Shown here: piece by piece, positions 1 to 64,000 of the stretch
How positions within the stretch are numbered: the first letter of the stretch is position 1
Layout of the letters: the number at the start of each line of letters is the position of its first letter
DNA from: Bradyrhizobium roseum
GTDB lineage: Bacteria; Pseudomonadota; Alphaproteobacteria; Rhizobiales; Xanthobacteraceae
Length of the DNA: 64,000 bases
Reading direction: 5' to 3'
Assembly: GCF_030413175.1 (NCBI RefSeq)
Contig: NZ_CP129212.1
Span: forward strand, 5,184,450-5,248,449
Translations under genes and position numbers: made by a program
The notes under the pieces: model-generated
Database searches by the model: none
Seen by the model: the letters and a program-made list of their open reading frames with translations, nothing else
What the model was told of the DNA's origin: nothing

Positions 1-538
1 CATCCTCGCGCTCAAAGATGGTGCCGAAGTAATGGTCCGCGCCGAGATTGGACACCCAGGGCAGCGCGCCGCGCACGACATAACCGCCCTCGACCTTGCG
101 CCCTTTCAGCTTGAGTTTTTCGATGCCGAAAAAACTCTTCATCGGGTTCGACAGCCCGGTGCCGCCGAGAATTTCGCCGCTGGCAAACTTGTCGGCGAAT
201 TTGGCGACGAGTGCTGGATTGTCCGAGTTCGACGCGTACCAGACCAGCGTGTTCTGGCACCACGCCATGAAGGCGCTGGCGCCGCAGACTTCGCCGATGG
301 AAGCGATCGATTGAATGGCGCAGCGCAGATCGGCTGCGCCATTCGCTGGCTGGTGACTGCCCCATGCACCGGCCTCGCCGAGCTTTCGGAGCAATGCATC
401 GGGGTAGAGCGTACCTTCGTCGATCGCCAGGGCGTGGGGGGCGAGTTCCTTGCGCGCGATCTCCGCGACCTTGTCGGCGATCGACACCGATGGAAGGGTT
501 TCGTCGCTTACGAGCCGGGATACCGCCAGTGAACCCAT
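1..538 (-). CDS. Acyl-CoA dehydrogenase family protein (partial, 3' end outside window)
   Basis: The frame stays open from ATG at 538 to the window edge, giving about 179 N-terminal residues starting MGSLAVSRLVSD. The stretch around GEILGGTGLSNPMKSFFG and the following GRKVEGGYVVRGALPWVSN match the acyl-CoA dehydrogenase middle beta domain, where the T/S-G-L-S-N-P region contacts FAD. The N-terminal helices (IADKVAEIARKELAPHA, LLRKLGEAGAWG) fit the family. The catalytic C-terminal half is not in the window, so substrate cannot be judged. It lies about 60 bp downstream of the OsmC gene on the same strand and is probably co-transcribed with it. Confidence 0.85.
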   Translation of the reverse strand, partial: MGSLAVSRLVSDETLPSVSIADKVAEIARKELAPHALAIDEGTLYPDALLRKLGEAGAWGSHQPANGAADLRCAIQSIASIGEVCGASAFMAWCQNTLVWYASNSDNPALVAKFADKFASGEILGGTGLSNPMKSFFGIEKLKLKGRKVEGGYVVRGALPWVSNLGADHYFGTIFERED

Positions 539-601
539 CAAACCCTCCACACCCCAATGACCAAGTGTATTCGCCTGGCGTCGTTGCCCTGCGTTGCTGC
601 G

Positions 602-1144
602 TTACGCGGTGACTTCGAGATTCACGGGCCGCGTAAAGGTGTTGGCGACCGGCGACCATTTCTGGACGTGCGTCACCAGCGCATCGATCTCGCTCTTTGG
701 AATGCCCTCGCATTCCATGTCGACCTTGACGCGGACGTCCGTGAAGCCGACTGGCTTCTCACTGACGTCGCCGGTGCCCCACACCGCCGTGATGTTGAGG
801 TCGCCCTCGAGCTCGAGCTCGAGCTTGTTGACAATCCAGCCGCGGTGCACGGCGTTGGCATGCAGACCGACCGCAAGGCACGAGCCCAGCGCGGCCAGCG
901 AGGCTTCCGACGGATTGGGCGCTGTGTCGTCGCCCAGCAGGCCCGGCGGCTCGTCGACGATATAGGGCGCGAGGTTGCGGATATAGTTGGCGTGGCGGAA
1001 CTTGCCTTCCGCCACCGTCTTGCACTTCAAGGTCTTGATGACCTTCGGATTGGCCTTGCCGTTGATGATGAGCTGCTCCAGCCCATTTTTGTCGATCGGC
1101 GCCAGGCAGCCTGTTAGCACCGTTTTCTGAGCGACCGCGGTCAT
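602..1144 (-). CDS. OsmC family protein
   Basis: The 180-residue product carries the OsmC/Ohr fold signature: an N-terminal beta region, the central NPSEASLAALGSCLAVGLHANA helix with the redox-type Cys, and a C-terminal VDMECEGI segment with a second Cys. The family includes organic-hydroperoxide reductases and osmotically induced proteins; which applies here is not visible. I chose ATG 1144 over an upstream in-frame start at 1189 because GAGGGAGAG lies just before it. It heads a probable operon with the acyl-CoA dehydrogenase and is divergent from the TetR gene at 1384, a likely regulator. Confidence 0.85.
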   Translation of the reverse strand: MTAVAQKTVLTGCLAPIDKNGLEQLIINGKANPKVIKTLKCKTVAEGKFRHANYIRNLAPYIVDEPPGLLGDDTAPNPSEASLAALGSCLAVGLHANAVHRGWIVNKLELELEGDLNITAVWGTGDVSEKPVGFTDVRVKVDMECEGIPKSEIDALVTHVQKWSPVANTFTRPVNLEVTA

Positions 1145-1333
1145 CTTTTCTCTCCCTCGGTAGGATACCGAACGTTCTGTTTCCTGCATGAAGCGTGCCA
1201 GAGCCGGCCGAAATCAAAAGCCGAACCTCTCTCGCCGCTTAGCCGCGCCTGCCCGGAAATTGATCAGCGCCGCGCTGCACAGGCGCGAAGCAATTGCCGC
1301 ATAGGTGCGATTACTTTCCGCGCAAACATGCGA

Positions 1334-1358
1334 CTTGATGATTGCGCTTGATGATTGC
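1334..1358. promoter_or_regulatory. Direct repeat in OsmC/TetR divergent promoter region
   Basis: Two perfect copies of CTTGATGATTGC (1334-1345 and 1347-1358) with 13-bp periodicity lie just upstream of the TetR start, in the 240-bp region between divergent genes. This could be an operator for the adjacent TetR protein, although TetR proteins normally prefer palindromes. The function is inferred from position only. Confidence 0.35.
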
Positions 1359-1383
1359 ACTTGGGTTCGATTAACTGGCGCGC

Positions 1384-2034
1384 ATGGGCAGATCGGTTTC
1401 GAAGAAGAAGGCGTTCGTCGCGGGCGACGAGGAATCCGCGCGCGGGCGGCTGCTCAGCGCGGCAACGCACCTGTTCTGCAAGAACGGCATCAACGCCACC
1501 GGGATCGACGCCATCATCGACGAAGCCGGCACCGCCAAGACCACGCTCTACAAACTGTTCGGATCGAAGACCAACCTCGTCAACGCCGTGCTGGAAAGCG
1601 AAGGCAAGGCGTGGCGCGAATGGTTCATCGGCGCGATGGAAGAAGGCGGCGGTGACGCGCAGGCAAAGCTGAAGCGGATCTTTCCGGCGCTGAAGCGCTG
1701 GTTCGCCGAGGAGCGCTTCTACGGCTGCCCCTTCATCAACGCGGTCGCCGAGCATGACAAGGACGCCAAGGCGTTCCGCAACATCGCGCTACGGCACAAG
1801 AAGGTCGTGCTGGCGCATATCGAAAAGCTGGCGAGCGAAATGGGCGCCGCCGAGCCGCAGATGCTGGCGCATCAACTCGCGCTGTTGATCGACGGCGCCA
1901 TCGTCGCAGCGATGGTGTCGCGCGATCCGGGCGTGGCGGATACCGCCGGCCTTGCGGCAGGCTCGCTGTTCGGGCCTTCCAGGGCAAGGAAGCCGAAACG
2001 GACGAGTGCGGCTGAACAACTCGTCGCGGTGTGA
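1384..2034 (+). CDS. TetR/AcrR family transcriptional regulator
   Basis: The 216-residue protein has an N-terminal TetR helix-turn-helix (about residues 18-65: LLSAATHLFCKNGINATGIDAIIDEAGTAKTTLYKLFGSKTNLV) and a helical ligand domain behind it. The motif F-x-N-G-x-x-x-T-G-x-D-A-I followed by K-T-T-L-Y-x-x-F-x-S-K is typical. It is transcribed away from the OsmC/acyl-CoA dehydrogenase pair, so it probably represses that unit and itself. The ligand is unknown. No strong ribosome binding site precedes ATG 1384. Confidence 0.9.
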   Translation: MGRSVSKKKAFVAGDEESARGRLLSAATHLFCKNGINATGIDAIIDEAGTAKTTLYKLFGSKTNLVNAVLESEGKAWREWFIGAMEEGGGDAQAKLKRIFPALKRWFAEERFYGCPFINAVAEHDKDAKAFRNIALRHKKVVLAHIEKLASEMGAAEPQMLAHQLALLIDGAIVAAMVSRDPGVADTAGLAAGSLFGPSRARKPKRTSAAEQLVAV

Positions 2035-2070
2035 ATCCGGCCACGGCAATACCGCCTGGCTCGAAGGCGA

Positions 2071-3339
2071 TCAGGGTTTTTTGTTGAGCCTGCGAAGCTC
2101 GACTCTGGCCGCGAACCATTCCAGGTAGTGCCTCGGGCAGGTATCTGCAGCGAGGCGCAGCAGCCGCATCGCCTCATCCGTCCCGCCCTGTCCCAACGCC
2201 AGCTCGCCGGCATAGAAGTTTGCCTCGCAGACCTGCCATCCCGTCTTGGTCGGCCTGGCGTCCTCCGCAGCCTTGAGCACTCCCTCGAAAGTCGTCTCAC
2301 CGAGGAACAGCCGGATGATCGGCGCGGGCCATTTCGACATGTCGATCCTCGCTGTGGCCTCATCGAGCTGGCTCGGTTGGCCGTTCTTCCGCCGCGCGAG
2401 GTCGAGCCAAAGCTGCGTGTAGGGATCCTTCTGATCGAGTTCGTTCGACCGAACGAAATCGTGAAGCGCTTCTGACCAGAGGCCGGCCTCGAAGTGGACG
2501 ATTCCGCGCCAGCGATGGGAATAGGCGTTTTTCGGTGCAAGCTCGATCGCCTGCCCGATTGCGGATAGTGCCCGATCGAACTCGCCGTTCATGCGAAGAG
2601 CTGTCGAACGGTCAAAATAAAACCGGGGATCTTTCGGATTGAGCTCGATGGCTTGATCGAACTCGGCCAGTGCCAGCTCAACGTTGCCGCTGTTGATGTA
2701 AACGCGGGCTCGGCAGGATTGGCCGACCCCTCTTTCCCGGCTGATTTCAATGGCTCGATTGCAGTCAGCGACAGCGCGGTCCGACTCGCCCTTGACGTTG
2801 TAGGTGAAGCCACGGCCGAGATAAGCCTGGACATTCTCGGGATGAATCTGAAGAACCCGGCCGTAGTCCGCGATCGCGGCGTCAATGTCTCCATTGGAGA
2901 AGTAAGCGCCAGCGCGTCCCAGATAGGCGTGAACGTTCTTTGGATCGAGTTCGACAGCCTTGTCGTAATCGCTGTTCGCAGCATCGACGTCGCGCTTGTG
3001 GCGGTATGCAGATGCACGGCCAAGTCGGGCGTTCACGTTGGTCGGGTTGTGTTCGATGATCCGACTGTAGTCGGCAATGGCAAGGTCCACCTCGCCTTTT
3101 TGAAGATAGAACATGGCGCGCCGAAAGTGCGCAACGATCACGCTTTGCAGCATGCCTGTCGTCGATTCGATCACGGCGCTGCAACCTGCGATGCGATCGT
3201 CCACACTGAAATTTCCGACCGCGTTGCATTTCGCCGGCAGCGGCAATTGTGCGTTAGCGGCCGAAAACGATGCGGGCAACATACCTATCGTCGCGATCAA
3301 CGCCGCAGCAGCGAACGCGCCACAACCTCGTTTCGTCAC
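2071..3339 (-). CDS. Secreted tetratricopeptide-repeat protein
   Basis: The mature part is a ladder of TPR units, each about 34 residues (for example AIADYSRIIEHNPTNVNARLG, AIADYGRVLQIHPENVQAYLG, ALAEFDQAIELNPKDPRFYF). TPR arrays mediate protein-protein contacts. I prefer GTG 3339: GGGAG lies just upstream, and the product then begins VTKRGCGAFAAAALIATIG, a clean signal peptide ending ANA-Q. An in-frame GTG at 3390 has no ribosome binding site. Length is 422 residues. There are two Cys in the mature N-terminus (around AKCN and AGCSAV). Probably periplasmic; the partner is unknown. Confidence 0.8.
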   Translation of the reverse strand: MTKRGCGAFAAAALIATIGMLPASFSAANAQLPLPAKCNAVGNFSVDDRIAGCSAVIESTTGMLQSVIVAHFRRAMFYLQKGEVDLAIADYSRIIEHNPTNVNARLGRASAYRHKRDVDAANSDYDKAVELDPKNVHAYLGRAGAYFSNGDIDAAIADYGRVLQIHPENVQAYLGRGFTYNVKGESDRAVADCNRAIEISRERGVGQSCRARVYINSGNVELALAEFDQAIELNPKDPRFYFDRSTALRMNGEFDRALSAIGQAIELAPKNAYSHRWRGIVHFEAGLWSEALHDFVRSNELDQKDPYTQLWLDLARRKNGQPSQLDEATARIDMSKWPAPIIRLFLGETTFEGVLKAAEDARPTKTGWQVCEANFYAGELALGQGGTDEAMRLLRLAADTCPRHYLEWFAARVELRRLNKKP

Positions 3340-3441
3340 CTCAGCTCCCAAAGCACCCCGACGGGAAGATATCCGGAGGTTTGACGTCACGCCACAATTT
3401 TTAGTTGAGCCACCGAAGACGTGGCATGGTGATCGCGGGCT

Positions 3442-4641
3442 TTATGTCGCTTCTGGAATCGTCGCCGCAAGTCGCGCGAGTTCCTGCTCCAGATCGGCCT
3501 CGACGTCGCCGACCCGCATTTCGACCACGCGATAGTCGCGCGCCTCAAGCCACGCCTTCCGCCCGGCGCGATCGGCGACGATGGCTTCCGACTCGTTGGC
3601 GTTGACCAGCTCGATCGCCAGCCGGTGCACAAAGGAGACGAAGTCCGGAATATGGCGCCCCACCGGCGTCTGGCGCTTGAACTGGCCGGCGAAGCGGCGG
3701 TCGCGGGTCAGCGCCTGCCACAAGATCCGCTCGGCATCCGTCGGGTTACGCCGCAACAGCCGGGCCAGCCCCCGCACGGTCGAGCTGTCGCCGGGTACGG
3801 CCGGCCCCTGTCCGTGCTCGGCCAGCAGCGCGCGCAGCCGCGTCGCCTGGTCGCCGTCGAGCACGCCGCCCTTGGCCGGTCCCTTGCGGCCCTCGGCAAT
3901 GGCCATCACCACGCCGTGCAGCGTGTGCATGTCCTGCTTGGTCGGGTCCATCCGCGTAAAGATGTTGCGCAGGTTCACCAGCATGGTCTCGCGCTTCTCG
4001 CGCGGGCGCAAGAATTCGACCTTGTCGAGTTCGCGGACCAGATTGTCGAAGAACGCCTGCATCTGGTGCTGCGACGCCGGCTCGGAGCGTTCCGGCATCG
4101 TGAACGGGAGGTCACCGCCGGTCGAATGCTTGAAGCACTCATAGCCCACCAGCAGCACCGCCTGCGCCAGGTTCAGCGAGGCAAAGCCCGGATTGACCGG
4201 AAAGGTGATGATCCGGTTGGCGAGCGCGACCTCCTCGTTCTGCAGGCCGTAGCGCTCCCGCCCGAACAGGATACCGGCCCCGCCGCCGGCCCCGACATGG
4301 GCGACGATCTCGGCGGCCGCCCGTTCGGGACCGACCACCGGCTTGGCCTGGTCGTGGGCGCGGGCCGTGGTGGCGAACAGCAGCGTCAGGTCGGCAACCG
4401 CCTGCTCGACGGTATCGAATAACTGCGCGCCATCCAGAATATGGTCGGCCCCGGCCGCCGCCCGCTGGGCGGCGATGTTCGGCCAGCCGTCGCGCGGCTT
4501 GACGATTCGCAGGCGCGACAGCGCGAAATTTCCCATGGCGCGCGCGGCCATGCCGATGTTCTCGCCGAGCTGCGGCTCGACGAGGATCACAACGGGTCCG
4601 GCTAAGTCCAAACCAGCCTTTGTCTTGTCGGTGCCGGACAT
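3442..4641 (-). CDS. TrmJ-type RNA 2'-O-methyltransferase fused to a DUF559 domain
   Basis: Residues 1-245 are a SPOUT methyltransferase of the TrmH/TrmJ group: motif 1 PQLGENIGMAARAMGNF, motif 2 GILFGRERYGLQNEE, motif 3 NLAQAVLLVGYE. TrmJ enzymes 2'-O-methylate position 32 of tRNA. Residues about 285-395 resemble DUF559, a PD-(D/E)xK-like fold: LLRRNPTDAERILWQALRDR-type start, RQTPVGRHIPDFVSF, and WLEARDYRVVEMRVGDV. The usual E-x-D-G-x-x-H stretch is replaced by IELVNANES, so nuclease activity is doubtful. ATG 4641 was chosen because upstream codons in frame give only a TTG at 4779 without family similarity. Length 399 residues. Confidence 0.85.
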   Translation of the reverse strand: MSGTDKTKAGLDLAGPVVILVEPQLGENIGMAARAMGNFALSRLRIVKPRDGWPNIAAQRAAAGADHILDGAQLFDTVEQAVADLTLLFATTARAHDQAKPVVGPERAAAEIVAHVGAGGGAGILFGRERYGLQNEEVALANRIITFPVNPGFASLNLAQAVLLVGYECFKHSTGGDLPFTMPERSEPASQHQMQAFFDNLVRELDKVEFLRPREKRETMLVNLRNIFTRMDPTKQDMHTLHGVVMAIAEGRKGPAKGGVLDGDQATRLRALLAEHGQGPAVPGDSSTVRGLARLLRRNPTDAERILWQALTRDRRFAGQFKRQTPVGRHIPDFVSFVHRLAIELVNANESEAIVADRAGRKAWLEARDYRVVEMRVGDVEADLEQELARLAATIPEAT

Positions 4642-4844
4642 TCCTGCGTTCACTTTCTGCGTCGACTGGCGATGACCGGCGATCCACCAGGTCCCCGCGG
4701 GGCCGCCTTCGATTGCCTGATTGAGATAATTTCTCAAGCAAAATAGTGGGGTTAGCACCCCTATTCGAGCCCTTTTCAAAGGCCCGAGGTGCCGTCTTTC
4801 ATATGAGGGGCGGTCGAGGGGATCCCGGCGGCGAGGATACGTCG

Positions 4845-5180
4845 ATGAGCTGGAATGAATCCGATATCCTGAATGCCCGCCGGATCATTCTCGGCGCGGC
4901 GCTGGACATGCTGGCGGGAAGGCTCACCTTTATCGAAGGTGCGCGCAAAATTGTTGCGGCTCGCCGGGCGGCCAGACTGGACGATTGGGACCCGGATCTG
5001 CTCCCCTTCGTCGGCATCGATTCCGAAACCGAAGCCCTGCCGTTCGGCGAGATGAGGGCGCATTGGCAGCCGGCGGCCCTGGATGCCCTCCGGCCCGAAA
5101 TGGATCGCATGGAAACGTGGGCTCGCGAGATCGGCGAACCCCATTGCCGAAATCTTGTGGTGCGGTTTTCCAGTTCTTAA
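4845..5180 (+). CDS. Conserved hypothetical protein
   Basis: This 111-residue soluble protein (MSWNESDILNARRIILGAAL...) has no motif I recognise. It is acidic, predicted largely helical at the N-terminus, and ends CRNLVVRFSSS. ATG 4845 is preceded by GGCGAGGAT at good spacing, while in-frame upstream codons lack one. It sits between the TrmJ-like gene (divergent) and icd, with its own promoter region likely in 4642-4844. Confidence 0.6.
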   Translation: MSWNESDILNARRIILGAALDMLAGRLTFIEGARKIVAARRAARLDDWDPDLLPFVGIDSETEALPFGEMRAHWQPAALDALRPEMDRMETWAREIGEPHCRNLVVRFSSS

Positions 5181-5335
5181 CCCGGCGGCTCACAAGGGCG
5201 GCAATCTAATCTAAAGGATGGGCAAAAACTGCATAGCGGCTTGGCTTTCGCCGGCCGGGTTGCAGTGCTATAGCCCGCTTATAATCACTCCATGCCGCCC
5301 GCATCGGCGGTTTTCCGAGAAAAGGCCCCTTCCAC

Positions 5336-6550
5336 ATGGCAAAAATCAAGGTGTCCAACCCCGTCGTCGAACTCGATGGCGACGAGATGACCCGGATCAT
5401 CTGGCAGTACATCAAGGACAAGCTGATCACCCCGTTCCTGGATGTCGAGCTGCTGTATTTTGACCTCGGAATGGAATACCGCGACCAGACCAACGACCAG
5501 GTCACGATCGACGCGGCCAACGCCATCAAGAAAGTCGGCGTCGGCGTCAAATGCGCCACCATCACCCCCGACGAAGCCCGGGTGAAGGAATTCAACCTGA
5601 AGGAAATGTGGAAGTCGCCGAACGGCACCATCCGCAACATCCTCGGCGGCGTCGTGTTCCGCGAACCGATCATCTGCAGCAATGTGCCGCGCCTCGTTCC
5701 CGGCTGGACCAAGCCGATCATCATCGGCCGCCACGCCTATGGCGACCAGTATCGCGCCACCGACATCAAGTTCCCCGGCAAGGGCACGCTGTCGATGAAA
5801 TTCGTCGGCGAGGACGGCACCGTGATCGAGCGCGAAGTCTTCAAGGCTCCCGGCGCCGGCATCGCGATGTCGATGTACAATCTCGACGATTCCATCGCCG
5901 ACTTTGCCCGCGCTTCGCTGAACATGGGCCTGGCGAAGAACTATTCGGTCTATCTCTCGACCAAGAACACCATCCTCAAGGTCTATGACGGGCGCTTCAA
6001 GGACATCTTCCAGGACATCTTCGACAAGGAGTTCAAGGCGAAGTTCGACGCCAAGAAGATCACCTACGAACATCGCCTGATCGACGACATGGTGGCCGCG
6101 GCCATGAAGTGGTCCGGCGGCTACGTCTGGGCCTGCAAGAATTACGATGGCGACGTGCAGTCGGACACCGTGGCGCAGGGCTATGGTTCGCTCGGCCTGA
6201 TGACCTCGGTGCTGATGACGCCGGACGGCGCCACCGTCGAAGCCGAAGCCGCGCACGGCACGGTGACCCGCCACTACCGCGAACACCAGAAGGGCAAGGA
6301 GACCTCGACCAATTCGATCGCGTCGATCTTCGCCTGGACCCGCGGCCTGTCGCATCGCGCCAAGCTCGACAACAACCCGCAGCTCGCGAAGTTCGCCGAT
6401 ACGCTGGAGAAGGTCTGCGTCGCGACCGTCGAGTCCGGCTACATGACCAAGGATCTCGCGCTCCTGGTCGGCGCGGAGCAGCGCTGGCTCTCCACCACCG
6501 GCTTCCTCGACAAGGTCGCGGAGAACCTCGAAAAGACGATGGCGGCGTAA
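5336..6550 (+). CDS. icd: NADP-dependent isocitrate dehydrogenase
   Basis: The 404-residue protein is a close match to the eukaryote-like NADP isocitrate dehydrogenases used by rhizobia ([30 protein letters not shown]). It oxidatively decarboxylates isocitrate to 2-oxoglutarate in the TCA cycle. The substrate-binding S-P-N-G-T-I-R-N stretch, the metal-binding DDMVA region and the NADP-binding [22 protein letters not shown] segment are all present. Full length, monocistronic, ATG start with a weak AAAGG upstream. A strong hairpin follows at 6624-6663. Confidence 0.97.
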
Positions 6551-6623
6551 GCCGCCCTTCACGTCTCTCTCCACATCCATGCCAGCGACGAACGCGAAGC
6601 GTTTGCGCAAGGGGACAGAACGA

Positions 6624-6663
6624 CGAACAATCCATCTCCGCTGGGGGCTCGATGGATTGTTCG
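6624..6663. repeat. Perfect 13-bp inverted repeat downstream of icd
   Basis: CGAACAATCCATC (6624-6636) pairs perfectly with GATGGATTGTTCG (6651-6663) around a 14-base loop. It lies about 70 bp after the icd stop. It has no T-run, so it is either a factor-independent-like terminator lacking the tail or an mRNA-stabilising stem. The rest of the icd/DUF3455 gap shows nothing else. Confidence 0.6.
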
Positions 6664-6737
6664 GCGCCTGTCATCGGACGCGTTAGCGCGGCCCGCTGGC
6701 TCGCATTGCCCAAAGACCCAACGACGGAGCTACCAAG

Positions 6738-7271
6738 GTGTCGTCCCCCAAGAAGTCCCTATTGAAGAATGCCCTATTCGAGAATGCCGTACTGACTGCC
6801 GTTTTCCTTGTCGGCTCGCTCGCGACTGCGGCCGCGCAGACCGCCCTTCCCGACGCCATCGCCGCCCCGGGTGAAACGGCCATTCTCAAGCTGCATGCCG
6901 AAGGCGCACAGGTCTACGAATGCAAGAGCACGGACGGCGCGCTCAGCTGGACCTTTCGCGAGCCGATCGCGACGCTGTTCCAGGACGGCAAGACGGTCGG
7001 CCGGCATTACGCCGGCCCGAGCTGGGAAGTCAGCGACGGCAGCGCCGTCGTCGCCCAGGTCGCCGGGACATCGCCGGGCTCCGTCGCCATGGACATTCCC
7101 TGGCTGAAACTCACCGTGACGTCGAAGCGCGGCAACGGCGTGCTCAGCGCGGCAACGACCGTGCAGCGGATCAACACGGTAGGTGGAAAGCTGACGGGAG
7201 CCTGCTACAAGGCAGGTGCTTATGAGAGCGTCCCCTACGCGGCAGATTACATTTTCCTGAAGAAGGGCTGA
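6738..7271 (+). CDS. DUF3455 domain secreted protein
   Basis: The 177-residue product starts at GTG 6738 behind CGGAG. It has an N-terminal signal peptide (about residues 17-34, ending AAAQT) and a DUF3455 domain: GAQVYECKS near the start, WTFREPIATLFQDGKTVGRHYAGPSWE in the middle, and ACYKAGAYESVPYAADYIFLK at the end. The family is common in soil bacteria and fungi; its function is unknown. Two Cys (in YECKS and GACYK) may form a disulfide. Confidence 0.8.
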   Translation: MSSPKKSLLKNALFENAVLTAVFLVGSLATAAAQTALPDAIAAPGETAILKLHAEGAQVYECKSTDGALSWTFREPIATLFQDGKTVGRHYAGPSWEVSDGSAVVAQVAGTSPGSVAMDIPWLKLTVTSKRGNGVLSAATTVQRINTVGGKLTGACYKAGAYESVPYAADYIFLKKG

Positions 7272-7298
7272 ACCGGCGCCGACACCAGGAGGTCAACG

Positions 7299-7580
7299 AT
7301 GCTGTTCATGGTGATCGAGCGCTTCAAGAACCAGGACCCGATCCCGGTCTACAGGCGCGTGCGTGATCCCGGCATCACATTCCCGGAAGGCCTGACCTAT
7401 GTCGGCAGCTGGATCGAACCCAATTTCGACCGCTGCTTCCAGTTGATGGAATGCGACGATCTGCGCCTGCTGCAGCAATGGGTGCTGGCCAACAACCGCG
7501 ACCTCGGCATGACGTTCGAGATCGTCCCCGTGGTGCCGAGCAAGGAAACACGGGAAGTCGTGGCGCCGTATCTGGACTGA
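7299..7580 (+). CDS. DUF3303 family protein
   Basis: A 93-residue protein with the DUF3303 pattern: an N-terminal MLFMVIERFKNQDPIPVYRR strand, GLTYVGSWIEPNFDRCFQLMECDD, and WVLANNRDLGMTFEIVPVV. These are small ferredoxin-like alpha/beta-barrel proteins of unknown role. AGGAGG precedes ATG 7299. It follows the DUF3455 gene by 27 bp and is probably in its operon. Confidence 0.85.
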   Translation: MLFMVIERFKNQDPIPVYRRVRDPGITFPEGLTYVGSWIEPNFDRCFQLMECDDLRLLQQWVLANNRDLGMTFEIVPVVPSKETREVVAPYLD

Positions 7581-7602
7581 AGGAATGAGCTGCTAAGTTA
7601 GC

Positions 7603-7938
7603 TCAGCCTTCAGCCTGGTCCCGACCGTCGTCCATCGCGCCGAATTCCATCACCGGCATGATCCAATAGACGAGGCCGGCTCCCGCGAATGCCGTCTTGA
7701 GTCGAGCGAGCAATCCCACCGCGTCCTGCTGTTCCAGGATTATTCGCACCAGCACCTCGTCGGCGTGACCTTTGACCTGCTCGGCCGTGGTGCGCAACCG
7801 TACCGCCGGACCGTGGCCTGCCCCGTCAGACGCGGTGAATCCCGATACCAGATCGCGCTGTTCGCCGAGATAGTCGAACAGCTCCTCCCGTAGCTTGCGA
7901 GCCGCGATCAGCGTCAGGCAAACAGGTTGAACCGTCAT
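7603..7938 (-). CDS. DUF3240 family protein (RND-pump-associated)
   Basis: The 111-residue protein looks like a small ACT/PII-like protein (LREELFDYLGEQRDLVSGF, ADEVLVRIILEQQDAVGLLARL). DUF3240 genes usually accompany CzcA-type metal efflux pumps. Its ATG overlaps the RND pump stop codon by 4 bp (ATGA), so it is translationally coupled to the pump. The role is inferred to be regulation of, or accessory function in, metal export. Confidence 0.75.
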   Translation of the reverse strand: MTVQPVCLTLIAARKLREELFDYLGEQRDLVSGFTASDGAGHGPAVRLRTTAEQVKGHADEVLVRIILEQQDAVGLLARLKTAFAGAGLVYWIMPVMEFGAMDDGRDQAEG

Positions 7939-10900
7939 TTGGCCCCCTTCGCGACGCCGCCGAACCGACGATAGAGGATTGGTAGAAGGATCAGGGTCAG
8001 AAGCGTCGACGACAGCAATCCGCCGATCACCACGATCGCCAGCGGCTTCTGGATTTCCGACCCGGGACCGGAAGCAAACAACAGCGGCACGAGCCCGAGC
8101 GCGGTAATGCTCGCGGTCATCAGCACCGGCCGAAGCCGCCGCCTGGAGCCCTCCACGACAATACGGGCCTCCGGCACGCCATGAGCGCGCAACTGATTGA
8201 AATACGAGACGAGCACGACGCCATTCAGCACCGCGATGCCGAGCAGCGCGATGAATCCGACCGAAGCCGGAACCGACAGATATTCACCCGTCAGGGCAAG
8301 CGCGAACACGCCGCCAATCAGCGCGAAGGGGATGTTGACCAGCACCATCAGCGCCTGGCGGATCGAACCGAAGGTGGTGAAGAGCAGAACGAAGATGAAT
8401 CCGATGGCGACCGGGACGACGATCGACAGGCGCGCGGCGGCGCGCTGCTGGTTCTCGAACTGGCCACCCCAGGTCAGCCGGTACCCCTGCGGCAGCACGA
8501 GGTCCGTGGCCACCTTCCGCTGCGCTGCCTGGACGAAGCCCACCATGTCGCGACCGCGGACGTTGGATCGAACAACGCTCATGCGACCGCCGTCCTCGCG
8601 GTCGATCTTGACGGGACCGTCAACCCGGTGAATGCGGGCGACCTGTGAGAGCGCGACGTGCTGTCCGGACGCGAGCGTCAGCGGCAGGTTGGCGAGCAAG
8701 GTAGGCGCTTCGCGGGTCTTCTCGCTCCCGCGCAGCAGTATCGGGGTGCGACGCCCCTCCTCCAGGGCGGTACCGATGGTCCGGCCCTCGATCTGGGTGC
8801 GCAGCGAGGCGGCAATCGTATCGACGGCCAGACCGAGACGGCCCGCCTCCAGCCGGTTTACCGAGACCGTGTAATACTGCGCGCCTTCGTTGAGCGTGGT
8901 ATACACGTCCTCGGCGCCATCGATCCCGGACAGGATCGCCGACAGCTTGCTTGCGATCTCATTGAGCTTCGTGATGTCAGGACCGAAGATCTTCACCGCA
9001 ACATCGCCGCGGACACCGCTGATCATCTCCTGAACGCGCATATCGATCGGTTGCGTGAACCCGAGTGACAGTCCCGGAAAGTCGGCGAGCACCTGACGGA
9101 GCTGCTGAAGCAGCGCGGCCTTGTCGGGCGTCTTTCTTTCTTCAGGCGGCTTCAGGACCAGGAACGTGTCGGTCTGGTTGAGCCCCATCGGATCGAGGCC
9201 GAGTTCGTCCGACCCGGTACGGGCAACGATTTCTGCGACATCAGGCACGCGCGCAAGAATGGCAGCCTGAAGCCTGGCATTGATCGCGTTCGCCTGATCG
9301 AGATTGACCGACGGAATGGCTTCAACGCTGACGATGATGTCGCCTTCGTCCATGGTCGGCATAAATGTCTTGCCAAGGTTGGTGTAGGCAAAGCCGGCTG
9401 CGACGAGGGCCGCGACCGCGGCAACCATCACCTTACGCTCATTGGCCAGCGCCCAGTCCAGTGCAGGCGCGTAGCCGCGTGAAGCAAGCCGGATCAGCCA
9501 CGGTTCGCGGTGCGGGGCCGCCTTGAGCAGGAATGAGGTCGCGACGGGAATGACCGTGAGCGCCAGCAGCAGCGAGGCGGCGAGCGCAAAGATGATTGCG
9601 AGCGCCACAGGCGTGAACAGCTTGCCCTCGAGTCCCTGCAGCGCCAGCAGCGGCACGAAAACGATGATGATGATGACCACGCCCGTCGAAACCGGCTCCA
9701 ACACTTCGCACACCGAGCGGAACACGATATGGACCAGCGGGGCCGTCTTGCCTTCCGGTTTCTTGCTCAGATTGCCGACGATATTTTCGACGACGACGAC
9801 CAGGGCATCGATCAGCATGCCGATCGCGATCGCCAGGCCACCCAGACTCATCAGATTGGCCGACATGCCGACCATCCGCATGACGATCAGCGCGATCATG
9901 ATCGCGAGCGGCAGACTAAGCGCGATCACCAGCGAGGCACGCCAGTTGCCGAGAAACAGCAGCAAGAGGACGACGACCAGAACCGTGGCTTCCGCCAATG
10001 CCCGCACGACGGTTTCAACCGCACGGCCGACCAGCCGGCTCCTGTCGTAAAACACGTTGATGGTCACGTTCTTCGGCAGGGCTGGCTGCAGCTCCTGCAA
10101 GCGCTGGCGGACGTCGCGCACGAGCTGACCCGCATTGGCGCCGCGCAGTCCGAGCACAAGCCCTTCGACCGTTTCGCCGCGACCACCGACCGTGACGGCA
10201 CCATAGCGCGTCAGGGAACCGACCCGAACGCTGGCAACATCGTTGACCCTGGTCGGAATGCCGTCCCTGACGTCGACCACGATGGCCTTGATGTCGTCGA
10301 TCGAGCGAATGCTGCCTTCAATGCGGACAAGCGCAGAGTCCTCGCCCTGATTGACGCGGCCGGCGCCGTCGTTGCGGCTGTTGGTCTCGATCGCGCGCCG
10401 AAACAGGTCGTACGAAATGCCGCGTACCGCAAGCGCGTCACTGATCGGCACGATCTCGAAAGCCCGGACATGACCACCCAGCGAATTGACGTCGGCGACG
10501 CCCGGGACGGTACGCAGCGCCGGGCGGATCACCCAATCGAGCAGACTTCGCCGCTCCGCCAACGAGAGATCGGGACTGTCGATCGTGAACATGAACATTT
10601 CGCCGAGCGGACTTGTGATCGGCGCGAGACCGCCCATCACGCCCTCCGGAAGATCCCGCGCGATATTGGACAACCGTTCCGAGACCTGGTTGCGCGCCCA
10701 ATAGATGTCGGTGCCGTCTTCGAAGTCCACGGTGATGTCGGCGAGTGCGTATTTCGTGGTCGAGCGAAGGATCTTCTTGTTGGGCAGTCCCAGCAGTTCG
10801 AGCTCGATTGGCACCGTGATGCGCTGTTCAACTTCTTCGGGAGTGAGGCCCGACGCCTTCATGATGACTTTCACCTGGACAGGCGAGACGTCGGGAAACG

Positions 10901-11012
10901 CGTCGATCGGCAGGCTGGGCAGAACGGCAGCGCCGGCGCCGATGAGCAGAAGCACGCTCAGGGCAACGAACAGGCGCTGCGACAGCGCGAAGGCGACAAG
11001 GCGCTCGAGCAT
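7935..11012 (-). CDS. Heavy-metal efflux RND transporter permease (CzcA/CusA family)
   Basis: The 1025-residue protein is a full-length inner-membrane RND pump: N-terminal TM then PIDAFPDVSPVQVKV, two large periplasmic loops, and the second TM block with PFALIGGVFAL and GIAVLNGVVLVSYFNQLR. In TM4 the stretch GMLIDALVVVVEN keeps the second Asp and the Glu of the CzcA proton-relay motif, but the first Asp position is Ala, as in CusA-type pumps. The exported metal is therefore uncertain. It is the middle gene of adaptor-pump-DUF3240; no outer-membrane factor gene is nearby. Its ATG overlaps the adaptor stop by 1 bp. Confidence 0.93.
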   Translation of the reverse strand: MLERLVAFALSQRLFVALSVLLLIGAGAAVLPSLPIDAFPDVSPVQVKVIMKASGLTPEEVEQRITVPIELELLGLPNKKILRSTTKYALADITVDFEDGTDIYWARNQVSERLSNIARDLPEGVMGGLAPITSPLGEMFMFTIDSPDLSLAERRSLLDWVIRPALRTVPGVADVNSLGGHVRAFEIVPISDALAVRGISYDLFRRAIETNSRNDGAGRVNQGEDSALVRIEGSIRSIDDIKAIVVDVRDGIPTRVNDVASVRVGSLTRYGAVTVGGRGETVEGLVLGLRGANAGQLVRDVRQRLQELQPALPKNVTINVFYDRSRLVGRAVETVVRALAEATVLVVVLLLLFLGNWRASLVIALSLPLAIMIALIVMRMVGMSANLMSLGGLAIAIGMLIDALVVVVENIVGNLSKKPEGKTAPLVHIVFRSVCEVLEPVSTGVVIIIIVFVPLLALQGLEGKLFTPVALAIIFALAASLLLALTVIPVATSFLLKAAPHREPWLIRLASRGYAPALDWALANERKVMVAAVAALVAAGFAYTNLGKTFMPTMDEGDIIVSVEAIPSVNLDQANAINARLQAAILARVPDVAEIVARTGSDELGLDPMGLNQTDTFLVLKPPEERKTPDKAALLQQLRQVLADFPGLSLGFTQPIDMRVQEMISGVRGDVAVKIFGPDITKLNEIASKLSAILSGIDGAEDVYTTLNEGAQYYTVSVNRLEAGRLGLAVDTIAASLRTQIEGRTIGTALEEGRRTPILLRGSEKTREAPTLLANLPLTLASGQHVALSQVARIHRVDGPVKIDREDGGRMSVVRSNVRGRDMVGFVQAAQRKVATDLVLPQGYRLTWGGQFENQQRAAARLSIVVPVAIGFIFVLLFTTFGSIRQALMVLVNIPFALIGGVFALALTGEYLSVPASVGFIALLGIAVLNGVVLVSYFNQLRAHGVPEARIVVEGSRRRLRPVLMTASITALGLVPLLFASGPGSEIQKPLAIVVIGGLLSSTLLTLILLPILYRRFGGVAKGAK

Positions 11013-12151
11013 TATTCGGCCCCAAGCCCCAGCAAAATCCCTCGCAGGGCCGTGATCCCGCTGACGGCGATCCCGTCCTTCTCCGTGATCGCACCCGAGA
11101 TCACGACGTGATCCTGATCTTCGGCGAGCAATGTCACAGGCGTCAGGCGAAAGCCGCCCTCGATTGCGACGAAGACCGACGTCGTGTCGCCACGCCGTAC
11201 AAGCGCGCTGGAGGAAACCTCCCAGGCGCTTTCACCGGCGGAAAGAAAGCTGATCCGTACCGCGGCCGTTTGCCCGGGGCGAAGCTCACCCGTATTCGGC
11301 ACTTCTGCGCGCACCAGGATCGTTTGGGTTGCCGCGTCCGTGGTTTCCGAGACCAATATGACCACGCCGGAGGGCTCGTAGCCGTCGATTTCCACTCTTG
11401 CTCCCGATCGAATGGCCCGGATGCTCGATGCCGGCATCGCAATCTCGACCCACAAGGTCGACAATCGCGCAAGCTTCACGAGTGGCGCCGACTGCTCAAC
11501 CCGCTGGCCTGGAGCAACCAAGATTTCGACTACTGTCGCCTGCTGAGGTGCAGTAACCGAAACCGCAGCCTTGATCGCCGCCTCGCTGGTCAGGAGTGCA
11601 ATAGCTTCGTCGGAGAGACCGCTGAGCCGAAGCATTTGCCGCCGCTCCGCCACCGCGACGCTTGCCTGCCGGGCTTCGGCCTGGCTGGTCTCCAGGACGC
11701 GTCGAGGCACCGCCTTGCCCTCGAACAGGTCGGTGTTCCGTCTGAGCTGCTGGGCGGCTAGGACGTCCTGCGCGAAGGCATGCAGATAGTCCCGTTGCAG
11801 CGAAACAAAACTCGGGCTCTCCAGCGTGACGAGCGGCTGTCCGACATCGACGCGGTCGCCTCGCGCAACCGATAGCGCATTGACCATGCCGGCCACGGGA
11901 GCGCTGACCACCCACAACTGGGGGGTCGGGATAACAATCTGCGCCGGATATGGCAGCGTCTGGTCAATTCGGCTCGATACGGGATGAACGACACGAACGC
12001 CCAGGGTTTGCATCTGCGCAGGACTGACCTTCACCTCGCCCTCGGCCGAGGCCGGCGACATGTTGGCGGGAGCAATCAGGGCAAGCGCAAATATGACCCG
12101 AGGCAGCCTCCGCCAAAAGCAAAGACTCAGGATCGCCTCAACGTGGCTCAT
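11012..12151 (-). CDS. RND efflux periplasmic adaptor subunit (CzcB/HlyD family)
   Basis: This 379-residue membrane-fusion protein has an N-terminal signal/anchor (VIFALALIAPANMSPASAEG), lipoyl-like halves (VVSAPVAGMVNALSVARGDRVDVGQPLVTLESP and APQQATVVEILVAPGQRVEQSAPLVKLA), a coiled-coil hairpin (LQRDYLHAF...AERRQMLRL) and a C-terminal barrel. It links the RND pump to an outer-membrane channel encoded elsewhere. ATG 12151 gives a sensible signal peptide; an in-frame upstream start at 12301 would add 50 residues without family similarity. First gene of the pump operon. Confidence 0.9.
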   Translation of the reverse strand: MSHVEAILSLCFWRRLPRVIFALALIAPANMSPASAEGEVKVSPAQMQTLGVRVVHPVSSRIDQTLPYPAQIVIPTPQLWVVSAPVAGMVNALSVARGDRVDVGQPLVTLESPSFVSLQRDYLHAFAQDVLAAQQLRRNTDLFEGKAVPRRVLETSQAEARQASVAVAERRQMLRLSGLSDEAIALLTSEAAIKAAVSVTAPQQATVVEILVAPGQRVEQSAPLVKLARLSTLWVEIAMPASSIRAIRSGARVEIDGYEPSGVVILVSETTDAATQTILVRAEVPNTGELRPGQTAAVRISFLSAGESAWEVSSSALVRRGDTTSVFVAIEGGFRLTPVTLLAEDQDHVVISGAITEKDGIAVSGITALRGILLGLGAE

Positions 12152-12309
12152 CGGCAAGAAACCATATGATCTGGTGGCGCCCCCAAGCCGCGCGTCCGTC
12201 GGGCTTGAGTAGTCTGTCCAGGCTCCTGTGCCTTGATTTGCGTCAAGTGGCGGATGCGATGAATGCTGCCGCAGCCGTTCCCTCGCCGCCGGTGCCCACA
12301 AGCAGGTCG

Positions 12310-13542
12310 TCAGTCCCGCTCCGCCTGCGCGATCTCGGCGGGCGCAAGATCGCCTTTCAACAGTTCCGCCGTATCGGCCAGCCGCGCCTCGGCGGTATCC
12401 CTCACATGGGCGGCGAGATCGGGCAGCCGCTCGATCAGGGCGTGAAAATCCTGCGCGTCCAGCGCCAGCAGTTTGGTCTTGCGCGTCGCGGTCACCGTGC
12501 CGCTGCGCTTGGTCCGGTGCAGCAGCGCGATTTCACCGAAGAACGTGCCGTTTGACAGCCGCACCCGCTGGCTCGGCAGTTCGATCTCGACCTCGCCCGC
12601 GGTGATGAAATACATCGATGCGGCCGGATCGCCGCGCCGCACCAGCACCTCGCCCGCCTCGATGGTCTGCGCCCGCAACAGCCGCATGACATCGATGATT
12701 TCGGAGGCACCGAGATGCGCGAAAAGCGGCACCCGCGCCAGCATCGCCCAGGTGACGATGAAGTCGCGCCGCCGCACTTCGTCGGTGAAGGCGCGCGAGA
12801 CGATCGCGACCGGCAGCGCGATCATGGCGAAGCCGACGACGATGGCGAACACCGTCACGATCTTGCCGAGCGGCGTCACCGGCACCACGTCGCCATAGCC
12901 GACGGTGCCGAGGGTTACGATCGCCCACCACATCGCCTGCGGAATGGTGCCGAACTTGTCGGGCTGTACGTTGCGCTCGAGCGCGTAGAGCAGCGTTGCG
13001 AACAACAGCACCGCCCCGGTCAGGATCACGACGCAGCCGAACAGCGTGCGGCGCTCGGCCTGGAGCGCCGACAGCAGCGAGCGCAGCGCCGGCGAATAGC
13101 GCACCAGTTTTAAAAACGGCAGCATGCCCAACAGCACCAGCGCGTGGCGGTCGCCCACAGCGAGCGCGATCGCCGACGGCAGGAACGCCAGGAGATCGAT
13201 GAAGCCGAGGCTGGAGAAGACGTATTCCAGCCGGGCCCGCGCCGGCGGCACCGCGCGAAGCGAATGCCCGGCCACGCTCCACAGCCGCGCCAGATATTCC
13301 AGCGCGAACGCCACGACGGCGATGATCTCAATTGACGTGAACAGCCAGCCGTAGCTGGCGTCGAATTCCGGCACCGAAGCCAAAACCATCGCCGACACGT
13401 CGAGGACGATGATGGCGACGATCAGTTGGGCGAAGCGCGAGCCGACCGAATGCGGCAGATGATCGTGTTCGAGCAGTTCGTAGATGCGGTCCCGGAGGTC
13501 CGGCTCGCTGCTGGCGGGTTTAACCGGAACGGTGGCCAACAT
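12310..13542 (-). CDS. Cyclic-nucleotide-gated K+ channel (MlotiK1-like)
   Basis: The 410-residue protein has six transmembrane segments, then the pore with selectivity filter TLGTVGYGD (typical K+ filter) and a C-terminal cyclic-nucleotide-binding domain. The latter shows the phosphate-binding cassette FFGEIALLHRTKRSGTVTA with the conserved Arg. The S4-like segment (LPFLKLVRYSPALRSLL) has few charges, as in MlotiK1, so gating should be by cAMP/cGMP rather than voltage. ATG 13542 follows GGAGAG; upstream in-frame codons to 13635 lack support. Confidence 0.9.
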   Translation of the reverse strand: MLATVPVKPASSEPDLRDRIYELLEHDHLPHSVGSRFAQLIVAIIVLDVSAMVLASVPEFDASYGWLFTSIEIIAVVAFALEYLARLWSVAGHSLRAVPPARARLEYVFSSLGFIDLLAFLPSAIALAVGDRHALVLLGMLPFLKLVRYSPALRSLLSALQAERRTLFGCVVILTGAVLLFATLLYALERNVQPDKFGTIPQAMWWAIVTLGTVGYGDVVPVTPLGKIVTVFAIVVGFAMIALPVAIVSRAFTDEVRRRDFIVTWAMLARVPLFAHLGASEIIDVMRLLRAQTIEAGEVLVRRGDPAASMYFITAGEVEIELPSQRVRLSNGTFFGEIALLHRTKRSGTVTATRKTKLLALDAQDFHALIERLPDLAAHVRDTAEARLADTAELLKGDLAPAEIAQAERD

Positions 13543-13644
13543 CTCTCTCCACGACAACACGGTGTGTGCCGGTGATCTCCCTCGCCCCGCTCTTCGGGAA
13601 GAGAGCGTAGGCGGCCTCCGGGCCGCCGTCCTCACTCAACAACA

Positions 13645-13765
13645 ATGAACGCCGATGCGAAGCATCGGCCATGGTGAGGGGCTGCCTCCGCAAATTCGAT
13701 AGATAAGATCCGTGGGGAGCCCCCTCACCCGGATTGCACCGTACGATGCTTCGCATCGACAAGGC
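13645..13765. repeat. Palindromic intergenic repeat
   Basis: Contains nested inverted repeats: GCCGATGC-GAA-GCATCGGC (13651-13668), GGTGAGGGG (13673-13681) pairing with CCCCTCACC (13721-13729), and CGATGC-TTC-GCATCG (13744-13758). This is the composition of the dispersed palindromic elements of Bradyrhizobium intergenic DNA. It sits between the channel gene and the alaS-like fragment. Confidence 0.6.
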
Positions 13766-13812
13766 AATCCGACCTCTCCCGCAAGCGGGGCGAGGTAAGG
13801 AGCCTTTAGAGC

Positions 13813-13949
13813 CCTCAGGCGCCGGGCCATCGCCTGCTCGATCGCTGGCAGCGCCGCGTAGCCTTGGCGCCGTCGGCCTGCGCGATGTCGGGCCGCGCCG
13901 CCGCCCTTGCCGCCGAGCCCCCCTGCCGACCAGTTCGACCGCGTTCAAG
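13813..13949 (-). pseudogene. Decayed duplicate of the alaS 3' end
   Basis: This 137-bp stretch aligns along its whole length with the last ~155 bp of alaS (15902-16057), in the same orientation and including the stop codon. Long identical blocks include GCCATCGCCTGCTCGATCGC, CCGCCGCCCTTGCCGCCGAG and GTTCGACCGCGTT. Several small deletions and substitutions break the frame, so it is not functional. In translation the end reads MNAVELVG against [10 protein letters not shown] in AlaS. The caspase-like gene lies between this fragment and intact alaS. The rest of 13543-14026 holds only repeats. Confidence 0.85.
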
Positions 13950-14026
13950 CAACATATACATCAACCGGCTCATGCGACGCTCAAGCGATTTGGAGCACGC
14001 CCACTTTTGGCAAGCCTTGTCTGGCA

Positions 14027-15796
14027 TCAACAGGTTGGCCGTCGGCTGCACCACTGCCTCGCATGATCCTCGCCATGCTTGATGGCGCGCGCATAGCACC
14101 CTGTTCGAGGGCCCATGCATTGTCGGTACGCGCCATTACTGTAGGCGTTATCGGCGCGCGCAATTCCTGACAGCGGCCTGCCTGTGGGTGGGGTTACACC
14201 AATTGCCTGTGGAGGCGTTGGGCGTTTTATGCAGCGGCCATTCTGCTCTACTTCACGATCACCGCACTCAAGGGGGCAGAGCCCCTCAGGTTTGCTCTTG
14301 AGCAGTTCAAGGAGTTGAGCGGACGGCGCCTCGGGAACCGACGACAATTTGGCGTAACGCGCAAACGTTCGAACTGCAGGGTTCGACGACCGCTTGGGCC
14401 AACTTTCATCGATCTGTCCGGAATAGCAGCCGATACGCTTGAGCTCTATCTTGATGTTTTTGATCAAGCTCGTTGTTGCTGGCGGACTGACGGCCGCCGT
14501 CTCGGCGGCAAGCGATGCGACTTGCTGCGGCAGCTGCTCTTGAGGTTTGGCCTCGACCGCGCCTGTGCCAGCGGCCTTCTCATCCATCTGACGGAGTTCC
14601 GCAACCGTCTCGGCTTTGACTTTCGTCACCGCGGTTTTCTCGGCCGCCGCGTTTTCCGTAGTCGCCCGTACCTGTTCGGCCGCAGCTACCTTTGCCTGTT
14701 CGACCTGCTTTGCTTTCTCCGCCGCGACTCTTGCCTCTTCGGCTGCTCGGGCCTGTACCGCTGCCTTGGCTTGTTCGGCCTGCTTCGCACCTTCGGCTGC
14801 GAGCCGGGCTTTTTCCTCAAAGGCCAAGCGCGCCTTTTCGGTCGCCGCAATGCGCGCTTCTTCCGACGCAATCTTGTTCAACTGTCCTTTGGCAAGGTTG
14901 GCATAAAACCCTTCCGGAAATTGCGCAAGGAATGCCTGCCAACCCTCTCTGGTGTTAAGTTGCAGGGCGAGCTCGTAGTCGCGGCGCATCTCGGCTTGAG
15001 GGTTTGCCAGGGAATTGACAGCAGGTTTCGCCGGAACCAACGGAAAATCGTCGCCGCCAAGCGAACCATAAACATAAGGTTCCTGCCGATTGCTCGTCTT
15101 CTTCAGGACGTCATCTCGGACAAAGCCGAACGCCTTGCGCAAATCAAGACCCGGCGTCGCGATGTGTTTGATCAGAGCCGACGTGAACGGGCTGTTCTTG
15201 TTGTCACCGTCGGATGCCGTTGAACCTGCCTTCGCAGCAAAAGCAATTAGCGTGTTTGGACTGGTCGGTTCAATCTTTGCCAGACCCCGACCAACCGCGC
15301 GCGATCCAATCGTTCGCTTCATGGTTTTGACAAATGGGTTGTCGCGGCACGCGTCAAGGATCACAAGCCTGAGCTGCTTTGCCGGCTCTATCGTCACCAA
15401 AATCCGGTCTAGCGGAAACGCCTCATCGTAGACGTCGAGGTCACGCTCCAGTGCAGCGTCAACCGGGATAATGTAATTTGTTCCGTCGACCTCAATTCCG
15501 TGACCCGCATAATAGACAACGGCGACATCGGCATCGCGAGACTTCTCGGAAAAATCCCGGAAAGCCCGGCGCATATCGGCAGTCTTCAAGTTACGGCGGG
15601 AATCCACCACATCGAAGCCCGCTTCCTTCAAGGTTTCTGCCATCGCGGTCGCATCGTTTGCCGGATTGCCGAGGCGAGAAACGTTCTCATAGGTGGAGTT
15701 GCCGATCACGAGCGCTACGCGCTTTTCGGCAAGAGCGGGCTCGCCAAGAAGCAAGCCAACCCATCCTGCAATTAACATCGCGCCAAGCCTGCGCAT
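14027..15796 (-). CDS. Caspase-family (peptidase C14) secreted protein
   Basis: The 589-residue protein has a signal peptide (to about residue 23) and a caspase-like p20 domain with the catalytic dyad His99 (YYAGHG) and Cys150 (LDACRDNPF). DGDNKNSPFTSALIKHI is the typical region after it. Residues about 290-430 are an Ala/Glu/Lys-rich coiled coil (repeats like AAEEARVAAEKAKQ). The C-terminus holds several Cys (CPLECGDREVEQNGRC, CYARAI, CSRRPTC). Such prokaryotic metacaspase relatives are periplasmic in this clade; substrates are unknown. ATG 15796 is preferred to 15817 for the signal peptide. It is bracketed by intact alaS and an alaS remnant. Confidence 0.88.
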   Translation of the reverse strand: MRRLGAMLIAGWVGLLLGEPALAEKRVALVIGNSTYENVSRLGNPANDATAMAETLKEAGFDVVDSRRNLKTADMRRAFRDFSEKSRDADVAVVYYAGHGIEVDGTNYIIPVDAALERDLDVYDEAFPLDRILVTIEPAKQLRLVILDACRDNPFVKTMKRTIGSRAVGRGLAKIEPTSPNTLIAFAAKAGSTASDGDNKNSPFTSALIKHIATPGLDLRKAFGFVRDDVLKKTSNRQEPYVYGSLGGDDFPLVPAKPAVNSLANPQAEMRRDYELALQLNTREGWQAFLAQFPEGFYANLAKGQLNKIASEEARIAATEKARLAFEEKARLAAEGAKQAEQAKAAVQARAAEEARVAAEKAKQVEQAKVAAAEQVRATTENAAAEKTAVTKVKAETVAELRQMDEKAAGTGAVEAKPQEQLPQQVASLAAETAAVSPPATTSLIKNIKIELKRIGCYSGQIDESWPKRSSNPAVRTFARYAKLSSVPEAPSAQLLELLKSKPEGLCPLECGDREVEQNGRCIKRPTPPQAIGVTPPTGRPLSGIARADNAYSNGAYRQCMGPRTGCYARAIKHGEDHARQWCSRRPTC

Positions 15797-15903
15797 GAAA
15801 ACACCACCCGCTATCATAAGCTGAGTCTATCATCCCATCTCATGACCGCAAATGTGCCGGCTCATCTGTGATAGAAATCACAAAAAGCACAACCTGCCTG
15901 GCC

Positions 15904-18579
<2,676 letters not shown>

Positions 18580-18804
18580 GTTCATCCAATCGGAAAAAGG
18601 GGCCGGGTCAGGCGGCAACCAGCCTTTAACCTTCCGGCGGAAAGCTTTTAGACAAGGCGGCCTGCACTGTCCAGAAACTGTGCAAGCGGATGTTCAAGCG
18701 GATCATGGGGTTGCCGCAGCACACACATTAGGCGGCACTTCCCGTTGATAATGCTGCGGCTGCGTTGACAGGCTTGGCCGGGCTGTGTTTCTTTCCTATC
18801 TGTT

Positions 18805-18985
18805 CGACGTCACGTCGGGAGAGACCGGCTTCAGCGCCGGCGCCGAAGGAGCAACCGCCCCGGAAACTCTCAGGCAAACGGACCCTCGTGACGAACTGAC
18901 ATCTGGAAAGTGACGCCGGGCTTTGGGCCCAAGGCGTCCGCCGACGGGATAATACTCTCAGGCACAGCGACAGATGGGGCTTTCT
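18805..18985 (+). promoter_or_regulatory. Tandem glycine riboswitch upstream of gcvT
   Basis: The leader shows the gcvT-motif hallmarks. The first aptamer has GGGAGAGACC, GCCGAAGGAGCAA and CTCTCAGGCAAACGGACC. The second has CTGGAAAG, CCGACGGGATAA and CTCTCAGGCACAGCGACAG followed by ATGGGG. The two are joined by a short linker around 18892-18900. Glycine binding switches on the glycine cleavage genes in known cases. A GGGG/CCCC hairpin (about 19000-19015) just before the gcvT ribosome site could be the expression platform. It explains most of the alaS-gcvT gap; 18580-18804 otherwise holds the divergent promoters. Confidence 0.93.
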
Positions 18986-19032
18986 TATCGGTTTTTCGGG
19001 GGCTGGTCCCCGGAACCCTTGAGGGTCCCTGA

Positions 19033-20178
19033 ATGCTGGCGCGCGACCAATCTTCCCTGAAACGCACCCCGTTGCACGCGCTCCATGTGGCGCGCGGCGG
19101 CAAGCTGGTTCCCTTTGCGGGCTACGAGATGCCGGTGCAATACCCGGCCGGCGTGCTCAAGGAGCATCTGCATACGCGAAGCGCCGCCGGGCTGTTCGAC
19201 GTCTCCCATATGGGCCAGCTCGCGCTGCGCCCCAAATCAGGTCAGGTCGCGGATGCGGCGCTGGCGCTGGAGCGGCTGGTGCCGCAGGACATTGTGGCGG
19301 TGGCGCCGGGACGGCAGCGCTACGCCCAGTTCACCAATGACGGCGGCGGCATTCTCGACGACCTGATGGTGGCGAATTTCGGCGACCATCTGTTTCTGGT
19401 GGTCAACGCCGCCTGCAAGGCCGAGGACGAGGCCCATCTGCGCGCGCACCTTTCCGATAGCTGCGTCATCGATTCGCTGAGCGACCGCGCGCTGATCGCG
19501 CTGCAGGGGCCGAAAGCCGAACAGGCTTTGGCGAAACTTTGTGCAGACGTCACCGCGATGCGGTTCATGGATACCGGGCCGCGCAAGGTCGCCGGCGTCG
19601 ACTGCTTCGTCTCGCGCTCCGGCTATACCGGCGAGGACGGCTTCGAGATTTCGGTCCCGGCCGCACAGGCCGAAGCGCTGGTGACGGCGCTGCTGGAAAA
19701 CCCCGACGTGCTGCCGATTGGATTGGGCGCGCGCGACAGCCTGCGGCTCGAAGCCGGGCTCTGTCTCTACGGCCACGACATCGACACCACGACCACGCCG
19801 GTCGAGGGCGCGCTGGAATGGTCGGTACAGAAAAGCCGCCGCAGCGGTGGCGCCCGCGCCGGCGGTTTCCCCGGCGCGGAAAAGATCCTCTCCCATTTTG
19901 AAAAAGGCGCATCGCGCCGCCGTGTCGGCCTGCGCGCGCAAGGCCGTGCGCCGGTGCGCGAGGGCGCCATGCTGTTTGCGGACGCCGCCTCCAGCGAGCC
20001 GGTCGGCAAGGTCACCTCGGGCGGGTTCGGCCCGAGCCTCAATGCGCCGGTCGCGATGGGCTATCTGCCGACATCGCTTTCCGCCAACGGCACCCACGTC
20101 TTCGCCGAAGTGCGCGGCCAGCGCCTGGGCCTTGAGGTCGCGGCCATGCCCTTCGTTCCCAACACCTATAAACGCTAG
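19033..20178 (+). CDS. gcvT: Glycine cleavage system T protein (aminomethyltransferase)
   Basis: The 381-residue protein carries the GcvT folate-binding fold: [36 protein letters not shown] at the start, the YTGEDGFEI motif, [20 protein letters not shown], and [14 protein letters not shown] near the end. It transfers the aminomethyl carbon from the lipoyl H protein to tetrahydrofolate. GAGGG precedes ATG 19033. First gene behind the glycine riboswitch. Confidence 0.96.
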
Positions 20179-20188
20179 AGGATTGTTC

Positions 20189-20554
20189 ATGACGACGCTG
20201 TTCACCACAGACCACGAATGGCTCCACATCGAGGGCGATGTCGCCACCATCGGGGTCACGGATTATGCGCAGTCGCAGCTCGGCGACGTCGTGTTCGTTG
20301 AACTGCCCAAGGTCGGACGTAGCTTGAAGAAAGCCGAAGCCGCCGCCGTGGTCGAATCGGTGAAAGCCGCCTCCGACGTCTACGCGCCGATTTCAGGCGA
20401 CGTGATCGAGGTCAACGAGGCGCTCGTCGCCGAACCCGCGCTGGTGAATTCCGACGCCGGCGGCAAGGCCTGGTTCTTCAAATTGAAGATCGCGGACAAG
20501 AGCGAACTCGGCGGCCTGATGGATGAGGCCGCGTACAAGGCCCATACGGCTTGA
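20189..20554 (+). CDS. gcvH: Glycine cleavage system H protein
   Basis: The 121-residue lipoyl carrier starts at ATG 20189, 10 bp after gcvT. The lipoylated Lys is K59 in [14 protein letters not shown], the invariant GcvH site. It shuttles the aminomethyl group between P, T and L proteins. The [10 protein letters not shown] start and [11 protein letters not shown] end are typical; full length. Confidence 0.96.
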
Positions 20555-20584
20555 TTGAATGAAGCATTTTGCCACCACACACTC

Positions 20585-20690
20585 CCCGTCATCGTCCGCG
20601 AAAGCGGACGATCCAGTACGCCGCGGCCTCTCGATTCAATCACAGGCTTCCCGGCGTACTGGATACCCCGCCTTCGCGGGGTATGACGGC
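20585..20690. repeat. Inverted repeat between gcvH and gcvP
   Basis: ATCCAGTACGCCG (20611-20623) pairs perfectly with CGGCGTACTGGAT (20652-20664), flanked by smaller hairpins such as CCCCGCCTTCGCGGGG. The right arm recurs at 63858-63898, so this is a dispersed family. It lies inside the gcv operon and may affect mRNA processing between gcvH and gcvP. Confidence 0.7.
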
Positions 20691-20726
20691 TGGTGCGGAT
20701 GTGACGAGCTTTAGAGGAAGAAACCC

Positions 20727-23594
<2,868 letters not shown>

Positions 23595-23599
23595 TTTTG

Positions 23600-23684
23600 T
23601 AGAATGGGTTGAGCGCCAGCGAAACCCATCAATCACACGCACCGAAAGATGATGGGTTTCGCGGAGAGCTCAACCCATCCTACC
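23600..23684. repeat. Long imperfect palindrome after gcvP
   Basis: Outer arms GTAGAATGGGTTGAGC (23600-23615) and GCTCAACCCATCCTAC (23669-23684) enclose inner arms CGAAACCCATCA (23621-23632) and TGATGGGTTTCG (23651-23662). The whole 85 bp can form one long stem. It starts 6 bp after the gcvP stop and separates convergent genes, so it could serve as a bidirectional terminator. This type of repeat is common in this group. Confidence 0.75.
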
Positions 23685-23694
23685 GATCGCGCCG

Positions 23695-24678
23695 CTACGG
23701 CGCGATCAACGCTTGATTCCACCGCCATAGATTTTCGTTGGTCAGGTGCGTGCCGCCCCACCACCGGTCAATCGGATTGTGGCGCGAAAAATCTTCCTTG
23801 TGGGCGACGATCGCCTTGCCGAATTCGGTGAGCGATATCCGGCTTTCCTTGTATCGCGGCAAGCGCACCGGATCGTCATGCATATCCAGCGTGAACGGCC
23901 ACTCCGCGAGGCCCGAAACAGCGGGCGTGGGGGCGAGTGCAAGCCTTTCCAGCAGCGCTCCCGCCTTCCAATAGCCGAAAACGCGGCGCTGAAAGCGCTC
24001 GCGATGATGAGGGAACACATCGAACGGATGTTCGTATCCGGCCGCAATCAGTTCGAGCATCCGCATTTCCGAAGCACCGAGCCCGGTGGTGCGCCCCGGT
24101 AGTTCTTCGAGCATTTCCAGAACGCATCTCCGAAGCTGCGGCAGGATGCTCAGATCCTTGACCAGTAGATCGAACCATGCATGTGGCGTCGGCGCCCGAA
24201 ACGCCTGCCATGCAAGACTTGCGATCTCGAAATGATGGTCATCGATAGCGACAGCTGGAAAATTCATTTTGGCAAGACGCGCAGGCTCGATCTCGCCGAG
24301 ACGGGAATCCACATGTCGCAGCGTTAGTTCCAAACCGTTCGCGCGCGGGCGGAGATGATCGAGCAACCAGATCGTCTGCAGCTGTGTGTTCGGCATCGAG
24401 TCGACCCATAATTCGACCGTCTCAAAGCGCGCACAAAATTCGACAAAGCCCAGATCACGGTTTCCAGGCTTCTTGAACCAATCGCCAGTGAAATGGTCGA
24501 GCCAATGAGAACTGTCAGGCCATGCCGATCGTGGCGACAGAAACAGATCGAGTTCGTCCTGCGGCTTCAATTCCCCCCAGACGAACCCCAGGCCAAACGG
24601 AACCACGCGATCAGCAAGTCCCGTCCCCATCAGGGCTCCGGCGCTGCCATCATCGAACGTTACGATCAGACGCTTCAT
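23695..24678 (-). CDS. DUF1835-like domain protein
   Basis: The 327-residue protein begins MKRLIVTFDDGSAGALMGTGLADRVVPFG, a strand-loop start resembling DUF1835, and has the related ETVELWVDSMPNTQLQTIWLLDHL segment at about residues 100-120. The C-terminal half (RFQRRVFGYWKAGALLERLALAPTP, LTEFGKAIVAHKEDF, DRWWGGTHLT) resembles the companion DUF3658-type region. Function unknown. ATG 24678 was chosen for AGGTG upstream and the family start; an in-frame upstream codon at 24744 adds a Cys-rich non-homologous tail. Confidence 0.65.
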   Translation of the reverse strand: MKRLIVTFDDGSAGALMGTGLADRVVPFGLGFVWGELKPQDELDLFLSPRSAWPDSSHWLDHFTGDWFKKPGNRDLGFVEFCARFETVELWVDSMPNTQLQTIWLLDHLRPRANGLELTLRHVDSRLGEIEPARLAKMNFPAVAIDDHHFEIASLAWQAFRAPTPHAWFDLLVKDLSILPQLRRCVLEMLEELPGRTTGLGASEMRMLELIAAGYEHPFDVFPHHRERFQRRVFGYWKAGALLERLALAPTPAVSGLAEWPFTLDMHDDPVRLPRYKESRISLTEFGKAIVAHKEDFSRHNPIDRWWGGTHLTNENLWRWNQALIAP

Positions 24679-24707
24679 GGGTCGATCACCTGTGCACGCA
24701 CAATCAC

Positions 24708-24758
24708 ACAAACAAAACGGGCGCTGAAGACGTCGGCAACTCAACGTCCGCAGCGCCC
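24708..24758 (-). terminator. Rho-independent terminator of recA
   Basis: On the minus strand, GGGCGCTG and CAGCGCCC (24719-24726 and 24751-24758) form the stem with an inner ACGT/ACGT pair, followed by a T-rich GTTTTGTTTGTG (24708-24718). It lies about 40 bp after the recA stop. Confidence 0.75.
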
Positions 24759-24799
24759 GTCTTTCACGTTTCGGGCCTTAACCCCCAAAACGATACCGT

Positions 24800-25891
<1,092 letters not shown>

Positions 25892-25994
25892 GGTTACGTG
25901 CTCCTTATGGCGGGGATTCGCGGGCGGTACAAACGGGGCGTTGGCGGGTTTCGGATTCGATGGCGTATGGCAGTTTGTACCACCTTTGTTCTAT

Positions 25995-26009
25995 GTTCGC
26001 AATATGTTC
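25995..26009. promoter_or_regulatory. LexA (SOS) box of recA
   Basis: GTTCGCAATATGTTC is an exact GTTC-N7-GTTC direct repeat, the alphaproteobacterial LexA site, 104 bp upstream of the recA start. A further GTTC at 25989-25992 precedes it. Confidence 0.85.
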
Positions 26010-26165
26010 TTTTCCCTCCAAGAGACTGCCGTCCGTTTGACCTGGCGCAACGAGGAGCCGCTGACCGACGATAAGGTATGAAATGACCGTGGTTCTACTG
26101 CCCGCGCCTCTCCCGGCCTGGTCCGCCGGGACGCATCGAAATTCGGCGCCAGCCATACGTTGGGG

Positions 26166-26333
26166 ATGAAGATGGAACACCTTGAGATCGTCGCAAAGCA
26201 GCACGTCGCATTCATGAGGGCCGTGGAAACGGAAATGGCGAAGTTCGAGCGCCGGGAGATCGAGTTCCGCCGGAAAGATCGGGATGAGCGTGCGGCAGCG
26301 TTGCATGTGCCGCTGAGGGAAGCGCATCACTGA
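26166..26333 (+). CDS. Small hypothetical protein
   Basis: ATG 26166 to TGA 26333 encodes 55 residues (MKMEHLEIVAKQHVAFMRAV then EMAKFERREIEFRRKDRDER), strongly charged and probably one amphipathic helix. No known domain. GTTGGGG precedes the start, and a GGCTCCC/GGGAGCC hairpin at 26343-26373 follows. It is divergent from recA and may share its promoter region. Confidence 0.5.
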   Translation: MKMEHLEIVAKQHVAFMRAVETEMAKFERREIEFRRKDRDERAAALHVPLREAHH

Positions 26334-26342
26334 AGGAATTGA

Positions 26343-26373
26343 GGCTCCCTCGCGGATTGGACGCGGGGGAGCC
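26343..26373 (+). terminator. Possible terminator hairpin
   Basis: GGCTCCC (26343-26349) pairs with GGGAGCC (26367-26373), with CGCG arms inside. It begins 10 bp after the stop of the 55-residue gene. There is no T-run, so termination is only suggested by position. Confidence 0.4.
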
Positions 26374-26532
26374 TGCTTCAGGTCGCGCGTGCCACCGGTG
26401 GGCGTTGCGAAAATAATTCGGAACCAATCGCGCGTTGCGGCGTTTAAGCGCCATCACCGGCCAAGGCCCTTTCCCGGCGCCGGGACCCGAGACACCGGTC
26501 GTGCCCCGTCTGCACCGCCAGGGGACGTACCG

Positions 26533-26682
26533 ATGCTCCGTGAAGCCATTGAATTGAAGCGTTATCTGCGGCTGGCGGAACGTTGGGCGACCCCCGAGGC
26601 GGGGCTGCTCGCCGCATCCATCATCTGGTGTGCCGGCCTGGGTTGCGGCCTCGCCTATGTGATCTTGATCACCATGCTATGA
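26533..26682 (+). CDS. Small membrane protein
   Basis: ATG 26533 behind AGGGGACG encodes 49 residues: a charged N-terminus (MLREAIELKRYLRLAERWAT) followed by one transmembrane helix (LLAASIIWCAGLGCGLAYVILITML) that runs to the C-terminus. Function unknown. Codon use matches neighbouring genes. Confidence 0.55.
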   Translation: MLREAIELKRYLRLAERWATPEAGLLAASIIWCAGLGCGLAYVILITML

Positions 26683-26832
26683 GGCGACACGCCCCCGCCG
26701 CCCCCCCGTCCGCGCCTGCCTCGCTTCCGGCGGCCGTGAGGCACGTCGAACGGTAATCCTCCGAAAAAAAGTGTCCGACCTACGCAAACATACGGAGGTG
26801 ACCTTCGCCCTTGTCTGCGCATATTCAAGAAA

Positions 26833-27006
26833 ATGGGCCGACATATCCTTTTCAAATGCCCGCGGCTGGGCACCCCTGTGCAGCATTGGCTGCCAAAAAT
26901 TACGTCCCCGGACGAACCGAACTCCTATGCGCCGGTGGTCTGTCTGGCCTGCAGCCGGCTGCATTTCGTCCACAGGGAAACCGGCAAGCTGCTCGGCGAG
27001 ACGTGA
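26833..27006 (+). CDS. Small Cys-containing protein, zinc-ribbon-like
   Basis: ATG 26833 to TGA 27006 encodes 57 residues: MGRHILFKCPRLGTPVQHWL, then VVCLACSRLHFVHRETGKLLGE. The single CP near the start and the C-L-A-C pair resemble a treble-clef or zinc-ribbon remnant. Small proteins of this form are frequent in Bradyrhizobium. Function unknown. A weak purine stretch (AAGAAA) precedes the start. Confidence 0.6.
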   Translation: MGRHILFKCPRLGTPVQHWLPKITSPDEPNSYAPVVCLACSRLHFVHRETGKLLGET

Positions 27007-27138
27007 GGCCGCGCACGCCCCTCGTGCTCGCCTGTGCACAGCGCCGCTTGGACGTTTCCCCCTGGAACGGATTCCACTGCGGCGCGTAATCGCATTGGGA
27101 GCGGCTGTCAGTCATGCGTCGTGACGGGGAACGGGATC

Positions 27139-27318
27139 GTGCCGGGTAGGAAATATTTGACGGAACAGGCGGCCACCTGCCTGAAGTTTGCGATGGCAAG
27201 TGCGGATCCTGATGTCGCCGCGGGCTTTCTCGAAAAAGCCGCCGACCTTCAGGCCAGAAGCAGAAAGGCGCCGGATGCCAGCCCCCGGCCGCCTGACGTG
27301 GAGCCGGCGAAACGCTAG
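27139..27318 (+). CDS. Small hypothetical protein
   Basis: The coding core GRKYLTEQAATCLKFAMASADPDVAAGFLEKAADLQARSRK looks like a two-helix protein seen widely in rhizobia. The start is uncertain: GTG 27139 (59 residues) has GACGGGG upstream; GTG 27121 or an ATG at 27034 are alternatives. A good terminator hairpin follows at 27331. Function unknown. Confidence 0.55.
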   Translation: MPGRKYLTEQAATCLKFAMASADPDVAAGFLEKAADLQARSRKAPDASPRPPDVEPAKR

Positions 27319-27330
27319 CTCCAGCGCTGC

Positions 27331-27360
27331 GGCCGCCGACGAGGCGGCCTCGGTGTTTTT
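27331..27360 (+). terminator. Rho-independent terminator
   Basis: GGCCGCC (27331-27337), loop GACGA, GGCGGCC (27343-27349), then TCGGTGTTTTT. It lies 12 bp after the stop of the 27139 gene. Confidence 0.7.
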
Positions 27361-28299
27361 CGGCCCCGGCCTGCCATGCACCGGCGGCGGAATCGATTAC
27401 AATTTTAGGCGTGGTTGCGGCTTCGCCTGAACGGTCCTTCAAGACGCGTCCGCTATCGATGGCGCCATGCCCACACAGATTGCCCTCTCCGCAGAACCCA
27501 TCCTGCCGATGCTTCAACAGCATGGCGCCGATCTCCTCAGATGGCTCGTGAGCCTCGGCCGCTCGGCGGAGCCCTCCCGGATGCCGCTGCCCGTTCGGCA
27601 GCCGGACGCGCCGTCGCGGCCGCATATTCCGCCGCGGCAGCCCTATCCCACCCGCCAGGAATAGACGCCCGGGCCCCCACCAGATTGGCGCATTGCGCTA
27701 TCGCGGCCGGTATCGCACCCCGTCGCGATCGGCCGCCCCATGACCGAACGACCCCGCCGCATGGGGCTACGCGGCGAGGTCGCTGACGGCGGGAAAATCT
27801 GGAGGACCGCCCCGCCCTCACCAGCAGATACGTCGATCGCAAACTCCCGTTTCAGCGTGCGGATTCGTCTTCGCGCATGATCCGGAAAAGTGGCGGCGAT
27901 CGTCCCATCGCATCCATGATCGGCGTTGAACCTTTTTCGGCGCAGCCAGACACAACCTTGCCTGGGACATTGCATCACTCGGGGATTAAGCCTGCGCCGC
28001 CAAGCGAAGATACTCCGCTTGCGCGGCGCCGTGCTTTTTCGGCGTTACTAAGCAAGCCGATATGGCCAGCCCCAGGCTGAAACCGCTCAGGTGGTTGAGC
28101 GTACCTTAGGGTACAGGCTTTTCAAAATTTCCGCCTCGTATGGAACTCGGCAGGGATCTTGCCGTCGCTCCTTTTCGCACCTTCCGCAGTCCCGGCAGCG
28201 GCTGGATCAAATCTCTTTGAGTTGTATTTACTGTTATGATCAATTTCGGGTGCACAATCAAAGTTCGAGGCGGTGGTGGGCCGCTGGCGAGATTTCGCT
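27361..28299. other. 940-bp region with no convincing gene
   Basis: The only ORF with some appeal is ATG 27467-27664 (65 residues, MPTQIALSAEPILPMLQQHG then a Pro-rich tail), but it has no ribosome binding site and no recognisable similarity. A fragment ATGATCCGGAAAAGTGG at 27878-27894 matches the dispersed element at 29875. Nothing else is recognised. Confidence 0.4.
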
Positions 28300-28479
28300 A
28301 TGATTTACAAGGGCGTTGAATTCTCGGTGACGGCCGTCGCCCCCGGAATCTGGAAATGGCAATTCGTGATCGGCGACAGGGTCGTCGCGGGCAAGACCGA
28401 AACCAAGCTCAATCTGCTGGCGATCCGGCGCGTTCAGCTTCGGATCGACCGCGAGTTAAAGAAAGCCGAGCGCAAATAA
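28300..28479 (+). CDS. Small hypothetical protein
   Basis: ATG 28300 encodes 59 residues: MIYKGVEFSVTAVAPGIWKW, FVIGDRVVAGKTETKLNLLA and a basic amphipathic C-terminal helix RRVQLRIDRELKKAERK. The first half looks like a small beta sheet. No weak or strong ribosome site is obvious. The compositional pattern is that of a real gene; function unknown. Confidence 0.6.
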   Translation: MIYKGVEFSVTAVAPGIWKWQFVIGDRVVAGKTETKLNLLAIRRVQLRIDRELKKAERK

Positions 28480-28529
28480 CCTGCCTCTGATGGACTTGTC
28501 CTGCTCCGCCTGCCCGCACGTGTTGAGCG

Positions 28530-28660
28530 GGTCCAGCAGGCCCATGCTTCGAGACGCTCGCGTCGCTCGCTCCTCAGCATGAGGTTGTCGTGTTTCAACA
28601 AAGTAAGAGCTCATCCTGCGAGGAGGCCGCGAAGCGGCCGTCTCGAAGGATGGCCGCAAT
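28530..28660. repeat. Dispersed intergenic repeat (CATCCTNAGGAG family)
   Basis: Contains CTTCGAGACGCTCGCG and CTCATCCTGCGAGGAGGCCGCGAAGCGGCCGTCTCGAAGGATGGCC pieces with GGCCGC/GCGGCC arms. The same words CTCGAAGGATGGC and ATCCTTCGAGACGC occur at 29110-29245. This is a known type of rhizobial palindromic repeat. It fills the gap after the 28300 gene. Confidence 0.7.
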
Positions 28661-28681
28661 ACCGATCCGTGATTCCGGGAC

Positions 28682-29017
28682 CTAGGCCGTCGCCTTTTGG
28701 GAATGCGCATTCGCCCCGGCGGCCGGCGCGGCGCCCTTGCGCAGTTCCCGGGCGGAAATGAATCTCACGCCCACCAGTTCGCCCTTGCGCCAGATCAGCG
28801 CGCATACCCGGCGCACCTCGCCGCCCGCGGTGAGGGAAAGCCCGAACATCTTGGGTACAGCGAGGTCGCCCACATCGAGACAGGCGCCATTTTCGGAAAT
28901 ATCGAGGATGTAGCATTCGATCCACGGCGCATCCGGCGCTGGGATCAAAAATCCCTTCTTGCGCAAATCGACCCGAACGAACTTGCGGGCACCCAGATCT
29001 TTGCGGTCTCTCACCAT
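28682..29017 (-). CDS. PilZ domain protein
   Basis: The 111-residue protein has both c-di-GMP-binding elements of PilZ: RKFVR (RxxxR, residues 11-15) and DISENGACLDV (D/NxSxxG, residues 39-44). The rest (GEVRRVCALIWRKGELVGVRFI) completes the small beta barrel. It is a stand-alone PilZ effector, probably cytoplasmic. ATG 29017 follows GGAGA; an upstream in-frame codon at 29104 is less likely. It may respond to the EAL protein at 38415 or others. Confidence 0.85.
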   Translation of the reverse strand: MVRDRKDLGARKFVRVDLRKKGFLIPAPDAPWIECYILDISENGACLDVGDLAVPKMFGLSLTAGGEVRRVCALIWRKGELVGVRFISARELRKGAAPAAGANAHSQKATA

Positions 29018-29109
29018 GGTGTCTCCTGCGCAGGGACACCCTAGGCGGGAACACCTGAATACCGAGTTATCGGAATTGGGCAAAACCCGGAGTATCGATT
29101 GCAATCCCG

Positions 29110-29245
29110 GGACCTCACCCTGAGGAGCCCGGCGACGCGGGAGCGTCTCGAAGGATGGCAGCTTGCACGGCCGTCGCCCAGGGCCATCCTTCGAGACGCA
29201 TCGCTGGTGCGATGCTCCTTCAGGATGAGGTTCGGGGAAGACGCC
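29110..29245. repeat. Dispersed intergenic repeat (second copy)
   Basis: CCTCACCCTGAGGAGCCCG, GTCTCGAAGGATGGC and, inverted, GCCATCCTTCGAGACGC and CTCCTTCAGGATGAGG. The two halves face each other and can form a long stem. Same family as 28530-28660. Confidence 0.75.
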
Positions 29246-29274
29246 GATATGACTCGAATTTCAAAATCTCTGAA

Positions 29275-29505
29275 CTAATCGGCGCTTGCGAGCCGGCGCA
29301 TGGTGAATTCGATGTCGCCGCCGGGCAGTTCCCGCCAGCTTTCGACCGAACTCATATAGGCCGCCTTCGGATACCGATCGAGAAAGTCGCGGGCCCTGGC
29401 GCGGGCCTCGTCGCGCGGGAGCGTAAATGTCTCGCGCAGATAGCCGTCGACCGGCTTGCGCCGGCCGGCCATCCGGCTCGCGAGATCGCGCGGGCGAAAG
29501 ACCAT
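29275..29505 (-). CDS. Conserved hypothetical protein
   Basis: 76 residues (MVFRPRDLASRMAGRRKPVD, then ETFTLPRDEARARARDFLDRYPKAAYMSSVESWRELPGGDIEFTMRRL). It appears soluble, with an alpha-beta ending (SWRELPGGDIEFTMRR). No domain recognised. ATG 29505 is the only reasonable start. Confidence 0.6.
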   Translation of the reverse strand: MVFRPRDLASRMAGRRKPVDGYLRETFTLPRDEARARARDFLDRYPKAAYMSSVESWRELPGGDIEFTMRRLASAD

Positions 29506-29585
29506 GTCGCTACTCCAGACAGCATGACGACAGGCCGAATATAGGGGTAACGGGGGCAGAATCCTACTTGGTCCCCCCGGTCCGC

Positions 29586-29861
29586 TTACTGGTTGGTGGT
29601 GCCGGTCTTGCTCTTCTTGGCGGGCGCCGCCGCCGACTTCGGCGTATCGGTGCTGCGCACCGTGCCCCAGGGATCAGAAGAGGCCTTGGCGTCGGGGATC
29701 TTCCGCAACGAGTCCCTGTAGGCCTTGTCCCTGGCCGCTTCCTGCTCCCTCTCCTCCGGCGATTTGGTCTGCAATTCCGGGATGAGGTTGATGTTCGGGG
29801 TCTGCGCGTAGGCCGGTGCCGTCAACAACACCACGACCGCGGCCGCGCTCAGCATTCTCAT
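29586..29861 (-). CDS. Small secreted hypothetical protein
   Basis: 91 residues with a signal peptide (MRMLSAAAVVVLLTAPAYAQ) and a hydrophilic mature part (SPEEREQEAARDKAYRDSLRKI, then a Ser/Ala/Lys-rich tail). AAGGAGAG precedes ATG 29861. Probably periplasmic; function unknown. Confidence 0.65.
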   Translation of the reverse strand: MRMLSAAAVVVLLTAPAYAQTPNINLIPELQTKSPEEREQEAARDKAYRDSLRKIPDAKASSDPWGTVRSTDTPKSAAAPAKKSKTGTTNQ

Positions 29862-29874
29862 GACGCTCTCCTTG

Positions 29875-29971
29875 GAGCATGATCCGGAAAAGTGGAACCG
29901 GTTTTCCGAACAGGTCATGCTCAAATAAAAGATACGATCCTGATGCGATTTTTTCAAATCGCGTCAGGATC
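29875..29971. repeat. Dispersed GAGCATGATCCGGAAAAG-type element
   Basis: GAGCATGA (29875-29882) and TCATGCTC (29915-29922) enclose CCGGAAAAGTGGAACCGGTTTTCCG. A second stem GATCCTGATGCGATTT / AAATCGCGTCAGGATC (29936-29971) follows. The element is widespread in rhizobial genomes; a fragment is at 27878 and a related one at 63355. It occupies most of the 300-bp gap before the thioesterase. Confidence 0.8.
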
Positions 29972-30162
29972 AAGGGGGACGCTGACTTTGCGTTTCGGGT
30001 GAGAATACCACCGGGTCAACCGTACCGCCAAGCATGCCGCCCTCAGCTTTTGGTTACGCGAGATGTCGCGCCCCATGTGTGGCCGACCGCCGTTGTTCCC
30101 TTTGCGGCAATGGCCATTACAATGTGGCCGCAAACGACATCGGACGGGGAAACGGGGCGTTC

Positions 30163-30624
30163 ATGCAGCAGCAGCCACCAGCAACGGAATTCGGCATCGC
30201 GGAAGCCAGGCGCGTGCTGGGCGAGGTCTTTGCGCCCTGGGTGATGGATCTCAATCTGGCGATCGAGCAATTCGACGCCGCCCCGCCCGCCGATGCGGCC
30301 GACTGGCAGCCGGGGGCCATTCTGCGCCTGCCGTTCTCGGAGCGGCTGTGCCGCAATGGCGGCACGGTCTCGGGCCAGGCGCTGATGGCCTTTGCCGACA
30401 CCGCCATGGTGATCGCCAACCTCGCCGCCAATCGCGGCTATCGCCCGATGACCACGGTCGACCAGACCACGCATTTCATGCGCGCGGTCTCGGCCTCCGA
30501 CGTGCTGGCCGATGCGCGGGTGGTCCGGCTCGGACGCACCATGAGTTTCGGCCGCGTCACGCTATTGTCCGCCTCCGACCACAAGCCGGTGGCGATGGTT
30601 TCGAGCGCCTTCGCAATGCTGTAG
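30163..30624 (+). CDS. PaaI-family hotdog thioesterase
   Basis: 153 residues with the hotdog thioesterase layout: NGGTVSGQALMAFADTAMVIANLAANRG (central helix, with G-G-x-x-x-G and D), TTVDQTTHFMRAVSASDVLADARVVRLGRTMSFGRVTL. Such enzymes hydrolyse acyl- or aryl-CoA thioesters; substrate unknown. ATG 30163 is preferred because the hotdog fold begins soon after; an in-frame ATG at 30034 lies upstream. Confidence 0.8.
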   Translation: MQQQPPATEFGIAEARRVLGEVFAPWVMDLNLAIEQFDAAPPADAADWQPGAILRLPFSERLCRNGGTVSGQALMAFADTAMVIANLAANRGYRPMTTVDQTTHFMRAVSASDVLADARVVRLGRTMSFGRVTLLSASDHKPVAMVSSAFAML

Positions 30625-30686
30625 AAAGCCGCAGAGGGGTAAGGCGCCGCGTCGCGCGCTGCGACTGCAGAGAATACGACCAGCAC

Positions 30687-30902
30687 CTATCGCTGTTTCG
30701 GCGCGCCGGGCGGATCGTCGCCCCGGTCCTCCCGGCTGACATGTTGGGCGCGCGCCTTGTCGGCCGGCTGCTCCTGTCCCTTCTCGTCGAGAACAATGCC
30801 CTGCTGGGCCGAACTCCGGGTTTCCGGCTTCGGCATGCCGGCCTGGCCGCCGTGCTTGCCGCCCATATCCTGTCGGCCTTCCAGATCGTTTTCCTTCGGC
30901 AT
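30687..30902 (-). CDS. Small hydrophilic hypothetical protein
   Basis: 71 residues (MPKENDLEGRQDMGGKHGGQ through REDRGDDPPGAPKQR), extremely polar with Gly, Gln, Lys and Asp, so probably disordered. CGGAG precedes ATG 30902. No similarity recognised; stress-type disordered proteins look like this, but that is speculation. Confidence 0.5.
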   Translation of the reverse strand: MPKENDLEGRQDMGGKHGGQAGMPKPETRSSAQQGIVLDEKGQEQPADKARAQHVSREDRGDDPPGAPKQR

Positions 30903-31054
30903 TTGAAACTCCGGTAAGCCGCGGCTATGGCGGCTGGCGATCGTCCGGCACGTACCGGGTCGCCGGGGTCGTTGCGGGTTCAAGTCCACATCGGGCAACT
31001 GGTTCCTTGCCAAGCCGAGGTCTTCGCGAAGCTGTAGCGCGGCCAATACTTTAG

Positions 31055-33097
31055 CTACTGTGCATGGGGTTGTTTTCGCAGTTTTCGATTTCGCCGCCGG
31101 CGCCAGACCAGCACCGCCATCAGCAGCACGACCACCGCCGTTGCGGTTGCCCCGGCCCTGAACCGCCCGCCCGGCCGGTCGATGGTGCGCGACCACAATG
31201 AGGGCGCCTCGCCCGGTCGTGCCAGGCGGAACGCCACCACGCTGTCGCCGATCGTCGTGCCCGACTCGGAATGCCCGCCGGCGCCGATCGCGACATATTG
31301 CTCGCCCTTCCATTGATATGTCATCGGATTGGCGACGCCCGGCACCGGCAGGCGGCCTTGCCACAGTTCCCGCCCCGATCGCGCGTCGAAGGCGCGCAGA
31401 TAAGCGTCCATCGCGCCGGTGAAGACGAGACCGCCGGCCGTGATCGCCACGCCATTGACCAGTGGCGTGCCAAAGGAAAGCGCGATGCCGAGCGGCGCGC
31501 GATCTTCCGTCGTGCCGACGCGCGACCGCCACAGGATCCTGCCCGCCTTCAGGTCGAGCGCAACCATCTCGCCCCACGGCGGCTTGTTGCATAACAGGCC
31601 AAGTGGCGAATGCGCGACCGCGCGCGTCATCGCGAACGGCGCGCCCTGCTGCCGTCCGAAATCGTGACCGGGCGGCGGATTGAATCCGTCGGGCACCGCC
31701 GCCCGCGGCAGCAGTTTGACGATGTGGATCGCACGCGAGACATTGGCGTAGAGGATCTGGTTGACCGGATCGAACGCCGCGCCGCCCCAGTTCACGCCGC
31801 CACCCGTCATCGGAAACACGACCGTGCCCTGCGTCGATGGCGGCGTGTAAAGGCCCTCGTTGCGCGCGGCGGCCACCTGCGCGCGGCAGGCATTGCGCTC
31901 CCAGAACGGAATCAGGCCGAACATTTCGTCGACGGAGATCTGCTGCGACAGCAGCGGCGGCACATGGGTCGGAAACGGCTGGGTCGGGGAAAGCACCTCG
32001 CCCTCGGCACCGCCCTGCGGCACCGCGCGTTCCTCGACCGGCCACACCGGCTGGCCGGTGTCGCGGTCGAGCACGAACACAAATCCCTGCTTGGTCGGCT
32101 GGATCACGACGTCGCGCGGGCCCTGCCCGGCGTCGATCCGCGCCAGCGTCGGCTGCGCCGGCAGATCGTAATCCCAGACGTCGTGGTGCACGGTCTGATA
32201 CGACCAGACCCGTTCGCCGCTCTCGGCGCGCAGCGCCACCACCGAATTGGCGTAGTCGTTGTTGCCGGGCCGCTGGCCGCCCCAGAAATCCGGGCTCGGC
32301 GAGGACGTCGGCAGGAACACCAGGCCGCGTTCCTCGTCCACCGACATCGGTGCCCAGACATTGGCGTGACCCGCGACGATGCCGCCATGCAGCAGCGGAT
32401 CGAACGACCAGCGCGATTGTCCGGTCCGCGCGTCGAAGGCGCGCACCGTGCCCGGCGGCGCATCGACGCGGCGGTTATCGGCGATGGCGGAGCCGACGAC
32501 GACGGTGTCGCGGGCCACCACCGGCGCGGATGTGATCTGGAATTCGCCGGGCCAGTCCAGCGGGTCGAGCGCGAGCTTGACCTCGCCGTTGCTGCCGAAA
32601 CCGGCGCAGGGCATGCCACTCTGCGCGTCGAGCGCGATCACGCGGGCGTCGTTGGTGCCCATGAAGATGCGCGCCCGGCAGGCGGCGTTCTCGGCGGCTT
32701 GCGCGTCGATCCAATAGGCCACGCCGCGGCAGTTGTAGCGGTTGGCCGGCCGTTGCGCGGTGGAGATTTTCGGATCGTACCGCCATTTCGGCGCGCCGCT
32801 GCCCGGATCGAGCGCGATGACTTCATTGAACGGCGAACAGAAGACGAGACTGTCTTCGACCAGCAGCGGGGTGGCCTGAAACTTGGTCCGCTTCATCACC
32901 TCGGGCGCGCGGGTATCGAGATCGCCGGTGCGAAACGCCCAGGCGCGGACGAGATTGCCGACATTGTCGGGCGTGATCTGATTGAGCGGCGAAAACCGCG
33001 ACCCGCCCCGGTCGCCGCCCCAATGCTCCCAGGCGGAAGCCGGAAGCGAGATCGCGATGCAAAAGGTGGCGACGAACAGACGAACCGTATTTCGCAT
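31055..33097 (-). CDS. PQQ-dependent (quinoprotein) dehydrogenase with C-terminal membrane anchor
   Basis: The 680-residue protein has a signal peptide (MRNTVRLFVATFCIAISLPASA) and an eight-bladed propeller of the glucose/quinate dehydrogenase type: WGGDRGGSRFSPLNQI, WRYDPKI, HHDVWDYDLPAQPTL, GGGVNWGGAAFDP, TGAMDAYLRAFDARSGRELWQGRLP, YVAIGAGGH. Family enzymes oxidise sugars or alcohols in the periplasm with PQQ. Unlike membrane glucose dehydrogenase it lacks five N-terminal TMs and instead ends in one TM (ATATAVVVLLMAVLVWRRRR). Start ATG 33097 behind GGGGTGAGG. The substrate is not evident. Confidence 0.9.
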   Translation of the reverse strand: MRNTVRLFVATFCIAISLPASAWEHWGGDRGGSRFSPLNQITPDNVGNLVRAWAFRTGDLDTRAPEVMKRTKFQATPLLVEDSLVFCSPFNEVIALDPGSGAPKWRYDPKISTAQRPANRYNCRGVAYWIDAQAAENAACRARIFMGTNDARVIALDAQSGMPCAGFGSNGEVKLALDPLDWPGEFQITSAPVVARDTVVVGSAIADNRRVDAPPGTVRAFDARTGQSRWSFDPLLHGGIVAGHANVWAPMSVDEERGLVFLPTSSPSPDFWGGQRPGNNDYANSVVALRAESGERVWSYQTVHHDVWDYDLPAQPTLARIDAGQGPRDVVIQPTKQGFVFVLDRDTGQPVWPVEERAVPQGGAEGEVLSPTQPFPTHVPPLLSQQISVDEMFGLIPFWERNACRAQVAAARNEGLYTPPSTQGTVVFPMTGGGVNWGGAAFDPVNQILYANVSRAIHIVKLLPRAAVPDGFNPPPGHDFGRQQGAPFAMTRAVAHSPLGLLCNKPPWGEMVALDLKAGRILWRSRVGTTEDRAPLGIALSFGTPLVNGVAITAGGLVFTGAMDAYLRAFDARSGRELWQGRLPVPGVANPMTYQWKGEQYVAIGAGGHSESGTTIGDSVVAFRLARPGEAPSLWSRTIDRPGGRFRAGATATAVVVLLMAVLVWRRRRNRKLRKQPHAQ

Positions 33098-33152
33098 CCT
33101 CACCCCGCAAGCGCAGCACAACGCCTGCGGGGTCGATTACCCGATCGGTGCC

Positions 33153-34640
33153 TCAGTATCTACCCCGGCCGCCATAACCGCCGCCGCCATATCCGCCGCC
33201 GCCGTAATTGCCGCCGCGGAAACCGCCACCGCCGAGGCCGATGCCGATCCCGATGCCCAACCGGGGCGGCGGTGCAGCATACATGCGCGGCGGCGGATCG
33301 TCATACACCACGCGCGGGGGCGGACGGCGAACGACCACGACGTCTTCGTCGTCCGGCTGCGGCCGGCGCGGCTTGCGATCGGCCTTCTTCTTCGGCGGAT
33401 CCGGCTCGACGCGGCGGACCGGGGCATTGACCTTCAACGGCTGCGGCTGCGCCGGCGTCTGCAGGTTGCAGGGACAGGTCGGACCGGCCAGCGCTACATT
33501 CTGCGGCACGGCGGCGTTCGCGGCGGCAACCGCCGGCGTCAGTTCGGGACGGTTGCGCAGCCGGATTTCCAGTTTTCGCGCGGTCGCGGACAGATCGCTG
33601 TCGGGGAATTTTTCCAGGAACGAGCGATAGGCGGACGCCGTGTTGATCAGCACGGCCTCGTTCCACGCCACCATGCGGCGATGACGGACCAGCCAGTCGC
33701 GCGCCAGGCGGCCGAGCGTCGTCTGCGGATAGAGACCGGCAAAGGCCTCATAGGCTTCATCGGTGCCGTCGGCCACGATCAGTTCGTTGGCCGCCTCGAC
33801 CGGTTTGCCCTTCAGGTCACGAGTCCACTCGGCAACCGACTTCTTCGGCGCCGCCGCAGGCTTCGGCCCGGCGATCGAGGAGCCCGAGAAGCGGAAGTCC
33901 TCGGTCAGTGACGAGCTGTCCCACGGCGTCTGCCGCCCGTCGGTGACCTTGTTCACCGCCAACCGCACTTTCTTGAAGGTCTCTTCGATCGGAATGTTCT
34001 GCTCCTTGCCGGCCGCCAGCAGCGCGTTGGTGTACGGGCTGTTGTTGCCGGAGCCGTCCTCGGCGACCGCGCCGGGGGATGTCGAGAACGACAGGAACGT
34101 GCCGGGCGCGCCGACCTTGGCATCGACGATGGCAAGCCCGCCGCCGGCGGTCTTGAGCTCCGGAAACGGATTGTTGCGGCAGGCGTCGAGCATCAGGATG
34201 CGCATCTTGCTCGGCACCGAGGTCAGCGTGTTCAGGATGTCGTTGAGGCGCACCGCCTGAATCGGAATATCGGCTTCGCGCTTCGGATCGATGTCGACCG
34301 GAACCAGAAAATTCTCGCCGTCGATCTGCAAGCCGTGGCCGGCGTAAAACACCAGCGCCACAGTATCGGCACCCTTGGCCGCGACCTTGCCGGCGAAATC
34401 GCTGACCGCTTCGCGCATCTGGCCTTGCGACAGATCGGATGCGGTCGAAACCTCGAAGCCGGAATCAGTCAGCATTTGTGTGACCGCCCTGGCGTCATTG
34501 GCCGGATTGGGCAACGCCGGCACCGAGCGATAGGCGGACTGGCCGATCACCAGCGCGAGGCGATTTTCCGCGAATGCAGACTGGCTACCCAAAAGCAGCG
34601 CGGCAGGAACCATGAACTTGAGCAGCGCGTGACGAAACAT
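33153..34640 (-). CDS. Caspase-family (peptidase C14) secreted protein
   Basis: 495 residues: signal peptide (to AFA, residue 24), caspase p20 domain with His102 (FYAGHG) and Cys154 (LDACRNNPF), then a helical repeat region (WTRDLKGKPVEAANELIVADG...LARDWLVRHRRMVAWNEAVLIN). A Pro/Arg-rich segment with VRRPPPRVVYDDPPPR follows, and a C-terminal Gly-rich tail (GGGGYGGGGYGGRGRY). GGAGAT precedes ATG 34640. It differs from the caspase at 14027, which has a coiled coil and Cys-rich end. Periplasmic or secreted; substrates unknown. Confidence 0.88.
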   Translation of the reverse strand: MFRHALLKFMVPAALLLGSQSAFAENRLALVIGQSAYRSVPALPNPANDARAVTQMLTDSGFEVSTASDLSQGQMREAVSDFAGKVAAKGADTVALVFYAGHGLQIDGENFLVPVDIDPKREADIPIQAVRLNDILNTLTSVPSKMRILMLDACRNNPFPELKTAGGGLAIVDAKVGAPGTFLSFSTSPGAVAEDGSGNNSPYTNALLAAGKEQNIPIEETFKKVRLAVNKVTDGRQTPWDSSSLTEDFRFSGSSIAGPKPAAAPKKSVAEWTRDLKGKPVEAANELIVADGTDEAYEAFAGLYPQTTLGRLARDWLVRHRRMVAWNEAVLINTASAYRSFLEKFPDSDLSATARKLEIRLRNRPELTPAVAAANAAVPQNVALAGPTCPCNLQTPAQPQPLKVNAPVRRVEPDPPKKKADRKPRRPQPDDEDVVVVRRPPPRVVYDDPPPRMYAAPPPRLGIGIGIGLGGGGFRGGNYGGGGYGGGGYGGRGRY

Positions 34641-34864
34641 GATGCGATCTCCGGGCGATGCGAGCTTACGGGTTGGTCACGGCCCGCAGCCAACGGGTTC
34701 AAGTCCGCGGCGCCCTATCGGGTGTGACAAAGGCCTGATTCAATGGCGATCTTGTCGCAGTTTCAAACGCCCGCGCCGTGATCTGAATCACAGTCGCGGA
34801 AACGTTATTCTGCCGCCCGCAAAATGCTGTTCGATCCGATGTCTTCACGGTAAAACAACCTTCG

Positions 34865-35272
34865 ATGCGGCGGGTCGGGTTATATATCGCGCTGATGGTA
34901 GGCGCGGCTTTGGCGGTTGGGGGGTGCGGCTTTGGCGATATTCGCTCGCCGCTGCCCGAATTCATGCGCGCCAAGGCGCCCGAGCCGCCGGCGCCCGAAC
35001 CGGCGCCCGACATCAAGCGCATGCTGAAGGAAAAGATCGACTCGGTGTTCACGGCGGCCTCGCAGCCGAGCAACGTTCGCGTTTCAGAACCGCGCCCCAA
35101 TCTGCGCGGACCGGGCTGGACCGCCTGCGTCAAGGCCGAGGTGGTTTCGGTGACCGGCAAACCGCTGGGCACGCAGACCTATCGTGTCGAGATTTCCGGC
35201 GGCGTGATCGCGGATCGCCGGCAGGTCGAGCCTGAAGACACCTGCACCATCGAGAGCTACGAACCGGTCTAG
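34865..35272 (+). CDS. Hypothetical lipoprotein
   Basis: 135 residues with a lipoprotein signal peptide (lipobox A-V-G-G-C21) followed by a Pro-rich linker (APEPPAPEPAPD). The C-terminal half (NVRVSEPRPNLRGPGWTACVKAEV ... YRVEISGGVIADRRQV) looks like a small beta domain with two Cys. It ends tail-to-tail with the TpsB gene, overlapping 4 bp. Function unknown. Confidence 0.7.
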   Translation: MRRVGLYIALMVGAALAVGGCGFGDIRSPLPEFMRAKAPEPPAPEPAPDIKRMLKEKIDSVFTAASQPSNVRVSEPRPNLRGPGWTACVKAEVVSVTGKPLGTQTYRVEISGGVIADRRQVEPEDTCTIESYEPV

Positions 35273-37050
35273 AGACAGCGGGTGGTCGCCCGCACCGGAC
35301 AAAGCTTCAGCGCGCTTGTCAACGAGAACAGCACGCGCGCCCCGCGGGAGGGATTGTCGGGTGCGCGATAGGTCAGCGGCACGGCCACGCCGATATCGGC
35401 TTGCAGGCCATCCATCAAGAAAAAGCGCGCGCCGCCGCCGGCTGATGTGAGCGAAAGGCCATCGCTCGGGCGGTATCCGTCGTTCCAGGCGACGCCGCTG
35501 TCGATGAAACCGTAGAACTGGTAGCCGCTGAGATATTGCAGCCTGGTTTTCTGGTCGAAGCGCAGTTCCGCCGAGCCGGCGATCCCATTGTCGCCGCTGA
35601 TCTCGGCACTGCCATAGCCGCGGCCGAAGGCGATGCCGCCGAGATAGAATTGCTGCGAGGTGAACAACGGGCCCGATGCCATCTGGCCAGCGGCGCCGAG
35701 TTTCAGCGACCACGCATCCGTCAGAGTCTGGTAGCGGGTAAACCAGAAGTTCACCGCAGAGAAGGTACTGGAGGCGCCGTACCGCGACAGGTCGTCGCCA
35801 CGATGGGAAGCGTCGAAGATGTCGAGACCCTGACGGTAATTCACCGTCAGATAATTGGTGCCGCCGAAATTGTCCTGCAGGCGATAGTCCGACGTCAGGC
35901 TCGCGGTGCGGATGCGATCGGCATAGATCGAACCGAACACGTCGGTTTCGGAGGCGTTGGTGAAGCCGGCCGCCGCCGTCAGCGTCAGCGTCGACTTCTG
36001 CGATTGCAACGGAACGATGCTGCCGCGAAGTTCAAACGACTCGGTCTTGACGTTGTCGCTGAAGGGCCTGCGAAAATCGCCGGGCCAGACTTCGCTGTAA
36101 TAGCCTGTCGCGCCGACGCGGACGCCGTCGGTCCCGACCGGCGCCTCGTAGGACAGGCGGCCGAACCTGAGCTGGCGCGGATCGCCGGGCGTGGTCGAGA
36201 GATTGAATGACAGGGAATCGCCGGGCGTGAAATAGGAATTGAACGCCGCGGTCCCGTAGCTCTGCCAGGGACCGACCGACGACGATCCGAGATTGTCGAT
36301 GCCGAGCGATGTGAAGACGTGCCAGGTCTTCACCGAGAGGATCAGGCGGAAGCGGCCGCTCGCGATGCCGATTTCCTCGAGCGCGGTGTCTTCGATCCGC
36401 ACGCCGGGCCGGCCGTTGATCAACAGCAATTGCCGTTCGAGCGTCGCAAGCCGCGACGGCTGTTCGGCGAGCACGGCAGCGAGCATCGCCCGCACACCAA
36501 ACTGTTCTGCGCCGTCTCCCTTCAGCGCGAGTTCCGTGATGCTGCCTTCGATAACCTGAATGCGAAGCGCACCGCCTTGAATATCCTGGGGCGGAACAAC
36601 AGCCCGGCTGAGGTGAAAGCCCGCGGCGCGATAGGCGTCGCTGACCGCGCTCGCCATCCCCGCCAGGTCCGCCTGAGAGACCTGTTTCCCGACATAGGGT
36701 TGATACGCCGTAACCAGCCGTTCATTCGGTATCGCGACGGCCCCAGTGATCGCGACGCGCCGGAGCACGAACAACGGTTTGGCGTCCCCCTGCCCGTCAG
36801 CGCCTGCGAATTTCGGCGACGGCAATCGCGGCCGCCCATCGGCGCCCTGGCTTGATTGCTGGTCCTCGAAGCGCTTTTCGGTCTGCCTGGGATCGTAGCC
36901 GGGCTGGTTGGCGTTCTGCGCCTGCGCTGCGGCTTCCATCCCTAAACAGGCGCCGGCCATCAGGCAAAATCGGACAAAGCCCGCAACGCCCATACGCCCC
37001 CGTAGATTTACGGAGATCGGCAGGTTCATGCGCGCGGAGCTGTTAGCCAT
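35269..37050 (-). CDS. ShlB/FhaC/HecB-type outer-membrane translocator (TpsB)
   Basis: 593 residues: signal peptide (to AQAQ), a POTRA region (FVLRRVAITGAVAIPNERLVTAYQPYVGKQVSQADLAGMASAVSDAYRAAGFHLSRAVVPPQDI) and a C-terminal beta barrel (many alternating strands, LGGIAFGRGYGSAEISGDNGIAGSAELRF as the conserved barrel-interior loop motif). TpsB proteins export a large TpsA exoprotein (two-partner secretion). No TpsA gene is present in the window, so this is an orphan. It is divergent from the FecR gene. Confidence 0.88.
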   Translation of the reverse strand: MANSSARMNLPISVNLRGRMGVAGFVRFCLMAGACLGMEAAAQAQNANQPGYDPRQTEKRFEDQQSSQGADGRPRLPSPKFAGADGQGDAKPLFVLRRVAITGAVAIPNERLVTAYQPYVGKQVSQADLAGMASAVSDAYRAAGFHLSRAVVPPQDIQGGALRIQVIEGSITELALKGDGAEQFGVRAMLAAVLAEQPSRLATLERQLLLINGRPGVRIEDTALEEIGIASGRFRLILSVKTWHVFTSLGIDNLGSSSVGPWQSYGTAAFNSYFTPGDSLSFNLSTTPGDPRQLRFGRLSYEAPVGTDGVRVGATGYYSEVWPGDFRRPFSDNVKTESFELRGSIVPLQSQKSTLTLTAAAGFTNASETDVFGSIYADRIRTASLTSDYRLQDNFGGTNYLTVNYRQGLDIFDASHRGDDLSRYGASSTFSAVNFWFTRYQTLTDAWSLKLGAAGQMASGPLFTSQQFYLGGIAFGRGYGSAEISGDNGIAGSAELRFDQKTRLQYLSGYQFYGFIDSGVAWNDGYRPSDGLSLTSAGGGARFFLMDGLQADIGVAVPLTYRAPDNPSRGARVLFSLTSALKLCPVRATTRCL

Positions 37051-37180
37051 ATGATTTTCATTATAATTTTATGGTCAATGCAGCGTTAACGCGCACGCCG
37101 AAGGCGACGGCTTCCGCTCACTCAATCTTGAAACATTTCCGGTAAATGCACGGGACAATACGGCAATCGGAGATAGTTTC

Positions 37181-38335
37181 ATGCGTGCTATTTCTCGCGT
37201 CTCAGGCGCGTTCGCAGTGGCGTTCGTGATGGCTGCGACCTCAGCCGCCTTCGCGGTAGACGGCGGCGACTGGACGGTCAGCAAGTTCTCAGGCGAGGTG
37301 TGGCTCTCCGGTTCAGGCGTGCAGCCGGCATCTTTGAAGCAGCAAGACGTCCTGAGGCCAGGCGACACGGTGCGCACCGGGAATAATGGGCGCGTGCTGC
37401 TCAAGCGCGGCGAGGAAACCATCATGGTCTCGCCCAATTCCGTCATCGGCGTTCCCACCGAGACGAAGGAAGGCCTTTCGACCACCATCATGCAACGGGC
37501 CGGGTCGATCCTGCTCGATGTTGAAAAGCGCAACGTCAGGCATTTCGAGGTCGAAACCCCCTACCTCGCGGCCGTCGTGAAGGGCACGCAATTCCGCGTC
37601 ACCATCGCTGCCGGCAAGACCAAGGTCGATGTCATCCGCGGTCAGGTCGAGGTCGCGGATTTCAAATCGGGCCAGATCGCCCGGCTGACGGCCGGCCAGC
37701 ACGCGACCGCCTTGGCGCATGGCAAGGCCGGCCTCTCGCTTGGCGGCGCCGGCGCGTTCAGTCCGATTGAACAGGGCAAGCCGCGTGTCCCTTCCATCGA
37801 ACGTGTCCCGGTGCCCCGCAACGGCCTGTCCGCACCTCGCAATGCCGCCAATGAGCGCGGCGCACAGCCGTCGCGTCAGGCGCTCGCGCGGCCCGCAGGG
37901 CACGGCGTCACCCGCATCTCGTCACCGATCGGCGAGGTCCGGTTGAACGTCCACCGTGCGACGAACGGACTCGCCCACGACAAGTCGGCGGCGCATGGCG
38001 GTCCGCGCAACGCCGCCAACAAGGACACGGTCTGGGGTTCATCCAGCGCAGGAAACGATAACGCCTCGGCCAACAGTGGCCAGGCCAACAGCGGCAACGG
38101 TGCTGCGAACGGCGCCAACCCCGCAACAGCAGCCGTGGCTGCTTCCGGCGTCGGCAGCGCAGTCGCTGCGGTCAGCGGCGGGGGTAATGGCAACACGAAT
38201 GGAAACGGAAACGGCAACGGCAACGGCAATGGCAATGGCAATGGCAACAGCAACGACGACGGAGACGGAAACAGCAACAGCAACGCCAACGGAAATGGCA
38301 GAGGCAACGCCTCCAACCGTTACAGGAACCGCTAG
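37181..38335 (+). CDS. FecR-domain periplasmic protein with Asn-Gly repeat tail
   Basis: 384 residues: signal peptide (residues 1-25), FecR domain (WTVSKFSGEVWLSG, VLRPGDTVRTGNNGRVLLKRGEETIMVSPNS, YLAAVVKGTQFRVTIAAGKTKVDVIRGQVEVAD) to about residue 170. A variable linker and a C-terminal N-G/N-S repeat (NGNGNGNGN...) encoded by hexamer repeats at 38184-38314 follow. GGAGATAG precedes ATG 37181. There is no sigma-factor gene nearby, so it is probably not a classical anti-sigma FecR. It lies next to the CHASE2 protein. Confidence 0.85.
   Translation: MRAISRVSGAFAVAFVMAATSAAFAVDGGDWTVSKFSGEVWLSGSGVQPASLKQQDVLRPGDTVRTGNNGRVLLKRGEETIMVSPNSVIGVPTETKEGLSTTIMQRAGSILLDVEKRNVRHFEVETPYLAAVVKGTQFRVTIAAGKTKVDVIRGQVEVADFKSGQIARLTAGQHATALAHGKAGLSLGGAGAFSPIEQGKPRVPSIERVPVPRNGLSAPRNAANERGAQPSRQALARPAGHGVTRISSPIGEVRLNVHRATNGLAHDKSAAHGGPRNAANKDTVWGSSSAGNDNASANSGQANSGNGAANGANPATAAVAASGVGSAVAAVSGGGNGNTNGNGNGNGNGNGNGNGNSNDDGDGNSNSNANGNGRGNASNRYRNR
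38184..38314 (+). repeat. In-frame hexamer repeats in FecR gene
   Basis: GGCAAC/GGCAAT hexamers repeated many times encode the Asn-Gly tail. The repeat unit is a multiple of 3, so copy-number change would alter tail length without a frameshift. Confidence 0.75.
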
Positions 38336-38414
38336 CAGCACAATTCAACAGACCCTGGTCATGAGCTCATAAAGCTGACGACGAATAAAATCGAGCCACC
38401 AGAATGGTGATCAT

Positions 38415-41141
38415 GTGAAACGATATCGGCCACACCTCTTCGTGGCGATTACGCTGGCGATCGTTTTGCTGGGCGGTTGGCACGGCGGACTGCGCCACGA
38501 CCTGGCCGACCTCCGCTTCACGTTGCAATCGCGCCAGCCGAGCGGCGATATCGTCGTCGTCGCGATCGACGCGCCGTCGATCGACCAGATCGGCGTCTGG
38601 CCGTGGCCGCGCACACTCCACGCCGAACTGATCCGTCAGCTTCAGAAAGCCGGCGTGCGGGATATCGCACTCGACGTCGACTTCTCCACGCCATCGGATT
38701 CGCTTTCCGACCGCAACTTCGCCGAAGCCCTGGAGCGCGCGGGCGGGTCGGTGGTGCTGCCCTCGTTCCAGCAGCCCCGCACCGACCGGACCAACCTTCA
38801 CGTCAATCGCCCATTGCAGCAGTTTGCCGAGCATTCGTGGCCTGCACTCGTCAATGTCGAGGTCGCGCCGGACGGCCTGGTCCGCCGCTATCCGTTCGGC
38901 GAGAAGCTCGACGGCACATTCGTGCCTTCGATGGCGACGATTCTCGCAGGGCAATATGCGGAAAAGCGCGCGCCGTTCCTGATCGACTACAGCATCCGGG
39001 CTGCGGGCATTCCAAAAGTCTCGTTTGTCGATGTGCTGCGCGGCGACGAAGCGACGTTGCGGAAGCTGAGCGGCAAGAAGGTCATCGTCGGCGGCACAGC
39101 GCTCGAACTCGGCGACCGCTTCAGCGTTCCGAATGGCGCGATCCTCTCCGGCCCCGTGCTGCAAGCCCTCGCCGCAGAGTCGCTGCTGCAAAACCGCGTG
39201 CTGCAATGGACCTCGGATGCCGTGACGGCGGCCGGCCTGATGCTGCTTGCCGTGACAATGCTGATCACCTGGCGGCGCCTCTCCGCGGGCAGGCGCGTGG
39301 CTCTGTTGGTGGCAACCGCGCTGGCGCTCGAAACGGTTGCGCTTGCCCTGCAGGCGGCATTCCCGTTCATTCTCGACACCTCGCTGTTTCATATCGCTTG
39401 CATTGTCTACGTAGCAGCCATTGCGCTCGACGAAATCAACATCCGCGCGCTGCTCGGCAAGGTCGCCGAGAATCGCTTTCAACGCGTGGCGATGTCACTC
39501 GGCGACGGCCTGATCTGCACCGACTCCAAATACGTGATCACCGACTGGAATCCCGGCGCGACTGCGATTTTCGGCTATCCGCCCGAAGTGATGATCGGCC
39601 GTCCGTTTGACGAGATTTGCGCACGCGAACTCCCCTCCGCCACGTCGGCGTTTTCCATCGATAACATCGCAAGGCTGCCGTCCGGATCGGTGATCGAGTT
39701 CGACGGCCGGCGCAGCAATGGCGAGGTGTTTCCCGTCGAGGCCAGTTTCTCACGCTGGCAAGGCGCCGACGGGTACCAGTTCGGCGCGATCCTGCGCGAC
39801 ATCTCGGTGCGCCGGCGCGAAGCTGCGAAAATCCAATATCTCGCCGAACACGACACGCTGACCGGGTTGATCAACCGCCACACCCTTCTCACCCGTCTTG
39901 CCGGCATGATCGCAAAGGCAAGAGTCGAAAGCCATGAGGTCGCGCTGCTGGTGGTCGGCCTGGAGGGATTCCAGCAGATCAACCAGATGCTCGGTCACGC
40001 CAGCGGCGACCTCGTCCTGCGCGCGATCTCGGAACGGCTCACGGCGAGAATTCCTGAATCAGGCATCGTCGCGCGACTGAACGGCGACGAATTCGCCATT
40101 GCGGCCCGACTGGCGGACATCGGCAGCAGCATCAAGAATTACGCGGAACAGATCGGCGCGAGCTTCCACGCCCCTTTGCTCGCCGGCAACCGCGACCACC
40201 GCGTCAGGGTCAGCATCGGCGCGGCCGTCTTCCCCGACGGCGGCGGCACGGCGGACGAGTTGCTGAGCAATTCTCACATGGCGCTAAGTCGCGCGCAGGC
40301 GACCCAACGTGGCGGCCACGTGTTGTTCGAGGATTCGATACGGCGCGACCTCGAAACGCGCCTGACCCTGGAAGCCGAACTGGCGGCCGCGGTCAACCGC
40401 GATGAGTTCGAACTGTTCTATCAGCCGCAACTGCATCTGGCCGACGGCCGCCTGATCGGCGCCGAGGCGCTGATCCGCTGGCACCACCCGATACGCGGCC
40501 TTATCGCGCCCGCAGGATTCATGCCTGTCGTCAACACGTCACCGATTTCCGAGCGAATTGCGAAGTGGGTGCTAAATACCGCCTGCGCCAAGGCGGCCGC
40601 TTGGGAACGCAGCGGGCACACCATCCGCATCGGCGTCAACCTTTCGCCTTCGATGTTCAACTCCGGCGATCTCGCCGACACGGTTCAACAGGCGCTTGCC
40701 TCGTCGGGACTGAGCCCAACCAATCTGGAGTTGGAAGTCACCGAGGATATCCTGCTGCACGACGAAAAGGGCGCGCTGGATACGTTTCTCACGATCCAGA
40801 AACTCGGCGTTCGGATCGTGTTCGACGATTTCGGCACCGGGTTTGCGAGCCTCAGCTACCTGAAGAAATTCCCGCTCGACGGGTTGAAGATCGACCAGTC
40901 TTTCGTATTCGGGTTGCTGGCAAATCCCGATGACGCAGCGATCGTCAGCTCGACCATCGGACTGAGTCGGCAGTTGGGCCTGTCGGTGATCGCCGAAGGC
41001 ATCGAGGATCGCGCCACAGCCGATCTACTGGTGAAGATGGGATGCGAGGAGGGTCAGGGATATTTCTTCGGACGGCCAGTGCCGGCGAGCGAGTTCGAAG
41101 CCAGGTTTCTGCGCGATCCCATCGCGGCCGAAGTGGCATAA
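38415..41141 (+). CDS. CHASE2-PAS-GGDEF-EAL signalling protein
   Basis: 908 residues: TM1 (8-22), a periplasmic CHASE2 sensor (about 25-265, with VVVAIDAPSIDQIGVWPWPR and VSFVDVLRG), three TM helices (268-340), PAS (352-470), GGDEF (about 477-640) and EAL (about 660-900). The EAL keeps EAL, DDFGTGFASLSYLKKFPLDGLKID, and AEGIE, so it is likely an active c-di-GMP phosphodiesterase. The GGDEF site is RLNGDEF and the first metal Asp region is VGLEGFQQIN, so diguanylate cyclase activity is doubtful. It starts 80 bp after the FecR gene. Confidence 0.9.
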   Translation: MKRYRPHLFVAITLAIVLLGGWHGGLRHDLADLRFTLQSRQPSGDIVVVAIDAPSIDQIGVWPWPRTLHAELIRQLQKAGVRDIALDVDFSTPSDSLSDRNFAEALERAGGSVVLPSFQQPRTDRTNLHVNRPLQQFAEHSWPALVNVEVAPDGLVRRYPFGEKLDGTFVPSMATILAGQYAEKRAPFLIDYSIRAAGIPKVSFVDVLRGDEATLRKLSGKKVIVGGTALELGDRFSVPNGAILSGPVLQALAAESLLQNRVLQWTSDAVTAAGLMLLAVTMLITWRRLSAGRRVALLVATALALETVALALQAAFPFILDTSLFHIACIVYVAAIALDEINIRALLGKVAENRFQRVAMSLGDGLICTDSKYVITDWNPGATAIFGYPPEVMIGRPFDEICARELPSATSAFSIDNIARLPSGSVIEFDGRRSNGEVFPVEASFSRWQGADGYQFGAILRDISVRRREAAKIQYLAEHDTLTGLINRHTLLTRLAGMIAKARVESHEVALLVVGLEGFQQINQMLGHASGDLVLRAISERLTARIPESGIVARLNGDEFAIAARLADIGSSIKNYAEQIGASFHAPLLAGNRDHRVRVSIGAAVFPDGGGTADELLSNSHMALSRAQATQRGGHVLFEDSIRRDLETRLTLEAELAAAVNRDEFELFYQPQLHLADGRLIGAEALIRWHHPIRGLIAPAGFMPVVNTSPISERIAKWVLNTACAKAAAWERSGHTIRIGVNLSPSMFNSGDLADTVQQALASSGLSPTNLELEVTEDILLHDEKGALDTFLTIQKLGVRIVFDDFGTGFASLSYLKKFPLDGLKIDQSFVFGLLANPDDAAIVSSTIGLSRQLGLSVIAEGIEDRATADLLVKMGCEEGQGYFFGRPVPASEFEARFLRDPIAAEVA

Positions 41142-41309
41142 AGGCCGGGCGTTCACGCTAAACGATGCGTTAATGCGACCGCTCAAATCGAAGCATCGCG
41201 ACAGCGCTATTTCTCCATCTATCGCCACTAACCTGCCCGCGTGAACGCGACGGCCAGTCGGCATCCACGTGTCGTCAGCCGGATAAGTCGCGAACGGGGA
41301 TTTGGGGAA

Positions 41310-42500
41310 GTGGCTGACATTGCCGACACATCGACGGTTCGTCGTGCTTCGAGCACGGCCGCGGATGCGCTGGCCGCCGGCGCGGCGTTGACGCCGCTCG
41401 CCGGCGCATCCGCGGCCCAATGGCGCGCGCTCTCGACGCGTGCCGCCGAACCGAACGGATACTATTTGCCCGAATGGGAACTGGCGGTGAACGCCTCGGC
41501 GCGCGGCCGCATCGGAGCCGACGCGCTCGGCGCGTGGCGCGATCCATCGACCCTGATCGGCCTCATGCCCGTGATCTCGATGTGGCGCGCCTACAATATC
41601 CCGCTGCCAGCCTTGGTCGGCGCCGATCCCTACGGCACGCTTTGCACGCCGCTGCTCGACCGGGATATGGCCGAGGAAGCCGTCACCGGCATTCTACAGC
41701 GGGCTCGCCAGGTCGGCGCGCATGCGCTGATCTTCCGCGCCGTCTCGCTCGACGGTCCAGCCATGAAAGCCTTTACCAACGTGCTTGGCCGCGGCGGCAT
41801 CGCGCCGGCGATGCTGCAATCGCATGTCCGCGCCTGCCTCGATGCGACCGCCGACGCCGACGAATTGCTGCGCGAGGCGCTGGGCGCCAAGAAGCTGAAA
41901 GATCTGCGTCGTCAGCGCAATCGCCTCACCGAACATGGCGACGTCCAGTTTGACGTCGCGCGCACGCCGACCGAGATCGCGGCCGCGGTTGAAACATTCC
42001 TGGTGCTGGAGGCCAGCGGCTGGAAGGGCCAGCGCGGCACCGCACTCAGCCAGGACGAGGGCGACGCAGCCTTCGTCCGCCGCGCCACCGCGGCGCTGGC
42101 CGGGACCGGCGAATGCGAGATCGTGACGCTGCGGGCCGGGCAGACGCCGGTGGCATCCGCCATCGTGCTGCGCCATCAGGACCGCGCCTTCTACTTCAAG
42201 CTCGGCGTCGATGAACGCTTTGCAAAATATTCGCCCGGCGTGCAATTGACGCTGGAACTGACCCGGTATCTCTGCGCGGATCCGGCCATTCGCCTGGTCG
42301 ATTCCACCGCGGCCCCCGACCATCCCATGATCAACCCGATCTGGCGCGGACGCCTTGCGATCGGCGACGTGTTGATCCCGCTACGGCGGCGCGATCCGGT
42401 CGTGGCGCTGATCCGCGCTTCGCTTGGATTGCGCGGCGCGATCCGCGAGCCGCTGCGCCGCATCGTTCATTTCGTCAGAGCACGGCAGGAGAAATCCTAA
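41310..42500 (+). CDS. GNAT/CelD-like acyltransferase
   Basis: About 396 residues. The C-terminal half has the BioF2/CelD-like acetyltransferase pattern (FLVLEASGWKGQRGTALSQDEGDAAFVRRA, ECEIVTLRAGQTPVASAIVLRHQDRAFYFKLGVDERFAKYSPGVQLTLELTRYLC, HPMINPIWRGR). The family acylates polysaccharides or peptides (CelD/BcsL-type in EPS/cellulose systems). GTG 41310 has CGGGG at good spacing; GTG 41241 is an alternative. The downstream cupin gene starts immediately after the stop (TAA ATG), so they form an operon. Confidence 0.75.
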   Translation: MADIADTSTVRRASSTAADALAAGAALTPLAGASAAQWRALSTRAAEPNGYYLPEWELAVNASARGRIGADALGAWRDPSTLIGLMPVISMWRAYNIPLPALVGADPYGTLCTPLLDRDMAEEAVTGILQRARQVGAHALIFRAVSLDGPAMKAFTNVLGRGGIAPAMLQSHVRACLDATADADELLREALGAKKLKDLRRQRNRLTEHGDVQFDVARTPTEIAAAVETFLVLEASGWKGQRGTALSQDEGDAAFVRRATAALAGTGECEIVTLRAGQTPVASAIVLRHQDRAFYFKLGVDERFAKYSPGVQLTLELTRYLCADPAIRLVDSTAAPDHPMINPIWRGRLAIGDVLIPLRRRDPVVALIRASLGLRGAIREPLRRIVHFVRARQEKS

Positions 42501-43445
42501 ATGAATACGCTCACCGCCATTGCGCCCGTCATTACGGCCGATCGCGACGCACTGCGCCGCGACTTTCCGCTAAAACCGTTCGCGATCCGCCACAAGCTCG
42601 CTGGCCATCCGCTGCTGACGCTGCCGCGCATCGCGCAACTGGCCGCCGAATTGCCGCGCGACCTGATCGAGTACAATTCCGGCACGGTCGCCATCAGCCA
42701 GGACCCGGACGCCATTCCCGCTGTCGACCTCGATCCGGTCGAAGTGGTGAAGCGCATCGAAACCGCCGGCGCCTGGATGGTGCTCAAGCGCGTCGAGAAC
42801 TCGCCGGAGTACCGCAGCCTGCTGCAAGACACCCTGCTGTCGGTCGCCCGCGCCCGCGGTTTCAACAGCCTCGCGGACGCCGGCTTCGAGCAGGTCGAAG
42901 GCTTTCTGTTCGTATCCTCGCCGAATTCCACCACGCCTTTCCATCTCGACAGCGAAGACAATTTCTTCGTCCATATCCACGGCGAAAAATTCTTCACGAT
43001 TTTCGACAATGCCGACCGCACGATCGTCAGCGACGACGAGATCGAGCGTTCGATGACCAAGCATCGCAACCTGAAATATGAAGAAAGCTTTGCGCCGCGC
43101 GGTCAGGAATTTCACCTGTTTGCCGGAGACGGCTGCTACGTGCCGTATCAATGGCCGCACTGGGTGCGCACCGCGGGCTCGTTCTCGATCTCGATGGCGA
43201 TCACCTGGAAGACCCGCGAAGTGCGTCGGATGAACGATCTGCACTTCTTCAATTCGATGCTGCGCGGCGTCGGGCTGCCGCAGCAGCCGCCCGGCAAGCA
43301 GCCGATGCGCGACGCGCTGAAGCTCGCGTTCTATCGCACGGTGACGACGGCCATCAAGCCGCTGCGCGCCTCGATGGCGATGCGCCGGGTACTGCGGCGG
43401 ATCGCGCTCGGCAAGCGGGCGAACTATTATCTGAAGGGCACGTAA
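42501..43445 (+). CDS. Cupin/JmjC-like domain protein
   Basis: 314 residues with a double-stranded beta-helix core: PFHLDSEDNFFVHIHGEKFFTIF (H-x-D metal triad start) and YVPYQWPHWVRT (later metal His). These residues fit a cupin_8/JmjC-type Fe(II)/2-oxoglutarate oxygenase. The N-terminus and C-terminus (YRTVTTAIKPLRASMAMRRVLRRIALG) are outside the fold. It follows the acyltransferase directly and presumably acts on the same product. Substrate unknown. Confidence 0.75.
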   Translation: MNTLTAIAPVITADRDALRRDFPLKPFAIRHKLAGHPLLTLPRIAQLAAELPRDLIEYNSGTVAISQDPDAIPAVDLDPVEVVKRIETAGAWMVLKRVENSPEYRSLLQDTLLSVARARGFNSLADAGFEQVEGFLFVSSPNSTTPFHLDSEDNFFVHIHGEKFFTIFDNADRTIVSDDEIERSMTKHRNLKYEESFAPRGQEFHLFAGDGCYVPYQWPHWVRTAGSFSISMAITWKTREVRRMNDLHFFNSMLRGVGLPQQPPGKQPMRDALKLAFYRTVTTAIKPLRASMAMRRVLRRIALGKRANYYLKGT

Positions 43446-43469
43446 CGCTGTAGAGTTGTAGTAGATATG

Positions 43470-43564
43470 TAGCCCGCATGAGCGCAAGCGACATGCGGGA
43501 ACAGTAACTCAGGCTACCGACCTTCGCGAGAGGTCCCGCATATCGCTGCGCTCATTCGGGCTAC
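43470..43564. repeat. Palindromic intergenic repeat (TAGCCCGCAT family)
   Basis: TAGCCCGCATGAGCGCAAGC at 43470-43489 and, inverted, GCGCTCATTCGGGCTA at 43549-43564, with CATGCGGGA/TCCCGCAT inside. A long stem that could terminate both convergent units; a common repeat type in this group. Confidence 0.75.
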
Positions 43565-43586
43565 GAGACCTCACTGCTACGAGACC

Positions 43587-44225
43587 TTACTGCAGCGGCG
43601 AATGCGGCGCCGGCAGCATGATCGTCGAGTTCATCTCCTCGAGAAAGCCTGGCCCCCTGCCCAAAAACTCCTGCCAGACCGGATCCTTCATGGCGTTGCC
43701 GCGGGCTTCGGCGCGCGCGTTCAGGCTGGGATAGGCCCAGATGTGGCAGGCCTCGTTGGGCTGCCCCGCCTCGGTGGTCCAGAGGCCCACGATCTTCGAA
43801 TATTTCTCGCGCTCCGGCAGCACTGCGGTAAACGCATCGAGCCATTGCTTCAGGCCGCCCGCCGCCTTGCCGCGATAGTTGCGTAGTTCATAGACATTGC
43901 CCGTCGAAGCCGGCGCCACCGGCGGCCGCACCGCGTTCATCAGGCGAACGTCCTGCCGCACCAGCAAGGGCCGGATCAGCGGCACATATTCGCCGGTCCA
44001 GCGCGAGTTCTTTGCCAGCTCGGCCCGCAGCCGTGCACGTTCGTCAAAGCTGTCGTAGCTCCACATGTGCAGGACCTGGTTGAGCGGCCCGATCTCGGTC
44101 GACCAATAACCTTCCAGCTTGCCGTAGTCGTCCTTGCGGATATCGCGCGAAATGGTGCTCGCGGCCTTGATCATGTCGCCGAGTGTGCCGGGCTTTACGG
44201 TGTAGGTGCGCAGTTCGTAGATCAT
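43587..44225 (-). CDS. NIPSNAP family protein (two domains)
   Basis: 212 residues holding two NIPSNAP-like ferredoxin-fold halves: MIYELRTYTVKPGTLGDMIKAAS ... EIGPLNQVLHMWSYDSF and VYELRNYRGKAAGGLKQWL ... EAGQPNEACHIWAYPSLNARAEARGN. Both have the Y-E-L-R-x-Y opening and N-x-x-H-x-W. Function unclear; often in redox or small-molecule operons. It follows the DsbA/FrnE gene by 38 bp. Confidence 0.88.
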   Translation of the reverse strand: MIYELRTYTVKPGTLGDMIKAASTISRDIRKDDYGKLEGYWSTEIGPLNQVLHMWSYDSFDERARLRAELAKNSRWTGEYVPLIRPLLVRQDVRLMNAVRPPVAPASTGNVYELRNYRGKAAGGLKQWLDAFTAVLPEREKYSKIVGLWTTEAGQPNEACHIWAYPSLNARAEARGNAMKDPVWQEFLGRGPGFLEEMNSTIMLPAPHSPLQ

Positions 44226-44263
44226 GATGCCTTCCCAAGGTTTGTCGTTGGTTTCGTCGTCTT

Positions 44264-44929
44264 CTACTCCGCCGCCTGCGCGTTGATCTCGCCGGACACC
44301 TGACGGATGGCGCGGGCGAGTTGTTCGGCGGGCTGGGCACCGGAGATGGCATATTTCTGCGCCAACACGAACGTCGGCACGCCCGAAATCCCCTTGTCGG
44401 ACGCCTCCTGCGCCTGGCTGGAGATCCGCGCGACGTCCTCATCGGTTGCGAGGCGGCTGCGCACGTCGGCGGCGTCGAGGCCGATATCGGCCGCGGCCTG
44501 CACCAGTACGTCGACATCGGTCAGGTCGCCGCCGTCGCGAAAGTACAATTCCATCAGGCGCTGCTTCATTTCGGCGGATTTGCCCTGGGCGTCCGCCCAG
44601 TGGATCAGGCGGTGGCAATCGATGGTGTTGGGCTGGCGCTTCACCAGTTCGGGCCGGTAGGTCAGGCCCTCCTCGCCCGCGGCCGTCACGACGCGGCCGG
44701 CAATGCCCTTGTAAGCTTCGACAGAGCCGAACTTGGCGGTGAGATATTCGTCGCGGCTGATGCCCTCGCGCGGCACCCAGGCGTTGAGGAAGAACGGCCG
44801 CCAGTGCACTTCGACGGGAATCTCAGGCACCAGCGCCAGCGCGTTCTCGATCCGGCGTTTTCCGATATAGCACCACGGGCAAACCACGTCGGAGACGATG
44901 TCGATCTTCAGCGGCTTCAAGGTGCTCAT
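44264..44929 (-). CDS. DsbA-family oxidoreductase (FrnE-like)
   Basis: 221 residues: thioredoxin-like fold with the CPWC redox motif (DVVCPWCYIGKRR) at about residue 17-20 and the helical insertion. FrnE-type proteins are cytoplasmic disulfide or isomerase-like enzymes. ATG 44929 follows GAGGAGA; an in-frame upstream codon at 45124 would add an unrelated N-terminus. Operon with NIPSNAP. Confidence 0.87.
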   Translation of the reverse strand: MSTLKPLKIDIVSDVVCPWCYIGKRRIENALALVPEIPVEVHWRPFFLNAWVPREGISRDEYLTAKFGSVEAYKGIAGRVVTAAGEEGLTYRPELVKRQPNTIDCHRLIHWADAQGKSAEMKQRLMELYFRDGGDLTDVDVLVQAAADIGLDAADVRSRLATDEDVARISSQAQEASDKGISGVPTFVLAQKYAISGAQPAEQLARAIRQVSGEINAQAAE

Positions 44930-45371
44930 CGGCGTCTCCTCGGGGCTTCTGGGGCCAAAAAATAATCCCCGCAAGGTAAGCCGAATGGGCTGCCGCACAA
45001 GTCCAATGGCCGCATGTCTCACATCGCAGAACCGGCGCGGCCATCGTGGCGGTGGCCGGCACTGCCTCATTATCCCGGCGCTCGACAGCGCACCTGAGCT
45101 GCCCGGCCGGCCGGGACCCGTCACAGACGTGTATTGGACGGCTACGCAACCAAGCCAGTTTCGGAACCCATCCGAATACTCGGCTACCGCTGGGACGCCT
45201 CCGGAGGTAACGGCGGAGTGCGGCCGGTTCCAGAATTAACCCGCAGCGCGGACATAAAGCTTAACTGGAAAGCTTAACGCGGGGATTCAGTTGCTCGTCT
45301 TCCGCAAGCAACTAACCGTACCCGCTGGATTTTCGAAAACTTTTAACCACTGCTCGCAAAGGAGCATTGCC
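44930..45371. other. 442-bp gap, no gene
   Basis: Divergent promoter region between the DsbA/FrnE unit and the coiled-coil protein. It contains two direct copies of AAAGCTTAAC (45256-45265 and 45269-45278, 13-bp period). Nothing else is recognised. Confidence 0.5.
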
Positions 45372-45839
45372 ATGACACAATCACCCAAACCTCCGATCTT
45401 CGACGTGATCGATATCGAGCGCGAGATCGAGGAAGAATTCCGCAAGATTCCGACGGTTCGCGAAGCCCAACCCACCGCGCCGGATCTGGCGATGCCTGAT
45501 TATGTCGAGCACCGCGCCGGCGCCACCGAGATCGGCAAGCTGTCGGCGGAAGCGGTTGTCCGCGAGTACGAAGCCGCGGCGAAGGATATCGAGGAGCTCG
45601 GCGCCGAACTGGTGGGGCACGTCAAGAAGTGCGAGGCGATGACGCGCGACGCGCTCACCGTGATCGAGGAGCTGAAGGAAACCGCGGGGCGATATCGCGA
45701 AGAGGCCAAGCGCGTCTTCCTTCACATCGAAAATTGCTCGCTGGTGACGGCGGAGGTGCGCAAGACCTGCATTGAAATGCGGGACAGGATCGCAGCTTCG
45801 GCCGAGGGCGAAACCAAAGCCAAAGAGCTCGCGAGCTAA
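45372..45839 (+). CDS. Coiled-coil hypothetical protein
   Basis: 155 residues, charged and strongly helical (AEAVVREYEAAAKDIEELGAELVGHVKKCEAMTRDALTVIEELKETAGRYREEAKRVFLHI), so likely a coiled coil. No domain known. AAAGGAG precedes ATG 45372; an upstream in-frame codon at 45291 is less likely. Function unknown. Confidence 0.7.
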   Translation: MTQSPKPPIFDVIDIEREIEEEFRKIPTVREAQPTAPDLAMPDYVEHRAGATEIGKLSAEAVVREYEAAAKDIEELGAELVGHVKKCEAMTRDALTVIEELKETAGRYREEAKRVFLHIENCSLVTAEVRKTCIEMRDRIAASAEGETKAKELAS

Positions 45840-45887
45840 CAGCGTTGGCGGGTGCCGGCGGCAAGCCGCGGGCACGCGTTCGACGGA

Positions 45888-46709
45888 TTACGCCAAACCT
45901 GCTGCGATCTGCCGCATCCGCTCGGCGGTGACATCGTCGGCGGGAAAGAAGGTTTCCAGCGCCAGCTCCTGCAGCGTGATGTCGACCGGTGTGCCGAACA
46001 CCATGGTGGTCGAAATAAAGCTCAGCACTTCGTCATTGCGGCGCAGCTTGAAGGGGATCGCGACATTGTCGGCCGATACCGGGCCCGATCGCGCCGGCAT
46101 CCGGTACGCCTTCAGTTCCTGGTAGAGCTTCAACAGTTCTGGATCGGCCGTCGCCTCGCACTGGCGATGTAGACGCTCCAACAGGTGCGAACTCCATTCC
46201 GCAAGATTGACCGTACGCGGCGCCAGACCCTCCGGATGAAACGCCAAGCGTAGAATATTGAGCGGCTGCCCGAGCAGATGCGGGGCCAGGCCTTCGAGCA
46301 GCGGCGCCACCATGCGGTTGGCGGTGACGAGATTCCAGTGCCGGTCATAGGCCAGCGCCGGGTTGGGCTCATGCGCCTTCAGCACCAGATCGATCGCAGC
46401 CCGCGCCGATTTCAGCGCGGGATCGTCGAGCGAGCGCTGCGGAAAGGCCGGAGCAAAGCCGGCGGCGACCAAGAGCACATTGCGTTCGCGCAAGGGAACC
46501 TCCAATCGCTCGGCGAGCCTCAGCACCATTTCACGCGACGGCGCGGCGCGCCCGGTCTCCACGAAGCTGAGATGGCGCGCGGAAATCTCGGCGTCGCCGG
46601 CCAGATCGAGCTGGCTCAGGTGGCGGCGCTGGCGCCATTCGCGCAAGTAATCGCCGATATGGACGGGCTGGTTTCGTTCGGCTCGCGCCGCGGAAGCATG
46701 TGCGTTCAT
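45888..46709 (-). CDS. XRE/MmyB-family transcriptional regulator
   Basis: 273 residues: N-terminal XRE helix-turn-helix (LREWRQRRHLSQLDLAGDAEISARHLSFVETGRAAPSREMVLRLAERL, about 22-70) and the C-terminal MmyB-like PAS-type ligand domain (PALAYDRHWNLVTANRMVAPLLEGL). The family senses fatty-acid-like or other small ligands and usually regulates an adjacent gene. A 17-bp palindrome lies 35 bp upstream of its start and recurs at 50237. Confidence 0.88.
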   Translation of the reverse strand: MNAHASAARAERNQPVHIGDYLREWRQRRHLSQLDLAGDAEISARHLSFVETGRAAPSREMVLRLAERLEVPLRERNVLLVAAGFAPAFPQRSLDDPALKSARAAIDLVLKAHEPNPALAYDRHWNLVTANRMVAPLLEGLAPHLLGQPLNILRLAFHPEGLAPRTVNLAEWSSHLLERLHRQCEATADPELLKLYQELKAYRMPARSGPVSADNVAIPFKLRRNDEVLSFISTTMVFGTPVDITLQELALETFFPADDVTAERMRQIAAGLA

Positions 46710-46743
46710 GGCCAGAAATTACCACGCGGCTTTCGCACGATCC

Positions 46744-46760
46744 ATTACGTCTGAGGTAAT
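46744..46760. promoter_or_regulatory. Candidate XRE operator, copy 1
   Basis: ATTACGTCTGAGGTAAT is a near-perfect dyad (ATTAC-TC-GA-GTAAT). It lies 35-51 bp upstream of the XRE start and is followed by CGAAATGCG. The same 17 bp with one change, plus the same CGAAATGCG, occurs at 50237. Confidence 0.75.
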
Positions 46761-46769
46761 CGAAATGCG

Positions 46770-47456
46770 CTATTCCGGCCTTCGCAGCGCTTTCATGCGG
46801 GCAACGTAGGCTTCGATCGCCGGATGCTTTCGCAATTGCAGCGACCCGACCGGCGTCCTGCCGAGATAAACGAGTTGCCCGAATAGGGCGAAATCGCACA
46901 AAAGAGGCAGTTCGCCGAGAATGAAGCGATGTGACTGGACGAGCCCATCGACGGCCTCGAGGTGCCGGACGAGGTCGGAGAGTGCATGAGCGGGCGGCTT
47001 CCGCGACGTCCCCTGCCCCTGCAACTGCCGCAGGATGCGCCGCAGGTAGATACGATACATCAGACGGCCGTACGCGTTGCGTCCGAACACCTGCGGGACC
47101 ATCTTGCGGCCTTCGGGGTCATGCCACTGGAAATAAAGACCGCTGAAGTACAGCGACTCGTCGCACCATTCCTCTACTGCATGGCAAAAGGCGCGCTGCC
47201 GCGCGTCGCCGGGTATCACAGCGGGCGAAGGGACCCTTGCCTCCAGTTCGTAGGCGATGTCGGTGGAATCCACGTACATCCGGCCGTCGATCTCGAGCGC
47301 CGGCGCCTTGCCGATCTTGCCCCGGCTCCGCACGGCCCACCAATGCGAGGGAGCCAGCATCGATACCCGGTCATGGGCGATGCCCTTGTAGGCCAGGATG
47401 GCCCTCACCTTCAGCGAAAACGGCGAAGGCGCCCAGTCATACAGTTTGATACGCAT
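46770..47456 (-). CDS. Glutathione S-transferase family protein
   Basis: 228 residues: N-terminal thioredoxin-like fold (MRIKLYDWAPSPFSLKVRAILAYKGI with Ser/Pro at the active-site loop; GKAPALEIDGRMYVDSTDIAYELE with the cis-Pro and S-T glutathione contacts) and a helical C-terminal domain. Glutathione conjugation or reduction is likely; substrate unknown. The GMC gene overlaps its start by 20 bp, so it is coupled. Confidence 0.85.
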   Translation of the reverse strand: MRIKLYDWAPSPFSLKVRAILAYKGIAHDRVSMLAPSHWWAVRSRGKIGKAPALEIDGRMYVDSTDIAYELEARVPSPAVIPGDARQRAFCHAVEEWCDESLYFSGLYFQWHDPEGRKMVPQVFGRNAYGRLMYRIYLRRILRQLQGQGTSRKPPAHALSDLVRHLEAVDGLVQSHRFILGELPLLCDFALFGQLVYLGRTPVGSLQLRKHPAIEAYVARMKALRRPE

Positions 47457-49080
47457 GCGTCTTTGGACTCTCCAGGACGGACGGCCCGCGCGACGGCCAG
47501 TTCGCGGTATCTGCCTTTTCGATCAGGGCGGCGGCGCGCTCGGCGATCATGGCTACCACAGCGTTGGGGTGACCGCGCGGCACGGATGGCATCACCGAGG
47601 CGTCCGCGATCCACAGGCCCGCGATGCCGCGCACCCGAAGTTGAGGATCGGCGACGGAGCCTGCGTCACTGCCCATACGACAAGTACTGGCCGGATGATA
47701 GACCGTCTGGACGTTGCGATGGATCCAGCCGGAAAGCGCTTCATCCGTCGGCAGCCGGCCCGGATCAACTTCGCCGATGGCCTCCTCGCCCAGCGGCGCG
47801 GCGACCGCGATCTCACGGGCGAGCCTGATGCCTTCGATCATGACCTGCATATCGTGCCGCTCCGTGTCCGCCAGCAGGTTGAAATCGATGACCGGGCTTT
47901 CTCCCGGCCGCGGGCTTGAGAGCGTGACTGCTCCCCGTGATTTGGGCTTCACCACGACGGGCGCGATCGTAAAGGCATGTCGCTGCGGCGGCTGCAGTCC
48001 CTGATCGCGCCATTCGAACGGCGCGAAGATCAACTCGATATCCGGCGCATGCTCAAGGGCGCGCGAGGATTGCGCGAAGGCGATCGCCTCCACCGCATTC
48101 GAGGCAAGCATGCCCTTCCTGAACAACAGATAGCGCAGCAGGTTCGAGATCGATTCCGCGTTCTTGAAGGTGTCGGTGCGCGACGTCGCAAAGACCAGCG
48201 GCACCAGTGGGTGGTCCTGCAAACCGCGGCCAACCTGCGGCGCGTCCAGAACAGGGCGAATGCCGAGCTTGCGCAGGTCCTGCGCCGGCCCGATCCCGGA
48301 ATGCAGCAGAAGATACGGCGTACCAATCGCACCGGCGGCCAGAATGACGCCCTTGCCGCATCGGAAGGTACTGCGTTGGCCGGCGCGGTCCACTTCGACG
48401 CCGACGCTGCGCCCGCCCTCCACCAGCACGCGGTTGACGGTCGTCCCTTTCAGAACCTGCAGGTTGGTCCGCCGGCGGGCGGGAATCAAATAGGCATCGT
48501 AGGCGCTGTAACGCCGTCCTGCTTGATGGGCGATCTCGCTGATCCAGGCCCCTTCGTAAGCCGCCCCGTTATATTGCTCGCCCGAGTTGACGAGCACCCG
48601 GCGCGCGGCGGCCACATAGGCCTTCGACAGCGGATGCGGATCGGCAACCGGCGCGACCTTCATCGGCCCCGTCCGGCCGCGCTCCGGCGCGCCCGGGCCG
48701 GAAAGGCACTCCTGCGCGGCAAACGTCCCACGGACATCCTCCCACGACCAGCCCTCGGCTCCGTTGGCCGCCCAGTCGTCAAAATCGGCAGGATGACACC
48801 ATTGATGGATCTGCGCGTTCATGTTGGACGAGCCGCCCAGCATCTTGCCGCGCGGCACCACGATGTCGCGCCGTACATCGCCACGATGGTGGACGCTGGA
48901 GTAGCCCCAGTCGAGCTTGCCGCGGAACAGCTTTGCGAAGCCGGCCGGGATTTTCACGAACGGATTCCTTGGCTCGCCGCCCGCCTCGATCAGCAGAACG
49001 CGGTTGCGCCCGCTCGCCGTGAGACGTTCGGCAAGCACCGCGCCCGCGGTACCGGCCCCGACGATGATCAGGTCATGCAT
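47437..49080 (-). CDS. GMC-family FAD oxidoreductase (choline-dehydrogenase-like)
   Basis: 547 residues with the GMC signatures: LIIVGAGTAGAVLAERLTA (FAD), GKMLGGSSNMNAQIHQWCHPADFDDW (GMC 1), GAIGTPYLLLHSGIGP (GMC 2), and the catalytic HPASTCRMGSDAGSVADPQLRVRGIAGLWIADASVMPSVPRGHPN end with the active-site His. It oxidises alcohols such as choline or aliphatic alcohols; substrate unknown. ATG 49080 has GGAG upstream; 49092 is an alternative. Divergent from the LysR gene. Confidence 0.93.
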   Translation of the reverse strand: MHDLIIVGAGTAGAVLAERLTASGRNRVLLIEAGGEPRNPFVKIPAGFAKLFRGKLDWGYSSVHHRGDVRRDIVVPRGKMLGGSSNMNAQIHQWCHPADFDDWAANGAEGWSWEDVRGTFAAQECLSGPGAPERGRTGPMKVAPVADPHPLSKAYVAAARRVLVNSGEQYNGAAYEGAWISEIAHQAGRRYSAYDAYLIPARRRTNLQVLKGTTVNRVLVEGGRSVGVEVDRAGQRSTFRCGKGVILAAGAIGTPYLLLHSGIGPAQDLRKLGIRPVLDAPQVGRGLQDHPLVPLVFATSRTDTFKNAESISNLLRYLLFRKGMLASNAVEAIAFAQSSRALEHAPDIELIFAPFEWRDQGLQPPQRHAFTIAPVVVKPKSRGAVTLSSPRPGESPVIDFNLLADTERHDMQVMIEGIRLAREIAVAAPLGEEAIGEVDPGRLPTDEALSGWIHRNVQTVYHPASTCRMGSDAGSVADPQLRVRGIAGLWIADASVMPSVPRGHPNAVVAMIAERAAALIEKADTANWPSRGPSVLESPKTHAYQTV

Positions 49081-49214
49081 GTCAGACTCCATGATGGGTG
49101 CGCGTCCAAGCCGGCGAAAAGCGGCGGGCAATCGACGGGCTGCAAATCCAACGTAGCCGCGCGGCGCAAAACCGGGTAGGTAGCGAATGGTTTCTGCATT
49201 CGAAAGTAAAACCA

Positions 49215-50168
49215 TTGAAACAGTTCACGGTCGGCCCGGCCCTGCTGGCCTTCGCGAGGACAGTCGAGCATGGCAGTTTTGCCGCCGCCGCCCGGACGAT
49301 GAACCAGTCGCCCGCGGCGCTCGGACAGAATGTGGCGCGGCTGGAAGATTTTCTGGGCGTGCGGCTGCTGAACCGCACGACGCGCACGATGAGCCTGACG
49401 CCAGAAGGCCGCATGCTGATCGAGCGGGCGCGCGGTCCGCTCAACGAGATCGAGGAGATCAGCCGCATCTTCGAGGAGCGACGCGGCAAGGTGTCGGGCC
49501 CATTGCGCGTGTCGGCCCCCGTCGGTGTCGCGCGGCACCAACTGGTTCCTTTGATCGCACGCTTTGCGGCGCTGCACCCGGCCGTGCATATCGAGCTCGA
49601 TGCGTCGGACGAAGTGCGCGACTTTGCCGAGGGCGCGATCGATGTGAGCTTGCGGATATTGCGGCCGCAGGATTCGTCGGTCATCGCGCGGCCGATTACC
49701 ACCTTGCAGGCCCTGACCCTGGCCTCACCGGCTTACCTCAAGGCGGCCGGCGTGCCGGCCGAGCCGCGCGACCTGATCCAACACCGGTGCATCGGCTATC
49801 GCTATTCGGGCACCGGACGCATTGCCGATCTGCATTTCCGGGCCGGCGGCAAGGACGTCACGATGGCCTTTCAGCCGACGCTGATCGTCAACGACGTCGA
49901 AGCGGCGTGCGAACTGGCGGCGAGCGGGCTCGGCATCGTGCAGCCACCCAGCAACTATGCGGCCCACTATCTCAAGAGTCAGCAGCTGGTGCAGGTTCTG
50001 TCCCGCTTCGCGGCTACGCCATGGCGCGTCTATCTCTGCTATCCCAATCGCAGCAAGCTGCCGCTGCGTGTCCGTGCCTTCATTGAATTCGCGCGCGACC
50101 ACCTCAAGCACGCATCCGCGCTGACGGGTTTTGACGACAAGCCGCGAGCCCGGCGGTCGTCCCGGTAA
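49215..50168 (+). CDS. LysR-family transcriptional regulator
   Basis: About 317 residues: winged helix (LLAFARTVEHGSFAAAARTMNQSPAALGQNVARLEDFLGVRLLNRTTRTMSLTPEGRML) then the two-lobe effector domain (GPLRVSAPVGVARHQLVPLIARF ... LASPAYLKAAGVPAEP). A TTG at 49215 is the best-placed start; no ATG lies close by and an ATG at 49098 would make an overlong tail. It is divergent from the GMC/GST operon, its likely target. Confidence 0.85.
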   Translation: MKQFTVGPALLAFARTVEHGSFAAAARTMNQSPAALGQNVARLEDFLGVRLLNRTTRTMSLTPEGRMLIERARGPLNEIEEISRIFEERRGKVSGPLRVSAPVGVARHQLVPLIARFAALHPAVHIELDASDEVRDFAEGAIDVSLRILRPQDSSVIARPITTLQALTLASPAYLKAAGVPAEPRDLIQHRCIGYRYSGTGRIADLHFRAGGKDVTMAFQPTLIVNDVEAACELAASGLGIVQPPSNYAAHYLKSQQLVQVLSRFAATPWRVYLCYPNRSKLPLRVRAFIEFARDHLKHASALTGFDDKPRARRSSR

Positions 50169-50236
50169 GGCCTGCCGAATGATCCGAGGCATCGGGTCTC
50201 GGCATGCAGATCATCCCTGAGAAAAACCCGCGCAGC

Positions 50237-50253
50237 ATTACGTCCGAGGTAAT
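50237..50253. promoter_or_regulatory. Candidate XRE operator, copy 2
   Basis: ATTACGTCCGAGGTAAT, one base different from copy 1, followed by the same CGAAATGCG. It lies 50 bp upstream of ATG 50303, in position to control the small protein and the membrane protein that follow. Confidence 0.75.
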
Positions 50254-50302
50254 CGAAATGCGTCGCGGGCTGCGTCATCTTCGGTGGCACAGGAGATGAC
50301 CC

Positions 50303-50524
50303 ATGCTGATGCTTTCCCTCTTCCGCCTCGTCGCTGCGGCGATCCCGTGGACGCTGAATCTGGTCACCTGGTTGCTGGCGCGCTCGCTGAACATGCCGCA
50401 GCCGCTGGTGCATGACACCGGCGTGTTCGTGTTCGCACAGGTGCAGGCGATCGAGAACAGGGTCGGCAAGACGCTATGCCCGATGCGGCTGATGCGCAGG
50501 CTCCGGTCGCTGCTGTCGCGCTGA
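50303..50524 (+). CDS. Small hypothetical membrane-associated protein
   Basis: 73 residues: a hydrophobic N-terminus (MLMLSLFRLVAAAIPWTLNLVTWLLA) that could insert in the membrane, then a basic C-terminus (RLMRRLRSLLSR). GGAGATGACC precedes ATG 50303. First gene behind operator copy 2. Confidence 0.55.
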   Translation: MLMLSLFRLVAAAIPWTLNLVTWLLARSLNMPQPLVHDTGVFVFAQVQAIENRVGKTLCPMRLMRRLRSLLSR

Positions 50525-50556
50525 TCCCTGCCCCCAACCCAAGAAGGAGACTAGCC

Positions 50557-50955
50557 ATGATCCACCCGTCCACGTTCCTGAGCCGCGCCCTACTCGCCGA
50601 CGCCATCTTCAGCGGCGTCGCAGCCGTCGCGCTGACGCTGGGCGCCGGCATGCTCGCGCCGCTGCTCAATCTTCCGGAAGTCTTGCTGCGCGAGGCTGGC
50701 CTGTTCCTGATCGCCTATACCGCGCTGGTCGGCTGGCTGGGCGCGCGCTCATCGGTGCCGAAGGCGCTGGTGTTGCTCGTGATCGTGGGCAATGCCGCCT
50801 GGACGCTTGGCAGCATCGCCCTGCTATTCTCGGGCGCTGTGTCGCCGAACCTGCTCGGTCAGATTTTCATCGTGGCACAGGCGATTGCCACCGGCGTGTT
50901 CGCAGAACTGCAGTTTATCGGGCTGCGCAAGAGCGGTGGCACGGTGGCGGCGTAG
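50557..50955 (+). CDS. Four-helix integral membrane protein
   Basis: 132 residues with about four TM helices (ALLADAIFSGVAAVALTLGAG, LFLIAYTALVGWLGA, ALVLLVIVGNAAWTLGSIALLFSG, IVAQAIATGVFAEL). No motif. AAGAAGGAGA precedes ATG 50557. It follows the 50303 gene by 32 bp and is in the putative XRE regulon. Function unknown. Confidence 0.7.
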   Translation: MIHPSTFLSRALLADAIFSGVAAVALTLGAGMLAPLLNLPEVLLREAGLFLIAYTALVGWLGARSSVPKALVLLVIVGNAAWTLGSIALLFSGAVSPNLLGQIFIVAQAIATGVFAELQFIGLRKSGGTVAA

Positions 50956-50962
50956 GTCTCCG

Positions 50963-51067
50963 CGTCATTCCGGGATGGTGCGTCAGCACCAGACCCGGAA
51001 ACTCTCCATACGTCACGCGGCCCAATGGATTCCGGGTTCGATGCTCCGCATCGCCCAGGAATGACGG
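50963..51067. repeat. Dispersed repeat (GTCATTCCGGG family), copy 1
   Basis: CGTCATTCCGGG at one end and, inverted, AGGAATGACG at the other, with ATGGATTCCGGGTTCGATGC inside. The same layout is at 57511-57614. Confidence 0.75.
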
Positions 51068-51075
51068 TCCCACCT

Positions 51076-51210
51076 TCAGCTCAACAGCAGCGCCGCGATC
51101 ATCCCGGCAAAGGTCAGTATCAGCCCGATCACCAGCATCGGCACCAGGCTGCTGCCGGAATAGGGATCGGCCTGTTCCTTGTTGGTCACGACTTGGGTAC
51201 GGTACGCCAT
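51076..51210 (-). CDS. 44-residue single-TM membrane protein
   Basis: MAYRTQVVTNKEQADPYSGS followed by one TM helix (LVPMLVIGLILTFAGMIAALLL). Its ATG overlaps the globin stop codon (TGATG), with AGGAG upstream, so it is translationally coupled to the globin. Function unknown; conserved position with the globin suggests a partner role. Confidence 0.7.
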   Translation of the reverse strand: MAYRTQVVTNKEQADPYSGSSLVPMLVIGLILTFAGMIAALLLS

Positions 51211-51680
51211 CACTTTGCTCCTGTCTGGTTAAGCCGAAATCGTTCGCCGTTGCCGAGCATGACGCCGTGGCTGCCGGCGATGCCGAGTTCGAGGCTCGAT
51301 GCGATCCGCCGCGCGCGCTCGACGAAATGCGCCTCGGCCTCGGGCGGGCAGATCTCCCGGGCGGTCTCTTCAAACAGTGCGAGCCAGCGGTCGAAATGCC
51401 CGGCATCGACCGGCAGCGGCAGATGCTTGGCCATCGGCGTGCCGTGGTAGCGGCCGGTCATCAGCGCCACCGACGACCAGAACGCGCACATCTGCGCCAG
51501 ATGCGGCTCCCAATTCTTGATGCGGGCTTCGAACACCGGGCCTAGCACCGCATCAGCCCGCACCTTGGCGTAGAAGCCGTGCACCAGGCGCTCGATCATC
51601 GCCTCGTCGATGCCCGTCCGTTCCATGATTTCGGCCGTCAGACGCTCACGGCGCGCCGGCCCTACTACGATCGCTTCCAT
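51210..51680 (-). CDS. Group III truncated hemoglobin
   Basis: 156 residues with the trHb group III pattern: FYAKVRADAVLGPVFEARI, W-EPHL at the E helix, MTGRYHGTPMAKHLPLPVDAGHFDRWLALF (F-helix His). Such globins bind O2 or NO and often take part in nitrosative-stress defence. ATG 51680 was chosen; upstream in-frame ATGs at 51716 and 51779 are possible. Divergent from the Rrf2 gene. Confidence 0.88.
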   Translation of the reverse strand: MEAIVVGPARRERLTAEIMERTGIDEAMIERLVHGFYAKVRADAVLGPVFEARIKNWEPHLAQMCAFWSSVALMTGRYHGTPMAKHLPLPVDAGHFDRWLALFEETAREICPPEAEAHFVERARRIASSLELGIAGSHGVMLGNGERFRLNQTGAK

Positions 51681-51695
51681 TTTCGCCGCTGCCTT

Positions 51696-51720
51696 AAATA
51701 GGTATTTCAAATACATATTT
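51696..51720. promoter_or_regulatory. NsrR-like operator in globin/Rrf2 promoter
   Basis: A perfect 13-bp palindrome GTATTTCAAATAC (51702-51714) sits in the centre of AAATAGG...ATACATATTT. This closely resembles the NsrR site (ATGCATTTCAAATGCAT type). It lies 16 bp upstream of the globin ATG, so it would block that promoter. Confidence 0.7.
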
Positions 51721-51766
51721 AGACGGCTATAGATGATTTGCAAGCGGATACTTCGAAAGGGCCCCC

Positions 51767-52195
51767 ATGCGCCTGACATCGTTCACGGATTTTGCGCTGC
51801 GCGCGCTGATGCGGCTGGCGGGAGAGCCCGGCCGCTCGTTCGCGACCAACGAGATCGCGGCCGAGTTCGGCATTTCCCGCAACCATCTGGCCAAGGTGGT
51901 GCGCGACCTCGCCGACTCTGGCTTCATCTCGACTCAGCGCGGGGTCGGCGGCGGCTTTACGCTGGCGCGCCCTGCCCAGTCGATTACGATCGGCGAAGTG
52001 GTGCGCGCGCTGGAAGGCCCGGCGCTGGTCGAATGTTTTCGCGAGGATGGCGGCAGTTGCGTGCTGAAGCCGCGCTGTCGGCTCAAAGCCAGACTGGCCG
52101 CCGCGCGCGAAGCCTTTATGCGCGAACTCGACACCACGACGCTGGCGGAATGCGCCTACCCGGCGCCGACCAGACGAACCCCGGCGCCCGCGTGA
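51767..52195 (+). CDS. Rrf2-family regulator, NsrR-like
   Basis: 142 residues: winged helix (ALRALMRLAGEPGRSFATNEIAAEFGISRNHLAKVVRDLADSGFISTQRGVGGGFTLARPA) and three cysteines at C90, C98 and C104 (ECFREDGGSCVLKPRC), the spacing of an [Fe-S]-binding NsrR. NsrR represses NO-detoxification genes until NO damages its cluster. It is divergent from the globin with an NsrR-like site between them. Confidence 0.85.
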   Translation: MRLTSFTDFALRALMRLAGEPGRSFATNEIAAEFGISRNHLAKVVRDLADSGFISTQRGVGGGFTLARPAQSITIGEVVRALEGPALVECFREDGGSCVLKPRCRLKARLAAAREAFMRELDTTTLAECAYPAPTRRTPAPA

Positions 52196-52218
52196 CGATT
52201 AGCAACCAGGTGCACCAC

Positions 52219-52509
52219 ATGAAACCGATCGAGTTCGAGAATGGCACCGTACAGATCGACGCGGCCATTGTCGCCGAAGGGCTCGGCCTCGCCCTGCCCC
52301 GACTTCAAAAGGAAATGCGCGCGGGCAAGATTACAAGCCTTGCCGAGCGAGGAGTCGACGCCGACAGCGGCCGGCATCGACTGACATTCTTCTCCGAACA
52401 CCGCCGCTTTCGCGTCGTGGTCGACGCAACAGGCGCTATCGTTCAGCGCTCGGCGGTCGACTTTGGAGATTTGAGACTGCCGAAATCAGTGCACAAGCCC
52501 GGCGGATGA
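52219..52509 (+). CDS. DUF6522-type small protein
   Basis: 96 residues (MKPIEFENGTVQIDAAIVAEGLGLALPRLQKEMRAGKITSLAERGVDADSGRHRLTFFSEHRRFRVVVDATG). An alpha-then-beta small protein of the DUF6522 kind, often near NO or denitrification genes. ATG 52219 has AGGTG upstream; a GTG at 52192 would overlap the Rrf2 stop. Function unknown. Its end overlaps the SET gene tail by 24 bp. Confidence 0.7.
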   Translation: MKPIEFENGTVQIDAAIVAEGLGLALPRLQKEMRAGKITSLAERGVDADSGRHRLTFFSEHRRFRVVVDATGAIVQRSAVDFGDLRLPKSVHKPGG

Positions 52510-53397
52510 GACCTCAGGCACGATCGCCGGCTCCGCCTGCAAGACCGGCGCCGGTGCGAAACCCTCGAGCGTCATCTCGGCCGTGGCGTTTTGGGCCGGC
52601 TTCTTGCGAGTGCCCCTGGCGAGGCCGTTCCGGTTCAGATGCTTGCCGTTAGGCGACTTGCCAGCGCCTGATTTGGCTTTGAGCGCCTTGCCCTTGGCTG
52701 TTCCGGAAGACTTGCTTTTCGGAGCCTTGGTCTGGAGAGCTTTAGTCTTGAGAGCTTTAGTCTTGAGAGCTTTAGTCTTGAGACCCTTGCCCTTGAGTAC
52801 TTTGCCTTCGGGCGAAGCGCCGTCCAGCTTGAGCGCCTTCTTCGCCTCGCGCTCCGCCTTTTCCTTCAGTTTCGCCTTCGCCTCGGCTTTCTCGCGGGCC
52901 AGCTTCTCCGCCTTTTTCAGCTCCTTGCGCTCGGCCTTGGCTTTCAGGCGGGCCTTTTCCGCCCGCGCCTCGGCGCGCTGCTTCTTGCGCTTCTTCTCGC
53001 AGGCCACGCATTTGCAGCCGATCGGCTTCAGATAGGCTTTGAAGTAGTCGGTTCCGTAGTCGTAATTGATCTCCTCGCCCGGCTCGATGTTCTTGATGGC
53101 GCGGATGATGACCTTGCGCTTGCGCGGCTTGACGTCGGACTCCGCGTTCGGCTTGCAGGCGTGGTTGATGTAGCGGGCGATGTTCTTGCGGACCGACCCG
53201 TCGATGGTCCAGCGGTTGTTCAGTTCGAACAGGTATTTGTTCTCGATCGCATCGTCCTTTTTCTTCTTCGAATCGAGAAGCGGCCCGAAATAGCGGATGA
53301 TCTTGCTGCCCTTCTTGATCGGCTTGGTGGCGAAGAGGCCAAGGCCGGTGCGGGAGCGACCGACGCGATAGGGCTTGTTCGAGGGAATGGAGGCCAT
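52486..53397 (-). CDS. SET-domain protein lysine methyltransferase with Lys-rich tail
   Basis: 303 residues: SET domain with GLGLFATKPIKKGSKIIRY (cofactor), RYINHACKPN (75-84), GEEINYDYG (107-115) and a post-SET zinc cluster C128-x-C130-x2-C133. Such proteins methylate lysine in proteins. Residues about 135-260 are Lys/Ala/Glu-rich and include four KTKAL-type repeats encoded by tandem 15-bp DNA repeats. No ribosome binding site precedes ATG 53397. The substrate is unknown; a basic DUF6321 protein is nearby. Confidence 0.85.
   Translation of the reverse strand: MASIPSNKPYRVGRSRTGLGLFATKPIKKGSKIIRYFGPLLDSKKKKDDAIENKYLFELNNRWTIDGSVRKNIARYINHACKPNAESDVKPRKRKVIIRAIKNIEPGEEINYDYGTDYFKAYLKPIGCKCVACEKKRKKQRAEARAEKARLKAKAERKELKKAEKLAREKAEAKAKLKEKAEREAKKALKLDGASPEGKVLKGKGLKTKALKTKALKTKALQTKAPKSKSSGTAKGKALKAKSGAGKSPNGKHLNRNGLARGTRKKPAQNATAEMTLEGFAPAPVLQAEPAIVPEVSSAGLVH
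52735..52779 (-). repeat. Tandem 15-bp repeats inside the SET gene
   Basis: Three perfect copies of GAGAGCTTTAGTCTT encode KTKAL-type units; a degenerate copy follows. The unit is a multiple of 3, so changes in copy number keep the frame. Confidence 0.8.
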
Positions 53398-53548
53398 GAT
53401 GATTGAATGACTGCACGCTTGGAAACGAGGATGATGAAGCCGCTCTTCTAGGACGATTCCGCGGCAGAGTCAGTTATTTCGCACCGTTGCCATGAACCTT
53501 CCCCAGATTGCGCATGTCTTATCCATAGGTTCCATGCAGGAAGTGCAG

Positions 53549-54148
53549 ATGCAAGGCGTTCCCCTCACCGCGGCGGTCCTGCTCGCGGCGGCGCTCGGCC
53601 TGATTTCGCCGGCCAGCGCCCAAACATTCAGCAGCAGCTACACGTCGACGGCGGAAAAGGACTGCCGCACGGTCGGCAAGCCGAGGGACGGCGGCGCCAC
53701 GCAGGTGTGCCCCGGCAAATCGGGACTTGTGGTGGTGGTCACCGAGGACGACCTGCGCCAGACCGTTTCCATCGGTCCCACCGCTGCAGCCGCCGCCAAG
53801 GAGCCGGCCGCGCAAACCTGGTTTGCCCCCTTCAATTCCACCGGCAACACCGTGGAATGGCGGGCGGCGGACGGCCAGCCGTTTGCCATCATCCAGCGCT
53901 GGCTGATCGCCGACAATGACGATGTGGACAAGAGCGGAACTCCAGTTAGCAAACCGATACTGGCGGTGACGCGGCTGCCGCCGGGGCCGGTCTGCCATGT
54001 CGCCTATATCGACGGCCAGGCCAACCGTAACGCCAACGAAGTCGCGCGCCAGGCGGCGGACGAATTCACCCGTGATTTCAAGTGCGGCAAGGACGACGTG
54101 AAAGTGGTCGGTGAAAAAGGCGCGGCCGTGAAGCTTGCGAAGCACTGA
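53549..54148 (+). CDS. Secreted hypothetical protein (IalB-like)
   Basis: 199 residues with a signal peptide (MQGVPLTAAVLLAAALGLISPASAQ) and four Cys (KDCRTVGK, TQVCPGKSG, GPVCHVAYI, DFKCGKDD). The middle part somewhat resembles invasion-associated locus B proteins, but I am not sure. ATG 53549 has AGGAAG upstream; upstream in-frame ATGs at 53492 and 53534 are less likely. Function unknown. Confidence 0.65.
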   Translation: MQGVPLTAAVLLAAALGLISPASAQTFSSSYTSTAEKDCRTVGKPRDGGATQVCPGKSGLVVVVTEDDLRQTVSIGPTAAAAAKEPAAQTWFAPFNSTGNTVEWRAADGQPFAIIQRWLIADNDDVDKSGTPVSKPILAVTRLPPGPVCHVAYIDGQANRNANEVARQAADEFTRDFKCGKDDVKVVGEKGAAVKLAKH

Positions 54149-54255
54149 TCAAGCCGCTATCCGGCGTGTTTTCGCCGCATTAACGTCAAAGCTACAGCCT
54201 TGGTTGTTTGATAGCCTCACGTGATGATTTCAACGGCAGCCTTACCGGAGCAACG

Positions 54256-54594
54256 ATGCTAACGAGAATCATGGTTCTGCTCGTCGCCGGCACCGCGCTT
54301 GCCGGCTGTTGCGCGTCCGGCACCGGCTGTTCCACGACGCCGGTGACGGGAGCCCCCATCGCCTGGGACGGGCTGGGCGAGCCGCCGACGGAAAATGCCG
54401 CGCCCGGCGAGGAAAGGCGGCCGGCCAAGCGCAAGGTGGCCCGCAACCGTGAGATCATCCTCGGCCCGCTGAACGGGGCGGCGCCCCAGTCGGACGCCAA
54501 GGCGCAGTATGACAATTGGGAGCGGCGCCCCAACGAGGACGCGGAAGCGGACGCTCGTCTGGCGCGGCAAACCAAGATTTGCCGGGGTTGCTGA
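54256..54594 (+). CDS. Hypothetical lipoprotein
   Basis: 112 residues with a lipobox (LLVAGTALAGCC, C18) and further Cys (CASGTGCSTTP). The mature part is polar and disordered-looking, ending TKICRGC. GGAG precedes ATG 54256. Function unknown. Confidence 0.7.
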   Translation: MLTRIMVLLVAGTALAGCCASGTGCSTTPVTGAPIAWDGLGEPPTENAAPGEERRPAKRKVARNREIILGPLNGAAPQSDAKAQYDNWERRPNEDAEADARLARQTKICRGC

Positions 54595-54596
54595 GG

Positions 54597-55214
54597 TCAG
54601 CGCTTCTGCTGGATCCGGCGATAACGCTGCAGCAGCCGTTCGCCCTTGGCGGCGATACGCCGCGCGGCGGCAACCGTGCGAGGAACCGGCTCGCCCCAGG
54701 CATGGGCTGACAACGCATGCCGCGTCGGCCTTCCCCGATCGTCCACCAATGGCGGTAGCTTCTTGCGGCCGTAGAACCTTACCGCCCAGCTGCCTTTGCG
54801 GCGCATGTCCTGCGGGGTCATCTCGGACAGCGGTACTGTCACGCCCGGCTTGAGATGCGAACCGTCTTTGCGCGCGAACGCGGCGCGACCGGCTGCCGTA
54901 AGGCCACCCTTCGGATCTTTCTCGCGGGCCCTGGCCGAGCTTTTCCGCGCGGTCTTCCTGGACGTCTTCTTTGCGCTCTTTCTGGCCGTCCGTGGGCGTG
55001 CGGTCTTTTTTGCCGGACGCTTCTTCGCGGTTTTCTTTTTCGAAGCTTTCGATGCCATGCGCATGTTGTCCACGAGGTTCGGGTAAGGACGCCCGGCGCG
55101 GCGCGCGCGCGCTTTCGCAGTCGCCTTCTGTGCCGACGTCAAATGTTTGGATTGCTTCCCCGCGCGCTTGCGCGGATTTGAGCGTTTCCAGGGAGAGCGT
55201 GCTTTTGTTGCCAT
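54597..55214 (-). CDS. Basic DUF6321-domain protein, histone-H1-like N-terminus
   Basis: 205 residues. The first half is Lys/Arg/Ala/Pro-rich like a histone H1 tail (KKTAKKRPAKKTARPRTARK and similar). The second half carries the DUF6321 region (GGLTAAGRAAFARKDGSHLKPGV, MRRKGSWAVRFYGRKKLPPLV, PTRHALSAHAWGEPVPRTVAAARRIAAKGERLLQRY). Probably DNA-binding; nucleoid-like role is inference. ATG 55214 is preferred to an upstream start at 55406. Two kilobases from the SET gene. Confidence 0.72.
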   Translation of the reverse strand: MATKARSPWKRSNPRKRAGKQSKHLTSAQKATAKARARRAGRPYPNLVDNMRMASKASKKKTAKKRPAKKTARPRTARKSAKKTSRKTARKSSARAREKDPKGGLTAAGRAAFARKDGSHLKPGVTVPLSEMTPQDMRRKGSWAVRFYGRKKLPPLVDDRGRPTRHALSAHAWGEPVPRTVAAARRIAAKGERLLQRYRRIQQKR

Positions 55215-55258
55215 GGAAACCCAACGCCTGAGCCCCGGCGAGGTTTCCATTCGTTCCC

Positions 55259-55987
55259 TCAGGTCATCCCCGCCGGCCGCGGCACCGTCGAGCGCAGCAT
55301 CGCATCCAGCAACTGGTCGACGTCGGCGCCCGCGGGCAACCGGCGCAGAATGTCCTGCAGCCGCCCGTCGAGCAGCAGCGTGGTGAAGCCGTGCACCAGC
55401 GACCATGCGCGCGCGATCGCAGCGGCCTGGTCGAGCGTCAGCATCTCCGCGGCGAGCGATTCGTTGCGCCCGGCGCCGACCGCGCTCGCCAGTCCTTCGA
55501 AAGACGCCGAGGCCGCCTCGTGCAGCGAAGGCCGCGACATGTCGAGCCGCTCAGTCCGGAACATCAGCCCGTACATGCCAGGATGCGCCCGCGCATAGCC
55601 GACGTAAGCCTTGGCGTTGGCCAACCCCTTCAGCAGCGGATGGGTTTCGCTGTTGCGAGCCACGATCATTGCCGCGTTGAAGCGGCGGAAGCCGATGGCC
55701 GCGAGCTCGCTCAGAAGCCCGGTGAGATCGCCGAAATGATGGGTCGGCGCGGCGTGTGACACGCCGGCTTCGCGCGCCACCGCCCGCAGCGTCAGGCCCG
55801 CGAGCCCGTCGCGTTCCAGCACCCGCTCGGCGGCGGCGAGCAAGGCGTCGTGCAGGTCGCCGTGATGATAGGGGGTCTCGCCGGCCGAAGGGCGACGCGA
55901 ACTCGCGGGCCTTTGCGTGGCTGACTTCGCCGGCCTGCGCTTCGCAGGGGGGCGAATGGTTATGCTTTTTTGGGAGGTCTTTGCCAT
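55259..55987 (-). CDS. TetR/AcrR family regulator
   Basis: 242 residues: a basic tail (residues 1-40), TetR helix-turn-helix (LLAAAERVLERDGLAGLTLRAVAREAGVSHAAPTHHFGDLTGLLSELAAIGF) and a TetR_C_33-type ligand domain (YVGYARAHPGMYGLMFR). It is divergent from the carotenoid oxygenase gene with two operators between, and the same operators lie before 58186, so it probably controls both units and itself. ATG 55987 preferred to upstream 56059. Confidence 0.87.
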   Translation of the reverse strand: MAKTSQKSITIRPPAKRRPAKSATQRPASSRRPSAGETPYHHGDLHDALLAAAERVLERDGLAGLTLRAVAREAGVSHAAPTHHFGDLTGLLSELAAIGFRRFNAAMIVARNSETHPLLKGLANAKAYVGYARAHPGMYGLMFRTERLDMSRPSLHEAASASFEGLASAVGAGRNESLAAEMLTLDQAAAIARAWSLVHGFTTLLLDGRLQDILRRLPAGADVDQLLDAMLRSTVPRPAGMT

Positions 55988-56005
55988 GCGACTCCTTATA
56001 GCCGC

Positions 56006-56080
56006 GATTTTTACACTGTAAAGATTTTGCTTGACGGCGGCCCGAAACAAACTTACCAATATCTTTACGATGTAAAGATA
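56006..56080. promoter_or_regulatory. Paired TetR operators, carotenoid-oxygenase promoter
   Basis: Site B (56060-56080) is a perfect 9-3-9 palindrome with arms TATCTTTAC and GTAAAGATA around GAT. Site A (about 56006-56026) is a weaker version (TTTAC-ACT-GTAAAG core). Their centres are 54 bp apart. Between them TTGACG (56031-56036) is a likely -35, with the -10 just before or inside site B. The same arrangement recurs at 58096-58169. Confidence 0.8.
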
Positions 56081-56099
56081 TAACGGAAGGAAACGTCAG

Positions 56100-57503
56100 A
56101 TGCTCGACCAGGTGAAGACCGAGATGCCCCGGACCAATCTGGCGCCGATCCCGATGGAGTGCGACGCACCCCATCTCAAGGTGACCGGCGAACTGCCGCG
56201 CGAACTCAACGGCACGCTCTATCGCAACGGTCCCAATCCGCAATTCGACGCGCCCGGCGCACACTGGTTCGTCGGTGACGGCATGCTGCACGCCTTCCAT
56301 CTGGAGAACGGCCGCGCCAGCTACCGCAACCGCTGGGTCCGTACCCCGAAATGGCTGGCCGAGCACGACGCCGGCCGCGCGCTGTTCGGCGGTTTTGGCC
56401 GAAAACTGCCGGGGGCACCGGCCGGCACCACCGATGACGGCGGCGTCGCCAACACCAACATCATCTTCCACGGCGGAAAGCTTCTGGCGCTCGAAGAAGG
56501 CCATCTGCCGACCGAGATCGAGCCGGGCTCCCTCAAGCGAACCGGCTATTGCGACTACAACGGCGCCATCAAGGGTCCGTTCACGGCGCATCCCAAGATC
56601 GATCCCGCGACCGGCGAGATGGTTTTCTTCGGCTACAACGCCGCCGGCCCGCTCACCCCTGCTCTCTCGTTCGGATCGGTCAACGCGGAGGGCGTGGTGA
56701 CGCGGTTCGATCGCTTTGAATCCCCTTATGCCAGCATGGTGCACGACTTCATCGTGACCGAAAATCACATGCTGTTTCCGATCCTTCCCATCACCGGAAG
56801 CATGGAGCGGGCGATGCGCGGCAAGCCGCCTTACGCCTGGGAGCCCGAAAAAGGCGCTTACGTCGGAGTCATGAAGCGCAACGGCGCGACCAAGGACCTG
56901 GTCTGGTTCCGCGCCGAAAGCTGCTACGTCTTCCACATCATGAATGCGTGGGAGGAAGGCAACCGCATCATCGCCGACGTAATGCAGTTCGAGGAAGCGC
57001 CGCTGTTCCCGCACCCCGACGGCTCGAAGACCGATCCGAAGAAATCGCGCGCCTGCTATTGCCGCTGGACGTTCGACCTTGCTGGCAACACCGACCGTTT
57101 CACGCAGACCTATCTCGACGACCTCACCGGCGAATTCCCGCGCATCGACGACCGCCGCGCCGGCTTCGCCAACAGCCATGGCTGGTACGCCTGCGCCAAT
57201 CCTGACCTGCCGATGTTCGGCGCGCTGTCCGGCATCGTGCATGTCGACGGCAAGGGCAAGCGGCTCGCCAACTATCTGCTGCCCGCCGGCGATAGCATTT
57301 CGGAGCCAGTCTTTGTCGAGCGCGGTGCTGATGCCTCCGAAGGCGACGGCTGGCTGCTCGCCGCCGTCTGGCGCGCGCAGGAGAACCGCAGCGATCTGGC
57401 GGTATTCAACGCGCAGGATATCGAAGCCGGCCCGGTGGCGCTGGTGCATCTCGGCCATCGCGTGCCGGATGGTTTTCACGGCAACTGGGTCGGCGCGGCG
57501 TAA
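56100..57503 (+). CDS. Carotenoid oxygenase family protein
   Basis: 467 residues, a full-length carotenoid/stilbene cleavage dioxygenase. The four iron-binding His are H164 (FTAHPK), H215 (MVHDF), H279 (VFHIMNAW) and H460 (GFHGNW). These enzymes split double bonds of carotenoids or phenolic stilbenes (lignostilbenes). No signal peptide, so cytoplasmic. GGAAGG precedes ATG 56100. Under the paired TetR operators. Confidence 0.92.
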   Translation: MLDQVKTEMPRTNLAPIPMECDAPHLKVTGELPRELNGTLYRNGPNPQFDAPGAHWFVGDGMLHAFHLENGRASYRNRWVRTPKWLAEHDAGRALFGGFGRKLPGAPAGTTDDGGVANTNIIFHGGKLLALEEGHLPTEIEPGSLKRTGYCDYNGAIKGPFTAHPKIDPATGEMVFFGYNAAGPLTPALSFGSVNAEGVVTRFDRFESPYASMVHDFIVTENHMLFPILPITGSMERAMRGKPPYAWEPEKGAYVGVMKRNGATKDLVWFRAESCYVFHIMNAWEEGNRIIADVMQFEEAPLFPHPDGSKTDPKKSRACYCRWTFDLAGNTDRFTQTYLDDLTGEFPRIDDRRAGFANSHGWYACANPDLPMFGALSGIVHVDGKGKRLANYLLPAGDSISEPVFVERGADASEGDGWLLAAVWRAQENRSDLAVFNAQDIEAGPVALVHLGHRVPDGFHGNWVGAA

Positions 57504-57510
57504 GCACCCT

Positions 57511-57614
57511 CGTCATTCCGGGGCGATGCGATAGCATCGAACCCGGAATCCATTTATCCGCGTGCATGCGGCTCGATGGATTCCGGGTTCTCGCTTTGCG
57601 AGCCCCGGAATGAC
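57511..57614. repeat. Dispersed repeat (GTCATTCCGGG family), copy 2
   Basis: CGTCATTCCGGGGCGATGCG at the left and, inverted, CCCCGGAATGAC at the right, with ACCCGGAATCC / GGATTCCGGGT inside. It lies between the carotenoid oxygenase and MAPEG genes and matches 50963-51067 in layout. Confidence 0.8.
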
Positions 57615-57637
57615 AACCATCGATGGAGGAAACACCC

Positions 57638-58045
57638 ATGCACCTGCCCTCGATCACCTCAGCCTATCTCGCCATCCTCGCCCTGCTGTACACCGTGCTC
57701 GCCGTCCAGGTCGGGCGGCTGCGCCAGCGCGATCGCGCTGCATTCGGCGACAATGGAAGTCTTCGCCTGCGCAGCGCGATCCGCGCCCATGCCAACTTCA
57801 TCGAATACGTGCCGATCATCACGCTGATGGTGGCGATGCTGGAAATGTCCGGACTGGCGGCGGTGTGGGTGCACCTTCTGATGGGCGCGCTGCTGGTCTC
57901 GCGTCTCTTGCATCCGCTCGGCATGTACGCAGCTCCCAACACGCTGCAATTCCGCATCGGCAGGGTCGGCGGCATTGCGATCACGCTGGTTTTACTGCTG
58001 GCCTGCGCCCTGACGATCCTGCGGCGCGTGGCGACGGGCCTATAG
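57638..58045 (+). CDS. MAPEG family membrane protein
   Basis: 135 residues, four TM helices, MAPEG pattern (SAYLAILALLYTVLAVQVGRLRQR, RSAIRAHANFIEYVPIITLMVAMLE with the conserved R-x-H-x-N-x-x-E). The family includes glutathione-dependent membrane enzymes. GGAGGA precedes ATG 57638. Follows the carotenoid oxygenase, with a repeat element between. Confidence 0.88.
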   Translation: MHLPSITSAYLAILALLYTVLAVQVGRLRQRDRAAFGDNGSLRLRSAIRAHANFIEYVPIITLMVAMLEMSGLAAVWVHLLMGALLVSRLLHPLGMYAAPNTLQFRIGRVGGIAITLVLLLACALTILRRVATGL

Positions 58046-58095
58046 TAACCCGCAAGATATTGATAAAATTACATATTACAAATCTCTTCGCCTCT

Positions 58096-58169
58096 CATTT
58101 TGACACTGTAAAGATTTTCCTTGACGACCGCAGGCCTCACCCCTAGTGTATCTTTACGATGTAAAGATA
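58096..58169. promoter_or_regulatory. Paired TetR operators, second promoter
   Basis: Site B' (58149-58169) has the same two 9-bp arms and GAT spacer as site B. Site A' (58096-58116) contains ACACTGTAAAGATTTT as in site A. Centres are 53 bp apart. TTGACG (58121-58126) and TAGTGT (58144-58149), 17 bp apart, form a likely promoter ending at site B'. Confidence 0.8.
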
Positions 58170-58185
58170 AGCCGAGGAACATGCC

Positions 58186-58764
58186 ATGACCATCTTCCTG
58201 ATCCTTGCCCCCTTTGGTTCCTTCGCGCTGTTGATGCTGGTGACCTCGGCCGGGACCGCATTGTTCGCATCAGCGGCGATCTGCCTCGCCGTGGTCGGGA
58301 TCGACATGGCGCGTGGCCGCACGGTCAAGATGCTCAGCGCCGGCAGCGTCGTCGTCTTCTCCGGCATCGGCGCGTATGTCACGCTGGTCGACCCGAAACT
58401 GAGCCATTCGGCGGTGAAAATCGCCGTCGATGTCGGCGTGCTCGCGATCTCGCTGGCCTCGCTGATCCTCCGCAAGCCGTTCGTGCTGCAATACGCGCTG
58501 GAGGAAGTCGATGCCGAAACCGCCAAGATGCCCGGCTTCCTGAAGTCGACCTATATGATCACCTGGGCCTGGACCGGCGCCTGCGTGCTGATGATCGTCG
58601 GCCACGTGCTGACGATTTACGTGCCCGGCTTGCCGTTGTGGGCCGGGCTGGCGATTGCCTTCGCCGCCCGCAACTGTGCCGCCTACTTCACGACATGGTA
58701 TCCTCAATATTGCAAGGCCAAGTATGCCACGCCGCCGGCGAACGCCCTGCCCGGTGCCAACTGA
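58186..58764 (+). CDS. Integral membrane protein
   Basis: 192 residues with about five or six TM helices (APFGSFALLMLVTSAGTALFA, AAICLAVVGIDMA, MLSAGSVVVFSGIGAYVTL, IAVDVGVLAISLASLIL, MITWAWTGACVLMIVGHVL). No domain recognised. GCCGAGGAAC precedes ATG 58186. First gene of the second TetR-controlled unit. Confidence 0.75.
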   Translation: MTIFLILAPFGSFALLMLVTSAGTALFASAAICLAVVGIDMARGRTVKMLSAGSVVVFSGIGAYVTLVDPKLSHSAVKIAVDVGVLAISLASLILRKPFVLQYALEEVDAETAKMPGFLKSTYMITWAWTGACVLMIVGHVLTIYVPGLPLWAGLAIAFAARNCAAYFTTWYPQYCKAKYATPPANALPGAN

Positions 58765-58817
58765 GATTCCGACCGCAGCTCCCGACCGCAGCTCCCTCCA
58801 GTGGAAAGCAAGATGAC

Positions 58818-59375
58818 ATGAAGGACGTATTCGCCAAACTGGGCGCCGACTTTTTCTCCACCATCCTGTTTCTCGCGATCTATCTCGCCACTGACAACGT
58901 GCTGCTGGCGACGGGCGTTGCGATTGCCGGCGCGGTCGCACAGGTGATTTACGCGCGCGTCAAGGGCAAGGAGCTCGGCTACATGACGTGGGCGAGCCTC
59001 GCGCTCGTCATCGTGCTGGGCAGTGCGACGCTGCTGACGCATGATCCTCGTTTCGTGTTGGCAAAACCCGCCATCGGGCATTTCGCGATCGGCGCCATCA
59101 TGCTCAAGCGCGGCTGGATGCTGCGCTACCTGCCCCCGATCGTGACCCAGACCATTCCCGAATACGCGACGCTTGCGGGCTACGCCTGGGCCGCGCTGAT
59201 GTTCGTGCTCGGCGCCGGCACCATCGGCGTCGCCATGACGGGCGACATGAAGCTGTGGACGTTCTATGTCACCGTCGTGCTGGTCGGCGCCAAGATCGCC
59301 GCCTTCGCCATTCAATACATCGTGTTTCGTGTTCTGGTCGGCAGCCGGCTCCGCGCCGCCGCCCAGCGCGCCTGA
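58818..59375 (+). CDS. YciB/IspZ-family (septation-like) membrane protein
   Basis: 185 residues with about five TM helices and the family features FFSTILFLAIYLAT, YARVKGKELGYMTWASLALVIVLG, HDPRFVLAKPAIGHFAIGAIML. YciB-type proteins sit in the inner membrane and affect envelope or division. The assignment is by resemblance. It follows the 58186 gene by 53 bp and is likely co-transcribed. Confidence 0.75.
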   Translation: MKDVFAKLGADFFSTILFLAIYLATDNVLLATGVAIAGAVAQVIYARVKGKELGYMTWASLALVIVLGSATLLTHDPRFVLAKPAIGHFAIGAIMLKRGWMLRYLPPIVTQTIPEYATLAGYAWAALMFVLGAGTIGVAMTGDMKLWTFYVTVVLVGAKIAAFAIQYIVFRVLVGSRLRAAAQRA

Positions 59376-59503
59376 ACAATACGCGTCAAAACGACGCTTG
59401 AGACGGTTGGGCTTGTCTGGCGAGATGGGCTATACCGGCGACCAGTTTGACGGGTCTCGCAAGCCATTCCGGCTTGCCGGGAAGCAATGTCGGGGAGACA
59501 GAG

Positions 59504-59800
59504 ATGGCCGTGGACGGAAACTGGAACATCACCATGAGCACGCCGATGGGCGAGCGCAAGGCGACGCTGACGCTGGCGAGCGCGGGCGGCACGTTGACGG
59601 GCACCCAGGGCGCCGACGGCAATTCCGGTGAAATCTTTGACGGCACCGTCAACGGCGACGACGTCGCCTGGAAGATCTCCATCACCAATCCGATGCCGCT
59701 CACCCTCGCCTTCACCGGCAAGGTTTCCGGCGACAACATGACCGGCGAAATGGGCATCGGCCCGATGGGCAGTTTTCCCTTCACGGGATCTCGGGCCTGA
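59504..59800 (+). CDS. Conserved small hypothetical protein
   Basis: 98 residues, all-beta in appearance (GNWNITMSTPMGERKATLTLASAGGTLTGTQGADGNSGEIFDGTVNGDDVAWKISI) with a repeated lipocalin-like strand pattern. No signal peptide. GGGGAG precedes ATG 59504. Function unknown. Confidence 0.7.
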   Translation: MAVDGNWNITMSTPMGERKATLTLASAGGTLTGTQGADGNSGEIFDGTVNGDDVAWKISITNPMPLTLAFTGKVSGDNMTGEMGIGPMGSFPFTGSRA

Positions 59801-59849
59801 CCACAAAGGCGAGGAGGCCGCAGCGCCTCCTCGCTCCCTCACCGCAGCG

Positions 59850-60536
59850 CTAGAACCAGATCTGCATTGCCAAGCCGCAGGCATCGCGCGGCGGTATGTC
59901 TTCCGGGACACAGCCGGCAGTATCGCGCGCGGCAATCGCCACGGCGCAGGCGTCGAGCACATCGTCGGCTTTGGCGCCGGTGCCGATGCGGTCGACCGTC
60001 AGCCATCGATCGATAGCCCGGATCCCTTGCCGCTCGAGCAGCAGATGACGGAGCGTGAATCCTTCTTCGGATTTCTTTGACGGAAGCGGCCTGCCGCCGT
60101 TGAGGCGCAGGAACACCAATTCCGGATGAGCTTCGCGAATGTCGTCCGCGCGATGGGCCTGGACGAAGGCATCCACTTCCATGATCTTCGGCCCGAGATG
60201 CCAGAGCTGACGCGACACTTTCTTCTGGCCGCGCCGCAAGGCGTCCTGGTTCGCCTCGTCAGGATCGGAAAATTCTTCCCACAACCAGCGCCGCGCCCCG
60301 GTGAATACGCGTGACGAATGCGGCCGCAGCCGCTCGCGGGCAAGCCGGTCGCAGGCCCGCTCACCGTCATCCGTCATGCCGATGGGAATATCGATCGCCG
60401 CGCGGTCGAAGCCGGCGGAGAGCGCATCAGCAATATCGCGGCAGAACCTGATCTCGTGAACGTCGCCGTCGAGCAGCACGGCCACCCAGCCCTTGCTGAA
60501 CCCGTCGAGACCGAGCGCCTTTGTCCGTGCGCTCAC
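59850..60536 (-). CDS. DUF429 domain protein
   Basis: 228 residues with DUF429 features: GLDGFSKGWVAVLLDG at the start, FDRAAIDIPIGMTDDGERACDRLARERL, and KADDVLDACAVAIAAR near the end. These look like an RNase-H-like fold (predicted nuclease). Its ATG overlaps the MaoC stop by 4 bp, so it is the last gene of the fumarase operon. Confidence 0.85.
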   Translation of the reverse strand: MSARTKALGLDGFSKGWVAVLLDGDVHEIRFCRDIADALSAGFDRAAIDIPIGMTDDGERACDRLARERLRPHSSRVFTGARRWLWEEFSDPDEANQDALRRGQKKVSRQLWHLGPKIMEVDAFVQAHRADDIREAHPELVFLRLNGGRPLPSKKSEEGFTLRHLLLERQGIRAIDRWLTVDRIGTGAKADDVLDACAVAIAARDTAGCVPEDIPPRDACGLAMQIWF

Positions 60537-60976
60537 TTCGGTCGGCTTGGTACGATCGCGATTGGATTGAAAGCATAGACCGCCTCCCCGTGCTGGTTAT
60601 AAGCGGTCCATTTGATGCGGGCGACGCCGTGCGGCTTCGAGCGGGACGGTACCAATTCCACCAACTCCCCTTCGAGATGAATGGAATCGCCAGGCCGCAC
60701 GGGCTTCAGCCAGCGCAAGTCGTCGACACCGGCGCCGAACAGCGGATGCGGCCCGAATGGCTGCGTGCTCGCCGCGAGCCGCATGGCAATGGCAGCCGTA
60801 TGCCAGCCCGACGCAGCCAACCCGCCGAGGATCGTCTTCTTGGCGGCCTCGTCGTCGAGGTGAAACGGCTGCGGATCGTATTCTTTGGCGAAGCGGATGA
60901 TGTCGTCTTTCGACACCGTCACCGCTTCGCTCTTGAAACGCATCCCGACCCTCAGGTCGTCGAACCACTCGACCAT
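60533..60976 (-). CDS. MaoC family dehydratase
   Basis: 147 residues, hotdog fold with the hydratase motif D34-x4-H39 (YDPQPFHLDDEAA) and SGWHTAAIAMRL. MaoC enzymes hydrate enoyl-CoA (R-specific) or act on related substrates. It begins 1 bp after the fumarase stop codon. Confidence 0.9.
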   Translation of the reverse strand: MVEWFDDLRVGMRFKSEAVTVSKDDIIRFAKEYDPQPFHLDDEAAKKTILGGLAASGWHTAAIAMRLAASTQPFGPHPLFGAGVDDLRWLKPVRPGDSIHLEGELVELVPSRSKPHGVARIKWTAYNQHGEAVYAFNPIAIVPSRPK

Positions 60977-60977
60977 G

Positions 60978-62645
<1,668 letters not shown>

Positions 62646-62876
62646 GGCGTGATCTCGGGTTGGGGCCGGCGGCGGCCAGAACGGCGCTGCGGCGATAGAC
62701 CCGTTCTAAGCATTTTTTGGACAAAGGAAAGCTTGGGGAAGCCCCGGGTATTCTACTGCCTTCCGGACGGCTCTTCCCTTCATATCCTGACGGTTGCCGG
62801 CCGCGAGTTGACTTCCGCGCGCGGCCCTTGCAGGAAATCCGCGCGCGGAGTTCAATGGCGCAAAGGGGCATTCAAA

Positions 62877-63353
62877 ATGGCTTTGGGACTACGATTTCGC
62901 CGACCGACCTTGCTTGCCGCCACGCTGGCGCTGGTCGCCGCGTTCAGCGCTTCGCCGGCGCGGGCCGACCGTTGCGAGGACACCGCCAAGGAATTGAGGA
63001 ACCAGATCGACGGCATCAAGATCAGCATCAACACCGGCAACATAATCTATCTGACGCATCCGGCGGCCAAAGAGCTGTCGCTCGGCTGTCGCGGCCGCAA
63101 CTATTCCGTCGAGCTTTACGCCAAGGCCGACCGCAAGCCGAAGCCGCAATTCTTCGAACTGGTCGCCGCGGCCGGCGCCATCATTTTCACGATTCCGAAG
63201 CCCGACGTGGCGACCGGCTCCTCGCGCTGCATCAAGCGCATGGGCCTGCTCCGCGGCGACAAGGTTTCGATGCGCTTCCGCCGCCTCAACATGGAGTGCA
63301 CGCGCACCAAGACCGAGGCTTCGATCGTAGTGACCCGCGGCAAGGACGAATAG
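62877..63353 (+). CDS. Secreted hypothetical protein
   Basis: 158 residues with a signal peptide (MALGLRFRRPTLLAATLALVAAFSASPARAD) and four Cys (RCEDTAK, LGCRGRNY, SRCIKRMG, MECTRTKT), consistent with two disulfides. AAAGGGG precedes ATG 62877. Divergent from the fumarase operon. Function unknown. Confidence 0.75.
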   Translation: MALGLRFRRPTLLAATLALVAAFSASPARADRCEDTAKELRNQIDGIKISINTGNIIYLTHPAAKELSLGCRGRNYSVELYAKADRKPKPQFFELVAAAGAIIFTIPKPDVATGSSRCIKRMGLLRGDKVSMRFRRLNMECTRTKTEASIVVTRGKDE

Positions 63354-63354
63354 A

Positions 63355-63412
63355 GAGCGTTTTCGAGCGAAGTGGACGCTGGTTCGCGTCTAGAAAGCGC
63401 GTCAAACAAAAC
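63355..63412. repeat. GAGCGTTTTCGAGCGAAGTGG-type dispersed element
   Basis: GAGCGTTTTCGAGCGAAGTG followed by GGTTCGCGTCTAGAAAGCGCGTCAAA, with arms TTTTCGAGCG / GCGCG. This element is frequent in rhizobial intergenic DNA and resembles the one at 29875. The rest of the gap to 63568 shows nothing. Confidence 0.6.
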
Positions 63413-63568
63413 TCCAGCTTCCGATCCGTCGCATTTGAACGATTTCGCGCGTCCCCTGTTCACCATCGCCCGGAATTGACGGCACGGGCGCTGACATTGC
63501 GCCCCCGAATTCACCAATCGTTCGTTTCAAGCCGACCAGTGTCGGGTGCAACCAAAAGGATGCTCCCG

Positions 63569-63754
63569 ATGAACGTTTCTGCTGTCCCGCCGACCGTGGT
63601 GATCAAGGCGCCCGAAGTCCCGGTGTTCAAGGCCCCCGAAAAGACCCCCGACGTCCAGAACGGCGCTGCCGCCGACGGCACGCGCACGGCGAAGCCGCCG
63701 CAGGTCGCTCCCCTGCCGCCGGGTCAGGGAGCACGGATCGATCGGCTGGCTTGA
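63569..63754 (+). CDS. Small Pro-rich hypothetical protein
   Basis: 61 residues (MNVSAVPPTVVIKAPEVPVF, then KTPDVQNGAAADGTRTAKPPQ), Pro/Ala-rich and probably disordered. AAAAGGATG precedes ATG 63569; an in-frame ATG at 63560 is an alternative. Function unknown. Confidence 0.5.
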   Translation: MNVSAVPPTVVIKAPEVPVFKAPEKTPDVQNGAAADGTRTAKPPQVAPLPPGQGARIDRLA

Positions 63755-63857
63755 GCCGCCCTCTCCGGCCGTCGTCACCCGCCCCGGGTCGCGCAACCGC
63801 GCGCCCGATGACGAACTCCTGCGCGACCCGGTACTGCGGAGACGTCTGATAGAGGCT

Positions 63858-63898
63858 GCGGCGTACTGGATCCCCGCCTGCGCAGGGGATGACAGTCA
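63858..63898. repeat. Partial copy of the gcvH/gcvP-type repeat
   Basis: GGCGTACTGGATCCCCGCCTGCGCAGGGGATGACAG-like sequence matches the right arm of 20585-20690 (CGGCGTACTGGAT, CCCCGCC..GGGG, ATGAC). The window ends shortly after without a further clear gene. Confidence 0.65.
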
Positions 63899-64000
63899 CC
63901 GAAAACGGCGGCGCCGCACGTTTGCCGGAAAATTGCGCCATCATGCTGTCACGGGGAATGGAACCCGGGCATGATCGCAAAGCTCCTGTTGCAAAGCACC

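Follow-up and report, generated by a model that had tools for sequence, protein, structure and literature searches.

Background

In the Tn10 tetR/tetA system, the gene for the TetR-family repressor is divergent, two tandem palindromic tet operators lie in the intergenic region, and the repressor is autoregulated. The locus described here, in a window of 64,000 nucleotides of Bradyrhizobium roseum DNA, resembles that system in its divergent repressor gene, its two intergenic operators and the autoregulation proposed for it, but differs in that the promoter cassette is repeated away from tetR, that the operators are spaced ~53 bp apart around a core promoter, that the upstream operator (O1) is consistently asymmetric, and that efflux pumps are not the main targets. 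In Azoarcus sp. CIB, MbdR, a TetR-family repressor with the operator ATACN10GTAT and the inducer 3-methylbenzoyl-CoA, is similar in serving several promoters of its own cluster, in having a promoter of its own that contains several predicted operators and in being released by inducer, and differs in that the accessible text of its report mentions no fixed O1-O2 bracket (PMC4424350).

Saro_0803 of Novosphingobium, a MarR-type regulator with one 22-bp site and a response to resveratrol, resembles the repressor proposed here in controlling a carotenoid-oxygenase-family gene, nov1, from a site near the -10 box, as far as the available part of the paper describes it (PMC10046596), whereas the oxygenase at our locus lacks the stilbene residues. 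That oxygenase shares its sequence family, four His and Phe-59 with LSD and NOV1 (PDB 5j53, 6xm6, 6ojr; accessible text of PMC8191317), but has Phe for Tyr-101 and Glu for Lys-134. Z-ISO, which has an NnrU domain according to the portion available of PMC9505123, ABA4 and carotenoid isomerase represent families with members next to distant TetR relatives or downstream of O1-O2; the likeness is one of sequence, and none of these families occurs among the window's own regulon genes.

Two probable operators flank each of two promoters

The genes and promoter elements of the locus, by position in the window, are as follows.

55262..55987, minus strand: tetR, TetR_N + TetR_C_33 repressor of 242 aa, divergent to the oxygenase gene
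55995..56000, minus strand: candidate -10 of tetR, TATAAG, 17 bp from CTTTAC in O1; tentative
56006..56026, plus strand: O1 of the tetR/oxygenase promoter, asymmetric operator copy, overlapping the candidate tetR -35
56023-56018, minus strand: candidate -35 of tetR, CTTTAC, inside O1
56031..56036, plus strand: -35 of the oxygenase promoter, TTGACG, by the TTGA[CT] spacing rule over 133 pairs
56054..56059, plus strand: -10 of the oxygenase promoter, TACCAA, 17 bp past the -35
56060..56080, plus strand: O2 of the oxygenase promoter, perfect 9-3-9 palindrome directly behind the -10, covering the expected start point
56100..57503, plus strand: carotenoid cleavage oxygenase, RPE65 family (PF03055, 444 bits)
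57512..57614, no strand: palindromic repeat element between the oxygenase and MAPEG genes
57638..58045, plus strand: MAPEG-family membrane protein (PF01124), without an operator of its own; optional passenger
58096..58116, plus strand: O1 of the MEM192 promoter, asymmetric operator copy
58121..58126, plus strand: -35 of the MEM192 promoter, TTGACG
58144..58149, plus strand: -10 of the MEM192 promoter, TAGTGT, final base shared with O2
58149..58169, plus strand: O2 of the MEM192 promoter, same sequence as 56060-56080
58186..58764, plus strand: MEM192, hydrophobic, predicted all-helical, no Pfam family
58818..59375, plus strand: YciB/IspZ-like membrane protein (PF04279, 61.8 bits, cut-off 28.7)
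59504..59800, plus strand: P98, conserved small protein, last gene of the MEM192-YciB-P98 unit

The sequence-only reading of this DNA had described identical 9-3-9 palindromes at two places, each preceded by an upstream element and TTGACG, with centres 54 and 53 bp apart. The perfect 21-bp palindrome TATCTTTACGATGTAAAGATA was indeed found in identical copies at 56060-56080 and 58149-58169, the sole perfect copies in the 7.3-Mb genome, compared with 0 expected by chance when the window was shuffled 100 times by dinucleotides. A genome-wide search allowing up to 3 mismatches yielded these two copies, 56006-56026 and nothing else, and the reversed-pattern control gave 0 matches; a looser consensus at up to 2 mismatches gave five sites, four at the tetR locus and an isolated one with 2 mismatches at 2,514,587. 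The upstream ACACTGTAAAGATT is part of a second, asymmetric operator copy, O1 (ACACTGTAAAGATTTT lies at 56013-56028 and 58103-58118), and recomputed coordinates, with O1 centres at 56016 and 58106 and O2 centres at 56070 and 58159, bore out both spacings. The genome-wide search and the comparison across Bradyrhizobium suggested in the earlier reading found the sites confined to the locus bar one weak match and present, at up to 2 mismatches, in 188 of 195 genus genomes, while the reversed pattern occurred in 6 genomes, once each. A chance palindrome was ruled out by the shuffles, the genome search and the genus-wide recurrence.

At each place the promoter order is O1, TTGAC, 17 bp, TAnnnN, O2. 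The O1-O2 spacing was 51-56 bp in 131 of 133 collected pairs and 42 bp, one helical turn shorter, in the remaining two; TTGA[CT] stood exactly 4 nt past O1 in 130 pairs, and the TA lay 17 nt away in 121 pairs, 18 nt away in 11 and at neither distance in 1. Position 4 was T in 92, A in 29, G in 8 and C in 4 of the O1 copies, and C in 132 of the 133 O2 copies. A 33-bp spacing occurred in Microvirga (L185) and in genome G263 (L193) with diverged sites. Since the -35/-10 distance partly fixes the 53 bp, the helical phase rests mainly on the two 42-bp and two 33-bp cases. Among the 67 TetR-first loci that have an oxygenase as well as MEM192, a search restricted to the 78 bases upstream of MEM192 found O2 in 64, and O1 accompanied it in 64 of 64, away from tetR, while L230, L250 and L268 had neither O1 nor O2 there. 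Because O1 is kept at this promoter, it is not merely autoregulatory. On the divergent side, a tetR-type TATA 17-18 nt from the CTTTAC inside O1 was present in 63 of 74 divergent pairs versus 0 of 59 other pairs; the candidate -10 in the window is tentative because TATAAG overlaps AAGGAG, a stretch resembling a ribosome site.

The conserved feature is the two-site architecture and not the identity of the O2 sequence, as the O2 operators were letter-for-letter identical in just 5 of the 53 loci having two pairs; of the earlier proposal of an identical operator within a shared architecture, the architecture is what extends to other genomes. A composite promoter pattern, so strict that it misses variant operators elsewhere, matched in 16 of 397 genomes of the order, all in the window's own family and 14 in its genus. 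The switch is conserved in Bradyrhizobium and some relatives.

The operators accompany a TetR gene

The repressor contains both TetR domains (PF00440, 37.9 bits, cut-off 24; PF13305, 55.1 bits, cut-off 26.8), and its closest solved chain, 3on2 (E 8e-26), is named only 'probable transcriptional regulator'. Its helix-turn-helix (residues 64-87) is identical at 21 of 24 positions in at least 75 of 76 homologues. A palindrome scattered without any link to TetR genes, which the sequence-only reading had held to speak against its regulon, is not what was seen. The O1-O2 pair adjoined tetR in 78 of 79 usable loci, a sample drawn from the TetR protein, and across 149 genomes of the family, which share phylogeny and hence are not independent, TetR (E up to 1e-30) and site (up to 3 mismatches) occurred together in 32, TetR alone in 7, site alone in 7 and neither in 103 (Fisher p 4e-19). 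Among the literature matches listed, from a coverage that takes in few subscription journals, there was no publication on this TetR or operator, and the accessible text of PMC12997858 and PMC6097328 left our reading unchanged.

Target genes and ligand class

The oxygenase is the single RPE65-family gene found in the genome (one match at E up to 1e-5), and the four Fe-binding His and Phe-59 were kept in 68 of 68 homologues. Lignostilbene dioxygenases are its best matches in NCBIfam and the PDB, with 419 bits for the lignostilbene equivalog (cut-off 800), and it is not an NF052295 equivalog either, since 307 bits lie below the cut-off of 675. In lignostilbene dioxygenases, Tyr-101 and Lys-134 hydrogen-bond the substrate 4-hydroxyl, according to the part of the report available (PMC8191317). 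The equivalent of Tyr-101 is Phe in 66 of 68 homologues and Ala in 2, and that of Lys-134 is Glu in 65 and Val in 3. Because the oxygenase lacks this pair, we prefer an apocarotenoid-like ligand to a phenolic stilbene, and the stilbene or phenolic side of the micro-regulon proposed earlier is accordingly disfavoured, while its tetR, oxygenase/MAPEG and membrane-protein/YciB parts and two-site promoters hold. One ligand common to all targets is plausible.

The oxygenase was present in 73 of the 79 TetR-first loci, P98 was recognised in 75 and the MAPEG gene in 32. MEM192 is probably a membrane protein; hhalign matched it (E 2.5e-9) to the domain at the N-terminus of a carotenoid-isomerase-like fusion, and it falls outside the VC0807 family NF041646, at 22.4 bits under the 65-bit cut-off. 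The protein at 58818..59375 is called a YciB-like relative because it passed PF04279 and stayed under the cut-offs of all five NCBIfam septation equivalogs listed. MEM192 and the YciB-like protein each match NF041646 weakly. They were also considered as paralogues, which found no support (hhalign probability 2% with trimmed MEM192 rows; no BLASTP match). Since MEM192 is the gene immediately opposite tetR in 10 of 74 divergent pairs, the MEM192-side genes look older than the oxygenase; MEM192, YciB and P98 appear to be the oldest targets, with the oxygenase, with or without MAPEG, inserted later.

Proposed mechanism and alternatives

For a locus with these sites, spacing, promoter layout, conservation, TetR linkage and recurrent targets, we consider it likely that an autoregulating TetR_C_33-type repressor, two dimers of which bracket each promoter, responds to an apocarotenoid- or polyene-like inducer and controls the oxygenase and the membrane unit. 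The carotenoid-type targets and neighbours, and the carotenoid-type and reaction-centre genes of the host, speak for this reading; the targets of other types, and the distant TetR relatives that face other kinds of gene, weigh against it. In the TetR binding, repression and simultaneous occupancy that we propose, one dimer would occupy O1 immediately ahead of the -35 and another O2, immediately behind the -10 and covering the start point, some five helical turns apart on one DNA face, and between them the two would enclose the site of RNA polymerase and close the promoter. At the divergent copy, O1 would also cover the candidate tetR -35, which would make tetR autoregulated. Release of the dimers by a hydrophobic inducer, most likely apocarotenoid- or polyene-like, would turn on the oxygenase (and MAPEG where present), with cleavage of the inducer, as well as the MEM192-YciB-P98 unit, which may hold or move the inducer or shield the membrane from it.

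The same regulon could instead answer to a plant phenolic or stilbene, the oxygenase being a lignostilbene-type dioxygenase, as suggested by its top NCBIfam and PDB matches and by the resveratrol-released MarR-type repressor of NOV1 (accessible text of PMC10046596); with a score (419 bits against a required 800) far under the equivalog cut-off, the 4-hydroxyl-binding Tyr-101 and Lys-134 replaced by Phe (66/68) and Glu (65/68), and several further targets of apparent carotenoid or membrane type, we regard this as unlikely. A membrane- or envelope-stress regulon, in which the function lies with MEM192-YciB-P98, the oxygenase is an unrelated passenger and the ligand is membrane-active, is possible, though we lean against it. 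The 10 of 74 divergent pairs with tetR directly opposite MEM192, targets that include YciB-like, DUF2306 and MFS_2 proteins, and the optional MAPEG gene (32/79 loci) are all consistent with it, but the oxygenase is retained in 73 of 79 TetR-first loci and a carotenoid-isomerase-like enzyme is separately fused to a MEM192-like domain with the same cassette upstream.

That the pairing is incidental, with O1 serving tetR autoregulation alone and O2 alone repressing the forward gene, would fit the TATA 17-18 nt from CTTTAC in O1 in 63 of 74 divergent pairs; with O1 beside O2 ahead of MEM192, away from tetR, in 64 of 64 loci, and that TATA in 0 of 59 non-divergent pairs, this is very doubtful. Beyond mere bracketing, the two dimers might contact one another, with the promoter bent or looped, and this is suggested by a spacing that varies little, its exceptions being shorter by about one turn (42 bp in two cases) or two (33 bp in two cases). 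However, the core promoter likewise constrains the spacing, bridging of dimers is not generally known among TetR proteins, and bending of 53 bp of DNA is costly, making such contact improbable.

Further targets and distant relatives

Besides the oxygenase and the membrane unit, a fusion of a MEM192-like domain to a carotenoid-isomerase-family enzyme sits behind O1-O2 in two genomes (L181, L182). The fusion is present in 4 of 98 genus genomes, and none was found in the window's genome at E up to 1e-100; homologue L184 has no operator, and in L183, which is cut at its start, the contig ends ~46 bases past the match, so that the upstream region is not judgeable. Further cassette targets, not of carotenoid type, are an M20 amidohydrolase, an MFS_2 transporter and DUF2306. 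Distant TetR relatives adjoin an NnrU gene (Z-ISO family) or an ABA4-like gene, and others face a hypothetical gene (Rhizobium) or a FAD monooxygenase-like gene (Caballeronia insecticola). The bacterial NnrU- and ABA4-like genes, which belong to families named for other members, may do something else.

A broader and decidedly tentative suggestion is that in Alpha- and some Betaproteobacteria this TetR lineage senses products of carotenoid breakdown, with MEM192, ABA4-like and NnrU-like proteins as membrane partners or polyene-modifying enzymes; the polyene role is proposed because the MEM192-like domain is fused to a carotenoid-isomerase-family enzyme behind the same cassette. If true, bacteria would have an apocarotenoid response that has gone unrecognised, and several unnamed membrane families would gain a first functional handle. 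The regulator, operators and targets form a predicted set that could be tested within a single strain of a legume-symbiont genus. The common promoter cassette ties MEM192, which has no Pfam family, and YciB-like proteins to carotenoid-type enzymes, and the gene fusion gives MEM192 a second such tie. The portable O1-core-O2 cassette, its spacing kept before several unrelated genes, provides a natural series on two-dimer repression. The host genome also carries carotenoid-type genes and photosynthetic reaction-centre genes, and a piece related to the repeat element at 57512..57614 lies at 51027.

Predicted operators at the locus

The sequence-only reading had claimed two identical, perfect 21-bp palindromes, and both are present in the sequence against a shuffle expectation of zero. 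The genome-wide operator search that it proposed, run with the strict pattern at up to three mismatches, returned three sites, all at this locus: the two palindromes and 56006-56026. A looser consensus at up to two mismatches brought in 58096-58116 and, elsewhere in the genome, a lone weak site that is probably a chance match. Since 58096-58116 and 56006-56026 join the two palindromes, there are four predicted operators, two per promoter, and the two-site promoter architecture is borne out at both places. The order is an upstream asymmetric operator (O1), 4 nt, TTGACG, 17 bp, a TAnnnN hexamer and a downstream palindromic operator (O2); we call this arrangement the cassette, O1 and O2 together a pair, and a pair facing tetR divergent.

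Features of the window and its genome (G000)
tetR, minus strand: regulator with TetR_N and TetR_C_33 domains
carotenoid oxygenase: RPE65 family; the unit also encodes a MAPEG protein
MEM192: hydrophobic protein with no Pfam family; the unit also encodes a YciB/IspZ-like protein and P98, a small protein
G000:C1:2514587-2514607: isolated operator-like site, 2 mismatches

Judged from sequence, the predicted regulon is real and conserved and is of an ordinary kind, that of a TetR local repressor. Its unusual features are a putative portable two-operator cassette and a predicted target set in which membrane proteins repeatedly accompany carotenoid-type enzymes. We infer TetR binding, repression and a ligand from the TetR family.

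Conservation of the operator-TetR association

In the comparison that had been called for across Bradyrhizobium, the genus indicated by named relatives, a site with at most two mismatches was found in 188 of 195 sampled genomes, the exceptions being G030, G041, G048, G090, G101, G165 and G190; a looser pattern, applied to four of these, gave two pairs in G030 and none in G041, G048 and G190. Among 40 loci fetched around sites among the matches listed (the operator-first sample), the order tetR, O1-O2, oxygenase was found in 39, the exception (L045) having a different target, and MAPEG was recognised in six.

The sequence-only reading would have fallen had the palindrome no link to TetR loci. 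In loci not chosen by operator, from the best 80 of 108 TetR protein matches, a pair adjoins tetR in 78 of the 79 usable (L273 being too short to use), and the gene it faces is the oxygenase in 73 and MEM192 in five; L277 has O1 beside tetR, with no second site found within three mismatches. These TetR-first loci hold an oxygenase (73), MEM192 (73), YciB (74), P98 (75) and MAPEG (32), with two pairs in 64 and a single pair in 15, and their TetRs are 64-83% identical to that of the window, a closely related sample overlapping the genus sample.

For 149 genomes of the family, scored for a site at up to three mismatches and a TetR at E ≤ 1e-30, 32 had both, seven the site alone, seven the TetR alone and 103 neither (Fisher p = 4e-19; 25, 7, 7 and 103 with the window's genus left out, p = 2e-15), p-values that overstate the association because the genomes are not independent. 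Inspection by eye upstream of tetR in the TetR-only genomes revealed diverged pairs in three, spaced 54 bp in G280 and G256 and 53 bp in G215; G277 is arranged similarly, and G263 has two diverged copies at a distance of 33 bp. No pair was seen in G198 or in G236, whose TetR match lacks the N-terminal part. In the two site-only genomes inspected of the seven (G282 and G300), the target genes were not seen.

Layout of the cassette and the role of O1

The cassette sample comprised 90 loci (the window and 89 fetched), 80 of them with a pair, giving 133 pairs, all different in sequence. The search used a consensus derived from the same data, with spacings of 35-70 bp allowed and the strand set by TTGAC. 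O1-O2 spacing was 53 bp in 49 pairs, 54 in 37, 52 in 35 and 55 in seven, more rarely 51 (two), 42 (two) and 56 (one). TTGA[CT] starts 4 nt after O1 in 130 pairs, 3 nt in two and 5 nt in one, and is followed by TA after 17 nt in 121, 18 nt in 11 and neither in one. Both 42-bp pairs (L064, L160) are 11 bp shorter, about one turn, and by eye have TACGAC/TACGAT within O2 falling 17 bp from the -35. The outer arm of O2 has C at position 4 in 132 of 133 pairs; in O1 this position is T in 92, A in 29, G in eight and C in four, with G at the mirror position of the inner arm in all 133. From this fixed difference, O1 is likely to be the weaker of the two.

Two TetR dimers are proposed to bracket the core promoter, which would account for the constant placement of O1 ahead of the -35 and of O2 behind the -10. 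Spacings near three, four and five turns suggest joint action of the dimers in helical phase; most of the constancy could, on the other hand, be due to the promoter itself. An unlikely reading is that O1 serves tetR only: in 63 of 74 divergent pairs the tetR strand has a TATA 17-18 nt from a CTTTAC within O1, compared with none of the 59 pairs not facing tetR. Of these 59, L129 sits at the end of its contig and may have lost its tetR there. In the window the candidate tetR promoter, whose -35 would fall within O1, is tentative, because its TATAAG overlaps an AAGGAG stretch and the transcript would have hardly any leader. As the cassette pairs had been selected for both sites, O1 was assessed in the TetR-first loci with both oxygenase and MEM192, 64 of 67 of which have O2 before MEM192, and O1 is there too in 64 of 64. 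The presence of O1 with O2 before MEM192, and the missing TATA in non-divergent pairs, argue that O1 has a role beyond autoregulation.

At L159 4827-4847 (G083), a full-match single operator without a partner site directly follows a TATACCATA-like stretch, between an rpoC-like and an alpha/beta-hydrolase-like frame (by eye).

Proposed order of events

MEM192 is the gene directly faced by tetR in ten of the divergent pairs, from six genera (L102, L106, L111, L123-L126, L131, L133 and L162). Read most simply, tetR, MEM192 and P98 would have formed an ancestral unit into which the oxygenase was inserted, a cassette copy being kept before MEM192; loss is the alternative. MEM192 was not recognised in L120 and L121, and G286 carries it at a distance of about 13.6 kb, with a separate pair (L115, L116).

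A MEM192 remnant lies at L162 2005-2181 in G030, which holds a MEM192-like fusion elsewhere, and the oxygenase match at L167 6276-7672 (G077) is split in two pieces, a possible break. L127 6850-10490, between oxygenase and MEM192, holds two-component-system-like, methyltransferase-like and membrane-protein-like frames (by eye), the second starting like the gene facing a distant TetR relative in L193. At L123 1450-3368 and L125 9599-11521, beside the MEM192-YciB-P98 unit, a further, distantly related TetR (about 30% identity) adjoins a second carotenoid oxygenase (about 40%), with no cassette-type operator within three mismatches.

Other targets and distant TetR relatives

Behind the cassette in G128 and G017 is an M20-family amidohydrolase, adjoined in both by a second copy. 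These tandem copies, about 85% alike (L045 5339-7905, L155 4119-6660), have only one directly behind the cassette and offer a natural comparison of a regulated with an unregulated copy. Other targets are an MFS_2 transporter (G173) and a short YciB-like frame in g26, where four loci have pairs and the frame was read in L103 alone. In G030 the target is a 726-residue protein, matched best from about residue 200 by carotenoid isomerase/phytoene desaturase families, below cut-offs; a relative in G065 (70% identity) lies behind a pair 56 bp apart. The N-terminal domain of this fusion aligns with MEM192 (probability 96%, E 2.5e-9, 126 columns) and not with YciB. Two homologues are more distant (51-53%): L184, which lacks an operator, and L183, which is truncated at the start. 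A single operator precedes DUF2306 (Pfam) genes in L109 and L134, and L104 and L135 share their protein start by eye; these membrane-protein loci come from two genera, with gyrA-like or ssb-like frames near (by eye).

Among distant relatives, a Caballeronia plasmid TetR (47% identical) has two diverged sites 54 bp apart, four mismatches each, before an NnrU-family gene; PMC9505123 gives NnrU-domain protein as an annotation of Z-ISO enzymes. Diverged sites also occur in Microvirga (43%; 33 bp apart, facing an ABA4-like gene) and Rhizobium (48%; 52 bp, facing a hypothetical gene). The facing gene is ABA4-like, by eye only, in two g24 genomes (43-45%) and G198 (36%), and FAD-monooxygenase-like for another Caballeronia relative (43%).

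Substrate of the oxygenase

The enzyme had been read as a carotenoid/stilbene dioxygenase; its RPE65 family stands, and its nearest relatives are lignostilbene dioxygenases. In one of these, LSD4, Tyr-101 and Lys-134 are described as binding the substrate 4-hydroxyl (PMC8191317). With positions transferred from the NOV1 alignment, all 68 homologues retain the four iron ligands and Phe-59; at the Tyr-101 position 66 have Phe and two have Ala, and at the Lys-134 position 65 have Glu and three have Val. These replacements argue against a 4-hydroxystilbene substrate and do not prove an apocarotenoid one. The genome has one RPE65-family gene, that of this locus, and, at about 2.05-2.09 Mb, two reaction-centre genes and four CrtI-family genes above cut-off, the latter interspersed with a squalene/phytoene-synthase gene; it appears to be that of a photosynthetic, carotenoid-making Bradyrhizobium.

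Convergent to the unit is P228, a conserved 228-aa protein (59853-60536, minus strand) also near the unit in several relatives. Between the oxygenase and MAPEG genes, 57512-57614 is a palindromic repeat element, made up of nested inverted repeats, that could lead to attenuation or processing of the transcript; a related piece lies at 51027.
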